A stretch of 39,097 nucleotides of DNA. Source: Sandaracinaceae bacterium. Lineage in GTDB: Bacteria; Myxococcota_A; Polyangia; Polyangiales; Sandaracinaceae. The notes below the pieces were generated by a model that did no database searches, was not told where the DNA came from, and saw only the letters and a program-made list of their open reading frames with translations. This document shows positions 1-39,097 of the stretch, in pieces (within the stretch, counting starts at the first letter, position 1; each line of letters opens with the position of its first letter). The DNA is taken from the NCBI GenBank assembly GCA_019637095.1, contig JAHBWG010000087.1, positions 1 to 39,097 on the forward strand, written 5' to 3'. Both the position numbers and the translations under genes were made by a program.

Positions 1-1
1 C

Positions 2-508
2 CCCGAGCGCGCGCGGGCCGGCCTCGTCGCGGCCTCGCCCGATCAGATCACGGCCGCCCGCAAGGGGCGTGACGCGGCGCGGGGGGCGGGGCTCCCCTGG
101 CGGGCGGCGCGGCGCGTACCGCCCCGGATCCGCTGCGGCTGGGGCTGCGGGGTCGACGTCCGCGGCAGCGCCTCGCGCGAGGCGCTCGGCCGCGTGCGCG
201 CGAGGCTGCGCCCGGCCGTGCGCGCGTGCTTCCGCGACGCGCGGGCGGGGCGCGCGTCGTGGTCGGCGCGCGCGACGCTCACGCTGCAGATCGAGCAGGG
301 AGAGCTGGTCGCGGCGGCGGTGACCCAGACGACGGACGCGCGCCTCGCGGCCTGTCTTTCCCACGTCGCGGACGACTTCGACGACATCCCGCCCTCGAGC
401 GGTCGCGTCGAGGTGCACCTCCCCTTCGTCGCGCGCGGCGTCGCGCCGACCGAGCCGGCGCCCATCGGCCCGGGGCTCGAGCACGCGCTGCGCGCGATCG
501 GCTTCTGA
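2..508 (+). CDS. AgmX/PglI C-terminal-domain-like protein, 5' end outside window
   Basis: The frame is open from the left edge to the TGA at 506-508, so this is the C-terminal part (about 168 residues) of a longer protein. The last 100 residues follow the pattern of the AgmX/PglI C-terminal domain of myxobacteria: an amphipathic helix with an Arg-Ala-Cys-Phe segment, an alternating strand with a Gly turn (TLTLQIEQGELVAAAV), a second Cys (AACLSHV), then a final strand (VEVHLPF). That domain is found at the end of TonB-like, gliding and adventurous-motility-associated envelope proteins, where the two cysteines may pair. The function of this copy is unknown. It converges with the desaturase gene with only 2 nt between stop codons. 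The family match is by eye; a generic periplasmic protein is the alternative. Confidence 0.6.
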   Translation, partial: PERARAGLVAASPDQITAARKGRDAARGAGLPWRAARRVPPRIRCGWGCGVDVRGSASREALGRVRARLRPAVRACFRDARAGRASWSARATLTLQIEQGELVAAAVTQTTDARLAACLSHVADDFDDIPPSSGRVEVHLPFVARGVAPTEPAPIGPGLEHALRAIGF

Positions 509-510
509 TG

Positions 511-1494
511 TCAGGACGACGTGCTCGCCTCGGACGCGACGAAGTCGGCGTCGTAGATGTCGAGCTCCTTCTTGAGCTTCGCGGGCATCCAGTCCTCGTC
601 CTGCCGCGGCGGCGGCAGCACCAGCGGCTCGCCGTCGAAGGTCATGCGCTTGCCCGGCCACACGTACGCCTCGATCAGGTACGGCAACAGCGCCACCCGG
701 TTCAGGTTCGGGTGGAGGTGCGGCGCGAGCTCCTTCTCGTGCGCCTCGGGCAAGAGGCTCCAGTGCAGCCCCGGCTTCATGTGGTGCATCCCGTGGAAGC
801 CGTTGTTGAAGGTGAACCAGTTCACCAGCTTGCCGGTGAAGTTCCGGCTGTGATCGTAGGGGTGCTCTCCGTCGCAGCCGTCGTGCTGCACGAAGTTGAT
901 CCCCATGATCCCCCACGCCGCGTACTGGTGCGGGATCACCACGAACACGATGAACTTCAGGGGCAGGAAGCCGAAGAGCTTCACCGGATCGAGCACCGCG
1001 AGCGCGACGAGGAACGACAGGTACGCGACCAGCTCGATCAGGAACTGCCGGTACCACGCCGGGTTCGCGCGCCGCATCGCCTTGGCGAACCGCGCGTTGT
1101 CGCGGAAGATCGGCGGCCCGACCACGAGCGAGAAGAAGAGCTGGTTCAGGAGGTTCCAGCGGAAGCGCATCTTGTCCGTGCGCATCCGGTCCTTGGGCCG
1201 CTGCGTGTACTTGTGGTGGCTCAGGTTGTGGCCGGGCACGTACATGCTGACCGGGTGCCCGTAGCCGTTGGTGAGCAGCACCTGGAAGATGCTGTTCAGC
1301 ACGCGGCTCTTGAACACGGGGCAGTGGACCGTGTTGTGCGTCGCGACCGCGATGAAGAACGCGAGCAGGCAGAGCGGCACGAAGAAGGCGATCCAGCCCC
1401 ACCAGGGCAGCTCGAGCGCGTACGCCGCGGCGAGCAGCACGTAGTAGGTCAGGACGAACGCGATGGTGCGGAGATCGGCGGTGTGTCGGAGCAT
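511..1494 (-). CDS. Membrane fatty acid desaturase (327 aa)
   Basis: This is an integral-membrane di-iron desaturase or hydroxylase of the FA_desaturase superfamily, expected to introduce a double bond (or hydroxyl) into lipid acyl chains using O2 and reduced ferredoxin or another donor. The three histidine boxes are visible: HNTVH at residues 53-57, H-x3-HH at 89-94, and HGMHH at 234-238, with an extra His at 204. Hydrophobic spans lie near residues 10-50, 115-130 and 155-200, as in the family, and the length is typical. The ATG at 1494 begins directly before the first hydrophobic segment. Substrate and position of desaturation cannot be read from sequence; carotenoid or sterol-type relatives are possible. 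No partner reductase lies next to it. The 61-nt gap to the upstream Hint-lipoprotein gene could allow co-transcription. Confidence 0.9.
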   Translation of the reverse strand: MLRHTADLRTIAFVLTYYVLLAAAYALELPWWGWIAFFVPLCLLAFFIAVATHNTVHCPVFKSRVLNSIFQVLLTNGYGHPVSMYVPGHNLSHHKYTQRPKDRMRTDKMRFRWNLLNQLFFSLVVGPPIFRDNARFAKAMRRANPAWYRQFLIELVAYLSFLVALAVLDPVKLFGFLPLKFIVFVVIPHQYAAWGIMGINFVQHDGCDGEHPYDHSRNFTGKLVNWFTFNNGFHGMHHMKPGLHWSLLPEAHEKELAPHLHPNLNRVALLPYLIEAYVWPGKRMTFDGEPLVLPPPRQDEDWMPAKLKKELDIYDADFVASEASTSS

Positions 1495-1555
1495 GGGGGC
1501 GTTCCCGGCCGGATGGCCGAGGGCAAGTCTTGACCGACCGGGGCGCCCCGTCCAC

Positions 1556-1945
1556 TCACCGGGTGAGCGTGCTCCCGAGCAGCACCCCGGCCGCGACGTA
1601 GGTGCCCGAGCTGGAGTCGGGCAACACGTCGTGCGTGCTCGCGTGCTCGTACGCGATCGTCGCGACCTCGACGACGCGCGCGCCGTCGAGGCGCTCGCCC
1701 GGCGCGAGCGCGTCGAAACGCCGGCCGTCGGCCGTCGGGTGCGGGCCGCTGATCGAGAGCGTGCGCCCCGTGTCGAGCACGACGTGTACGACCGCGTGGC
1801 CGACGACGGGCGTCGCGCTCACCCGGATCAACGGGCGCAGCACGAGCTGGCCCTCGTGCATCGTGTAGACGAGGTCCCCGACGGCGAGCTCCGCGATCGG
1901 GCGCTCGCCCTGGGCCGTGAGGATCGGCGTGTCCGGCGCGGCGCA
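1556..1945 (-). other. Hint domain coding segment
   Basis: These 129 codons run from the presumed nucleophile Cys156 (TGC at 1945-1943) to the stop. The order of blocks, the GD-x-V turn after the first strand pair and the His-Pro of block B support the assignment. There is no homing endonuclease insert. Confidence 0.8.
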
Positions 1946-2410
1946 CACGGCGCCCCATGCGCAGGCGAAGTCGCGCGGCGTGCAGATGCCGGCGCCGCCG
2001 CCCATCCCCATCCGCGGCCGGTTACAGATGGGCCGGGCCGGGTCCGTGCACTCCCGGTCCTGCATGCAAGACGTCGTGCAGAGGTAGTTCTCCGTCGGGC
2101 CGCCGGCCGGGCAGCTCAGGCAGGAGAGCGCCGCGTCCTCGCAGGTCCCCGGCGAGTTGCCGCCGCAGGCGCCGCCCGCGTCGACGTCGCCGGCGTCCAT
2201 CGGCTCGCCGGCGTCCATCGGCGCGCCGGCGTCGACGTCGCCGGCGTCCATCGGCGCGCGGGCGTCGACGTCGCCCGCGTCGGCCGGCTCGCCGCCGCCG
2301 TCCTGCGTCGCCGCGTCCATCGTCGCGCCGCCGTCGTCCGTCCCCGTCTCTTCGTCGCAACCCGCGAGCGCGAGCAGCGCGATCACCATCCACCAACCCG
2401 TGTGTCGCAC
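1556..2410 (-). CDS. Lipoprotein with C-terminal Hint (hedgehog/intein) domain (284 aa)
   Basis: I chose the GTG at 2410 because GGAGG sits 5 nt upstream and it gives a full lipoprotein signal peptide (Arg-His, then a hydrophobic core, lipobox LAGC with Cys18). An internal ATG at 2389 would lose the basic N-region. Residues about 19-65 are a repetitive Asp-Ala-Gly linker, followed by a Cys-rich stretch with about ten cysteines. Residues 156-284 form a Hint domain: N-terminal nucleophile Cys156, block A ending in AVGDLVYT, block B as SGPHPT, and a final GTYVAAGVLLGS segment. Hint domains perform an N-to-S acyl shift; inteins splice and hedgehog-type domains self-cleave. Here the terminal His-Asn of inteins is missing, so splicing is unlikely and autocleavage or transfer to a nucleophile is the inference. 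Likely displayed outside the cytoplasm. Confidence 0.85.
   Translation of the reverse strand: MRHTGWWMVIALLALAGCDEETGTDDGGATMDAATQDGGGEPADAGDVDARAPMDAGDVDAGAPMDAGEPMDAGDVDAGGACGGNSPGTCEDAALSCLSCPAGGPTENYLCTTSCMQDRECTDPARPICNRPRMGMGGGAGICTPRDFACAWGAVCAAPDTPILTAQGERPIAELAVGDLVYTMHEGQLVLRPLIRVSATPVVGHAVVHVVLDTGRTLSISGPHPTADGRRFDALAPGERLDGARVVEVATIAYEHASTHDVLPDSSSGTYVAAGVLLGSTLTR
2177..2300 (-). repeat. Imperfect coding repeat for the Asp-Ala-Gly linker
   Basis: Short imperfect units built on GCGTCCATCGGC and GCGTCGACGTCGCC (plus strand) alternate here and encode repeated MDAG and DVDAG peptides just after the lipid-anchored cysteine of the Hint lipoprotein. Length changes by slippage would be tolerated in such a linker. 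Confidence 0.75.
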
Positions 2411-2415
2411 CTGGA

Positions 2416-2433
2416 CCTCCCGCGGACATTCTA
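2416..2433 (-). promoter_or_regulatory. -10 element and Shine-Dalgarno of the Hint-lipoprotein gene
   Basis: TAGAAT at 2433-2428 is followed by GGAGG at 2420-2416 and the GTG at 2410. Unlike most first genes in this window, there is room for a short leader of about 10 nt with a ribosome binding site. Confidence 0.5.
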
Positions 2434-2451
2434 CGCCTGGGGCGCCGCAGG

Positions 2452-4443
2452 TCACAGAACGCAGGGTGGGAGGCTGGTCTGGCACGAGCGCGCGGCCGCC
2501 GCGATCGTGCCCGTGCAACACGCGGCGCCACCACCGGGTCGCGCGCCGCAGCCCGTCCCGCCGCACGCACCGCACGCGGCCGCGCAGCACACGCCGCCCG
2601 CCGCGATCCCGGTCGCGCACGTCGGGTCGCCGGGGGCGGGCGTCGCGTCCTCGAGGCGGCCCTCGCCCGCCCAGCCCGCGAGCAGGCCCCAGATCCGCCC
2701 CTCGCGCTGCGCGGGCAGCGTGACCGCCTCGACCGCGGCGTCGCCGAGGCGATCGCGGAGCTGCGCGAGGTAGAGGCTGCGCGGCGTGACCGCGCGGTTG
2801 TGTGACTCCCAGATCCCGAACGGCTCGGCCGGTGCCCAGCCGCCCTCGCGCATCTCGCCGTAGCATCCGACGGCGTAGTTCATCGCCCCGCGCGGCGCGT
2901 CGCAGCGGATGCCCGCGGCGAGGCCGTTCCAGAAGAGCACCTGCGCGCCCGACCAGCCGTGGCCCGTGCCCGAACTCTGTCGGTTCTCCACGTGGAGCCA
3001 GCGGCCCATCGTGTTGTCGAGCAGGAGCCCGGTGGCCCACCGGTGGTGCGGCCCGTCGTCGTTGGTGCTGCGCGTGGAGTAGCCGTCGAGCCAGACGTGC
3101 GGGCCGGTGACGCGCGCGCCGCTCGCGAAGTCGTGGCGCGCGTCCTCGCTGTAGCAGCGCTGGAAGAAGTTCCCGACGCCGCCCGCGACGTTGAACGAGT
3201 AGCGGCGGCTCCCCGTCACGAGCGAGATCGGCGCGAGCATCGCGCAGTCCTCGACCGTGTTGAAGCTCGCTTGGGCGTGGAAGCTCACCGCCGCGAAGCC
3301 GAAGTGTACGGCGCTCACGCGGCGCACCCACGAGTGCCTCGCGCGCTCGAGCCGCACCGCCGTCCACGCGTGCTCCTCGTCGTCGGGGCCGGCGTGCTCG
3401 GAGACGAGGCGCAGCTCCTCGACGCCGACCTCCTCGATGCGGCCCGCGACCTGGGTGCGAAAGAGCGCGCCGCCGCCGTAGCGTGCCTCCATCGTGTCGA
3501 CGATCGGGACGTCGACGGTGACGGTCGTGCCCTCGACCGCGACGATGGTGCGCTCGTGCGCGATCGCGTAGCTCTCGGGCGTCCACCCCCACGCGTCCAT
3601 GCCGAGCTCGTCGATCCACGTCGCGTTCGGCGTGCGCAGGACGGCGACGGCGACGCCCGGCGCGAGCCCGTCGGCGGACTCGACCTCGAACGTGCGCGCG
3701 CCGACCGGCACGTACGGCGTCGTGATGCGCGTGCGCGAGCCGGCGACCTCGCCGAGCCCGCTCCCCGGGCCGCGCACGGAGACGAGCGTGTGCTGCGCGC
3801 GGCGCGTCGCGACGAGCACGGTCCCGCCGGTCCCCTGGCCCTCGCCCCGAAGCACCACGCCGCTCGCCGTGATCGTCAGCGTGTCGCCGACCCGCCACGT
3901 GCCGCGCCGCAGGAGCACCGCGCCGCGCCGTCCGTCCGCGTCGAGCGGGCGCGCGCTCACCTCGTCGATCGCGGCTTGGATGCGGGCGCGCTGATCGCCG
4001 CTCTCGGGGTCGAGCGCGATCGCGACCGCCACGTCGGGCAGCGCGACGCCGCCGCCGCGGTAGCCCGCGTACGAGAAGTCGGGCAGGCGGTGGACCGCGT
4101 TCGACTGGCCCTGGTTCGCGTAGCGGCCGTACTCGAGGCGCCCGCACGCGCCGAGCCGCGCGAGGGGCGGCGCGTCGCCGTGCAGCTCGGGCTGCTCGCA
4201 CGCTGGGCCGGCGTCCACGGCCGCGTCGGCGCCGCCATCGGCCGGCGCGCCGGCGTCGGTCGCCGCGTCCTCGGGGCTCGCGTCGGCGCGCGTGCCCGCG
4301 TCGCGCGCGCCCGCGTCCAGGCCGGAGGGGCGGCACGCTCCCTCGACGCATACCTCGCCGGGCGCGCACCCGCCGCAAGGCGGCGAAGGCTCGCCGCAGC
4401 TCGCCGCGATCGACGAGAGACCGACGAGCAGGACGAAGCGCAT
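2452..4443 (-). CDS. Secreted beta-helix-like lipoprotein with Cys-rich C-terminal tail (663 aa)
   Basis: The ATG at 4443 gives a signal peptide with lipobox AASC (Cys16), then a small Cys cluster (C-x2-C motifs) and a D/A/G-rich linker to about residue 75. The middle part resembles a pectate-lyase-like right-handed beta-helix: an early segment on a series of ordinals (RARIQAAIDEVSARP), GAVLLRRGTWRVGDTLTI, GVVLRGEG, then many short strand and turn units. This layout is familiar from GH28/pectate-lyase-3 relatives, but I do not see a diagnostic catalytic set, so enzyme activity is unproven. The last 58 residues hold ten cysteines with GVCC, CGACGG and GAACC motifs, a compact disulfide-rich tail that may be a separate module. 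A -10 hexamer sits 6 nt before the ATG. Confidence 0.75.
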   Translation of the reverse strand: MRFVLLVGLSSIAASCGEPSPPCGGCAPGEVCVEGACRPSGLDAGARDAGTRADASPEDAATDAGAPADGGADAAVDAGPACEQPELHGDAPPLARLGACGRLEYGRYANQGQSNAVHRLPDFSYAGYRGGGVALPDVAVAIALDPESGDQRARIQAAIDEVSARPLDADGRRGAVLLRRGTWRVGDTLTITASGVVLRGEGQGTGGTVLVATRRAQHTLVSVRGPGSGLGEVAGSRTRITTPYVPVGARTFEVESADGLAPGVAVAVLRTPNATWIDELGMDAWGWTPESYAIAHERTIVAVEGTTVTVDVPIVDTMEARYGGGALFRTQVAGRIEEVGVEELRLVSEHAGPDDEEHAWTAVRLERARHSWVRRVSAVHFGFAAVSFHAQASFNTVEDCAMLAPISLVTGSRRYSFNVAGGVGNFFQRCYSEDARHDFASGARVTGPHVWLDGYSTRSTNDDGPHHRWATGLLLDNTMGRWLHVENRQSSGTGHGWSGAQVLFWNGLAAGIRCDAPRGAMNYAVGCYGEMREGGWAPAEPFGIWESHNRAVTPRSLYLAQLRDRLGDAAVEAVTLPAQREGRIWGLLAGWAGEGRLEDATPAPGDPTCATGIAAGGVCCAAACGACGGTGCGARPGGGAACCTGTIAAAARSCQTSLPPCVL

Positions 4444-4449
4444 GCGCCC

Positions 4450-4455
4450 ATCGTA
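4450..4455 (-). promoter_or_regulatory. -10 hexamer TACGAT, leaderless start of the beta-helix lipoprotein gene
   Basis: TACGAT ends 6 nt before the ATG at 4443, placing the predicted transcription start at or within about 2 nt of the start codon. No clear -35. Confidence 0.55.
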
Positions 4456-4478
4456 GCGCAAGCGCCCCCGGCGCGTTC

Positions 4479-5033
4479 TCAGCCCGGGGGTGGCTGGAGG
4501 CGGTTCGAGCCGATCCCGCTCATCGAGAGCACGGCGCCGATGTCTCGACAGACGTCCGTGCCGCCGATCATCGAGCGCCCTTCGCCGAGCCGCGCCTCGA
4601 ACCCGCTGAGCGTCGTCATCCCCCCGATCTCGCGCCGCAGGCGGATCGCGCTCGCGGTGTAGACACACGGCGCGTACTCGGGGACGTTGCCGGGGCCGCG
4701 AACGCACGTGGGCTGCGCGACCGCCAGCGTGTCACCGCTCGAGTCGGTGGTGCGCGTCGCCGTCCCTCGGCACTCGACCATCCCGACGTCGGCGCCGCGC
4801 CCCATCAGCACGAGCGTCACCTGCGGGCTGTTCGTCGCGCCATCGGTGATCGTGACGCGCGCCCTCATGTGCTCGAAGGACTTCGCCTCCACCGTCGTCT
4901 GCGCCGTCCCCTCCGTCAGGTCTCCGGCGTACTCGCCCGAGAGGTCGAAGGGCTCGTCATCGCAGGCCGACAGCGCGAGCCCCACCACCGTGATCCCCAC
5001 CGTGCACACGAACCGAGCAGTCCTCGCGGCCAT
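4479..5033 (-). CDS. Small hypothetical lipoprotein (184 aa)
   Basis: The ATG at 5033 is preferred over an in-frame GTG three codons upstream because GGAGGT lies 7 nt before it. The protein starts with a signal peptide and lipobox LSAC (Cys about 24), then a single roughly 150-residue domain with repeated beta-strand-like segments (SGEYAGDLTEG, RARVTITDG, PQVTLVLMG) and four further cysteines that could form two disulfides. This looks like a small extracytoplasmic beta-sandwich or lipocalin-like fold; I do not recognise a family. It sits 35 nt upstream of the beta-helix lipoprotein gene, which has its own -10. The function is unknown. Confidence 0.7.
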   Translation of the reverse strand: MAARTARFVCTVGITVVGLALSACDDEPFDLSGEYAGDLTEGTAQTTVEAKSFEHMRARVTITDGATNSPQVTLVLMGRGADVGMVECRGTATRTTDSSGDTLAVAQPTCVRGPGNVPEYAPCVYTASAIRLRREIGGMTTLSGFEARLGEGRSMIGGTDVCRDIGAVLSMSGIGSNRLQPPPG

Positions 5034-5040
5034 CACACCC

Positions 5041-5046
5041 ACCTCC
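5041..5046 (-). promoter_or_regulatory. Shine-Dalgarno GGAGGT deciding the start at 5033
   Basis: GGAGGT is followed by a 7-nt spacer and ATG. It overlaps the alternative GTG at 5042, which therefore cannot be the start served by this site. Confidence 0.7.
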
Positions 5047-5085
5047 AGGGCCGCAGCCTGGATCGGCGGCTGCTTAACTCGCCCC

Positions 5086-6117
5086 TTAAATCGGCGGGCT
5101 CCCGGGCCGTGCGCGCGCCTCGTCGACGAGCGCGCAGAGCTCGCGGTCGAGCTTGCGGAAATGCGCGACGCGCACGTCGAGCGCGACGTGCTCGGCCCGC
5201 GCGAGCGCGCGCCCGATCGCGTGCCCGATCCAGGCCTTGTCGTTGCCGAACGCGCCGCCGCCGAGGAAGGTGAGCCACACCTTGCCCGAGCCCGCGCCCT
5301 CCTCGGCGTCGAGCGCGGCGGCCCACAGCGTCGCCTCGTACGCGCCGTCGAGCACCAGCGTCGCGAGCGGCCGCCACTCCTCGAGGCTCCCGCTCGCGTA
5401 GCCGCACGAGAGCGCCGAGCAGAAGACCTGCGAGACGCGGCGCGGCGTGTCCGGCGGCGTGAAGCGGCGCGCGAACGTGACCTCGACGCCGCGCTGCAAC
5501 CCGACGCGCAGCGCGCCCATCAGCGCCTCGCGGTCGACGCCGGCGAGCGCCGCGCCGAGCGCGCGCAGCCGCTCCGGGCTCGAGAACGTGTAGCCGTTCC
5601 GCACGTCGACGAGCTGCCCCGCGTCACCGAGGCGCGCGCGCAGCTCCGCGAGGTTGTCGATCTGCCGATCGCGCCGCTGCCCTCGCTGTCCGCCGACCTC
5701 GACGAAGTAGTTGCGGAAGACCGTCGCGGCCGCCGCGGCGAGCGCGCACGCGGGGCCCTGCGTCGGGTCGTGCGCGTAGTCCGTCACCCCGTTCTCCGGG
5801 ATCTCGCGCGGGTCGGCGAACTCGAGGCAGTTGAGCTGCGAGGCGACCTGGAAGAGCGCGCCCTCGTTCTCGGGCTGCGCGTGCAGCTCGAGCGCGTCGC
5901 CGATCACCTCGTGCGTGACGCGGAGCGCGCCCGGGCGGGCTCCGACGACCCGCTCGCGCAGCGACTCGAGGCTCGGCGTCGAGAAGCGCCCGACGCCGAA
6001 GCGCCGCCCGTTCGCGCGCGAGACGAGGGTCTCTCCCTCGAGCGCGAAGCGCGCCCGGGTCGCGTCGTAGTCGCCCTCGGCGAAGCCGAAGAGCATCTCG
6101 AACCAGCTCGTGCCCAT
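5086..6117 (-). CDS. Uncharacterised cytoplasmic protein (343 aa)
   Basis: There is no signal peptide or membrane segment. The N-terminal half holds a conserved-looking block (GVTDYAHDPTQGPACALAAAAATVFRNYFV, shown here as the pieces DPTQGPACAL and FRNYFV) that resembles a substrate pocket. The C-terminal part contains VWLTFLGGGAFGN followed by W-I-x-x-A-I, which recalls the glycine-rich loops of macro-domain-like ADP-ribose binders, but I cannot assign the family with confidence. The ATG at 6117 begins MGTSWFEMLFGF and has TAACCT 7 nt upstream. The gene ends 52 nt before the start of the small lipoprotein gene and begins 44 nt after recD. It may be a stand-alone enzyme. A profile search for macro or PARG-type folds would decide. 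Confidence 0.7.
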   Translation of the reverse strand: MGTSWFEMLFGFAEGDYDATRARFALEGETLVSRANGRRFGVGRFSTPSLESLRERVVGARPGALRVTHEVIGDALELHAQPENEGALFQVASQLNCLEFADPREIPENGVTDYAHDPTQGPACALAAAAATVFRNYFVEVGGQRGQRRDRQIDNLAELRARLGDAGQLVDVRNGYTFSSPERLRALGAALAGVDREALMGALRVGLQRGVEVTFARRFTPPDTPRRVSQVFCSALSCGYASGSLEEWRPLATLVLDGAYEATLWAAALDAEEGAGSGKVWLTFLGGGAFGNDKAWIGHAIGRALARAEHVALDVRVAHFRKLDRELCALVDEARARPGSPPI

Positions 6118-6124
6118 GGTCCCG

Positions 6125-6130
6125 AGGTTA
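6125..6130 (-). promoter_or_regulatory. -10 hexamer TAACCT, leaderless start of the 343-aa gene
   Basis: TAACCT ends 7 nt before the ATG at 6117. No -35 recognised. Confidence 0.45.
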
Positions 6131-6161
6131 CCGCGCGCGCGTCGCCCGAACCCCCTCGCGT

Positions 6162-8012
6162 TCACTCGCCGGCGAGGCCGGTGGTGCGCTCGACGCGGCG
6201 GCGGATCGAGCGCGCGAGGAGCGTCGGGTCGGCGACGACGTCGACGCGCCGGCGCGCGCGGGTGATCGCCGTGTAGACGACCTCGCGCGTACAGAGGCGC
6301 GGGTGATCCTCGGACGGCAGGAGCAGCACGATCTCGTCGTGCTCCGAGCCCTGCGCCTTGTGGACGGTGGTGGCCCACGCGAGCTCGAGCACGCCACGGA
6401 TCGCGTCGAGCGGGAAGGCGGCGAAGCGCTCCTCGCGCCGGAACACGGCGCACAAGCGCGGGGTGGAGCCGGCGTCCGGCGCGACCCAGAGGAGCAGGCC
6501 GCGATCGCCGTTGAAGAGGCCGTGCTCGTAGTCGTTCTCGGTCACCATGACGGGCTCGCCCGCGACCCAGCGCGGCTCGCCGGCGAGCTCGCGGTGCGCC
6601 CACGCGTTGACCGCCTCGACGCTCGTCGGCCGCCAGCCGTGCCGGGTGACGCAGAGCAGGGCGCGCTCCTGTGCGCGGGTGAAGAGGGCGTCGAGCCGCT
6701 CGGGCTCGCGCCAGCCGTCGGCGTCGCGGACGAAGGTGCGGCGCGCCGGCTCGCCCAGGCGCGCGCGCTCGAGCCACTCTCGCAAGAAACGTTGACGCGC
6801 GTCGGGCGCGGCGTCGCGCAGGAACACGCCCGGGCCGTCCATCGGCGGCAGCTCGCCTCGGTTGACGCGCGCGGCCACCTCGAGGATGTGCGAGCCCTCG
6901 GGCTGGCTCGGATCGACGCGGTGGCTGTGCGTGAGCCGGACGGACGGCGCGCGCGCGGCGAGGTCGCGGAACACCGCGCCGGCGGCGACCGAGGGGAGCT
7001 GGTCGGCGTCACCGAGCAAGACGAGCTGCGCGTCGCGGCCGAGGCACGCGAGCACGCGCTCCATGAGGAAGAGGTCGATCATCGAGCCCTCGTCGAGCAC
7101 GACGAGGCGCTCGGAGAGCGGGCTCGCCTCGTGGTGGCGGAAGCGGCGCGCGCTCGGCGACCAGCCGAGCAGGCGGTGGATGGTGCGCGGGCGCGGCAGG
7201 CCGTCGAGGAGCGCGCGGTCGGTGGGGAGCGCGTCCTCGATCGTCGCGAGCGCGGGCTCGATCGCGCCCCGCATGCGCTCGGCGGCCTTGCCGGTCGGCG
7301 CGGCGAGGGCGATCGCGCTCGGCGCGAGGTCGCCGCGCGCCATCGCGGCGCGCAGGAGCGTGACGACGATCGACGTCTTGCCGGTGCCCGGGCCGCCGCT
7401 GATCATGACGAAGCGGTGGGTGAGCGCGAGCTCGACGGCGCCGCGCTGCTCGGCGGTGAGGACGACGGGGCCGCGCGGGGTGACGGACGGGCGCGCGAGC
7501 ACGCGCGCGAGCGCATCGCGCGCGCCGGTGCTCGCGCCCGCGGGGGTGGGGCTACAGGCGAGCGCCTCGACGCGCGCGACGAGGGCGCGCTCGACCGCGC
7601 GCACGCGCTCCGAGGTGACGAAGCCGCCCTCGATCACGAGCGGGCGATCCTCGCCGGCGAGGCCGGCGAACGCGCCCTCGTCGAGCCGGCGCGCGAGGTA
7701 GGCGCCGAGCGCGCGGTCGGCGAGGACCTCGGCGGCGCGCTCCGCGAGGTCGGCGCGGGCGACGCGCGTCGAGCCTCGGGCGAGCGCCTCCGTGACCAGC
7801 AAGGCGAGCGCCTCGAGCGCGCGGCGATCCTCGGGCGCGAGCCCGGGCGCGAGCCGCGCGAGCTCCCACGCGAGGTGCGCCTCCTCCGGCGCGACGTCGG
7901 CGCGGACGAGGGCCTCGCGCGAGAGCGGCGCGAGCTCGGGCGGATCGGCGGCGCCCTCGCCGAAGCCGGCGGCGAGGCGGGCCGCGCCGTGCGCGCGCCA
8001 GGGCGCGGTCAC
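6162..8012 (-). CDS. recD: RecD, exodeoxyribonuclease V alpha subunit (616 aa)
   Basis: RecD is the 5'-3' SF1B helicase of RecBCD, the complex that processes double-strand breaks for RecA. Walker A GGPGTGKT is at residues 206-213, GKAAERM at about 241-247 (motif Ia), DEGSMID at 307-313 (Walker B; E. coli-type RecD has DEASM), GDADQLPSV (motif III), and TVHKAQGSEHDE plus VYTAITRARRRV near the C-terminus (motifs V and VI). The length matches RecD. The start is GTG at 8012, overlapping the TGA of the preceding 37-codon ORF (GTGA), with GGGAGG 5 nt upstream inside that ORF. This is translational coupling as normally seen between recB and recD, but recB itself is missing here. Confidence 0.95.
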   Translation of the reverse strand: MTAPWRAHGAARLAAGFGEGAADPPELAPLSREALVRADVAPEEAHLAWELARLAPGLAPEDRRALEALALLVTEALARGSTRVARADLAERAAEVLADRALGAYLARRLDEGAFAGLAGEDRPLVIEGGFVTSERVRAVERALVARVEALACSPTPAGASTGARDALARVLARPSVTPRGPVVLTAEQRGAVELALTHRFVMISGGPGTGKTSIVVTLLRAAMARGDLAPSAIALAAPTGKAAERMRGAIEPALATIEDALPTDRALLDGLPRPRTIHRLLGWSPSARRFRHHEASPLSERLVVLDEGSMIDLFLMERVLACLGRDAQLVLLGDADQLPSVAAGAVFRDLAARAPSVRLTHSHRVDPSQPEGSHILEVAARVNRGELPPMDGPGVFLRDAAPDARQRFLREWLERARLGEPARRTFVRDADGWREPERLDALFTRAQERALLCVTRHGWRPTSVEAVNAWAHRELAGEPRWVAGEPVMVTENDYEHGLFNGDRGLLLWVAPDAGSTPRLCAVFRREERFAAFPLDAIRGVLELAWATTVHKAQGSEHDEIVLLLPSEDHPRLCTREVVYTAITRARRRVDVVADPTLLARSIRRRVERTTGLAGE

Positions 8013-8122
8013 GCGGGCCTCCCGGCGTGCGCGCGCGCGCCGATGGCGATCGGCCGCGGCTCGTCGATCCTCTCCGTGCCGACGTTCGCATGGGACCTCG
8101 CGTCGAACCTCGCGTCGCTCAT
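8009..8122 (-). pseudogene. 37-codon ORF in the recB slot; probable recB deletion remnant
   Basis: The ORF starts with ATG at 8122, overlapping the recC stop (ATGA), has GGAGGGG just upstream, and ends with TGA at 8011-8009 overlapping the recD start (GTGA). It encodes 37 residues beginning MSDARFDA. In recCBD operons a gene of about 1,100-1,200 codons lies here. The double overlap and strong Shine-Dalgarno fit the true start and end of recB with the body removed in frame. Alternatives: a genuine coupling micropeptide, or an assembly collapse. No RecB motif (GTGKT, nuclease GxxDxxL) is left. Confidence 0.5.
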
Positions 8123-11100
8123 CGCCCCTCCAGTCGGCCGAGGAAGGGGGCGAAGCGGCGCTCGAAGATCGCCTCCGCGCGGCCGGGCTCGGGCGCCGGG
8201 CGCGCCGGCGCGTCCGCGACGGGCCCGAAGCGCGACTGACCGCCGCCGCGCGTGCGCACGTCCTCGATCGCCGCGACGAGCCGCTCTCCGTCGGCCTCGC
8301 GCGGGCGATCGGCGAAGGCGAGCGCCGCCTCGATCGGGAAGAGGTAGTCGTGCGCGCCCCCGAGCAGGTCCGTCACGAGATCGGTGAGCCAGGCGCGCGC
8401 CGCGTCGGGCGTGATCGGCGCGAGCGCGATGCGCACCGGCGCGTCCGCGTCGCCCAGGAGCTGGACGGAGCGCCGCGCCCCCTCGCCCTCGCCGAGCAGC
8501 GCGAGCGCGGCGTGGTCGAAGAACGCGCGCAGCGCTTGGCGCAGGTGCTCGTCGCGCGCGGCCGCGCCAGCCTTCTTCGAGAGCAAGAGGCTCACCGACG
8601 CGTCCCCGCGCAGGAGCTCGGTCGCCCCGACGAGCTCGACCCGCAGCGGCCGGCCGTGGTCGCGCGGGTCGTCCGCGAGCGTCAGCGCGACCGGCGGCGC
8701 CGCGTCGACGCCGCGGCGATCCGCGTCGGCCGCGCCGAGCTGCACGCGCCGCGCGGGCGCGTCGCCGAGCGCGTCCCAGCCGCGGCGCCAGGTCTCGAGG
8801 ATCTCGCGGTGGGCGCCCTCGAGCCGCGCCGCGAGCGGCCCGAGGGGCCAGCGCCCCGCGGCGATCGCGGCGTCGACCGCGCGCAAGTAGGCTTGCTCCG
8901 TCGTAGCCTCCGCGAGGACCGCCTCCTCGAAGCAGGCGCGCAGCACGATCGTCTCGTCGAGCCGCCCCGGCGCGAAGGGCTCCTCGGACGTCGTCGCGGC
9001 GACGTCGGGGCGGTCCTCCTCGACGCGCAGCACCGCGCGCGCCCACCCCTGCAACGGGCACTCGAGGAAGCGGCGCAGCGCGGCGAGCGAGAGGCGCAAG
9101 GTCCCCTCGCGTTCGCGCGCGGCCGCGCGCTCCGGCAGCGGCGCGAGCCCGAGGGCGCGCTCGAGGGCCGGGTCGCGGGCGAGCGCGCGCGCCGCCTCGC
9201 CCGCGCCGAGGGGCAGCGCGGCGTCGTCGAGCGCCTCGCGCAGCGGGCGCCCGAGCCGCCTCGCCTCCGCCTCGCGCGCCGCCTCGGGCAGGATCGCGCG
9301 CGCGGCCTCGTCGTCGTGCCGGTGGAGCGGCAGATCGCGCTTGACCAACGTGTCGCGCGCGCCCGGGAGGTAGCCGTCCTCGATCACGTCGAGCAGCTCC
9401 GTCACGACCACGCTCGGGGCGAGCGGCTCTCCGGTCTGCTCGTCGCGCGCGACGTACGACAGGATCAGGCGCTCGCGCGCGCACAAGAGCGTCTCGAGGA
9501 ACGTGTAGCGATCGCGCTCCGGCGGCGTCACGTCACCGGCCATGCGGCGGGCCGCGCGCAGGTCGAGCGCGTCGCGCCGGTCCGCCGCGGGGAAGCGGCC
9601 CTCGCCGAGGCCGAGCACGAAGATCACCCGGAACGGGATCGCGCGCATGGGCACGAGCGAGGAGACGGCGACGCCGTCTGCGAGGTGCGCGCCGCGCGTG
9701 CCCGTGAGCTCCTCGAGCGGGCCGCGCAGCAGCTCCCACACGACGGGGTAGCGCACTCGCCGGCACCCGAGGTCGAGCGCGGCGAGGCCCTCCGCGATCG
9801 AGAGCGCGCGGCGCAACGCGGCCTCCTCGGCGTCGCTCGTCGGTGTCAAGTAGGCGTGCATCATCGCGCTCGCGAAGCGCGCCCACTCGGCCAGCGAGAG
9901 CGCCGCCTCGCGGGCGAAGCGCACGTCGCTCGCGAGCGAGCGCGCGAGGAGCGCGAAGCGCGCCTCGACGAGCGAGCCCACGGGCGCCTCCTCCGGCAGG
10001 TAGGCGCGCGATCCGATCGCGATCGGGCGCGGCGCGCCGGCGACGCGGGCGCGCGCGTACGCGCCGAGCGCGATCCGCGTCAGGCCCTGCTCGAAGCTCA
10101 GCCGATCGTCGTCGCCGACGTAGGTCCCCGCGAGCTCGCTCGCGTCGATGCCGTGGAAGATGCCCAGCCGCTCGGCGAGCGCGACCCACTCGTGCGGCGT
10201 CACGTCGGGCACCCTCGCGAGGACGGCGGGGTGCGTCATCACGGCGAGCACGTCGGCGCGGGCGAAGGGGACCGTCGGCAGCGCGAACAGGCGCAGCGCC
10301 CCCTCGACCAGGGGGCTGACCGAGGCCAGCGCGACGTCCGCGACGTTGAAGGGGATGGCGCGCGCCTCGGCGAACACCGCCTCGACGTGCGGCAGGTACG
10401 CGTCGCGGTCCGGCCCGTTCACGAGGACGGCGATGCGGTCGAACGTCAGGTCGTCGATCACCTCCATCAGCCGCCAGATCTCGGCGGCGACCGCCTCGAC
10501 CTCGCGGCGGCGGCTCGGCGCGGCGAGCACCAGTACGCTCTCGTCGCGCGGCGCGGCCGGCGGCGGGCGCACGCGCGGGGCACGTGTCAAGACGTCGTGC
10601 TGGAGACGGTGGAGTAGCGGCGGCGCGTCGAGGAGCGCGAGCAGCGGGAGAGTCTCGTCGCGCGCCGCCGCCGCGCGGCCGGCGAGCGGGTCGACGAACG
10701 CCGCTTCGAAGTCGCACTCGGTGAGCACGCCGAGCAGGCGCACGTGCTCGCGGCCGGGGCGGCCCCAGCGCGCGAGCAGCGGCGTCTCGGTGTCCACGCT
10801 CAGCCGGAACGGGTCCTCGTCCTCGAGCAGCCACGCAGGCTCGGCCGCGCTCGTCCGGCGGCGGCGGCGGAGCTCGCTCGGCGTCTCGACGTCTTCCCAG
10901 AACTCCTCGCACGGATCGAGCGCGTAGAGCTCGAGCTCGGCGCGCTCGCCGATCGCGCGGAAGAGCTGCGCGAAGGCCCGCGCGACGTAGGAGATCCCGA
11001 AGACGTGCAGGCGCGCGGGGACCGGTCCGTCGAGGCGCTCGATCGCCGACGCGAGCGTGTGCGCGGCGGGCTCGACGTCGCGCGCGAACCGGAAGACCTC

Positions 11101-11601
11101 CGCCTGCCACCCCTCGGTCGGCGCGAAGGGTGTCGCCTCGAAGCGCGCCGCGCCGCGCGCCCACGCCTCGAGCAGCTCGGGGCGCGAGAAGCCGTACTCC
11201 TCGAAGAGCCGCGCGACGTGCAAGGCGAGCTGCGCGCGGCGCGGCTCGATCGCCTCGGGGGCGCTCCCCGCCGCGTCGAGGTAGCGACGGACCGGCCCGA
11301 GCGAGGGCGCGGCGAGCAGCGCCTCGTCGTGGAGCGCGCGGAGCACGCGCGCGGTGAGCGCGCGCCCGGTGAGGAGCGGCGCTGGAAGGAGCTCCTCGAC
11401 GAGCGTCCCGAGCCGGAGGAAGCGCAGGTTGGCGGCGACGCCGAGGCGCCGCGCGACGCCGAGCTCGACGTACCGCTCCACGTTCGCGTTCGGCGTCACG
11501 ACGAGCGTCGGCGTGAGCGGATCGGCGTCATCGGCGTCGAGGCGCCGCGCGAGCGCCTCGAGCAGCGCCTCGGAGCGGTTCGAGTAGGTGAGCCGGATCA
11601 T
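8119..11601 (-). CDS. recC: RecC, exodeoxyribonuclease V gamma subunit (1160 aa)
   Basis: RecC is the inactivated-helicase scaffold of RecBCD that scans for Chi and guides the unwound strands. The N-terminus (RLTYSNRSEALLEALARRL, then TLVVTPNANVERYVELGVA and NLRFLRLGTL) follows the RecC start, and the pattern of an UvrD/PcrA-like core without Walker motifs holds through VFGISYVARAFAQLF, LVLAAPSRRREVEAV and VFVLGLGEGRFPAADR. Length is at the top of the family range. The ATG at 11601 matches the conserved N-terminus. First gene of the leftward rec operon. It diverges from the TonB-like gene at 11666 with 64 nt between. Regulation is not evident; no -10 of the common type lies at the start codon. 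Confidence 0.93.
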   Translation of the reverse strand: MIRLTYSNRSEALLEALARRLDADDADPLTPTLVVTPNANVERYVELGVARRLGVAANLRFLRLGTLVEELLPAPLLTGRALTARVLRALHDEALLAAPSLGPVRRYLDAAGSAPEAIEPRRAQLALHVARLFEEYGFSRPELLEAWARGAARFEATPFAPTEGWQAEVFRFARDVEPAAHTLASAIERLDGPVPARLHVFGISYVARAFAQLFRAIGERAELELYALDPCEEFWEDVETPSELRRRRRTSAAEPAWLLEDEDPFRLSVDTETPLLARWGRPGREHVRLLGVLTECDFEAAFVDPLAGRAAAARDETLPLLALLDAPPLLHRLQHDVLTRAPRVRPPPAAPRDESVLVLAAPSRRREVEAVAAEIWRLMEVIDDLTFDRIAVLVNGPDRDAYLPHVEAVFAEARAIPFNVADVALASVSPLVEGALRLFALPTVPFARADVLAVMTHPAVLARVPDVTPHEWVALAERLGIFHGIDASELAGTYVGDDDRLSFEQGLTRIALGAYARARVAGAPRPIAIGSRAYLPEEAPVGSLVEARFALLARSLASDVRFAREAALSLAEWARFASAMMHAYLTPTSDAEEAALRRALSIAEGLAALDLGCRRVRYPVVWELLRGPLEELTGTRGAHLADGVAVSSLVPMRAIPFRVIFVLGLGEGRFPAADRRDALDLRAARRMAGDVTPPERDRYTFLETLLCARERLILSYVARDEQTGEPLAPSVVVTELLDVIEDGYLPGARDTLVKRDLPLHRHDDEAARAILPEAAREAEARRLGRPLREALDDAALPLGAGEAARALARDPALERALGLAPLPERAAAREREGTLRLSLAALRRFLECPLQGWARAVLRVEEDRPDVAATTSEEPFAPGRLDETIVLRACFEEAVLAEATTEQAYLRAVDAAIAAGRWPLGPLAARLEGAHREILETWRRGWDALGDAPARRVQLGAADADRRGVDAAPPVALTLADDPRDHGRPLRVELVGATELLRGDASVSLLLSKKAGAAARDEHLRQALRAFFDHAALALLGEGEGARRSVQLLGDADAPVRIALAPITPDAARAWLTDLVTDLLGGAHDYLFPIEAALAFADRPREADGERLVAAIEDVRTRGGGQSRFGPVADAPARPAPEPGRAEAIFERRFAPFLGRLEGR

Positions 11602-11652
11602 GCGCCTCGGGGCTCGATGATGCCTCGCGCGGCGCCGGAGGTCGCCAGTCGT

Positions 11653-11658
11653 TACACT
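11653..11658 (+). promoter_or_regulatory. -10 hexamer TACACT, leaderless start of the TonB-like gene
   Basis: TACACT ends 7 nt before the GTG at 11666, and the intervening GCGCGGC has no Shine-Dalgarno. No -35. Confidence 0.6.
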
Positions 11659-11665
11659 GCGCGGC

Positions 11666-12700
11666 GTGACCGGGGTGCTCCGCCGATCGTTCCTCGCGCC
11701 GTGGGTGCTGGTGTCGGCGATCGTGCATGCGCTCCTGTTCCTCGGCGTCGCCGGCGGCCTCGGGCTCGTCACGCGGCACGGCGCGACGTTCGGCGACGGG
11801 TACGGCGGCCAGTCGATCGAGGTCGAGATCGCGGGCCCGACCCACGGCGAGGCCCACGGCGCGCTCCAGCCGACGAGCGATCGCGCCGCGCCCTCCGAGG
11901 CGGTCCCCGAGGCCGCCGCCGACGAGGAGGCGCGCGACGACGAGGTCCCCGAGGAGATCGACGCCGAGGGCGAGGTCCCCATCGAGGTCGCCGAGGCGCT
12001 CCCGCGCCCTGCGCCGCGCGCGCCGCGCGAGCCGCGGCCCGCCGCCGAGGAGGGGATCGCGCCCGCGCCCGGCGTCTCGCCCGCGGATCAGGTCGACGAT
12101 CCGAGCGCCACCGCCGAGTCGTCGCCGGGGCTGCACCCGGACCCCTCCGGCACGGGCGGCGCGGGGACGCTCGCCGGCCCGCCCGCCGGCGACGTGCCGG
12201 GGCTCATCCTCGGCGCCGCGGGGATCGGCGGCGCGGTGAGCCCGCGCACCGCGCTCCTGCCGAACGGCGGGGTCTGCGCCGACCCCGTCGCGGGCACGTG
12301 GCGCGCGCAGAAGTTCCGCCCGACGGACCGCACGTGGGTGCGCTTCGTCCTCGACATCCGCCGCGGCGGGGACGGCGAGCTCTCCGGCACGATCACGAGC
12401 CGCATCTGGTCGGGGAACCGCTCGAGCCCCAACCCTGGCGCGTGCACCGCGTTCGGCATGGATCACACGTGGCGCATGCGCGCGCGCGGTCGCTACGAGG
12501 GCGAGCAGCTCAGCTTCCGCTCGGTCGGCGGCGCGCGCCTCGTCCGGCAGGACTGCCCGCGCGCGGACTCCCTCTACGCGCCGGACTCGTTCACGGGGCG
12601 CGTGCACGTGCTGCGCGAGGTGTTCGAGTCCGTCAACAACGACGGCGCGTTCGACATCGACGAGCCGTACGTCTTCCGCCGCGTCTCCTGCGCGGAGTGA
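11666..12700 (+). CDS. TonB-like membrane-anchored protein with unassigned C-terminal domain (344 aa)
   Basis: The N-terminus has the TonB/AgmX build: short basic cytoplasmic tail (VLRRSF), one transmembrane segment at residues about 13-36 with a His as in TonB-type anchors, then a Pro/Glu/Ala-rich periplasmic spacer to about residue 180. The C-terminal 150 residues (from CADPVAGTWRAQKF onward) do not look like the TonB domain: they read as strands of a beta-barrel or sandwich (WVRFVLDIRR, GELSGTITSRIW, YEGEQLSFRSVGG) with four or five cysteines. I infer a periplasmic effector domain delivered by a TonB-style stalk. No ExbB or ExbD gene lies nearby. GTG start is chosen from the -10 position and the charge of the N-region. 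Confidence 0.75.
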   Translation: MTGVLRRSFLAPWVLVSAIVHALLFLGVAGGLGLVTRHGATFGDGYGGQSIEVEIAGPTHGEAHGALQPTSDRAAPSEAVPEAAADEEARDDEVPEEIDAEGEVPIEVAEALPRPAPRAPREPRPAAEEGIAPAPGVSPADQVDDPSATAESSPGLHPDPSGTGGAGTLAGPPAGDVPGLILGAAGIGGAVSPRTALLPNGGVCADPVAGTWRAQKFRPTDRTWVRFVLDIRRGGDGELSGTITSRIWSGNRSSPNPGACTAFGMDHTWRMRARGRYEGEQLSFRSVGGARLVRQDCPRADSLYAPDSFTGRVHVLREVFESVNNDGAFDIDEPYVFRRVSCAE

Positions 12701-12711
12701 CCTCGCGCGCG

Positions 12712-13740
12712 TCAGCCGCCGAGGTCGACGCGCATGGCCATCACGCGCACCACCGCGCGCGGCGGCGGCGAGAGCTCGAGCCGGGCGAGCTCGTCGATCG
12801 CCTCGCGCGGCAAGAAGAAGATCAGGGCGTCGCGGACGACCGGCGCGCCCCCGCTCGCGCCGTTCTCGAAGAGCTCCGCGAACCACGCGCGCTCGAACGC
12901 GCGCGCCTCGCCCTCCTCGAGGCCGAGGCCGCGCAGCGCGCCCGAGAGCGCGGCGCGCGCGTTCGGCACGGCCTCCACGCTCGACGCGCGCGGGACGTCG
13001 ACGGCCTCGGAGGGGCCGGGCAGCGTGCCGACCCACGCGCGCGTGCTCTCGCCGTCGCGGATGAGCCTGAGGAGCGGCCCGCGCGCGCCGGCGAGGCTCT
13101 CGTTCCGCACGCGCACTCCGTCGCCGTGCGGCGCGACGACGAGCGGCAGGCGCCCGCGCTCGCCCGTGCCGCGGTAGAACAAGAAAGGAACGTTGCGCCC
13201 GTCGTGGCGCGCGCAGACCGCCTCCGGTGCGCGGTAGGCGCCGAGGTCCGCGAGCTCGCAGTAGCCGTCCGGCGCGTCGCGGCACGCGGGGCTCTCTCTC
13301 GCCGGCGCCTCGAGCGGCGCGCGGCACGGCCCCGGCGTCAGCTCGACCGCGTCCCAGCGCAGCTCGCGCGCCGAGACCGAGGCCGGCGGCCAGTGCTCCG
13401 CGAACGCGCCGGTCCCGAGCCGCACCGTCACGTCGACGCGCAGGCTCTCGGGCTGCGCGAGGTGGAAGTAGATCACCGGCTTGCGCGTCTGCATCGGCCT
13501 CGGGACGTCCGGCAGCGCCGCGCCAGGCCGCCCGGGGCCCGCGGCCAGCTCGAAGCTCCCGCTCGAGAGCACGTAGTCGACGAGGCCCCACTCGTGGGCC
13601 GTGTAGCCGGCGGCGGGCCCGGAGGTCGCGCTCGGCGACGTCGAGCTCACGGGCTCGCCGCCCGCGCTCGCGGGCGCGGGCTCGGCCGGGCTGCCGCAGC
13701 CGGCGAGGAGGAGGAAGGCGAGGGGCAGGGGGCGGCGCAT
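12712..13740 (-). CDS. Hypothetical lipoprotein (342 aa)
   Basis: The signal peptide ends in lipobox LAGC (Cys15), followed by a Ser/Pro/Ala-rich spacer to about residue 45. The rest is one extracytoplasmic region with strand-rich segments (KPVIYFHLAQPESLRVDVTVRLG, VPFLFYRGTG, LPLVVAPHG), four cysteines in the centre and a helical segment near residue 265-300. The block beginning YTAHEWGLVDY is distinctive and would be useful for a search; I recall similar uncharacterised lipoproteins in myxobacteria but cannot name a family. Converges with the TonB-like gene, 11 nt between stops. The start ATG follows a leaderless-type -10. Confidence 0.7.
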   Translation of the reverse strand: MRRPLPLAFLLLAGCGSPAEPAPASAGGEPVSSTSPSATSGPAAGYTAHEWGLVDYVLSSGSFELAAGPGRPGAALPDVPRPMQTRKPVIYFHLAQPESLRVDVTVRLGTGAFAEHWPPASVSARELRWDAVELTPGPCRAPLEAPARESPACRDAPDGYCELADLGAYRAPEAVCARHDGRNVPFLFYRGTGERGRLPLVVAPHGDGVRVRNESLAGARGPLLRLIRDGESTRAWVGTLPGPSEAVDVPRASSVEAVPNARAALSGALRGLGLEEGEARAFERAWFAELFENGASGGAPVVRDALIFFLPREAIDELARLELSPPPRAVVRVMAMRVDLGG

Positions 13741-13746
13741 GCGGCG

Positions 13747-13752
13747 AGCGTA
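13747..13752 (-). promoter_or_regulatory. -10 hexamer TACGCT, leaderless start of the 342-aa lipoprotein gene
   Basis: TACGCT ends 6 nt before the ATG at 13740. Only 76 nt separate it from the divergent -10 at 13829. Confidence 0.55.
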
Positions 13753-13828
13753 GCGCCGCGCGCCGGCCGCGTGAGCGCCGAAGACGTGCGCGCCACGGAA
13801 ACGCGGCGCGCGCGGCGCGCCGAGCCGC

Positions 13829-13834
13829 TACACT
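13829..13834 (+). promoter_or_regulatory. -10 hexamer TACACT, leaderless start of the 208-aa exported protein
   Basis: TACACT ends 7 nt before the GTG at 13842, the same sequence and spacing as at 11653. Confidence 0.6.
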
Positions 13835-13841
13835 CCGGGCC

Positions 13842-14468
13842 GTGCGCGCGTCGCTCCTCGCGCTCGTCGTGCTCCTCTCGCCCGCGCCCGGCGCGGCGCA
13901 GGCGGTCGATCTCACGCGCCCCGATCCGGTCGCGAGCGCGCTGACCGACGTGCGGCTCTCGCTCGAGGTGGAGCGCCGCGAGGCGGGCGTCGTCCTGGCG
14001 TTCGAGGGGCTGCTCTCGCTGGTCGCGGGCGCGCTGCTCGCCGGCTTCGGCAACGCCGACCCCTTCTGGATCGGCGTCGGCGTCGGCACGGCGGGCTGGG
14101 GCGCGGTCAACGCGGCGCTCGCGGTCGCGCTGCTCGACCTCGGCGGCGATCGCGAGCGCGCCGTCGAGCGGGCGCGCGGGCGCCTGCGCTACGACGACGT
14201 GGCGCGCGCGCGCGACGCGGCGATCCGCCAGCAGTCCGACGCGGCGACCCTCTTCGCGTTCAACACGGGCCTCGACGTCTTCTACCTCGCGACCGGCGCG
14301 CTCCTCTTCGTCCTCGCCGACCAGCTCGCCGGCCGCGACGAGCCGGAGCTGCTGCGCGGCTACGCGGTCGCGCAGATGGGGCAAGGCGCCTTCCTCCTCG
14401 TGTTCGATCTCATCGAGTGGATCGCGTCGAACGACCGCGCGGGCCGCCTCGAGCGCGCCGCGCCCTGA
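13842..14468 (+). CDS. Exported or membrane protein of unknown function (208 aa)
   Basis: The GTG start gives a cleavable signal peptide (hydrophobic LLALVVLLS, likely cleavage after GAAQA near residue 20). Four hydrophobic spans follow: about residues 47-65, 70-95, 140-160 and 170-190, with a charged helix between (residues 100-130). This pattern suggests two pairs of membrane helices with a soluble loop. A family is not recognised. It stands alone, with a -10 directly before the start codon; the next gene has its own -10 as well. The first residues of the mature chain (VDLTRPDPVA) resemble the mature start of the next gene's product (GPIRPDPVRP), which may be chance. Confidence 0.65.
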   Translation: MRASLLALVVLLSPAPGAAQAVDLTRPDPVASALTDVRLSLEVERREAGVVLAFEGLLSLVAGALLAGFGNADPFWIGVGVGTAGWGAVNAALAVALLDLGGDRERAVERARGRLRYDDVARARDAAIRQQSDAATLFAFNTGLDVFYLATGALLFVLADQLAGRDEPELLRGYAVAQMGQGAFLLVFDLIEWIASNDRAGRLERAAP

Positions 14469-14610
14469 GGCGCGTGTCTCTTCGCGTCGCGAGGCGGGCC
14501 GGACCCGGGAGGCGAGGCGCGGGCGCCTACAGCGCGGGCGAGCGCGTGCGCGCTCGACAGGCTTCGAGGTCCGTCGACGCGGGTTTCGGGCGGCGACTTG
14601 GGGCGGCGGG

Positions 14611-14616
14611 TACAAT
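14611..14616 (+). promoter_or_regulatory. -10 hexamer TACAAT, leaderless start of the M23 peptidase gene
   Basis: TACAAT, closest in the window to the TATAAT consensus, ends 7 nt before the GTG at 14624. Confidence 0.6.
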
Positions 14617-14623
14617 CGCCGGC

Positions 14624-15562
14624 GTGCGCGCGCTCTGGCTCGTCGCTCCGCTCTTCATCGCCGCGCCGGCGGGCGCGCAGGGCGGGCCGATCCGGCCCGA
14701 TCCCGTGCGCCCGGCCGAGTACGCGCCGTCCGCGCGCGACGCGTGCTACGCGCGACCCGAGGGCAGCGACGGAACGGTGGCGCGCCCGCGCGTGTGCGAC
14801 GGGCCGCGCCGCGTCCCGCTGCCCGACGGAGAGGCGCGCGCGCGCGCCGAGGCGCTCGGTCTCGGCGGCCGGCCCGCCGCGGACCGCCTCCGCATCGGGC
14901 GCCCCCCCGCCGAGTGGCTCGCCGTCCTCGACGCGCCGCCGCGCGACGACCTCTTGTGGCCCGTCGCGCGCGGCCTCTTCAGCATGGGCTTCGGCCGCGT
15001 CCGCCGCGAGGAGGTGCGCCACCGCAACCACGACGGCATGGACATCGTCGCCGAGGGAGGCGCTCACGTGCGCGCGGCCAACGACGCGCTCGTCGTCTAC
15101 GCGGACAACGGCGTGCGCGGATACGGCAACTTGTTGGTCTTGCTCCACGCCGACGGCTCCTCGACCTTCTACGCGCACTGCCAGGCGATCTACGTCGCGC
15201 CCGGGCAGCTCGTGCGGCGCGGCCAGGTGGTCGGCGAGGTCGGCGCGACCGGCCTGCCCGTCGTGCCGCACCTGCACTTCGAGTGGCGGATCGGCGGCGT
15301 CCCGCGCGACCCGCTCCCGCGGCTGGTCGAGCGCCCTTCCGCGCGCGAGATCCGGCCCGACGAGGCGACCCCGTTCGCGCCGCCGCCTCCCAACGTGCTC
15401 GCGCCGGTCGTCGCGACGAGCGCGCCGGGGCCCGGCGGCGCCCGCGTCGCAGGCCGTCCACCGGACGTCGCCGTCCCCTCCGCGCGCCGCGGGGTCGCGC
15501 GGGCGCGCGCGGCCCCCGTCGACGCGCGCCGCGCAACGCCGGCGTCGCGCCCCGAGGGGTGA
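14624..15562 (+). CDS. Secreted M23-family (LytM) peptidoglycan endopeptidase (312 aa)
   Basis: A signal peptide (cleavage after AGAQ, about residue 19) leads into a LytM/lysostaphin-type zinc metallopeptidase domain. Zinc ligands are visible: H136 and D140 (H-x3-D), and H218 of the HLH motif (H216-L-H218), with the catalytic-site His185 in FYAHC. All residues needed for activity are present, so it probably cleaves peptide cross-links during wall remodelling or predation rather than acting as an inactive EnvC-type activator. The C-terminal 75 residues are Pro/Ala/Arg-rich and probably disordered. Arg-rich ends are unusual for a secreted enzyme and may bind the wall. Monocistronic by position. 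Confidence 0.9.
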   Translation: MRALWLVAPLFIAAPAGAQGGPIRPDPVRPAEYAPSARDACYARPEGSDGTVARPRVCDGPRRVPLPDGEARARAEALGLGGRPAADRLRIGRPPAEWLAVLDAPPRDDLLWPVARGLFSMGFGRVRREEVRHRNHDGMDIVAEGGAHVRAANDALVVYADNGVRGYGNLLVLLHADGSSTFYAHCQAIYVAPGQLVRRGQVVGEVGATGLPVVPHLHFEWRIGGVPRDPLPRLVERPSAREIRPDEATPFAPPPPNVLAPVVATSAPGPGGARVAGRPPDVAVPSARRGVARARAAPVDARRATPASRPEG

Positions 15563-15784
15563 CTCGCAGCCTGTCGAACCGTCGAGCGTGCCCGCGGTCG
15601 AGCGCGCCATCGAGCCGCGCGTCGCGCAGCGCGGCGGCTCCACCTCAGTGGCGCGCGCGCCTCGGCGCCGCGGATCCCCCAAAGGGCGAGGGCTCCGGAG
15701 GGCGCGGCGTGGGCCCTCGCGCACGACGCGACGATGCCAGCTGACTTGCTTGCTGCGGCGGAGCCCGCGTGATAGCGGAGGCGC

Positions 15785-16537
15785 ATGTGGACCCCCAAGG
15801 AGGCCCACGTGTGGGCAGCACAGGTCGACACTCCGTCGGCCGGCAACGTCTGTAGGGACGCCCGCTTGCGTGGCGCAGCCGACCTTCGGCACGACGAGGT
15901 CTTCGGCCAGGCCGGCTGGAACATCGGGCTGTCATTCCATTCGCTCGCACACCTCGCGATGCAGCTTCGGACCGTCTCGATTCCGGGGCACATCGGGTCG
16001 GTGACACCGGGAAAGGTTCGTCGGCTAGCGGTCAACGCGCACGGAGCACCGGGCCGGGTCTACGTGGACGGGAACCACCGCGACGACACGGCCCTCGGCC
16101 TCGCCACTCTGAGCCAGCATGCGAGCGCCCTCGACACCATCCGTGAGATGACCGCGGCGCGTGGCGTGGTCTACTTCATGGGATGCAACGTCGCCGCGGG
16201 TGGGGATGGGCCCGAGCTGCTCCGACGACTCTCGGAGGCGCTGTTGCGCGAGAGGTTCGTCGTCGGGTTCGAACACCGCGGGTATATTCCGCCCGGTGGG
16301 GTGGGCATGAACCGCGAACGGATCACGAGCGGCACGATGTGCATCGAGCCGGGCATGCGCGATGGCGACGGGGTCGGCTCCTCGGGCGAGGCCCGCGGTG
16401 GTGGCCACCCGGGCTGGAGGAACTTGCGTGCCCTTCCCTGGGCCACCGCACACAGCCGCAGCGCGGTGGTCGCCTTCGAGGGTCACATCGTCGGCTCGCC
16501 GCAGATGCCGGCGCAGAGCGTACCGCCATGGTATTGA
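15785..16537 (+). CDS. Caspase-like-fold protein with HG and GCN motifs (250 aa)
   Basis: No signal peptide. Residues about 60-185 look like the CD-clan cysteine-peptidase pattern used by DUF4347, CHAT and C80-like domains: a strand ending in NAHGAPG (H86), a glycine turn (VYVDGN), a helix, then a strand ending in FMGCNVAAGG (C134) and a helix with PELLRRLSEAL. A His/Cys dyad 48 residues apart is consistent with the family, so a protease or structural relative is inferred. Base composition and codon choice are less extreme than in neighbours (more A/T third positions, CGT, TTG, GCA), a hint of transfer. The 3' end overlaps the convergent lipoprotein gene by 55 bp. A TTGCTT and TGATAG pair with 18-nt spacing lies upstream at 15747-15775. 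Confidence 0.65.
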   Translation: MWTPKEAHVWAAQVDTPSAGNVCRDARLRGAADLRHDEVFGQAGWNIGLSFHSLAHLAMQLRTVSIPGHIGSVTPGKVRRLAVNAHGAPGRVYVDGNHRDDTALGLATLSQHASALDTIREMTAARGVVYFMGCNVAAGGDGPELLRRLSEALLRERFVVGFEHRGYIPPGGVGMNRERITSGTMCIEPGMRDGDGVGSSGEARGGGHPGWRNLRALPWATAHSRSAVVAFEGHIVGSPQMPAQSVPPWY

Positions 16538-17082
16538 ACGGGGTATCGCCAGGTGTCGGGGGGCAGGGCATCGACACCGCAGCGCCGGCGCAGCGCCGCC
16601 GCGGCGCCGGGCCAGGTACGGTCGCGCAGCGGAGCGATCGAGATGGACGCCCGATAGGGCTCGTCGTCGACGAAGATCCAGGCGAGGTGGCAGTCCTCCG
16701 AGATCGTGAGCTCGATCGAGCGATCTCCACGCTCGAAACGCAGCCCGAGCTCCGGTTCGGAGCACATCCACGAGCCGCCTACCTCGAGGAGAGCCTCGTA
16801 GACGTCCTGGGCCGCGTGGCGGATCTCGCGCGGGTCACGCTCCTCGACGCGACCGACGATGGGGCGCGAGAGCCGCTCGCCGCAGGGGAAAGCGCGCGCC
16901 GCGCCGGGTGGTTGCCCCGCGGCGAACGAGTGCACCACGAGCCGGTCGGCGCCTTCCATGACCTCGACGAAGTCGTCGGGCAGGAGGTAGCGGATCGCCG
17001 GGTGCTCTCCCGCGGGCGCGCTCGAGCGAGGCTCGCACGCAGCGAGCGCGGTGAAGGCCAAGGTGGCGACGAAACGCTGCAC
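16483..17082 (-). CDS. Hypothetical lipoprotein (199 aa)
   Basis: GTG at 17082 gives a short lipoprotein signal with lipobox ALAAC (Cys16). The mature part has seven further cysteines and two segments with strand character (RSIELTISEDCHLAWIFVDDE and RASISIAPL). The segment CHLAWIFVDDEPYRASISIAPLRD (pieces LAWIFVDD and SISIAPL) is a good search handle. Longer starts extend through the -10 into non-coding sequence and are rejected. Unknown function. The 3' end overlaps the caspase-like gene tail to tail, so one of the two genes has acquired or lost its original stop. Confidence 0.65.
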   Translation of the reverse strand: MQRFVATLAFTALAACEPRSSAPAGEHPAIRYLLPDDFVEVMEGADRLVVHSFAAGQPPGAARAFPCGERLSRPIVGRVEERDPREIRHAAQDVYEALLEVGGSWMCSEPELGLRFERGDRSIELTISEDCHLAWIFVDDEPYRASISIAPLRDRTWPGAAAALRRRCGVDALPPDTWRYPVQYHGGTLCAGICGEPTM

Positions 17083-17090
17083 GGCCGTGG

Positions 17091-17096
17091 AGTATA
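17091..17096 (-). promoter_or_regulatory. -10 hexamer TATACT, near-leaderless start of the 199-aa lipoprotein gene
   Basis: TATACT ends 8 nt before the GTG at 17082; it also lies close to the start of the divergent membrane-protein gene. Confidence 0.5.
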
Positions 17097-17125
17097 GCCG
17101 CGCGCGCCAGGCGGCTCGGTTGTCG

Positions 17126-17767
17126 GTGCGTGCGACCGGATGGCTCGCGCTCAGCGGCGCCGCGATCGGATCCGCGCGCTGCTGGGAGTACGTCCTGCCC
17201 ATGGCCTACTACGTCTGGGCGCAGCCGACGTGGCGCATCGCGCGGATCACGGCGACCACGAAACCGCCGATCACGGCGGCGCTCGCGGTGCTCTTCGGCC
17301 TCGCGGTGCTGTCGCTGGCATCGGCGACGTTCGGTGCCGCGCGGGCGAGCGCGCGCCGCGCTCGCGCCGCGCTCCTCCTGCTCGGAGCCCACCTGCTCGT
17401 CGTCCTCACCGCGATCGTTGCGACGAGCCCGCTCCGGCGAGAGGAAGAACTGCTCGAGAGTGGGATGCTGCGCGCGCGCGACGCCTACGTGTCGGCCTAC
17501 GCCGCGGGGCTCTGCGTCTGGCAGGCCTGGGCCTCGAGCGTCTTCGTGGTCCTCGCCGTGCTGGCCGTCCCACTGCTGCGCTCGAAGGCGGGCGCCGTGC
17601 CGGCGCTGCGCCTCGCCGCCACGTCGCTCTTGGTGCTCGCGCCGTTCTCGTTCGCGTGGCTGGCCGGGGAGTGGACCGTCGCGATCGTCGTCGCGGCGCT
17701 CCCGTTCTGGGTCACGGCGGAGATCCTGGCGAGCCGCGTGGTGGCTCCCCGGAGGCCAACGCGATGA
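17126..17767 (+). CDS. Multi-pass membrane protein of unknown function (213 aa)
   Basis: About five hydrophobic spans are seen: residues 7-30, 49-70, 82-100, 125-150 and 160-195, with short polar loops; the chain ends in a basic tail. I find no transporter or enzyme motif. The start is uncertain. GTG at 17126 keeps all five spans; GTG at 17087 would nearly abut the divergent gene; ATG at 17201, which has TACGTC 6 nt upstream, would remove the first span. Codon bias is weaker than in the flanking genes. The tail of the gene is followed by a 212-nt gap before the Smr gene that holds nothing recognisable apart from the Smr promoter. Confidence 0.6.
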   Translation: MRATGWLALSGAAIGSARCWEYVLPMAYYVWAQPTWRIARITATTKPPITAALAVLFGLAVLSLASATFGAARASARRARAALLLLGAHLLVVLTAIVATSPLRREEELLESGMLRARDAYVSAYAAGLCVWQAWASSVFVVLAVLAVPLLRSKAGAVPALRLAATSLLVLAPFSFAWLAGEWTVAIVVAALPFWVTAEILASRVVAPRRPTR

Positions 17768-17965
17768 GCGTCCCACCTCTCCCCCGCCGCCGCTCGACGA
17801 TCCGGCGGCGCGCGAGGGCCGGCCGACAGGCGCGGCAAGCCGTACGAGAGGCACGCGCGTACGCGTCGAGCTGCGCCGCGACCGCGGCGGTCGCGATCCC
17901 GAGCGTGGTGGCCGCGCTTCGCCGTCGTCCCTCGCGCGCTCGGGCGCGTGGCGAGCCTCACCTGC

Positions 17966-17971
17966 TACGAT
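17966..17971 (+). promoter_or_regulatory. -10 hexamer TACGAT, near-leaderless start of the Smr gene
   Basis: TACGAT ends 8 nt before the GTG at 17980. Confidence 0.55.
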
Positions 17972-17979
17972 CCTGCCGA

Positions 17980-18708
17980 GTGGCTCGCGAGACGAAGAAG
18001 GACGTCGGGACGTCGCTGCGCGATCTCTTGGCCGGGGTCTCACCCGCGCCGCCGCGCGAGGCCGCGAAGCGCGAGCCCGCGAAGGCCCCGCCCGCGAAGC
18101 CCGCGAAGGCGCCGCCCGCGAAGGCGCCCGAGGCGTCGCGTCCGAGCGAGGGCCTGCGAGGCGACGACCGCGTGCGCTTCATGGACGCGATGGTCGGCGT
18201 GCGCCCGCTCGCCGCGCGCACCGTCGCCAAGCGGGTCGCGCGGCCCGCGAGCGCGCAGATCGAGGCGGCGCGCGTGCGCGGCTCCGGCGCCGACGAGGAG
18301 GCTCGCGCTCGGCTCGCCGCGCTCGTCGCGGGCGCGATCCGCTTCTGCGTCGAGCGCGAGGACGATCGCGTGCGCGGCTGGCGCGCCGACGGAGCGGAGC
18401 GCGCCGCGCGCGAGCTCGAGCGTCGCGGCGTCGTGCCCGAGGCGACGCTCGACCTGCACGGGATGCGCGCGGCGGAGGCGGAGCGTGCGCTCGTGCGCTT
18501 CGTGCGCCACCAGCACCGGCGCGGCGTGCGGCGCGTGTGCGTGATCCACGGCAAGGGCCTGCACTCGGAGGGCGGCGCGGGCGTGCTCGCGGACCGCGTG
18601 ATCCACGCGCTGACCGAGGGCGGCGCGGCCCCGGTCGTCACCGCGTTCGCGACGGCGCCGCAGGAGCTCGGGGGCGCGGGTGCGCTGCTCGTGCAGCTGG
18701 TGCGGTGA
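17980..18708 (+). CDS. Smr-domain protein (242 aa)
   Basis: The C-terminal 90 residues form an Smr (small MutS-related) domain: LDLHG at 157-161, HGKG at 190-193 and GGAGALLV at 231-238, the three signature blocks. Smr domains are nucleases or RNA-binding modules; free-standing ones are linked to RNA cleavage at stalled ribosomes and to DNA nicking. The N-terminal part starts with KKDVGTSLRDLL, has a Lys/Pro/Ala repeat (residues 29-51, units of PAKAP) and then FMDAMVGVRPLA, the Pro-rich and DUF-like layout of the E. coli SmrA/SmrB N-terminus. No MutS domain is attached. Its stop overlaps the GTG of the following lipoprotein gene, so the two are co-translated. Confidence 0.9.
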   Translation: MARETKKDVGTSLRDLLAGVSPAPPREAAKREPAKAPPAKPAKAPPAKAPEASRPSEGLRGDDRVRFMDAMVGVRPLAARTVAKRVARPASAQIEAARVRGSGADEEARARLAALVAGAIRFCVEREDDRVRGWRADGAERAARELERRGVVPEATLDLHGMRAAEAERALVRFVRHQHRRGVRRVCVIHGKGLHSEGGAGVLADRVIHALTEGGAAPVVTAFATAPQELGGAGALLVQLVR

Positions 18709-19589
18709 GGCGCGCCTCGCTCATCGTCGCGCTCGCGCTCGGCGCGTGCAGCCGCGGGGTCGACGATCCGTGCGAGGCGCGCCTGCGCGCGATCGAGGAG
18801 CGTCTGACCGCCGCGGCGGCGAGCGCGGCGCCGGCGGGGACGCCGGAGGAGGCCGCGCTCCCGCGCTCGGATCGCGGGGTCCCCTTCGATGGCGCGCCAC
18901 CGCTCCTCGTCGTCGGGGACGAGGTCGTGCTCGCGGGCCGCGGCGTCGGCGGGATCGAAGAGCTCGACGCGACGGGCACGACGCTGCGCCGCGACCTCGC
19001 GCGCTTCGTCGAGGGGCGCGCGCCCGCCGACGAGCCGCTGCTCTTCGCCGTGCTCGCCGCGCCCGACGTGTCGGCCGACGCGCTGGCGCGGCTGCTGCGA
19101 GGCGCGCCGGCGGACGCGCGCTTCGCGCTCGGGGTGCGCGCCGCGCCGCTCCCCGCGCTCGAGGGGGAGCCCGCGTGGGTCGAGAGCGAGACGCGCGCGA
19201 TCCCGGGCCGCCCCGAGGCGCTGCGCGAGCGCCTCGACGCCGCGTGGTCGCGCGCGACCGCGTCGTGCGAGCCGGCGCGCGCGCACGTGCCCGTCCCGCC
19301 CGCGCTGCGCCCCGCCGATCCGCCGCTCGGCGCTCCGTCGGTGCACGCGCTCGTCGCCGCGCTGCGCGAGTGTCGGTGTGGCGACCCGGGCCTCGGCGCG
19401 ATCGAGGCGGTCGCGCGCCGCGCGCTCGTCGGCCCGGACGGCCCCGTGCATCGGCTGCGCGTCACGCTGCGCTTCGGCCTGCCGAGCGACGCCGCGCCGG
19501 CCGTGGAGGTCGAGCCTCACGAGACGGTCGAGGCGTTCGCGCGACGCCTCGAAGGGCGCGAGGGCCCGCTCTGGGTGCGCGCCGAGTGA
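18705..19589 (+). CDS. Hypothetical lipoprotein coupled to the Smr gene (294 aa)
   Basis: GTG at 18705 overlaps the Smr stop (GTGA) and opens a lipoprotein signal with lipobox LGAC (Cys15). A helical segment (CEARLRAIEERLTAAAASA, residues about 22-41) follows, then a domain with LLVVGDEVVLAGRGVGGIEEL and a thioredoxin- or ExbD-like alternation of strands and helices; a second similar region spans residues 205-290 (PSVHALVAALREC, VHRLRVTLRFG). It may hold two ExbD-like units as found in myxobacterial lipoproteins, but this is only a visual impression. The reason for coupling to an Smr protein is unclear; it could be mere packing. Confidence 0.65.
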   Translation: MRRASLIVALALGACSRGVDDPCEARLRAIEERLTAAAASAAPAGTPEEAALPRSDRGVPFDGAPPLLVVGDEVVLAGRGVGGIEELDATGTTLRRDLARFVEGRAPADEPLLFAVLAAPDVSADALARLLRGAPADARFALGVRAAPLPALEGEPAWVESETRAIPGRPEALRERLDAAWSRATASCEPARAHVPVPPALRPADPPLGAPSVHALVAALRECRCGDPGLGAIEAVARRALVGPDGPVHRLRVTLRFGLPSDAAPAVEVEPHETVEAFARRLEGREGPLWVRAE

Positions 19590-19633
19590 GCGCCGAGTGA
19601 GCGCCGCGTGAGCGCCGCCGCCCGGCGTCGCGA

Positions 19634-19639
19634 TAGGAT
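19634..19639 (+). promoter_or_regulatory. -10 hexamer TAGGAT, leaderless start of the SDR gene
   Basis: TAGGAT ends 6 nt before the ATG at 19646. The GGA of the hexamer is too close to the ATG for a normal ribosome site. Confidence 0.55.
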
Positions 19640-19645
19640 GGCGCG

Positions 19646-20425
19646 ATGCACGTGTTGCTCACCGGGGCGTCGAGCGGGATCGGCGAGGGGATGGCGCGAG
19701 TGTTCGCGGAGGCGGGTTGGGATCTCACGCTCGTCGCGCGGCGTCGCGCCGAGCTCGAGCGCGTGGCCGCCTCGATCGAGGGCCGGGTGCGCGTGAACGT
19801 CGTCGCCGCCGACGTCGCGGCGCTCGACGCGCTCGACGCGCTCGTCGGGGCGGCCGAGGCCGAGCTCGGCCCGATCGACGTCCTCGTCAACAACGCCGGC
19901 GTGCAGATCGTCGCGCCGACGGCGAGCGTCGATCCGGCGGACGGCGAGCGGCTCGTGACGGTGAACCTCCTCGCGCCGTTCCGGCTCACGCACGCCGCGC
20001 TCGCCCGCATGATCCCGCGCGGGCGCGGCACGATCGTGGACATCTCGTCGCTCTCCGCGCTCGCGCCGACGCCGGGCATGTACCACTACAGCGCGAGCAA
20101 GGCGGCCCTCGCCGCCGCGTCGGAGTCGCTCCGTGCGGAGGTCCGCCCGCGCGGCGTGCACGTGGTCACCGTCTATCCCGGCCCCATCGAGACGCCGATG
20201 GCGCGGCGCGCGATCGACGCGTACCCCGAGGACCCGACGCGCGGCCTCCCGGTGGGCGACGCGCGCACGCTCGCCGTGCGCATCCGGCGCGCCATCGAGC
20301 GACGTCACGACCGCGTGATCTACCCGCGCGCCTACGGCATCGCGCGGATGTTCCCCGGCACGACGCGCTGGGTGATGGATCACTTCAGCCCGACGCCGCG
20401 CGCCCTGCCGCCCGCCGCGGGGTGA
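19646..20425 (+). CDS. Short-chain dehydrogenase/reductase (259 aa)
   Basis: Classical SDR with a Rossmann fold. The cofactor motif TGASSGIG is at residues 6-13, ARRRAEL after the second strand indicates NADP(H) preference (basic residues), NNAG is at 82-85, and the catalytic set is Ser134/135, Tyr148 and Lys152 (YSASK), with PGPIETPM after it. The fold and motif spacing are complete, so it should be an active oxidoreductase on an alcohol or ketone; substrate cannot be inferred. The C-terminal tail includes RVIYPRAYGIARMFPG, typical of the DltE-like SDRs that act on lipids or envelope precursors. Single gene, 48 nt before the M48 protease gene. Confidence 0.93.
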   Translation: MHVLLTGASSGIGEGMARVFAEAGWDLTLVARRRAELERVAASIEGRVRVNVVAADVAALDALDALVGAAEAELGPIDVLVNNAGVQIVAPTASVDPADGERLVTVNLLAPFRLTHAALARMIPRGRGTIVDISSLSALAPTPGMYHYSASKAALAAASESLRAEVRPRGVHVVTVYPGPIETPMARRAIDAYPEDPTRGLPVGDARTLAVRIRRAIERRHDRVIYPRAYGIARMFPGTTRWVMDHFSPTPRALPPAAG

Positions 20426-20461
20426 CGCGGGCGACCCGTTGGCCGCGCGCGCGGGCGGCCT

Positions 20462-20467
20462 TAGGTT
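20462..20467 (+). promoter_or_regulatory. -10 hexamer TAGGTT, leaderless start of the M48 protease gene
   Basis: TAGGTT ends 6 nt before the GTG at 20474. Confidence 0.5.
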
Positions 20468-20473
20468 CTGCCC

Positions 20474-21298
20474 GTGCCCCGCCGCGTCCGACGTCACCGC
20501 CTGAAGAACCTCGCGCTCACCGGCGTGTGGCTCGGCGCGATCGTCGCGACCGCGGCCGCGGTGGGCTGGGTCCTCGCGGGCGTCGCCGGCGCCGTGGTGA
20601 TCGTCGCGTCGGGCGCGCTCGTCGCCGCGCTCGCGCCCGCGCCGGCGATGGAGCGCGCGCTCTTTCGCCAGGGCGCGCGGCGCGTCTACGCGCCGTGGCT
20701 CGAGGACGCGGTCGCCCAGCTCGCCGCGCGCGCCGGGATCGAGCCGCCCGTCCTGCTCGTCCTGCCCGCCCCCGTTCCCCAGGCGTTCGCGACCGAGGGG
20801 CGGCATGGCGCCGCGATCGCGCTCACCCCCGCGTTGCTCGAGCGGCTCACCCCGCGCGAGGTGATCGCCGTCGTCGCGCACGAGCTCGCGCACCTCGCGG
20901 CCGGCGACCTCGGCCTCATGCGCCTCGCCGCGTTGCTCGGCGGGCTCACGCGCAGCCTCGCGCAGATCGGGTTCTTCCTGCTCTTGATCGCGCTGCCGCT
21001 CACGCTGGCGGCGGGGGTGCCGATCCCCTGGCCGTCGGTGCTCGCGCTGAGCGCCGCGCCGTGGCTCATCCACTTCATGAGCCTCGCCCTCTCGCGCCTG
21101 CGCGAGCACGACGCGGACGCCGCGGCGGTCGAGCTCACCGGAGACCCGCTCGCGCTCGCCTCCGCGCTCGTGAAGATCGAGGCGGCCGCGAGCGGCTCGT
21201 TCTGGGCGCGCCTGTTCCGCTTCGACGTCCCCGAGCGCTGGCGCACGCACCCGCGCACCGAGGCCCGCGTCCTGCGGCTGCGCGAGATGGCCGGGTGA
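20474..21298 (+). CDS. M48-family membrane metallopeptidase, HtpX-like (274 aa)
   Basis: The zinc site HELAH is at residues 136-140 and the third ligand is in the REHDADAAAVELTGDP block (Glu about 211). Two hydrophobic spans at residues 15-55 and two at about 160-205 give the HtpX topology, with the catalytic domain on the cytoplasmic side. HtpX proteases clear misfolded membrane proteins. The chain is a little shorter than E. coli HtpX (about 290 residues). The substrate loop (VLLVLPAPVPQAFATEGRHGAAIAL, pieces PVPQAFATEG and GAAIALTPALLERL) is conserved in form. Convergent with the Ser/Thr kinase gene. GTG start is fixed by the -10 and the basic N-terminus. Confidence 0.9.
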   Translation: MPRRVRRHRLKNLALTGVWLGAIVATAAAVGWVLAGVAGAVVIVASGALVAALAPAPAMERALFRQGARRVYAPWLEDAVAQLAARAGIEPPVLLVLPAPVPQAFATEGRHGAAIALTPALLERLTPREVIAVVAHELAHLAAGDLGLMRLAALLGGLTRSLAQIGFFLLLIALPLTLAAGVPIPWPSVLALSAAPWLIHFMSLALSRLREHDADAAAVELTGDPLALASALVKIEAAASGSFWARLFRFDVPERWRTHPRTEARVLRLREMAG

Positions 21299-21329
21299 GG
21301 GGACGATCCTCGTCATCTCGTCATTCTCG

Positions 21330-21350
21330 GCCCGCGGTCGCTCGGCGGGC
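21330..21350. terminator. Possible bidirectional hairpin between convergent genes
   Basis: GCCCGC at 21330-21335 and GCGGGC at 21345-21350 form a 6-bp stem between the M48 and kinase stop codons. There is no T-run on either side, so factor-independent termination is doubtful. Confidence 0.3.
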
Positions 21351-22616
21351 TCAGCGGAACAGGTAGACCGCCAGGGCCGCGCCGACGCCGGCCATGACGA
21401 GCGCGAGCAGAACGAGCGCGGCCCAGCCGAGCCAGCCTGCGGCGGCCGACGGGCGCGGGGCCTCCTGCTCCGGCGGCGGTGCCACGCTCGGCGACGAGTG
21501 GTCGAAGCTCTCGTAGGTGATCTCCTCGCCACGCAGCGCGGCCGCCCCGACGGCGGTCAGCGCCTGGAACGAGCCGGTGAGCTTCGCCGAGCCGCGCAGC
21601 GGCTTCTTCTCGGACGCGTCGAAGAGGCCGTCGAGGAAGAGCGCGATGCGCTGCTCGCTGACCACCTGCCCGTTCGCGCGCAGCACCTGCTTGAGCGCGG
21701 CGCGCAGCTCGCCCGCGCTCTGGAAGCGCTCGCCGGGGTCCTTCGCGAGCGCGCGGCGCACGATGTGGTCGAGCGCCTCCGGCAGCTCCGGCCGCTCCGC
21801 GCGGATCGACGGGACCGGCTCGCGCACGATCGCGCCGAGCGTGTCGAGCAGCGTGGGGCGGTCGTAGAGCGCGCGCCCGGCCAGGGCCTCGAACAGCACG
21901 ACGCCGAGCGCGAACAGATCCGAGCGCGGATCGACGCCTCGCGACTGCGCTTGCTCCGGCGACATGTAGCCGTACTTGCCGACCGCCGCGCCGCCCGTCG
22001 TCGCGTCCTGCGACGTCTTCGCGATCCCGAAGTCGAGCAACTTGACGTGCCCGCTCCAGTTCATCATCACGTTGTGCGGGCTCACGTCGCGGTGCACGAT
22101 GCCCAGCGCCCTGCCGCCCACGCCCTTGGCGTGGTGCACGTACTCGAGCGCCGCGGCGACCTGCGCCACGATCTCGACGGCGACGGGCCACGGGATGCAG
22201 CTCCCGCGCGCGGCCATGCGCTCGATCACCTCCTGGAGCTGCGGACCCCAGACCCACTCGAGCGCCATGAAGATCGTGCCGTCGATCTCGCCGCACTCGT
22301 ACACGTGGCAGACGTTCTGGTGGTAGAGGCGCACGGCGGTGCGCCCCTCGTCGAGGAACATGCGCAACAGATCGGGGTTGTCCTCCATCTCCGGCAGCAC
22401 GCGCTTGACGACGAGGTGGCGCGCCTTGCCTTGGTCGTCCCACTCGCGCGCGAGGTAGACCTCCGCCATCCCGCCGCGCGCGAGCCGCCCGAGGATCTCG
22501 AAGCGCCCGAAGTGGGCGAGCACCGGGTAGTCGGGGACGGCGGGCTGACTCCAGAAGCTGGTGTCGACCACCGTCCGGAAGTCCTCCTCGTCGTCGAAGA
22601 GATCGTGCTCCACCAT
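21351..22616 (-). CDS. Membrane-anchored Ser/Thr protein kinase, Hanks type (421 aa)
   Basis: The kinase domain covers residues about 39-310. It shows a glycine loop (GRLARGGMAEVYLA), ATP-binding Lys71 in VVKRVLP, HRDVSPHNVMM at 175-185 with the catalytic Asp, DFG at 195-197, and YMSPEQAQ plus DPRSDLFALGVVLFE. HRDVSPHN in place of HRDLKPEN is the common myxobacterial variant and keeps the catalytic residues. A linker of about 80 residues follows and then one transmembrane helix at about 395-419, leaving almost nothing outside, so there is no extracellular sensor domain such as PASTA. It probably phosphorylates cytoplasmic partners at the membrane. TAGCAT lies 18 nt before the ATG. Substrates are not evident from the neighbours. 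Confidence 0.95.
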   Translation of the reverse strand: MVEHDLFDDEEDFRTVVDTSFWSQPAVPDYPVLAHFGRFEILGRLARGGMAEVYLAREWDDQGKARHLVVKRVLPEMEDNPDLLRMFLDEGRTAVRLYHQNVCHVYECGEIDGTIFMALEWVWGPQLQEVIERMAARGSCIPWPVAVEIVAQVAAALEYVHHAKGVGGRALGIVHRDVSPHNVMMNWSGHVKLLDFGIAKTSQDATTGGAAVGKYGYMSPEQAQSRGVDPRSDLFALGVVLFEALAGRALYDRPTLLDTLGAIVREPVPSIRAERPELPEALDHIVRRALAKDPGERFQSAGELRAALKQVLRANGQVVSEQRIALFLDGLFDASEKKPLRGSAKLTGSFQALTAVGAAALRGEEITYESFDHSSPSVAPPPEQEAPRPSAAAGWLGWAALVLLALVMAGVGAALAVYLFR

Positions 22617-22737
22617 CCGCGCGCCCAGCCCCCGATGCTACGCGATCCACCGCGCGCCGGTCATGATCACGGTACGTGTGCGATCTCACTGCACGGCGCG
22701 CCGTGGTCGTCGCGGCGCGCGTGCTCGTCGCAGACCT

Positions 22738-23427
22738 TCAGGCGCTCGCCTTCACGTGCGCCACGAAGCCGCGGACGTCGGCGGCGGGCTCGGAGTACGC
22801 GGCGCCGAGCGCAGCCTCGACGCGGCCGAGGTAGCCGCTCGCCCAGTCCGGCAGGGGCGTGTCGTTCATCGCGAGGAACTCCAGCGTCGCGGCGAGACGG
22901 ATGTCCGCGATGCTCGGCGAGTCGCCGTCGCCGATGAAGCCGTCGCGGATGAAGTAGTCGCGGAAGACCGCGAGCGGCTCCGCGATCGCCTGCTCCGCCT
23001 CCGCGCGCGCCGCCGCCTTCTGCTCTTCGGTCGTGAGCTCCGACGCGGCGACCTCGCCCGGGTAGCAGGGGAAGCCGAGGCGCGGGTAGGTCGCGCGCGC
23101 GACGAGCGGGTAGAGCGTGCCCGTCAGGTAGAAGTTCGCCGAGTCGACGAGGGCGCGGCGGCCCGGGTCCTTCGGATAGAGCGCGTCGAGCCCGTGCGCG
23201 TTCGCGAGGTACATCATGATCGCGCAGCTCTCCCACATCGCGCCGCGCGGGTGCGCGCTCGACTCGATCGCGGGCGTGAGGTGCGCCGGGATCTTCGCCA
23301 TGAACTCGGGGGAGCGCGTCTTGCCCCACGCGTTCTCTTCTTCGAAGGGCAGCCCTGCGGCGCGCAAGAAGACGCGCACGGAGAGGTTGTTGACGCTCGG
23401 GGGCAGCATGTGAAGGTGGACGCTCAT
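22738..23427 (-). CDS. Glutathione S-transferase family protein (229 aa)
   Basis: The N-terminal 80 residues have the thioredoxin-like GST layout (SVNNLSVRVFLRAAGLPFEE, then PAHLTPAIE and WESCAIMMYLA, the last matching the ES-x-A-I-x-x-YL glutathione-site motif), and the rest is the all-helical C-terminal domain with SIADIRLAATLEFL, a typical N-capping-box region. Ser13 or Asn14 may be the activating residue. Last gene of the four-gene leftward operon. The ATG at 23427 is preceded by a strong GAGGAGAG about 5-7 nt upstream. GSTs in catabolic operons often isomerise ring-cleavage products or remove halogens; which applies here is unknown. Confidence 0.9.
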   Translation of the reverse strand: MSVHLHMLPPSVNNLSVRVFLRAAGLPFEEENAWGKTRSPEFMAKIPAHLTPAIESSAHPRGAMWESCAIMMYLANAHGLDALYPKDPGRRALVDSANFYLTGTLYPLVARATYPRLGFPCYPGEVAASELTTEEQKAAARAEAEQAIAEPLAVFRDYFIRDGFIGDGDSPSIADIRLAATLEFLAMNDTPLPDWASGYLGRVEAALGAAYSEPAADVRGFVAHVKASA

Positions 23428-23455
23428 CGGCTCTCTCCTCGCGGTTCGGGTTCGC

Positions 23456-23959
23456 TCAGCGGTTCTTCGCGGCTTGCCACGCGTCGAGCTTGTCGCGCGC
23501 GGCGTTCTTGGTGGGATCCGTGGCCTCGTCGTGGCCGTCCTTCTTCGTCGTCAGCTCGATGACGTAGCCGTTCGGGTCCCGAAAGTAGATCGAGTCGATG
23601 AAGCCGTGGTCGCTGATCCCGCGCACCTCCATCCCTCGGCGCTGGCCCTCCGCCATCATCGCCAGGAGGTGCGGTCGCTCGACCTCGAGCGCGATGTGCA
23701 GGTCGAAGTCGTGCCGGTCCACGAACTCGAACGGCATGTCGGGCGCCTCGAAGAACGCAAGATAGCTTCCATCGTCCATCTCGTAGAACGTGTGCAGGTG
23801 CTGGCACGCGCGCCCCGTCTTCGTCTCGCCGATCTCGAGCGTCGCGGCGAGAGGCAGGCCGAGGAAGTCCTCGTAGAAGCGGCGCGTCTCCTCGGAGTCG
23901 CGGCAGCGGTAGGCGTTGTGGTGCAGGCCCGAGATGCCGCTGGGGCGTGTCGTCGTCAT
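23456..23959 (-). CDS. VOC-family (glyoxalase/extradiol-dioxygenase-like) protein (167 aa)
   Basis: Two beta-alpha-beta-beta-beta modules of the vicinal-oxygen-chelate fold are visible. Candidate metal ligands are His13/14 (GLHHNAYR), Glu71 (YLAFFEAP), His88 (FDLHIALEV) and Glu135 (YVIELT), a full H-E-H-E set as in glyoxalase I-like and related lyases. RFYEDFLGLPLA and FRDPNGYVIEL are standard VOC blocks. The tail of about 30 residues is charged and helical. The start overlaps the stop of the citryl-CoA-lyase-like gene (ATGA) and has GGAGG 7 nt upstream. Its operon suggests a role in breakdown of a CoA-activated or ring-derived acid; glyoxalase or bleomycin-resistance activity is the alternative. 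Confidence 0.9.
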   Translation of the reverse strand: MTTTRPSGISGLHHNAYRCRDSEETRRFYEDFLGLPLAATLEIGETKTGRACQHLHTFYEMDDGSYLAFFEAPDMPFEFVDRHDFDLHIALEVERPHLLAMMAEGQRRGMEVRGISDHGFIDSIYFRDPNGYVIELTTKKDGHDEATDPTKNAARDKLDAWQAAKNR

Positions 23960-24720
23960 GGCTCTTCCTCCGGGGGCTCGTAGGGGACGGCCGCTTCCGC
24001 GGCGGACCAGAGCGCGCGCATCGCGGGGCGAAGCTGCTCCTCGCGCACGTGACCGACGAGGCCCGCGCAGCGGCTGATCAGCGAGACACCCCGCAAGATC
24101 TCGTGCGGGATGCCGGCGTCGAGGAGCACCGCGGCGATCGCGGCGGTCGCGTTGGCCGGCAGCGCGCGGCCGCCGGCGGCGAGCGCCCGCTCGAGGTGCG
24201 CGAGCGCGTGCGCGTGCGCACCGAACAGCCCCTCGCGCCGCGCGACGGAGAGGAGCGCGACCGTGCGCGGGTCCTGCGGGCGGTGGAGCGGGTGGCCGAA
24301 CCCGGGCAGCCGCGCGCCCGCTTCACGCGCCTCGCGCACGATCGCCTCGGCTTCGGCGGCCGGATCGCCCGCCGCCGCGATGCGCGACAAGAGCGCCGCC
24401 GCGCCCTCCGTCGCGCCGACGAACACGCTGCCGACCCCGAGCAGGCCCGCCGCGACGGCCCCCTGCATCGCCTCGGGCGCGCTCCCGTAGGTGAGCCGCG
24501 TCGCGACGGCGCTCGGCGTCAGCCCGTGCTCCATCAGCGTGACCAGGCACGCGTCGAGCAACGTGACTTGCGCCTTCGACGGCTCGCGCCCGGTGAGGTG
24601 CAGGTAGATCATCGCCGTGAAGCTCACCTCGCCGATCAGCTCGCGGGGCAAGCTCCTGCCGTGCACCACCACGTCGTCGGGGGTCGCGTGACAGAGCGTG
24701 GTCGTCGGTCGGTCGGTCAT
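23956..24720 (-). CDS. Citrate-synthase-like protein, citryl-CoA lyase type (254 aa)
   Basis: This is a short, single-domain relative of citrate synthase of the kind often annotated as citryl-CoA lyase. Aligned blocks: MEHGLTPSA (His65, counterpart of E. coli CS His264), GFGHPLHRPQDPR at 140-152 (His143, counterpart of His305), LPANATAAIAAVL (where CS has N-V-D with catalytic Asp362) and SRCAGLVGHVREE (counterpart of the R-x-x-G-x-x-AH block). The catalytic Asp appears replaced by Thr192, so normal citrate synthesis is doubtful and a different C-C lyase or Claisen reaction is inferred. Stop/start overlaps (ATGA) with both neighbours bind it into the operon, with GGAGGAGG before its ATG. Confidence 0.8.
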   Translation of the reverse strand: MTDRPTTTLCHATPDDVVVHGRSLPRELIGEVSFTAMIYLHLTGREPSKAQVTLLDACLVTLMEHGLTPSAVATRLTYGSAPEAMQGAVAAGLLGVGSVFVGATEGAAALLSRIAAAGDPAAEAEAIVREAREAGARLPGFGHPLHRPQDPRTVALLSVARREGLFGAHAHALAHLERALAAGGRALPANATAAIAAVLLDAGIPHEILRGVSLISRCAGLVGHVREEQLRPAMRALWSAAEAAVPYEPPEEEP

Positions 24721-26255
24721 GGCGCCTCCTCCCCGAGCAGCCGCTCGAGCTCGTGCCGCTGCACCTTGCCCGACGCGCTGCGCGGGAACCGCTCGTACGC
24801 GAGGAAGCGCACCTCGCGCGGCTTCTTGTAGCTCGCGAGCTCGCGCCGGCAGCGCTCGATCAGCGCCTCCGCGCTCGGCGCCTCGCCATCCTCGCCGTCC
24901 GCGCGCGCGACGAACGCGACCGGCACCTCGCCCCACGTCGGGTCGGGCTTCTTCACCACCGCGACCTCGGTCACCCCCGGGTGCTCGCGCAGCACGCGCT
25001 CGATCTCGGCCGGATAGACGTTCTCGCCGCCCGACTTGATGAGGTACTTGCGCCGGTCGACGAAGTCGAGCGTGCCGTCGGGGTTGCGCACGAACACGTC
25101 GCCCATGTGGAACCAGCCGCCGCGGAAGTCCTCGGCGTTCGCCTCGGGCGCGCGCCAGTAGCCGCTGAAGAGCGTCGGCCCGCGCATCGCGAGCTCGCCC
25201 GGCGTTCCGTCGGGCACGTCGCGGTCGTCCTCGTCGAGCAGGCGCACCTCGCAGAACCGGCTCTGCTCCTTCGAGAGCCGCTCCGGCGTGACGCCGACGC
25301 CGATCAGGTTCGACGACGCCGGCGGGCAGCCCGTCTCCGTCGCGCCGAACGTGTTCGCGTACGGCGCGCCGAGCAGCCGCGTGACCCGCGCGATGTCCGC
25401 GGGCGGCACGAGGTCCGCCATCACGCCGCAGAGCTTCACGCCGGCCGGCCGCGTCCCGCGCGCCTCGAGCACATCCGCGAAGCGCCCGACCATCCCCGGC
25501 ATCAAGAGCAGCCAGCCGAGCTCGGTCGTCTCCACGAGCGCCGCGAGCCGCTCCGCGTCGAACCCGTCGACCACGTACACGGCGCCGCCCGTCATCAACG
25601 TCGAGAGCGAGTACTCCGCGCCGCCCATGTGATAGAGCGGGCTCCACGCCACGTACGCGTCGTCCGGCGCGATCCCGAGCTCCGCGCGCATCACGAGGTT
25701 GCGCGCGATCTCCGCGCGGTGGCTCAGCACCGCGCCCTTGGGCAGGCCCGTCGTGCCGCTCGTGTAGAGGATCACGTACGGCGCCTCCGGGTCGAGCGCG
25801 ACCGGCGCGCCGGCCGGGCTCGCCGCCGCGAGCGCGCGCTCGTACTCCTCGCCGAAGACCACGATCGGCTCCGCGCGCGCCGCGAGGCGGGGCGCCTCCT
25901 CCTCGGACGCGACGAGCAAGCGCGGCTCGACCAGCTCGACGCAGTGCGCGAGCTCGCGCGCCGAGAGCCGCCAGTTCTGGCACGCGACGATCGCCCCGAT
26001 CCAGCCGCCCGCGAGGAGCACCTCGAGGTACTCCGCGCGGTTGCGCGAGAGGATCGCGATCCGATCGCCGGGCCCCACGCCGCGCTCGATCAAGACCCCC
26101 GCGAGCCGCCGCACGCGCGCCTCGAGCTCGCGGTACGTCCAGCGCACGCGGCCGTCGTCGAGCGCGAGCCGCTCCGCGCGCAGCCGCGCGTTCATCGCAA
26201 ACAGAGTTGCGACGGTGCTCGCCGCGGCGAGCGTCGAGGGCGGAGCCCAGGTCAC
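24717..26255 (-). CDS. AMP-forming acyl-CoA synthetase/ligase (512 aa)
   Basis: ANL-superfamily adenylating enzyme that activates a carboxylic acid to its CoA thioester through an acyl-AMP. Core motifs in order: YTSGTTGLPKGAVLSH (phosphate loop), AYANTFGATETG-like block at about residue 300 (seen as FGATETG), the GGWFHMGDV aspartate motif, KYLIKSGGENVYPAEIE hinge, and PRSASGKVQRHEL with the catalytic C-terminal Lys. All catalytic parts are intact. The acid is not known; medium-chain, aromatic and cyclohexane-type acids are all possible. First gene of the operon, GTG start at 26255 with a leaderless-type -10. It is divergent from the LysR gene, which is likely its regulator. Confidence 0.93.
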   Translation of the reverse strand: MTWAPPSTLAAASTVATLFAMNARLRAERLALDDGRVRWTYRELEARVRRLAGVLIERGVGPGDRIAILSRNRAEYLEVLLAGGWIGAIVACQNWRLSARELAHCVELVEPRLLVASEEEAPRLAARAEPIVVFGEEYERALAAASPAGAPVALDPEAPYVILYTSGTTGLPKGAVLSHRAEIARNLVMRAELGIAPDDAYVAWSPLYHMGGAEYSLSTLMTGGAVYVVDGFDAERLAALVETTELGWLLLMPGMVGRFADVLEARGTRPAGVKLCGVMADLVPPADIARVTRLLGAPYANTFGATETGCPPASSNLIGVGVTPERLSKEQSRFCEVRLLDEDDRDVPDGTPGELAMRGPTLFSGYWRAPEANAEDFRGGWFHMGDVFVRNPDGTLDFVDRRKYLIKSGGENVYPAEIERVLREHPGVTEVAVVKKPDPTWGEVPVAFVARADGEDGEAPSAEALIERCRRELASYKKPREVRFLAYERFPRSASGKVQRHELERLLGEEAP

Positions 26256-26261
26256 GGCGAG

Positions 26262-26267
26262 ACCCTA
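26262..26267 (-). promoter_or_regulatory. -10 hexamer TAGGGT, leaderless start of the CoA-ligase operon
   Basis: TAGGGT ends 6 nt before the GTG at 26255. The inverted repeat at 26282-26316 lies 15 nt upstream of it, where a LysR-type activator would contact the -35 region. Confidence 0.5.
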
Positions 26268-26281
26268 AGGACCCGTTCGTT

Positions 26282-26316
26282 CGACGAGAAGCGCAATGAG
26301 GTGATACTTCTCATCG
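26282..26316. promoter_or_regulatory. Candidate LysR operator: 10-nt inverted repeat
   Basis: CGACGAGAAG at 26282-26291 and CTTCTCATCG at 26307-26316 are inverted copies with one mismatch, 15 nt apart, in the 87-nt gap between the divergent ligase operon and lysR gene. Size and place suit a LysR-family recognition and activation site. This A/T-rich stretch stands out from its surroundings. Confidence 0.6.
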
Positions 26317-26342
26317 AGACTTTCGATGGTTCGGTCCGTCCC

Positions 26343-27266
26343 ATGAGCGAGCGGCACTTCGCGCCGTACACCTTGGATCAGCTCACGATGTTCCTCGCCG
26401 TCGTCGACGAGGGGAGCTTCGCGGCGGCGGGCCGGCGTCTGGGCCGCGTGCAGTCCGCGGTGAGCTACGGCGTCGCGCAGCTCGAGGACGCGCTCGAGAG
26501 CGCGCTCTTCGATCGCAGCCGCCGCACCGCCGTCCTCACGGACGCCGGCCGCATGCTCGCCGCCGAGGCGCGCCTCGTCCTCGCGCAGGCGCGCGAGCTC
26601 ACCGAGCACGCCGCGCGCCTGCAAGCCGGCACCGAGCCGGCGCTGCGCGTCGTGGTCGACGCCGTCTACCCGACCGCGCACCTCGCCGACGTCTGCGCCG
26701 CGTTCGCGGAGGCGTTCCCCGCCACCGCGCTCCGCGTCGAGGTGGGCTTGCTCGGCGACGCCGTCGCCCGCGTCGCCCGCGGCGAGGCGGATCTCGGCGC
26801 GGTCAACCTCGCCGGCGGCGACGAGAGCGACCTCGTCACCAAGACGCACCTCGGCGCCGTCATGCTCGTCCCGGTCTGCGCCGCACACCACCCCCTCGCC
26901 GCGCTGCCCGGCCCGCAGCGGGGCCCCGTCCTCGAGCGTGTGCTGCAAGTCGTCCTGTCCGAGCGCGCGCTCGATCTCACCGCCGACCAGGGCGTGCTCG
27001 GCAGCCGCACGCTGCGCGTGACCGACCTGCGCCACAAGGCCGCGCTGATCGCGCGCGGCGTGGGCTGGGGCAGCCTGCCGGCGCCGCTCGCCGCCGAGGG
27101 CCTCGCGTCGGGCGCGCTCGTGCGCCTGCACCCCGCGCCGTGGCCGCCCGACGGCCACCGCGTCGAGCTCTGCGCGATCGCGCGCGCGCAGCACCCGCTC
27201 GGCCGCGCGGGCCAGTGGTTCCGCGAGCACCTCGCGCTCCCCGAGGTCGACGGCGCCGGCGCGTGA
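26343..27266 (+). CDS. LysR-family transcriptional regulator (307 aa)
   Basis: The N-terminal winged helix-turn-helix is at residues about 9-68 (LDQLTMFLAVVDEGSFAAAGRRLGRVQSAVSYGVAQLED in pieces: TMFLAVVDEGSFAAAGRRLG and QSAVSYGVAQLE), followed by the linker helix and a periplasmic-binding-like effector domain in two halves. VSYGVAQLE in place of the usual VSRQIRRLE is a modest variation in the recognition helix. Divergent from the CoA-ligase operon, the classical arrangement for LysR regulators of catabolic operons, so I infer control by an acid or CoA-ester intermediate, with autoregulation from the shared operator. The ATG at 26343 fits the family start. The downstream gap 27267-27466 holds nothing I recognise. 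Confidence 0.93.
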   Translation: MSERHFAPYTLDQLTMFLAVVDEGSFAAAGRRLGRVQSAVSYGVAQLEDALESALFDRSRRTAVLTDAGRMLAAEARLVLAQARELTEHAARLQAGTEPALRVVVDAVYPTAHLADVCAAFAEAFPATALRVEVGLLGDAVARVARGEADLGAVNLAGGDESDLVTKTHLGAVMLVPVCAAHHPLAALPGPQRGPVLERVLQVVLSERALDLTADQGVLGSRTLRVTDLRHKAALIARGVGWGSLPAPLAAEGLASGALVRLHPAPWPPDGHRVELCAIARAQHPLGRAGQWFREHLALPEVDGAGA

Positions 27267-27466
27267 GCCGCTCGGCTCCAGGCGAGGTCGTGCAACGCGC
27301 TCCACGGCGCGACCCGCACGCCGGTCCGCGCCTCGGGGCTCGCCACGGTGGGCGAACGGCCGGGGCTTCGATCGGCTCGAGGCGGCGCGCCAGCGCGCAC
27401 GGACGAGACCGTCGACGCCGACTTCACCCGACGATCCACGGCGCACCCGGCGCCCGCGCAGCGACG

Positions 27467-28678
27467 TCATCCGCGGACGAGGGCCGAGAGCGGGACATCG
27501 AGCGGGACGTCGAAGTCGTCGCCGCGCTTGGGCCGCACGCGGATCACGTCGCCAACGACCGACACCATGCCGATCGCGCCGTGGATCTCTTCGTAGTCGT
27601 CGAAGTCGAAGAGCTTGGCGCGGCCGGTGACGCCCGTGCGGCGGTCCTCGTACTCCAGGGTCGCGTAGTAACAGCGCGCCGGGCGGACGGGCCCGAGCGG
27701 GCCCTCGCGCGGCGCGTGCATCTGGTGCAGAACGCGCACGGCGTACGCCGCCGTCTCCTTGCGGAAGTAGACGACCGCGAGATCCCGCCGCGCGACGGCG
27801 AGCTCGGCGCGCACCTGGCGGATGAGCGGCGCGGCGTCGGGGCGCAAGGCCTCGATCGCGGCGCAGGTGAGATCTGCGAGCAGGTCCTCACGCGCCTCGC
27901 GGGTTCCGCCCACCGCGTCCGGGTCGATCCCCACGTCGACGGAGGTGAACCGATCCTTCGCTGGAGCGCGGGTGACCGACGCGACGCCGTGAGGCGCGGC
28001 GGCCGAGAGCACGATGTTCAAGTGGTCGGCGCGACCCCCGAGGCTCAGGCCGTGCTCGCGCAGCTTGCGGCAGATCCGATCGCCGACCCACTCCGCCCAC
28101 GCGAAGGCGCGCCGGAGGCCTTCGTCGCGGATGTGGTATCGGATGTCGATGATGGGGCGCGGCGCCGGAGGCGCCTTCGGCCGGGCTCTGGGCCGCGATT
28201 CTCGACCACCTGCGATCGCGAGCTCGACGAGACGCCCAGGGTCGCCGGGCAGACGGTCGAGCTGGAGCTGGCGGACGGCGCGCAGCACTTCGTCCACGGG
28301 GGCGCCGGAGTGGCCCTCGAGGCCCGCGCGCTCGATGGTGCGCGCGAGATCCGCGACGATCCGGTCGAGGGTCGCCGCGGTCGCTTCGGGGCCCACGAGG
28401 GCGGAGGCGGGCAGCTCGCTCGGGAGCTTCAGGGTGAGGCGCCGGGTCTTGGGCGACCACGCGACCTTCGGGAGCTTCGCGCGCTTGCGCCGGTACGCGT
28501 CGGCGAGCTCGCGCTCCCACGCCTCCATGCCCGGCGCCTCGGGCTCCGGCAAGAGATACAGCTCGATGGTCAGGCCGCCGTCCGCCCGGAGCGTACGCGC
28601 GAGCAGCTCCGCGCACGCACGCATGGCGGTGTTCGTGGTCGACCCCTCCGACGTCACGCCACGTAGCTCGACATCCAC
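27467..28678 (-). CDS. Uncharacterised protein (403 aa)
   Basis: No signal peptide or membrane segment. The N-terminal part (LTIELYLLPEPEAPGMEAWERELADAYRRKR in pieces: LTIELYLLPEPE and AWERELADAYRRKRAK) is a strand plus long helix. Next come TRRLTLKLPSELPAS, a basic Pro-rich spacer (RPRARPKAPPAPRP), then a domain with IDIRYHIRDEGL and FTSVDVGIDPDA. The C-terminus reads as a small beta-barrel (GMVSVVGDVIRVRP) and could hold an OB-like fold. I do not recognise a family. Start is uncertain: GTG at 28678 is the longest; GTG at 28657 or the ATG at 28624 are options, and no -10 or ribosome site decides. Confidence 0.6.
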   Translation of the reverse strand: MDVELRGVTSEGSTTNTAMRACAELLARTLRADGGLTIELYLLPEPEAPGMEAWERELADAYRRKRAKLPKVAWSPKTRRLTLKLPSELPASALVGPEATAATLDRIVADLARTIERAGLEGHSGAPVDEVLRAVRQLQLDRLPGDPGRLVELAIAGGRESRPRARPKAPPAPRPIIDIRYHIRDEGLRRAFAWAEWVGDRICRKLREHGLSLGGRADHLNIVLSAAAPHGVASVTRAPAKDRFTSVDVGIDPDAVGGTREAREDLLADLTCAAIEALRPDAAPLIRQVRAELAVARRDLAVVYFRKETAAYAVRVLHQMHAPREGPLGPVRPARCYYATLEYEDRRTGVTGRAKLFDFDDYEEIHGAIGMVSVVGDVIRVRPKRGDDFDVPLDVPLSALVRG

Positions 28679-28752
28679 GTCACGGCTTCTGCCACGCGCA
28701 GGCGCGGCCGTCGACGGCGGAAGAACCCCGCGACGTCGCGCGTATCCTCCGC

Positions 28753-29226
28753 ATGCGGACGCTCGCGCTCACGCTGACGCTCCTCGTCGCCCCGGCCCTC
28801 GCGCACGCCGACCCCGCGAACCAAGCGACCCCGAGCCCCTCGCCGCGCGCGACGCTCCCGGCGCCGCCGGACGTGGCCGCGCCCCCGGCGCACGCGACGC
28901 GGACATCCTCGGGGCTCGCGTACGTCGTGCTCGCGCCGGGGCAGGGCGCGCGCCGGCCGGCGCGCGACGAGTCGGCGGAGGTCCACTACACCGGCTGGCA
29001 CACCGACGGCCGGATGTTCGACAGCTCGGTGACGCGCGGCCAGCCCGCGACGTTCCCGCTGCGCGCGGTGATCGAGGGCTTCGCCGAGGCGCTCGCGCTG
29101 ATGACCGAGGGGCAACGGATCCGCGTATGGATCCCCGAGGCGCTCGCCTACGGGGGCCGCCCCGGGCGCCCCGCCGGGACCCTCGTGTTCGAGATCGAGC
29201 TGCTGCGCGTCGTCCCGGCTCCTTGA
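28753..29226 (+). CDS. Exported FKBP-type peptidyl-prolyl isomerase (157 aa)
   Basis: A cleavable signal peptide (ALAHA-DP, about residue 19) and a Pro-rich spacer precede one FKBP domain at residues 50-157. The hallmark blocks are SGLAYVVLAPG, EVHYTGWHTDGRMFDSS, VIEGFAEALALMTEGQRIRVWIPEALAYG and LVFEIELLRV. The active-site aromatic pair and the Asp in FDSS are in place. Expected to speed prolyl isomerisation of proteins in the periplasm or at the outer membrane. Convergent with the next lipoprotein gene. A TATCCT lies only 4 nt before the ATG, closer than elsewhere in this window. Confidence 0.93.
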   Translation: MRTLALTLTLLVAPALAHADPANQATPSPSPRATLPAPPDVAAPPAHATRTSSGLAYVVLAPGQGARRPARDESAEVHYTGWHTDGRMFDSSVTRGQPATFPLRAVIEGFAEALALMTEGQRIRVWIPEALAYGGRPGRPAGTLVFEIELLRVVPAP

Positions 29227-29276
29227 CGGCATCGCTCCGCGTCATGCGGCGCGGCCGACGCGGCGGCTGCGGCCGG

Positions 29277-30146
29277 CTACGAGACGACGATGCGGCGGGT
29301 GATGAGGTCGACCCACCCGTCCTCGCTGGGCACCGCGACGCGCACCGTGTGGCAGTCCCGACCGCCGGTGCACTCGTCGGGGTCGAGGATCGCGCTGCGG
29401 AGCGGCAGGTCGACGAAGCCGTCGGCGGGGATCGTCAGGATCCCCTCGTGGCCCGGCGAATTCGGCGAGCGCGCGAAGACGTCGACCGAGAGCGACTCCG
29501 CGGTCCGGTTGTGCACGCGGTACGCGAGCTCGTACTCGGTCCCGGGCTCCATCACCCACGCCCCGTCGCGAGTCGCGACGTCGGGCGCGACGAAGAGCCC
29601 GATGTCGAGCCTCCCATCGAAGGTGATGTCTCGCGGAGGCGGTGCCCCCAAAGGGTCGGGGACGGCCAATCTCACGTATCGCGGCGCGACCTCCCAGCTC
29701 GCGGCGCTCCCGCCGCGGCGTAGCTCGAGCGTCAGCCCAACGCTCAGGCCGAACACGGATCCCGGCACTGCGGCTCCATCGATGGCGAGGCGCACGCGCA
29801 CCATCGTCCGCGCCGGCTCCGGCGAGACCTCCGTCTCGACCAGCGCCCCGTACCACCCCCCTGTGTCGGAGAAGGGGATCGCCTCGACACGCTCGTCACC
29901 GACGAGCTGGGCGTACGTGAGCTCCCACCGCAGCTCCACGTCGTCCCCGCCGGGCTCGCCGAGCTCGGTCAGTCCGAGGAAGCGGATGGACAGATCGCTC
30001 CACGGAGCTCGCCGCCCCGGAACGTAGGGCGGGCCAGCGTCACTCTCGGAGCCCGCGCCGGAGTCGCGCGGTGGCGTCGAGTGCGCGTGCGAGCACGCCG
30101 TCGAGACCGCGAGGAGCGTCGCGTGCCACACCTTCGGGGGCGCCAT
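29277..30146 (-). CDS. Hypothetical lipoprotein with possible CARDB-like domain (289 aa)
   Basis: Signal peptide with lipobox STAC (Cys18), a Ser/Asp/Ala/Gly linker (about residues 23-45), then two strand-rich regions. The second (residues about 175-285) carries DIGLFVAPDVATRDGAWVMEPGTEYELAYRVHNRT in the style of CARDB/immunoglobulin-like adhesion domains: short strands, an EYELAYRVHN strand, then SLSVDVFA and GFVDLPLRS. I infer a surface lipoprotein with two beta-sandwich domains, without enzyme motifs. A Cys pair near the C-terminus (DECTGGRDCHT) probably forms a disulfide. Confidence 0.65.
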   Translation of the reverse strand: MAPPKVWHATLLAVSTACSHAHSTPPRDSGAGSESDAGPPYVPGRRAPWSDLSIRFLGLTELGEPGGDDVELRWELTYAQLVGDERVEAIPFSDTGGWYGALVETEVSPEPARTMVRVRLAIDGAAVPGSVFGLSVGLTLELRRGGSAASWEVAPRYVRLAVPDPLGAPPPRDITFDGRLDIGLFVAPDVATRDGAWVMEPGTEYELAYRVHNRTAESLSVDVFARSPNSPGHEGILTIPADGFVDLPLRSAILDPDECTGGRDCHTVRVAVPSEDGWVDLITRRIVVS

Positions 30147-30152
30147 CGTCCC

Positions 30153-30158
30153 ATCGTA
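30153..30158 (-). promoter_or_regulatory. -10 hexamer TACGAT, leaderless start of the 289-aa lipoprotein gene
   Basis: TACGAT ends 6 nt before the ATG at 30146. The context TACGATGGG is shared with the promoter at 4450. Confidence 0.55.
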
Positions 30159-30193
30159 GCGGCGCGCAGGCGCATCGGCTCTCCATGCTCACC

Positions 30194-30220
30194 GCTCGCC
30201 CCGTCCCTCGCAGGGCGAGC
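30194..30220. other. Perfect 8-nt inverted repeat in a divergent intergenic region
   Basis: GCTCGCCC at 30194-30201 pairs with GGGCGAGC at 30213-30220 across an 11-nt loop, within the 266-nt gap between divergent genes. It could be an operator or a chance product of high GC. Apart from this and the two -10 sites the gap holds nothing recognisable. Confidence 0.3.
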
Positions 30221-30399
30221 CCGACGGGTCCCTCGTCGCGCGAGTATGGCGCCGCGTCGCTCGGTGCGGACCGATCCGGCGCGCCCCAGCCATGGGCAAG
30301 ACGGCGTGCGATCGTACCGGTTCGCTCACCCGGAGGGGAGGCGGGCGAGGTCTCCCGCGCCGCGCTCGGCGAACGCTGCGGGGGCGGCGTCCGATCGCG

Positions 30400-30405
30400 T
30401 ACGCT
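30400..30405 (+). promoter_or_regulatory. -10 hexamer TACGCT, leaderless start of the deaminase gene
   Basis: TACGCT ends 7 nt before the ATG at 30413. Confidence 0.55.
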
Positions 30406-30412
30406 CGGCGCC

Positions 30413-30880
30413 ATGACGACGCGGTTCGACCCGACGCTCGAGGGGTTCATGCGCGAGGCGCTGCGCGAGGGCCGGAGGGCGCTCCCCGCGTGCCGGCCGA
30501 ACCCGCCGGTCGGCTGCGTGCTCGTGCGCGAGGGCGTGATCGTGGCGCGCGGGCACACCCAGCCGCCCTACCAGCCGCACGCGGAGCCGATGGCGCTCGC
30601 GACGCTCGAGGGCGACCTCGGGGACGTGACCGCGTTCGTGACGCTCGAGCCGTGCGCGTTCCACCAGCGCACGCCGAGCTGCGCCGAGGAGATGGTGCGG
30701 CGCAAGGTGGGCACGGTGTACGTGGCGATGATCGATCCGCACCCGCGGAACCGCGGGCGCGGGATCGACAAGCTCCGCGCCGCCGGGCTCGTGGTGCACA
30801 CGGGCCTCTGCGAGGAGGAGGCGCACGCCGACCTCGACGCGTACGTGTGGCAGGAGGGCGAGCCCGACGCGCTCGATTGA
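30413..30880 (+). CDS. RibD-like cytidine/deoxycytidylate deaminase family protein (155 aa)
   Basis: Single zinc-dependent deaminase domain. The motif HAE is at residues 56-58 (zinc His and proton-shuttle Glu) and PCAFHQRTPSC at 80-90 supplies the two zinc cysteines (Cys81, Cys90). RPNPPVGCVLVREG and VTLEPC plus RTPSC are the blocks of the RibD deaminase half, so the nearest relatives deaminate a pyrimidine intermediate of riboflavin synthesis. The RibD reductase half is absent and no rib gene is nearby, so a stand-alone RibD domain or a related nucleoside deaminase is inferred. The ATG at 30413 agrees with both motif spacing and the -10. Confidence 0.88.
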   Translation: MTTRFDPTLEGFMREALREGRRALPACRPNPPVGCVLVREGVIVARGHTQPPYQPHAEPMALATLEGDLGDVTAFVTLEPCAFHQRTPSCAEEMVRRKVGTVYVAMIDPHPRNRGRGIDKLRAAGLVVHTGLCEEEAHADLDAYVWQEGEPDALD

Positions 30881-30967
30881 TCCCCCCCTCTCGAGCTCGG
30901 CTCCCCCTCGGCGAGGCGGCGCGCATCGACGACCTCTGGGCCCACCTCGGCCGCTGACGAAGGCGCG

Positions 30968-32197
30968 TCAGGTGGCGAGGTAGACGACGGGGACGCCGGC
31001 ACAGAGCACGAGCAGCGTGGAGAGCGCGCCGAAGCGGAGGTACTCGAGGAAGCCGAGGTCGTGATGCGGGTGCGCGCGCTCGGCGACGATGAGGTTGGCG
31101 ACCGAGCCGATGAGCGTGAGGTTGCCGGCGACGGTGGTGACGAAGGCGACGAGCGCCCACGCGCGCTCGGGCTGGCCGAGCGCGGCGAGGTGCGGCCCGA
31201 CGAGCAGGACCATCGGGACGTTGCTCACGACGTTGCTGCCGATGGCGAGGAACGCGCTCAGCTCCGCGAGGCCCGGCGCGGTGTCGAGCGAGAGCTGACC
31301 CTCGAGCGCGGCGAACGCGGCGGCGACGAGCCCGGTGGAGTCCAGGCCGCGCACGACGACGAACAGGCACGCGAAGAAGACGAGCAGCGGCCAGTCGACG
31401 CGCGCGAAGGTCTCGGTGGGCTCGCGCCGATCCGCGAGCACGAGGACCATCACCGCGGTGAGCACCGCGAGGCCGAGGTGGACCCCCGCGAGCAGGGCGA
31501 CGACGAGCGCGACGGTCACGACGAGCGGGAGGCGCGCCACGCGCGCCGGCGCCGCCTCGGGCGCCGGCGCGCGGTCGGGGGCGTGCGCGTCGGGGAGGCG
31601 TCGCGCGTAGTACCAGAAGAGCAGCCCCGCGTTGACGGCGAGCCCGACCACGGCCGCCGGCCCGACCGCGGCGAGGAACGCGACGAAGCCGTAGCCGCTG
31701 AGCGAGCCGACGATCATGTTCTGCGGGTTGCCGATCAGCGTCGCGGCGCTGCCGATGTTGGCGCTCGTCGCGAGCGCGATGAGGTAGGGCCCGTGCGGCA
31801 GGCTCCGGCGCGTGCACAGCTCGGCGAGCGGGGCGGCGAGGAACAGGCACACCGCGTCGTTGAGCAGGAACGCGCTGAGCACGCCGGGCGCGATCGCGAC
31901 GCCGAGCAGCAGCGCGCGCGGCGTCCCGAGCGCGCGCGTCGCGAGCGCGGTGAGGCGCGCGAACGCGCCGGAGCGCTCGAGGTACGCGGCCAGCGCCATC
32001 ATCCCGAACAGCAGCACGATCGTGGCGCCGTCGATCGCTGCGAGCGCGTCCGCGGGCGAGAGCACGCCGAGCAGCACCATCGCGACGGCGCCGAGCAGGG
32101 CGCCGGCGGGCCGCCCGATCGGCAAGAGCGAGAGCCGGCGCGTCGCGATGAGCGCGTAGCTGACGACGAACACGGCGACGGCGATCGCGTCGTGCAC
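30968..32197 (-). CDS. SLC13/ArsB-type anion or Na+/H+ transporter (409 aa)
   Basis: About ten to eleven hydrophobic helices with two inverted-repeat halves of the IT (ion transporter) superfamily. Diagnostic pieces are ATSANIGSAATLIGNPQNM in the first half and VVSNVPMVLL plus TTVAGNLTLIGSVANLI in the second; the paired S-x-x-G-N-P and A-G-N-L-T-L-I-G-S hairpins are typical of ArsB, NhaD and SLC13-like permeases. No arsenic regulator or reductase gene is next to it, so arsenite export is not implied; a sodium-coupled carboxylate or sulfate role is equally possible. GTG at 32197 follows GAGG 8 nt upstream. Upstream sequence is the decayed nei copy. Confidence 0.88.
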   Translation of the reverse strand: MHDAIAVAVFVVSYALIATRRLSLLPIGRPAGALLGAVAMVLLGVLSPADALAAIDGATIVLLFGMMALAAYLERSGAFARLTALATRALGTPRALLLGVAIAPGVLSAFLLNDAVCLFLAAPLAELCTRRSLPHGPYLIALATSANIGSAATLIGNPQNMIVGSLSGYGFVAFLAAVGPAAVVGLAVNAGLLFWYYARRLPDAHAPDRAPAPEAAPARVARLPLVVTVALVVALLAGVHLGLAVLTAVMVLVLADRREPTETFARVDWPLLVFFACLFVVVRGLDSTGLVAAAFAALEGQLSLDTAPGLAELSAFLAIGSNVVSNVPMVLLVGPHLAALGQPERAWALVAFVTTVAGNLTLIGSVANLIVAERAHPHHDLGFLEYLRFGALSTLLVLCAGVPVVYLAT

Positions 32198-32202
32198 CGG
32201 GA

Positions 32203-32422
32203 TTACCTCGACGGCGCCGCGGCGCGCTGACGGATGGACGTGGTGCGCCGTGGTCGCTCCCGCGCCGCGCGCGCGACCGGGGCGGACGCGACGGGAGCGA
32301 ACCGGGCGAGGCGGCGCACGAAGAGCACCTCGCCGTTGTAGACGTTGCCGATCCCGCTCACCAGATCCTGGCGCACGGCCGCGCCGCCGAGCGCGATCGC
32401 GGGTTCCGTGGCGCGATCCGCG
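32203..32422 (-). pseudogene. Decayed partial duplicate of nei
   Basis: On the minus strand this segment reads as the helix-two-turn-helix region of the Nei glycosylase at 35236-36024 (VRQDLVSGIGNVYNGEVLFVRRL against MRQDLVSGIGNVYKSEVLFVRRL, in pieces RQDLVSGIGNVY and EVLFVRRL), then jumps to its final codons (QRAAAPS) and a TAA at 32205-32203. Plus-strand 32336-32375 is identical over 40 nt to 35525-35564; 32281-32414 against 35470-35603 is about 87% identical by eye; 32209-32229 equals 35239-35259 (21 nt). The N-terminal active-site half and the zinc finger are gone, so it cannot be a functional enzyme. Confidence 0.88.
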
Positions 32423-34363
32423 TCAAGGACAGACGCCGTACGTGAACCAGCCGGGCACGGACGCGCACATGCCCGGGGAGCACGACGTGCCCACGTGACA
32501 GACGCGCCGACACGTCCCGCCCACGCAGGCTCCGCCCGCGCACTCGGTGACGGAGGTGCACGGGCTCCCCACCGTTCGGCTGCCGGTCGGGCCGCAGTCC
32601 ACCACCTCCGTGGCGCGCGCGGCGTTGAAGAGCCGGCACCGGTCCGTGAATCCGCGGCATCCCGTCCCGGCGATCGGATCGCACGGGCGCGAGCAGAGCC
32701 CGTAGCTCGAGCCTGCGAGGTCGTGCGCGCAAACCGCGCCCGACACGCGGCAGTGCGCGTTGGTCGTGCAGTACTCGCGGCAGAGGCCCTCGCCCGTGCA
32801 GGTGTGCTCCGCTGCGCATTCGTCGACGAAGAAGCAACTGTCTCCGCTGCGCCCGGGCCCCGCCGAGATGCAGATGTTGCCCGAGCTGTCCCACTCGCAG
32901 CGCTGTCCCGCCGCGCACCGGGTGTTCATCACCGGATCGCACGGGATGGGCTCGCACTGCCCGCTCGAGTTGCATTGCATCCCGGATTCGCACGTCCCGC
33001 AGCTGCCGCCGCACCCGTCGTTGCCGCATACGCGCGAGCCGCAGCTCGGCGTGCAGACACCGCACCGGTTCGGGACGCCGCCCCCACCGCAGGTCTGGGG
33101 CAGCGTGCACGTCCCACACGACACGTCGCGAGTCGCGCCGCAGCGGTCGGTCACCCGGACCGTGCCGCACGTCGCTCCCCGCGCGGCGCACAGCGTCTCG
33201 ACGGACTCGGGGGTGCACCCGCATCGTCCGGGGGTGGTCTCGCCGCAGGTCATCGGCGGCGTGCAGCTCCCACACGAGGGCGTGCGCGCCACCCCGCATC
33301 GGTCGACCGCCTCGATGGTGCCGCACGAGGTCGACGCCGCGGTGCAGAGCTGGGCGTCGCTCTCGGGTGCGCAGACGCACGTCCCCGGCCCGCAGAATTC
33401 GTTCGGGCCGCAGCTCCCGCAGCTGCCCCCGCAACCGTCGGACCCGCAGGTGCGACCCGTGCAGTCGGGCCGGCACATGACGCAGCGCCGCGTGCCGTCG
33501 AAGACGGTCTGACAGCTGCTCCCGGTGGGACACGCCGGCAGGCCGGGGACATCGCAGTCGATCGGGACGCAATAGCCGACGGTCGCGCCGGCGGGAGCCC
33601 CGCAGAAGTAGCCGGGCCGGCAGTCCGACGGCCCGCGGCACTCCTTCATGCAGAGCGTCGTATCTCCGGTGGGCGTACCCAACGCCATGACGCTCCCCGG
33701 GGGACAGCCCCCGCGCTCGATCGTCGACGACGGACCGGGTGACCGGGTGTGACCTGCGCAGTAGCCGCCGAGCCAGCCCGTCGGGACATCGCCGTCCAGC
33801 TCGGTCAGGCAGAGCCCGGTCCGGCACTCGGCGCGATCGACGCAGGGATCGCCGATGTCGGCGCCGGTGCTCGCGACGCGCGGTACACACGAAGCGCGGT
33901 GCGCGTCGCAGACCGAGCTGGAGTAGCACGCGTGGGTGGTCGTGCCCGTCGCTCCACAAGCGGGGCTGCAGTACGCGACCTCCTCGACCGTACACGAGCC
34001 ACCGATCGAGTCGCATTCACGCGCGCCGGAGCGGCAGATCGGAAGGCAGCGGCCCTCCACACAGAGCGAGGCGGAGCCGCAGGCGGCGTGCGTCGAGCAC
34101 CTGCGGGTGCAGAACGGGCGTGGGAAGTCGGGCGCGCAGTGCAGCCCGTCTTCGCAGTCCGGCGTGTCCCTGCACGAAGCGAGGTAGGGCCGCCCGGGAC
34201 GACCCGCGTCTGGCCGCGGCGCGGCGTCGGCCGCTCCATCCGGCACGTCCGAGTCCGCCGGGTCGCCGTCGAAGGGTACGCTCGCGTCATCGCCAGGGCG
34301 GGGTCGCGGATCACAAGCACCGAGCGCGAGCGCGAACGAAACGGCGGACACGAGAACACGCAT
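32423..34363 (-). CDS. Cys-rich modular lipoprotein (646 aa)
   Basis: The ATG at 34363 has GGAGAG 7 nt upstream and gives lipobox LGAC (Cys17), then an Asp/Ala/Pro linker. The rest is built of many small disulfide modules. Two copies of a module with CGSDGCGGSCG/CGNDGCGGSCG (about residues 280-310 and 430-460) flank two copies of another module of about 50 residues that runs Cys-x-Pro-Glu-Ser ... CGT ... DRCG ... SCG-x-C ... RCG. Further EGF- or Dickkopf-like modules (C-x5-C-x4-GL-C) occupy the ends. Such proteins are common on myxobacterial surfaces; they bind or stick rather than catalyse, by inference. GC is lower than in neighbours. Its stop codon lies 1 nt from the nei remnant. Confidence 0.82.
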   Translation of the reverse strand: MRVLVSAVSFALALGACDPRPRPGDDASVPFDGDPADSDVPDGAADAAPRPDAGRPGRPYLASCRDTPDCEDGLHCAPDFPRPFCTRRCSTHAACGSASLCVEGRCLPICRSGARECDSIGGSCTVEEVAYCSPACGATGTTTHACYSSSVCDAHRASCVPRVASTGADIGDPCVDRAECRTGLCLTELDGDVPTGWLGGYCAGHTRSPGPSSTIERGGCPPGSVMALGTPTGDTTLCMKECRGPSDCRPGYFCGAPAGATVGYCVPIDCDVPGLPACPTGSSCQTVFDGTRRCVMCRPDCTGRTCGSDGCGGSCGSCGPNEFCGPGTCVCAPESDAQLCTAASTSCGTIEAVDRCGVARTPSCGSCTPPMTCGETTPGRCGCTPESVETLCAARGATCGTVRVTDRCGATRDVSCGTCTLPQTCGGGGVPNRCGVCTPSCGSRVCGNDGCGGSCGTCESGMQCNSSGQCEPIPCDPVMNTRCAAGQRCEWDSSGNICISAGPGRSGDSCFFVDECAAEHTCTGEGLCREYCTTNAHCRVSGAVCAHDLAGSSYGLCSRPCDPIAGTGCRGFTDRCRLFNAARATEVVDCGPTGSRTVGSPCTSVTECAGGACVGGTCRRVCHVGTSCSPGMCASVPGWFTYGVCP

Positions 34364-34370
34364 GAAGCTT

Positions 34371-34380
34371 CTCTCCCCCC
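34371..34380 (-). promoter_or_regulatory. Shine-Dalgarno of the Cys-rich lipoprotein gene
   Basis: GGGGGGAGAG is followed by a 7-nt spacer and the ATG at 34363, so this gene has a leader. Confidence 0.55.
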
Positions 34381-34577
34381 CGCACGTTCTCGCACGAGAT
34401 GCGCTGCCCGGATCGAAGGTACACGCGTCCTCGCTGCGTCGCAACGGACTCTCGAGGAGCTGTCCTCATCTGGTGTCGTCTGCGCGCGTCCCCGCCGCGA
34501 AGACGGTTCCGACGATGCCGTCGAGCGCGAGGCGTGCGGTCGCGTGCGGCGGCTCGCAGTCCTCATCCACGGCGTCG

Positions 34578-34583
34578 TATGCT
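34578..34583 (+). promoter_or_regulatory. -10 hexamer TATGCT, leaderless start of the frameshifted gene
   Basis: TATGCT ends 7 nt before the ATG at 34591, so the promoter of the broken gene is still intact. Confidence 0.55.
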
Positions 34584-34590
34584 GAGCGCG

Positions 34591-35218
34591 ATGACGACGT
34601 TCGAGTGCTCGGTCTGTGGTCGTCGGTGCGCCGGTTCGTTGGTCGCCGTGTTCGAGGCGGAGTCGGGTGACGCCGCCTCGGTTGCTCCGAGGCGTGCGCG
34701 CAGGCGGCGCTCGAAGGACAGCCGGGCCTCGCGCTGTCGCTCGGGACGAGCCGGCACATGCTGCTCGCGCACGAAGAGCTCCAGGAGCTCCAGACGCAGA
34801 TCGCGAGGGTCGTCGGCGCGGCCAGCCCGGGGGTGAGCGTGGGCGCGGCGCTCGCGAGCTTCGTGGCCTTCTTCGGCGGGTGGGCCGGTGGGCTCGTGCG
34901 CGGTTCGATCGAGGACGTGTCCATCGAACGCCTCATGCAGCCGCAGGACGGTGCGTGGGTGCGTGGGCCCTCGAGGAGGGCCTCCGCGCGGCGACGCTCC
35001 ACCTCGCGGCGGCCCAGTCGGCGGGTCCGGCGGTCCAGGAGGCGACGCGTCTCTTGCTCGCGTGCGACGTGGGTCCCGTCGTCAGCGTCGCGGTCGTGGA
35101 CACCGACACCGTGCTCGGCATCGAGCGTCACCTGCGACAGATCCGGGATCGGCTGAAGGCGGCACGGGATCTCGTCGTCGCTCGCCGGCTCGAGGACCAC
35201 CTGCGCCGACCTCGGTGA
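34591..35218 (+). pseudogene. Zinc-ribbon protein gene with two frameshifts
   Basis: Three reading frames follow each other without overlap of content. Frame 1 from ATG 34591 encodes MTTFECSVCGRRC to about GDAAS. Frame 3 then encodes CSEACAQAALEGQ, an amphipathic helix and a hydrophobic stretch (VGAALASFVAFFGGWAGGLV). The last frame encodes WALEEGLRAATLHLAAAQ to the TGA at 35216-35218. Adding one base near 34682 restores VCSEAC after CSVC, giving a C-x2-C ... C-x3-C ribbon. Removing one copy of the tandem octamer GTGCGTGG at 34952-34967 restores the second junction. The repaired product would have about 206 residues. Family unknown. Recent loss, or sequencing errors at the first site, are both possible. 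Confidence 0.75.
34952..34967. repeat. Tandem 8-nt duplication GTGCGTGG x2
   Basis: Two adjacent perfect copies (34952-34959, 34960-34967). The second copy shifts the frame of the zinc-ribbon gene; deleting it joins the two coding frames exactly. Confidence 0.8.
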
Positions 35219-35235
35219 CGGGAGCTGGCGCGACG

Positions 35236-36024
35236 CTACGACGGCGCCGCGGCGCGCTGGCAGGCGGGGCAGAAGTAGGTCGAGCGCGGCGGCTGGCCCT
35301 GCGCGGCGCGCGCGATCGGCGCGCCGCACGCGAAGCACGGCTCGCCCGCGCGGCCGTAGACCCAGTGCGGGGCGCCGAGCCGACGCGGGGCGGTGCGGCG
35401 CGGGCGGCCGACGTTCCTGCGCAGCAGGCGTCGTGCCTCCTCGAGCAGCGCGCGGAGCGCCGCGTCGTCGGCGGACGCGATGGGAGCGAACGGGTCGAGC
35501 CGCCGCACGAAGAGCACCTCGGACTTGTAGACGTTGCCGATCCCGCTCACCAGATCCTGGCGCATGACGGCGACGCCGAGCGCGAGCGTGGGCTCGGCGC
35601 GCAGGCGGCGGACCGCTTCGTCGAGGTCGGGCGCGGCGTCCGAGAGGTCGGGGCCGAGCCGCGCGACGCCCGTCGGCGTGCGACCCGCGCGCACGAGCGC
35701 GCAGGTGGGCGGGTCGAAGCAGACGGCGATCCACGTGTCGGTCTCGATCACCGCGTGCGCGCGGTGCGCGGGGAGGCGCCAGCGCTCGCCCGGCCGGTAG
35801 ACGTGCCAGCTCCCGTGCATCCCGAGGTGGGTGTGGAGCGCGCGGCCGTCGTCGAAGCGGACGAGCAGGTGCTTGCCGCGCGGCTCGATCGCCTCGACGG
35901 TCGCGCCGGCGAGCGCGGCGCCCGCGAGCTCGGGCCGCGCGCTCGAGAACGCGCGCACGCGCGCTCCGCCGATCGCGCGTCGCAGCACGTCGGCCGTCCG
36001 CCGGATCGTGTCGCCCTCGGGCAC
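35236..36024 (-). CDS. nei: Nei/Fpg-family DNA glycosylase (262 aa)
   Basis: Bifunctional DNA glycosylase/AP lyase that removes oxidised bases. After the GTG start the chain reads PEGDTI, so Pro2 (Schiff-base nucleophile) and Glu3 are present; PEGDTI rather than PELPEV marks the endonuclease VIII (Nei) side of the family. The H2TH region is QDLVSGIGNVYKSEVLF, Lys about 50 (PRGKHLL) is the conserved minor-groove contact, and a zinc finger with Cys230, Cys233, Cys252 and Cys255 closes the protein (CFAC ... FCPAC). All active-site parts are intact. It lies 12 nt downstream of the FG-GAP lipoprotein gene, without a ribosome site. A decayed copy is at 32203-32422. Confidence 0.95.
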   Translation of the reverse strand: MPEGDTIRRTADVLRRAIGGARVRAFSSARPELAGAALAGATVEAIEPRGKHLLVRFDDGRALHTHLGMHGSWHVYRPGERWRLPAHRAHAVIETDTWIAVCFDPPTCALVRAGRTPTGVARLGPDLSDAAPDLDEAVRRLRAEPTLALGVAVMRQDLVSGIGNVYKSEVLFVRRLDPFAPIASADDAALRALLEEARRLLRRNVGRPRRTAPRRLGAPHWVYGRAGEPCFACGAPIARAAQGQPPRSTYFCPACQRAAAPS

Positions 36025-36036
36025 GCGCGGTCGCGC

Positions 36037-38463
36037 TCAGAACAAGCAGAGCGTCGCGGCGGGGACGCCCTCGTCGTTGCCGGGGCGGCAGTCGGGGATC
36101 TCGTCGTCGGGATCCACGACGACGCGGAGCCGCTCGGTCGACGTGACCGGGCCGGTGCAGCCGACCTCCTCGCACTCGCCCGACGCGAGCAGGCGCGTGG
36201 TGCGGACCGCGCACGAGAGCGCGCCGTCGTCGATGAAGTGCACGAGCACGCCGTCGCGGACCGGGTTCGTGCCGCGGTTGCAGACGCGCGCGCTGAGCGG
36301 CAGCGAGGCGGGGAGCGTCGCCTCGCAGAGCGCGTCGATGCCGTGGAAGACGACGGTGAGATCGGCGATGTCGAGCAGGCCGAGCTCGCCCTGCACGTTC
36401 TGACGGAAGTTGTTGAGCCCGGGCTGCGTCCAGTTCGGCCGCCACTCGCTCGTGCGGTAGACGCGCGCGTCATCGGTGACGTGCGTGACCGAGTAGGCGT
36501 GCTGATTCCAGATCGGGCGCGACGAGGCCCAGCGATCCTCCGGGTCGCGCAAGATCGCGAACCCGCTCTGCTGTCGGAACGGGGCGCTGCCCGCGAAGAG
36601 GGGGTCGCTCGCGGGGCACCGGTCGTCGCCCACCGGCGTGCGCACGACGACGACCTCCGTGGCGAAGTCGCCGTCGACGTCCGCGATCACCGGCAGCTCG
36701 AAGCCGGTGCCGTTGGACGCCGAGACGCTGAAGATGACGTCGCCGGTCGCGCCGTCGTAGACGCGCACGAAGCACTCGTCGCCGTAGACCGCCTCGGCGC
36801 GGCCGTCGCCGTTGAAGTCGAAGATGCTCGAGCCGGTGCCGCTCGAGGAGAAGTCGCTCGACGGCTGCGCCCAGAGCACGCCCTCGGGCAGGCTCGCCAT
36901 CGCCGCGCTGCGCGTGCAGCGGCCACCCGGGCGCTCCGGCCGGCTCACGTCCGGGTCTGCGTCGCAGTCCGGGTCGTACACCGCGTAGAACTCGTTGGCC
37001 GCCGCGGCGAACTCGACCTGACCGTCGCCGTCGAAGTCGCTCGCCGTCGGCGCGCCGCCGTGCCCGCCCCACATGCCGACGTGGTAGAGCGGCATCGGCC
37101 CGAAGATCACCTCGCCGGTGATCGTCTGCGCGCGGATCGTGCCGGTGCTCGACGGGTTGAACGTGGTCGTGCCGGCGGAGACGACGACGATCTCGGGGAG
37201 CGAGTTGGGGTGCGGGCGGCCGGGCAGCGCGGAGAACGCGCCGAGGTCGACGACGGCGACGTGGCCCGGGAGGTGGCGCGGATCGGCGACGAAGGAGGGC
37301 TCGTCGATCCACTCGGTGGTGATCGGGTCCCACTCCGCGATGCGCGTGCCGGTCACGAGCTCCACGCGGCCGTCGAGGTCGACGTCGGCGACGGTGTGCA
37401 TGGGGCCGTGCGAGATGTAGATGGGATCGGGATCGCGCGCCGAGGTGAGCAAGCACCCGTCGGCGTCGAACACCATCGTGCCGATGAGCGTCTCCGGCCG
37501 GCCGTCGTCGTCGAGGTCGAACAAGGCTGGGCCGTAGTTCGCGGAGTTGTTCGCGAAGCGCACCGGCTCGCCGGTCGCGCAGTCGCGGCCGGTCCAGAGG
37601 CGTCGCGCGCTCGGCGCGCCCGCGACCACGTCGAGCGCGATCGCGTAGAGCTCGAGCGGCATCGCGTTGCCCGTCCCCGCGGTGCGGTGCAGGCCCACGA
37701 GCTCGGGGCGGCCGCTCGTCGGGACGTCTCCGTCGAGGTCGCCGATCGCCCACTGCGTGCCGTAGGCGGGGCGCTCCTCGAGCTGGCCGGGGCCGCCGAA
37801 CGTCAGCTGCTCTGCGCAGGTGCGCCCGTCGAAGACCCGCAGCACGCCGTTGCGCTCGCCGCTCGCGCCCGCCGCCCACGTGGTGACGACGATCGAGGGC
37901 TGGAGGCGGCCCGGGTCGTCGTCGAGGTTGAGGTCCGCGACGACCGGCGCGGTGTAGATGCGCGAGGCGTCGGGCGCGGGGTCGTCGGCGGCGGGGCCCG
38001 CCCACTCGCACTGCACGACGGGGAGCACCTCGGTGAGCACGTCGCGGCGCCGGCAGCTCGGGTCGTGCGTGACGTCGGGCGGGACGCCGTACGGCAGACA
38101 CTCGCCCTCGGCGCTGCAGTAGGAGTCACCGGGGCAGTCGTCGTGGCTCGCGCACGTGCCGAGGTCGGGCACGCAGACGGCGAAGCGACAGCGCGCGGTG
38201 CCCGGACACGGCGGGTCGCACGCGCCGGCGTCGAGGGGGGGCGCGGCGTCGCGCGCGCCTGCGTCCTCGGCGGCGCCGCCCGCGTCCATCGCGCCGCCCG
38301 CGTCGGCGCGCGCGACGCAGGCGCCGTCGACGCAGCGGCGGTCCCCCGGGCACTCGTCGTCGATCGTGCACGCCGGGCCGACCGGGTCGCCGTCGCAGTC
38401 GCAGGCCGAGAGCAAGAGGGGCGCGGCGAGCGCCAGGAGGAAGGACCGCGAGAGCCACGCCAT
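36037..38463 (-). CDS. FG-GAP/VCBS-repeat-like surface lipoprotein (808 aa)
   Basis: Lipobox LSAC (Cys21), a Cys-rich head with C-x-I-D-D-E-C-P-G-D-R-R-C modules, and a D/A/G linker (about residues 52-78) with a second Cys module. The main body (residues about 165-660) contains repeated Asp-rich loops of the FG-GAP/VCBS type: VVADLNLDDD, AIGDLDGD, LFDLDDDGR, VADVDLDGR, ASDFDGDGQ, FDFNGDGR and IADVDGDF, seven calcium-binding-like sites that would form a beta-propeller. A C-terminal domain of about 120 residues with VCNRGTNPVRDGVLVHFIDDG resembles a CARDB-type adhesion domain. Likely an extracellular binding or adhesion protein. No protease or sugar-active site is seen. Confidence 0.88.
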   Translation of the reverse strand: MAWLSRSFLLALAAPLLLSACDCDGDPVGPACTIDDECPGDRRCVDGACVARADAGGAMDAGGAAEDAGARDAAPPLDAGACDPPCPGTARCRFAVCVPDLGTCASHDDCPGDSYCSAEGECLPYGVPPDVTHDPSCRRRDVLTEVLPVVQCEWAGPAADDPAPDASRIYTAPVVADLNLDDDPGRLQPSIVVTTWAAGASGERNGVLRVFDGRTCAEQLTFGGPGQLEERPAYGTQWAIGDLDGDVPTSGRPELVGLHRTAGTGNAMPLELYAIALDVVAGAPSARRLWTGRDCATGEPVRFANNSANYGPALFDLDDDGRPETLIGTMVFDADGCLLTSARDPDPIYISHGPMHTVADVDLDGRVELVTGTRIAEWDPITTEWIDEPSFVADPRHLPGHVAVVDLGAFSALPGRPHPNSLPEIVVVSAGTTTFNPSSTGTIRAQTITGEVIFGPMPLYHVGMWGGHGGAPTASDFDGDGQVEFAAAANEFYAVYDPDCDADPDVSRPERPGGRCTRSAAMASLPEGVLWAQPSSDFSSSGTGSSIFDFNGDGRAEAVYGDECFVRVYDGATGDVIFSVSASNGTGFELPVIADVDGDFATEVVVVRTPVGDDRCPASDPLFAGSAPFRQQSGFAILRDPEDRWASSRPIWNQHAYSVTHVTDDARVYRTSEWRPNWTQPGLNNFRQNVQGELGLLDIADLTVVFHGIDALCEATLPASLPLSARVCNRGTNPVRDGVLVHFIDDGALSCAVRTTRLLASGECEEVGCTGPVTSTERLRVVVDPDDEIPDCRPGNDEGVPAATLCLF

Positions 38464-38469
38464 GCGCTC

Positions 38470-38475
38470 ATGCTA
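38470..38475 (-). promoter_or_regulatory. -10 hexamer TAGCAT, leaderless start of the FG-GAP lipoprotein gene
   Basis: TAGCAT ends 6 nt before the ATG at 38463. The same hexamer lies at 22640-22635, 18 nt before the kinase gene. Confidence 0.5.
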
Positions 38476-38541
38476 CACGCGGTCGCGCGTGCGCCGCGAA
38501 CGCGCGCACGAACGAGGCGCCATCGAGGACCGAAACGACGA

Positions 38542-38569
38542 GAGCCGGCGACCTGACGGTCACCGGCTC
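38542..38569 (-). terminator. Strong hairpin after the RRM gene
   Basis: GAGCCGGCGACC at 38542-38553 and GGTCACCGGCTC at 38558-38569 form a 12-bp stem with one mismatch and a TGAC loop, 35 nt beyond the RRM stop. On the minus strand it is followed by TCGTCGTTTCGG, a poor T-tract, so an intrinsic terminator or 3'-end stabiliser is likely but not certain. Confidence 0.65.
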
Positions 38570-38604
38570 CCTTCGAGGTCGCGGGCGCGAGGCCCGCGGG
38601 TCGG

Positions 38605-38907
38605 CTACCAGCGGTTGGAACGCTCGCGGCGCCCGCCACCACCACCGCCGCCGCCGCCGCCGCGCTCCTGCGCGACGTCGACGTTGAGGCTGCGGCCGTC
38701 GAGCTCGGCGCCGTTCATGGCGTCGACCGCGCGCCCGGCGGCGGCGGAGTCGGCGAACGTGACGAAGCCGAAGCCACGGCTGCGACCCGAGTCGCGGTCC
38801 GTGATGACCTTGGCGTCCGTGATGTCACCGAAACGCTCGAACGCGGCGCGAAGGCCGTAGTCGTCCGTGTTCCAGCTCAGGCTGCCGACGAAAAGCTTGT
38901 TGGACAT
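38605..38907 (-). CDS. RRM-domain RNA-binding protein with Gly-rich tail (100 aa)
   Basis: One RNA-recognition motif of the small bacterial Rbp type. RNP2 is KLFVGSL (residues 4-10) and RNP1 is RGFGFVTF (44-51), with the aromatic residues that stack on RNA bases. The end is a run of about ten glycines then RRERSNRW, like the Gly-rich tails of cold-inducible cyanobacterial Rbp proteins. Expected to bind single-stranded RNA in the cytoplasm, perhaps at low temperature. The ATG at 38907 follows a purine tract (AGAGAGAAGAGAAGAGAGAC) as ribosome site, and two perfect hairpins lie upstream, so the leader may control translation. Confidence 0.95.
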   Translation of the reverse strand: MSNKLFVGSLSWNTDDYGLRAAFERFGDITDAKVITDRDSGRSRGFGFVTFADSAAAGRAVDAMNGAELDGRSLNVDVAQERGGGGGGGGGGRRERSNRW

Positions 38908-38933
38908 GTCTCTCTTCTCTTCTCTCTCGAATG

Positions 38934-38952
38934 AGGCGGCAGGAAGCCGCCT
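38934..38952 (-). promoter_or_regulatory. Leader hairpin 1 of the RRM gene
   Basis: AGGCGGC (38934-38940) and GCCGCCT (38946-38952) form a perfect 7-bp stem with a 5-nt loop, 26 nt upstream of the ATG and next to the purine-rich ribosome site. Confidence 0.5.
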
Positions 38953-38954
38953 TG

Positions 38955-38974
38955 CCGCGCCACGATCGGCGCGG
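38955..38974 (-). promoter_or_regulatory. Leader hairpin 2 of the RRM gene
   Basis: CCGCGCC (38955-38961) and GGCGCGG (38968-38974) form a perfect 7-bp stem with a 6-nt loop, 2 nt from hairpin 1. The rest of the right end (38975-39097) holds nothing I can support. Confidence 0.45.
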
Positions 38975-39097
38975 TCACTGCACCGCGTGCCAGGATGGCG
39001 GGGCGGGGGTGTCGAGCCCGGAGGCTGGTCACGCGCCCATGCGGTGCGCAGCGTCTAGCATGCGGCGCGGCGCCGCGCTCTCTCTTTCGTGCGCGAC

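Follow-up and report, generated by a model that had tools for sequence, protein, structure and literature searches.

Probable relocation of recB out of the recC-recB-recD operon in a Sandaracinaceae lineage, and a 37-codon open reading frame at the recC-recD junction of one genome

In an early survey, the three recBCD genes lay together in 28 of 31 genomes and were dispersed in 3 (PMC1193525). In E. coli the order is recC-ptrA-recB-recD (PMC12342828). Outside the family Sandaracinaceae, recC loci with sufficient sequence on their flanks almost all read recC-recB-recD, and a recB match is found just downstream of recC in 68 of the 91 genomes of the order that have recC; the other 23 include four of the split clade described below, many truncations at contig ends, and a few probable independent separations. 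At five loci of related lineages (L121, L065, L090, L091, L094), recC is followed by several kb with no detectable recB or recD, and these are probably independent dispersals of recBCD. Where the genes for subunits of a complex overlap, their translation is commonly coupled through termination and reinitiation.

The window analysed here, 39,097 nucleotides long, is the entire contig C184 of a Sandaracinaceae genome of 9.25 Mb in 197 contigs, and nine other genomes served for the comparison within the family. The features of the window are compiled in Table 1. The locus shares with recC-recB-recD operons the same three proteins, the position of recC before recD and the same 4-nt overlaps, and with the recCBD operons of Sandaracinaceae relatives also the gene downstream of recD; it differs in that recB lies elsewhere and in that a 37-codon open reading frame occupies the junction, the latter in this species only. 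As in E. coli, the usual order has been altered by rearrangement, but E. coli gained an inserted gene and kept recB in place, whereas here it is recB that left (PMC12342828). As in the genomes with dispersed recBCD genes, no single locus encodes all three subunits; in contrast to those cases (PMC1193525), the move can be placed, most likely, on one branch of the tree, and recC and recD still overlap or nearly do so.

Table 1. Positions of the features of the recC-recD locus and of the downstream desaturase gene in the window
Feature	Position	Strand	Details
recC (exodeoxyribonuclease V gamma)	8119..11601	-	1160 aa, start ATG at 11601
GGAGGGG, Shine-Dalgarno-like, inside recC end, ahead of small ORF	8125..8131	-	
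37-codon ORF between recC and recD	8009..8122	-	4-nt overlap at each end (ATGA, GTGA)
106-nt spacer inside junction, recC to recD	8013-8118	-	part of 37-codon ORF
GGGAGG, Shine-Dalgarno-like for recD, inside small ORF	8018..8023	-	5 nt before GTG
recD (exodeoxyribonuclease V alpha)	6162..8012	-	616 aa, start GTG at 8012
fatty acid desaturase gene	511..1494	-	PF00487

At the junction, the recC stop codon TGA (8119-8121) shares the tetranucleotide ATGA with the ATG of the small open reading frame (8120-8122), and this frame (MSDARFDARSHANVGTERIDEPRPIAIGARAHAGRPA) terminates in a TGA (8009-8011) which shares GTGA with the GTG of recD (8010-8012), the earliest start possible in the recD frame. The coordinates therefore confirm the overlaps with both neighbours described in the initial annotation, and the two Shine-Dalgarno-like sequences that it had named, one before the small frame and one inside it, were both located; a GGGAGGG ahead of recD in one relative (G005) stands in the same place as GGAGGGG here. 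Because the small frame runs back through recC as a stop-free stretch of 491 codons, its start is defined solely by the overlap. That recB is absent between recC and recD, as had been claimed, holds true at this locus of the window.

The view of recC and recD as intact genes is borne out as well, since the family matches span nearly the full lengths of both products. RecC has the match expected of the RecC subunit of RecBCD, PF04257 at 5.1e-50 and above its cut-off, aligns with its relatives from Met 1, and is 60% and 58% identical to its orthologues; TIGR01450 covers residues 16-1116 (1.3e-112) at 377.7 bits, below the cut-off of 582.9. RecD matches AAA_19 and UvrD_C_2 above their cut-offs and carries the Walker A motif GGPGTGKT, as befits an SF1B helicase, its N-terminus aligns with those of relatives, and its TIGR01447 match (2.6e-89) reaches 300.4 bits, below the cut-off of 310.15. 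The RecB of this organism, described below, likewise scores below its NCBIfam equivalog cut-off; since the RecB of a recCBD relative, the syntenic protein of G006, also falls short (531 vs 696), these cut-offs are non-discriminating in the family. A second RecD-family helicase, RecD2 or RecD1, is encoded on another contig of the same genome (L146, G000:C131:48874-50193, + strand; TIGR01447 276.7 bits).

RecB has not been lost. When the organism's own genome is searched with the RecB model, a protein of about 1,210 residues comes up at about 10136-13792 of contig C180 (G000:C180). It matches TIGR00609 in both helicase parts, N-terminal and C-terminal, and in the nuclease part, contains the domains PF00580, PF13361 (UvrD) and PF12705 (PDDEXK_1) expected of the RecB of RecBCD, and shows the motifs GTGKT, DEFQDT, the nuclease signature RGVIDLV...DYKSD, and QxxxY. 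TIGR00609 is its best NCBIfam match (510.5 bits, the nearest AddA model reaching 169.7), and the score of 510 is close to the 531 of its syntenic counterpart in G006. The genome thus encodes an intact RecB, the full-length protein with UvrD helicase and PD-(D/E)XK nuclease for which the initial annotation had suggested a search, and of the possibilities it had raised, that of RecB being supplied from elsewhere is the one that stands, with the same split seen in three relatives. The gene is interior to its contig and flanked by unrelated genes. The location of all three genes at one locus, usual for recBCD though not required, is not found here: recB is on C180 and recC-recD on C184, two contigs without a join. 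An open frame upstream of recB (L047, 9722-10130) has the look of a decayed four-helix-bundle protein. Of the AddAB system, for which a search had also been suggested, an AddA-like protein exists in addition to RecB: an AddA-type helicase-nuclease with UvrD and PDDEXK_1 domains is encoded on the + strand of contig C165 (L055, G000:C165, about 8170-11583), with a TIGR02784 score of 241 bits, below the cut-off of 860.75, so AddA-like and RecBCD genes coexist in this Sandaracinaceae genome.

Within the family, the split arrangement, with recC joined directly to recD and recB on another contig, recurs in G005, G002 and G008. The order recC-recB-recD is kept in G001 and G006 and is found also in G035 and NAT131, and in G003 and G009 recC is followed by recB up to the end of the contig, which in G009 falls within recB. 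In G001, recC/recB and recB/recD both overlap by GTGA. The near-identical locus of G006 (L051) is unlike that of G001, where recC and recB overlap directly, in that about 0.9 kb (10826-11770) separates the two genes and holds an open frame whose product would be a lipoprotein-like repeat protein rich in Asp and Arg. The RecC tree (100/100) and the RecD tree (97/96) each unite those split species that they include, and all four are united in the RecB tree (quick method, support 100). The agreement of the three trees argues for a single move and vertical descent; recB was most likely relocated once, in the ancestor that this species shares with the G005/G008 and G002 lineages. Replacement of RecB by horizontal transfer was considered and rejected, as the RecB tree agrees with those of RecC and RecD.

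The direction of the move can be read from the neighbouring genes. In G001 and G006, both with recCBD, recD is closely followed by a desaturase orthologue, and the desaturase gene of the window lies 4.7 kb from recD; the two orthologues (G001:C1:9574354 and G006:C1:8678503) are 62-63% identical to it, the next best family member about 40%. Since the desaturase gene is still near recD here, the recC-recD site is the ancestral one and recB the mover. In the same part of the window, on the minus strand, positions 1556-2383 encode a secreted lipoprotein-like protein with a weak C-terminal Hint_2 match (27.1 bits, below the cut-off of 28.4). In the family, a PC4-like gene (L086 2076-2549; L087 1057-1518; G000:C195:29797-30174) is confined to the split species, and in G005, G008 and G002 it is next to recB, which lies behind it. 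In the present genome it is found on a third contig, and therefore either recB or its PC4-like neighbour has moved again. It is very likely that the organism has a normal RecBCD system with an intact RecB whose gene has been relocated. The domains of the three proteins are intact and their inheritance is shared, and on these grounds RecC and RecD would form an ordinary RecBCD helicase-nuclease with the distant RecB.

The junction left behind is of a different kind in this genome. In G005, G008 and G002, recC and recD overlap directly, by about 4 nt, with neither spacer nor mini-ORF, and in these species the end of recC and the start of recD are recognisably those found here. Among the genomes sampled, only this one has the 106-nt spacer with its mini-ORF. 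On the trees, an insertion in this genome is as parsimonious as the disappearance of a remnant from the sister lineage. The G+C content of the small frame by codon position is 24, 23 and 36 of 37, a distribution reached by 0.0003 of shuffles, and the third-position value of 36/37 fits either translation of the frame as a mini-cistron or the in-frame insertion of some coding DNA.

A possible history may be put together from these features. Excision of recB left recC joined to recD by a 4-nt NTGA overlap of the kind seen at recC/recB and recB/recD in a recCBD relative; the junction would then have gained about 106 nt in this genome only, with both NTGA overlaps preserved and the path between them still open in frame, so that a ribosome ending recC could start the 37-codon frame, end there, and start recD. 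In E. coli, coupling drops by 80-90% or more at a distance of 38 nt already (PMC10666635), and a plain gap of 106 nt would accordingly be expected to uncouple recD. With an NTGA overlap and a Shine-Dalgarno-like site at either end, the small frame resembles known cases of termination-reinitiation coupling at ATGA overlaps (PMC6728339, PMC10666635), with the difference that the mini-ORF would be a putative relay rather than a gene. Tentatively, selection might thus have kept a sequence-neutral mini-cistron as a translational relay from recC to recD after the departure of recB and the insertion of 106 nt, a proposal to which we give rather less than even weight. On the other hand, the small frame could be a plain neutral insertion: 37 codons free of stops arise in 64% of shuffles at this G+C content, the right frame would be hit one time in three, and recD has a good Shine-Dalgarno-like site of its own and may not need coupling at all. 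The third-position G+C of 36/37 in the very frame of the relay counts in favour of the relay.

The source of the spacer was sought along several lines. A copy of part of recC was suggested by the string PRPIAIGxRA, shared with RecC, and by a score of 50 against recC DNA, which none of 200 base shuffles reached; this origin was rejected, for 10 of 214 ordinary coding pieces of the genome score as high, and in the same kind of control a duplication of the recC tail or of the recD start does not rise above background. A MAFFT alignment of the junctions sets the 3' end of the spacer against the recC tails of relatives, which is a forced alignment, and a family-wide DNA search with the small frame yields short G+C-rich hits by the dozen in almost all genomes, a matter of composition and not of homology. 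The spacer has no Rfam match, folds no more strongly than shuffles (z 0.98), and shows no promoter or terminator in a sigma-70-type scan.

One of the two readings offered by the initial annotation was an in-frame deletion of recB that preserved the start, end and coupling signals of the gene; the 37-codon frame would then be what is left, erased in the sister lineage. The small frame does occupy the exact former place of recB, with bounding NTGA overlaps and coding-like third positions, and the position of the species as sister to those with clean junctions allows for a remnant. The comparison with RecB ends that had been proposed shows, however, no similarity above background to the N- or C-terminal ends of RecB from the same genome or from relatives, a weak test given the poor conservation at the very ends of RecB; RecB has a conserved RPxIL motif near its start, which the small frame does not show at the expected place, and recC and recD of the sister species overlap with no remnant between them. 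A deletion remnant is on these grounds unlikely.

Still less probable, to the point of being very doubtful, is the view that the small frame encodes a conserved peptide with a function in the RecBCD system, a reading to which the Shine-Dalgarno-like site, the overlaps and the coding-like third positions would lend themselves. The small frame is missing from the homologous junction of G005, G002 and G008 and is thus not a conserved small protein there, it has no Pfam or NCBIfam match, and a family-wide protein search returns background only, with a best E of 0.01 outside the window. The unrelated conserved gene of 37 residues that the initial annotation had envisaged in relatives is likewise refuted for the family as sampled. 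Its coupling peptide survives in weaker form, as the sequence-neutral relay, and the peptide itself is probably not functional. That recB was dropped between recC and recD by a collapse of the assembly, to which a genome in 197 contigs might seem prone, is scarcely credible, as the separately assembled G005, G002 and G008 show the same recC-recD adjacency with differing junction sequences and the organism's own recB is whole on another contig among other flanking genes.

Dispersed recBCD genes were already known, and this locus adds an instance whose history is clear; it reveals no RecB-free enzyme. It indicates that a stable three-subunit complex can outlive the departure of one subunit gene from the operon, and as the event is placed, most likely, on one branch, the stoichiometry of RecBCD after the loss of co-translation becomes comparable between sister genera. 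The junction of this species would add one natural case in which to ask whether a mini-ORF can bridge the gap between coupled genes.
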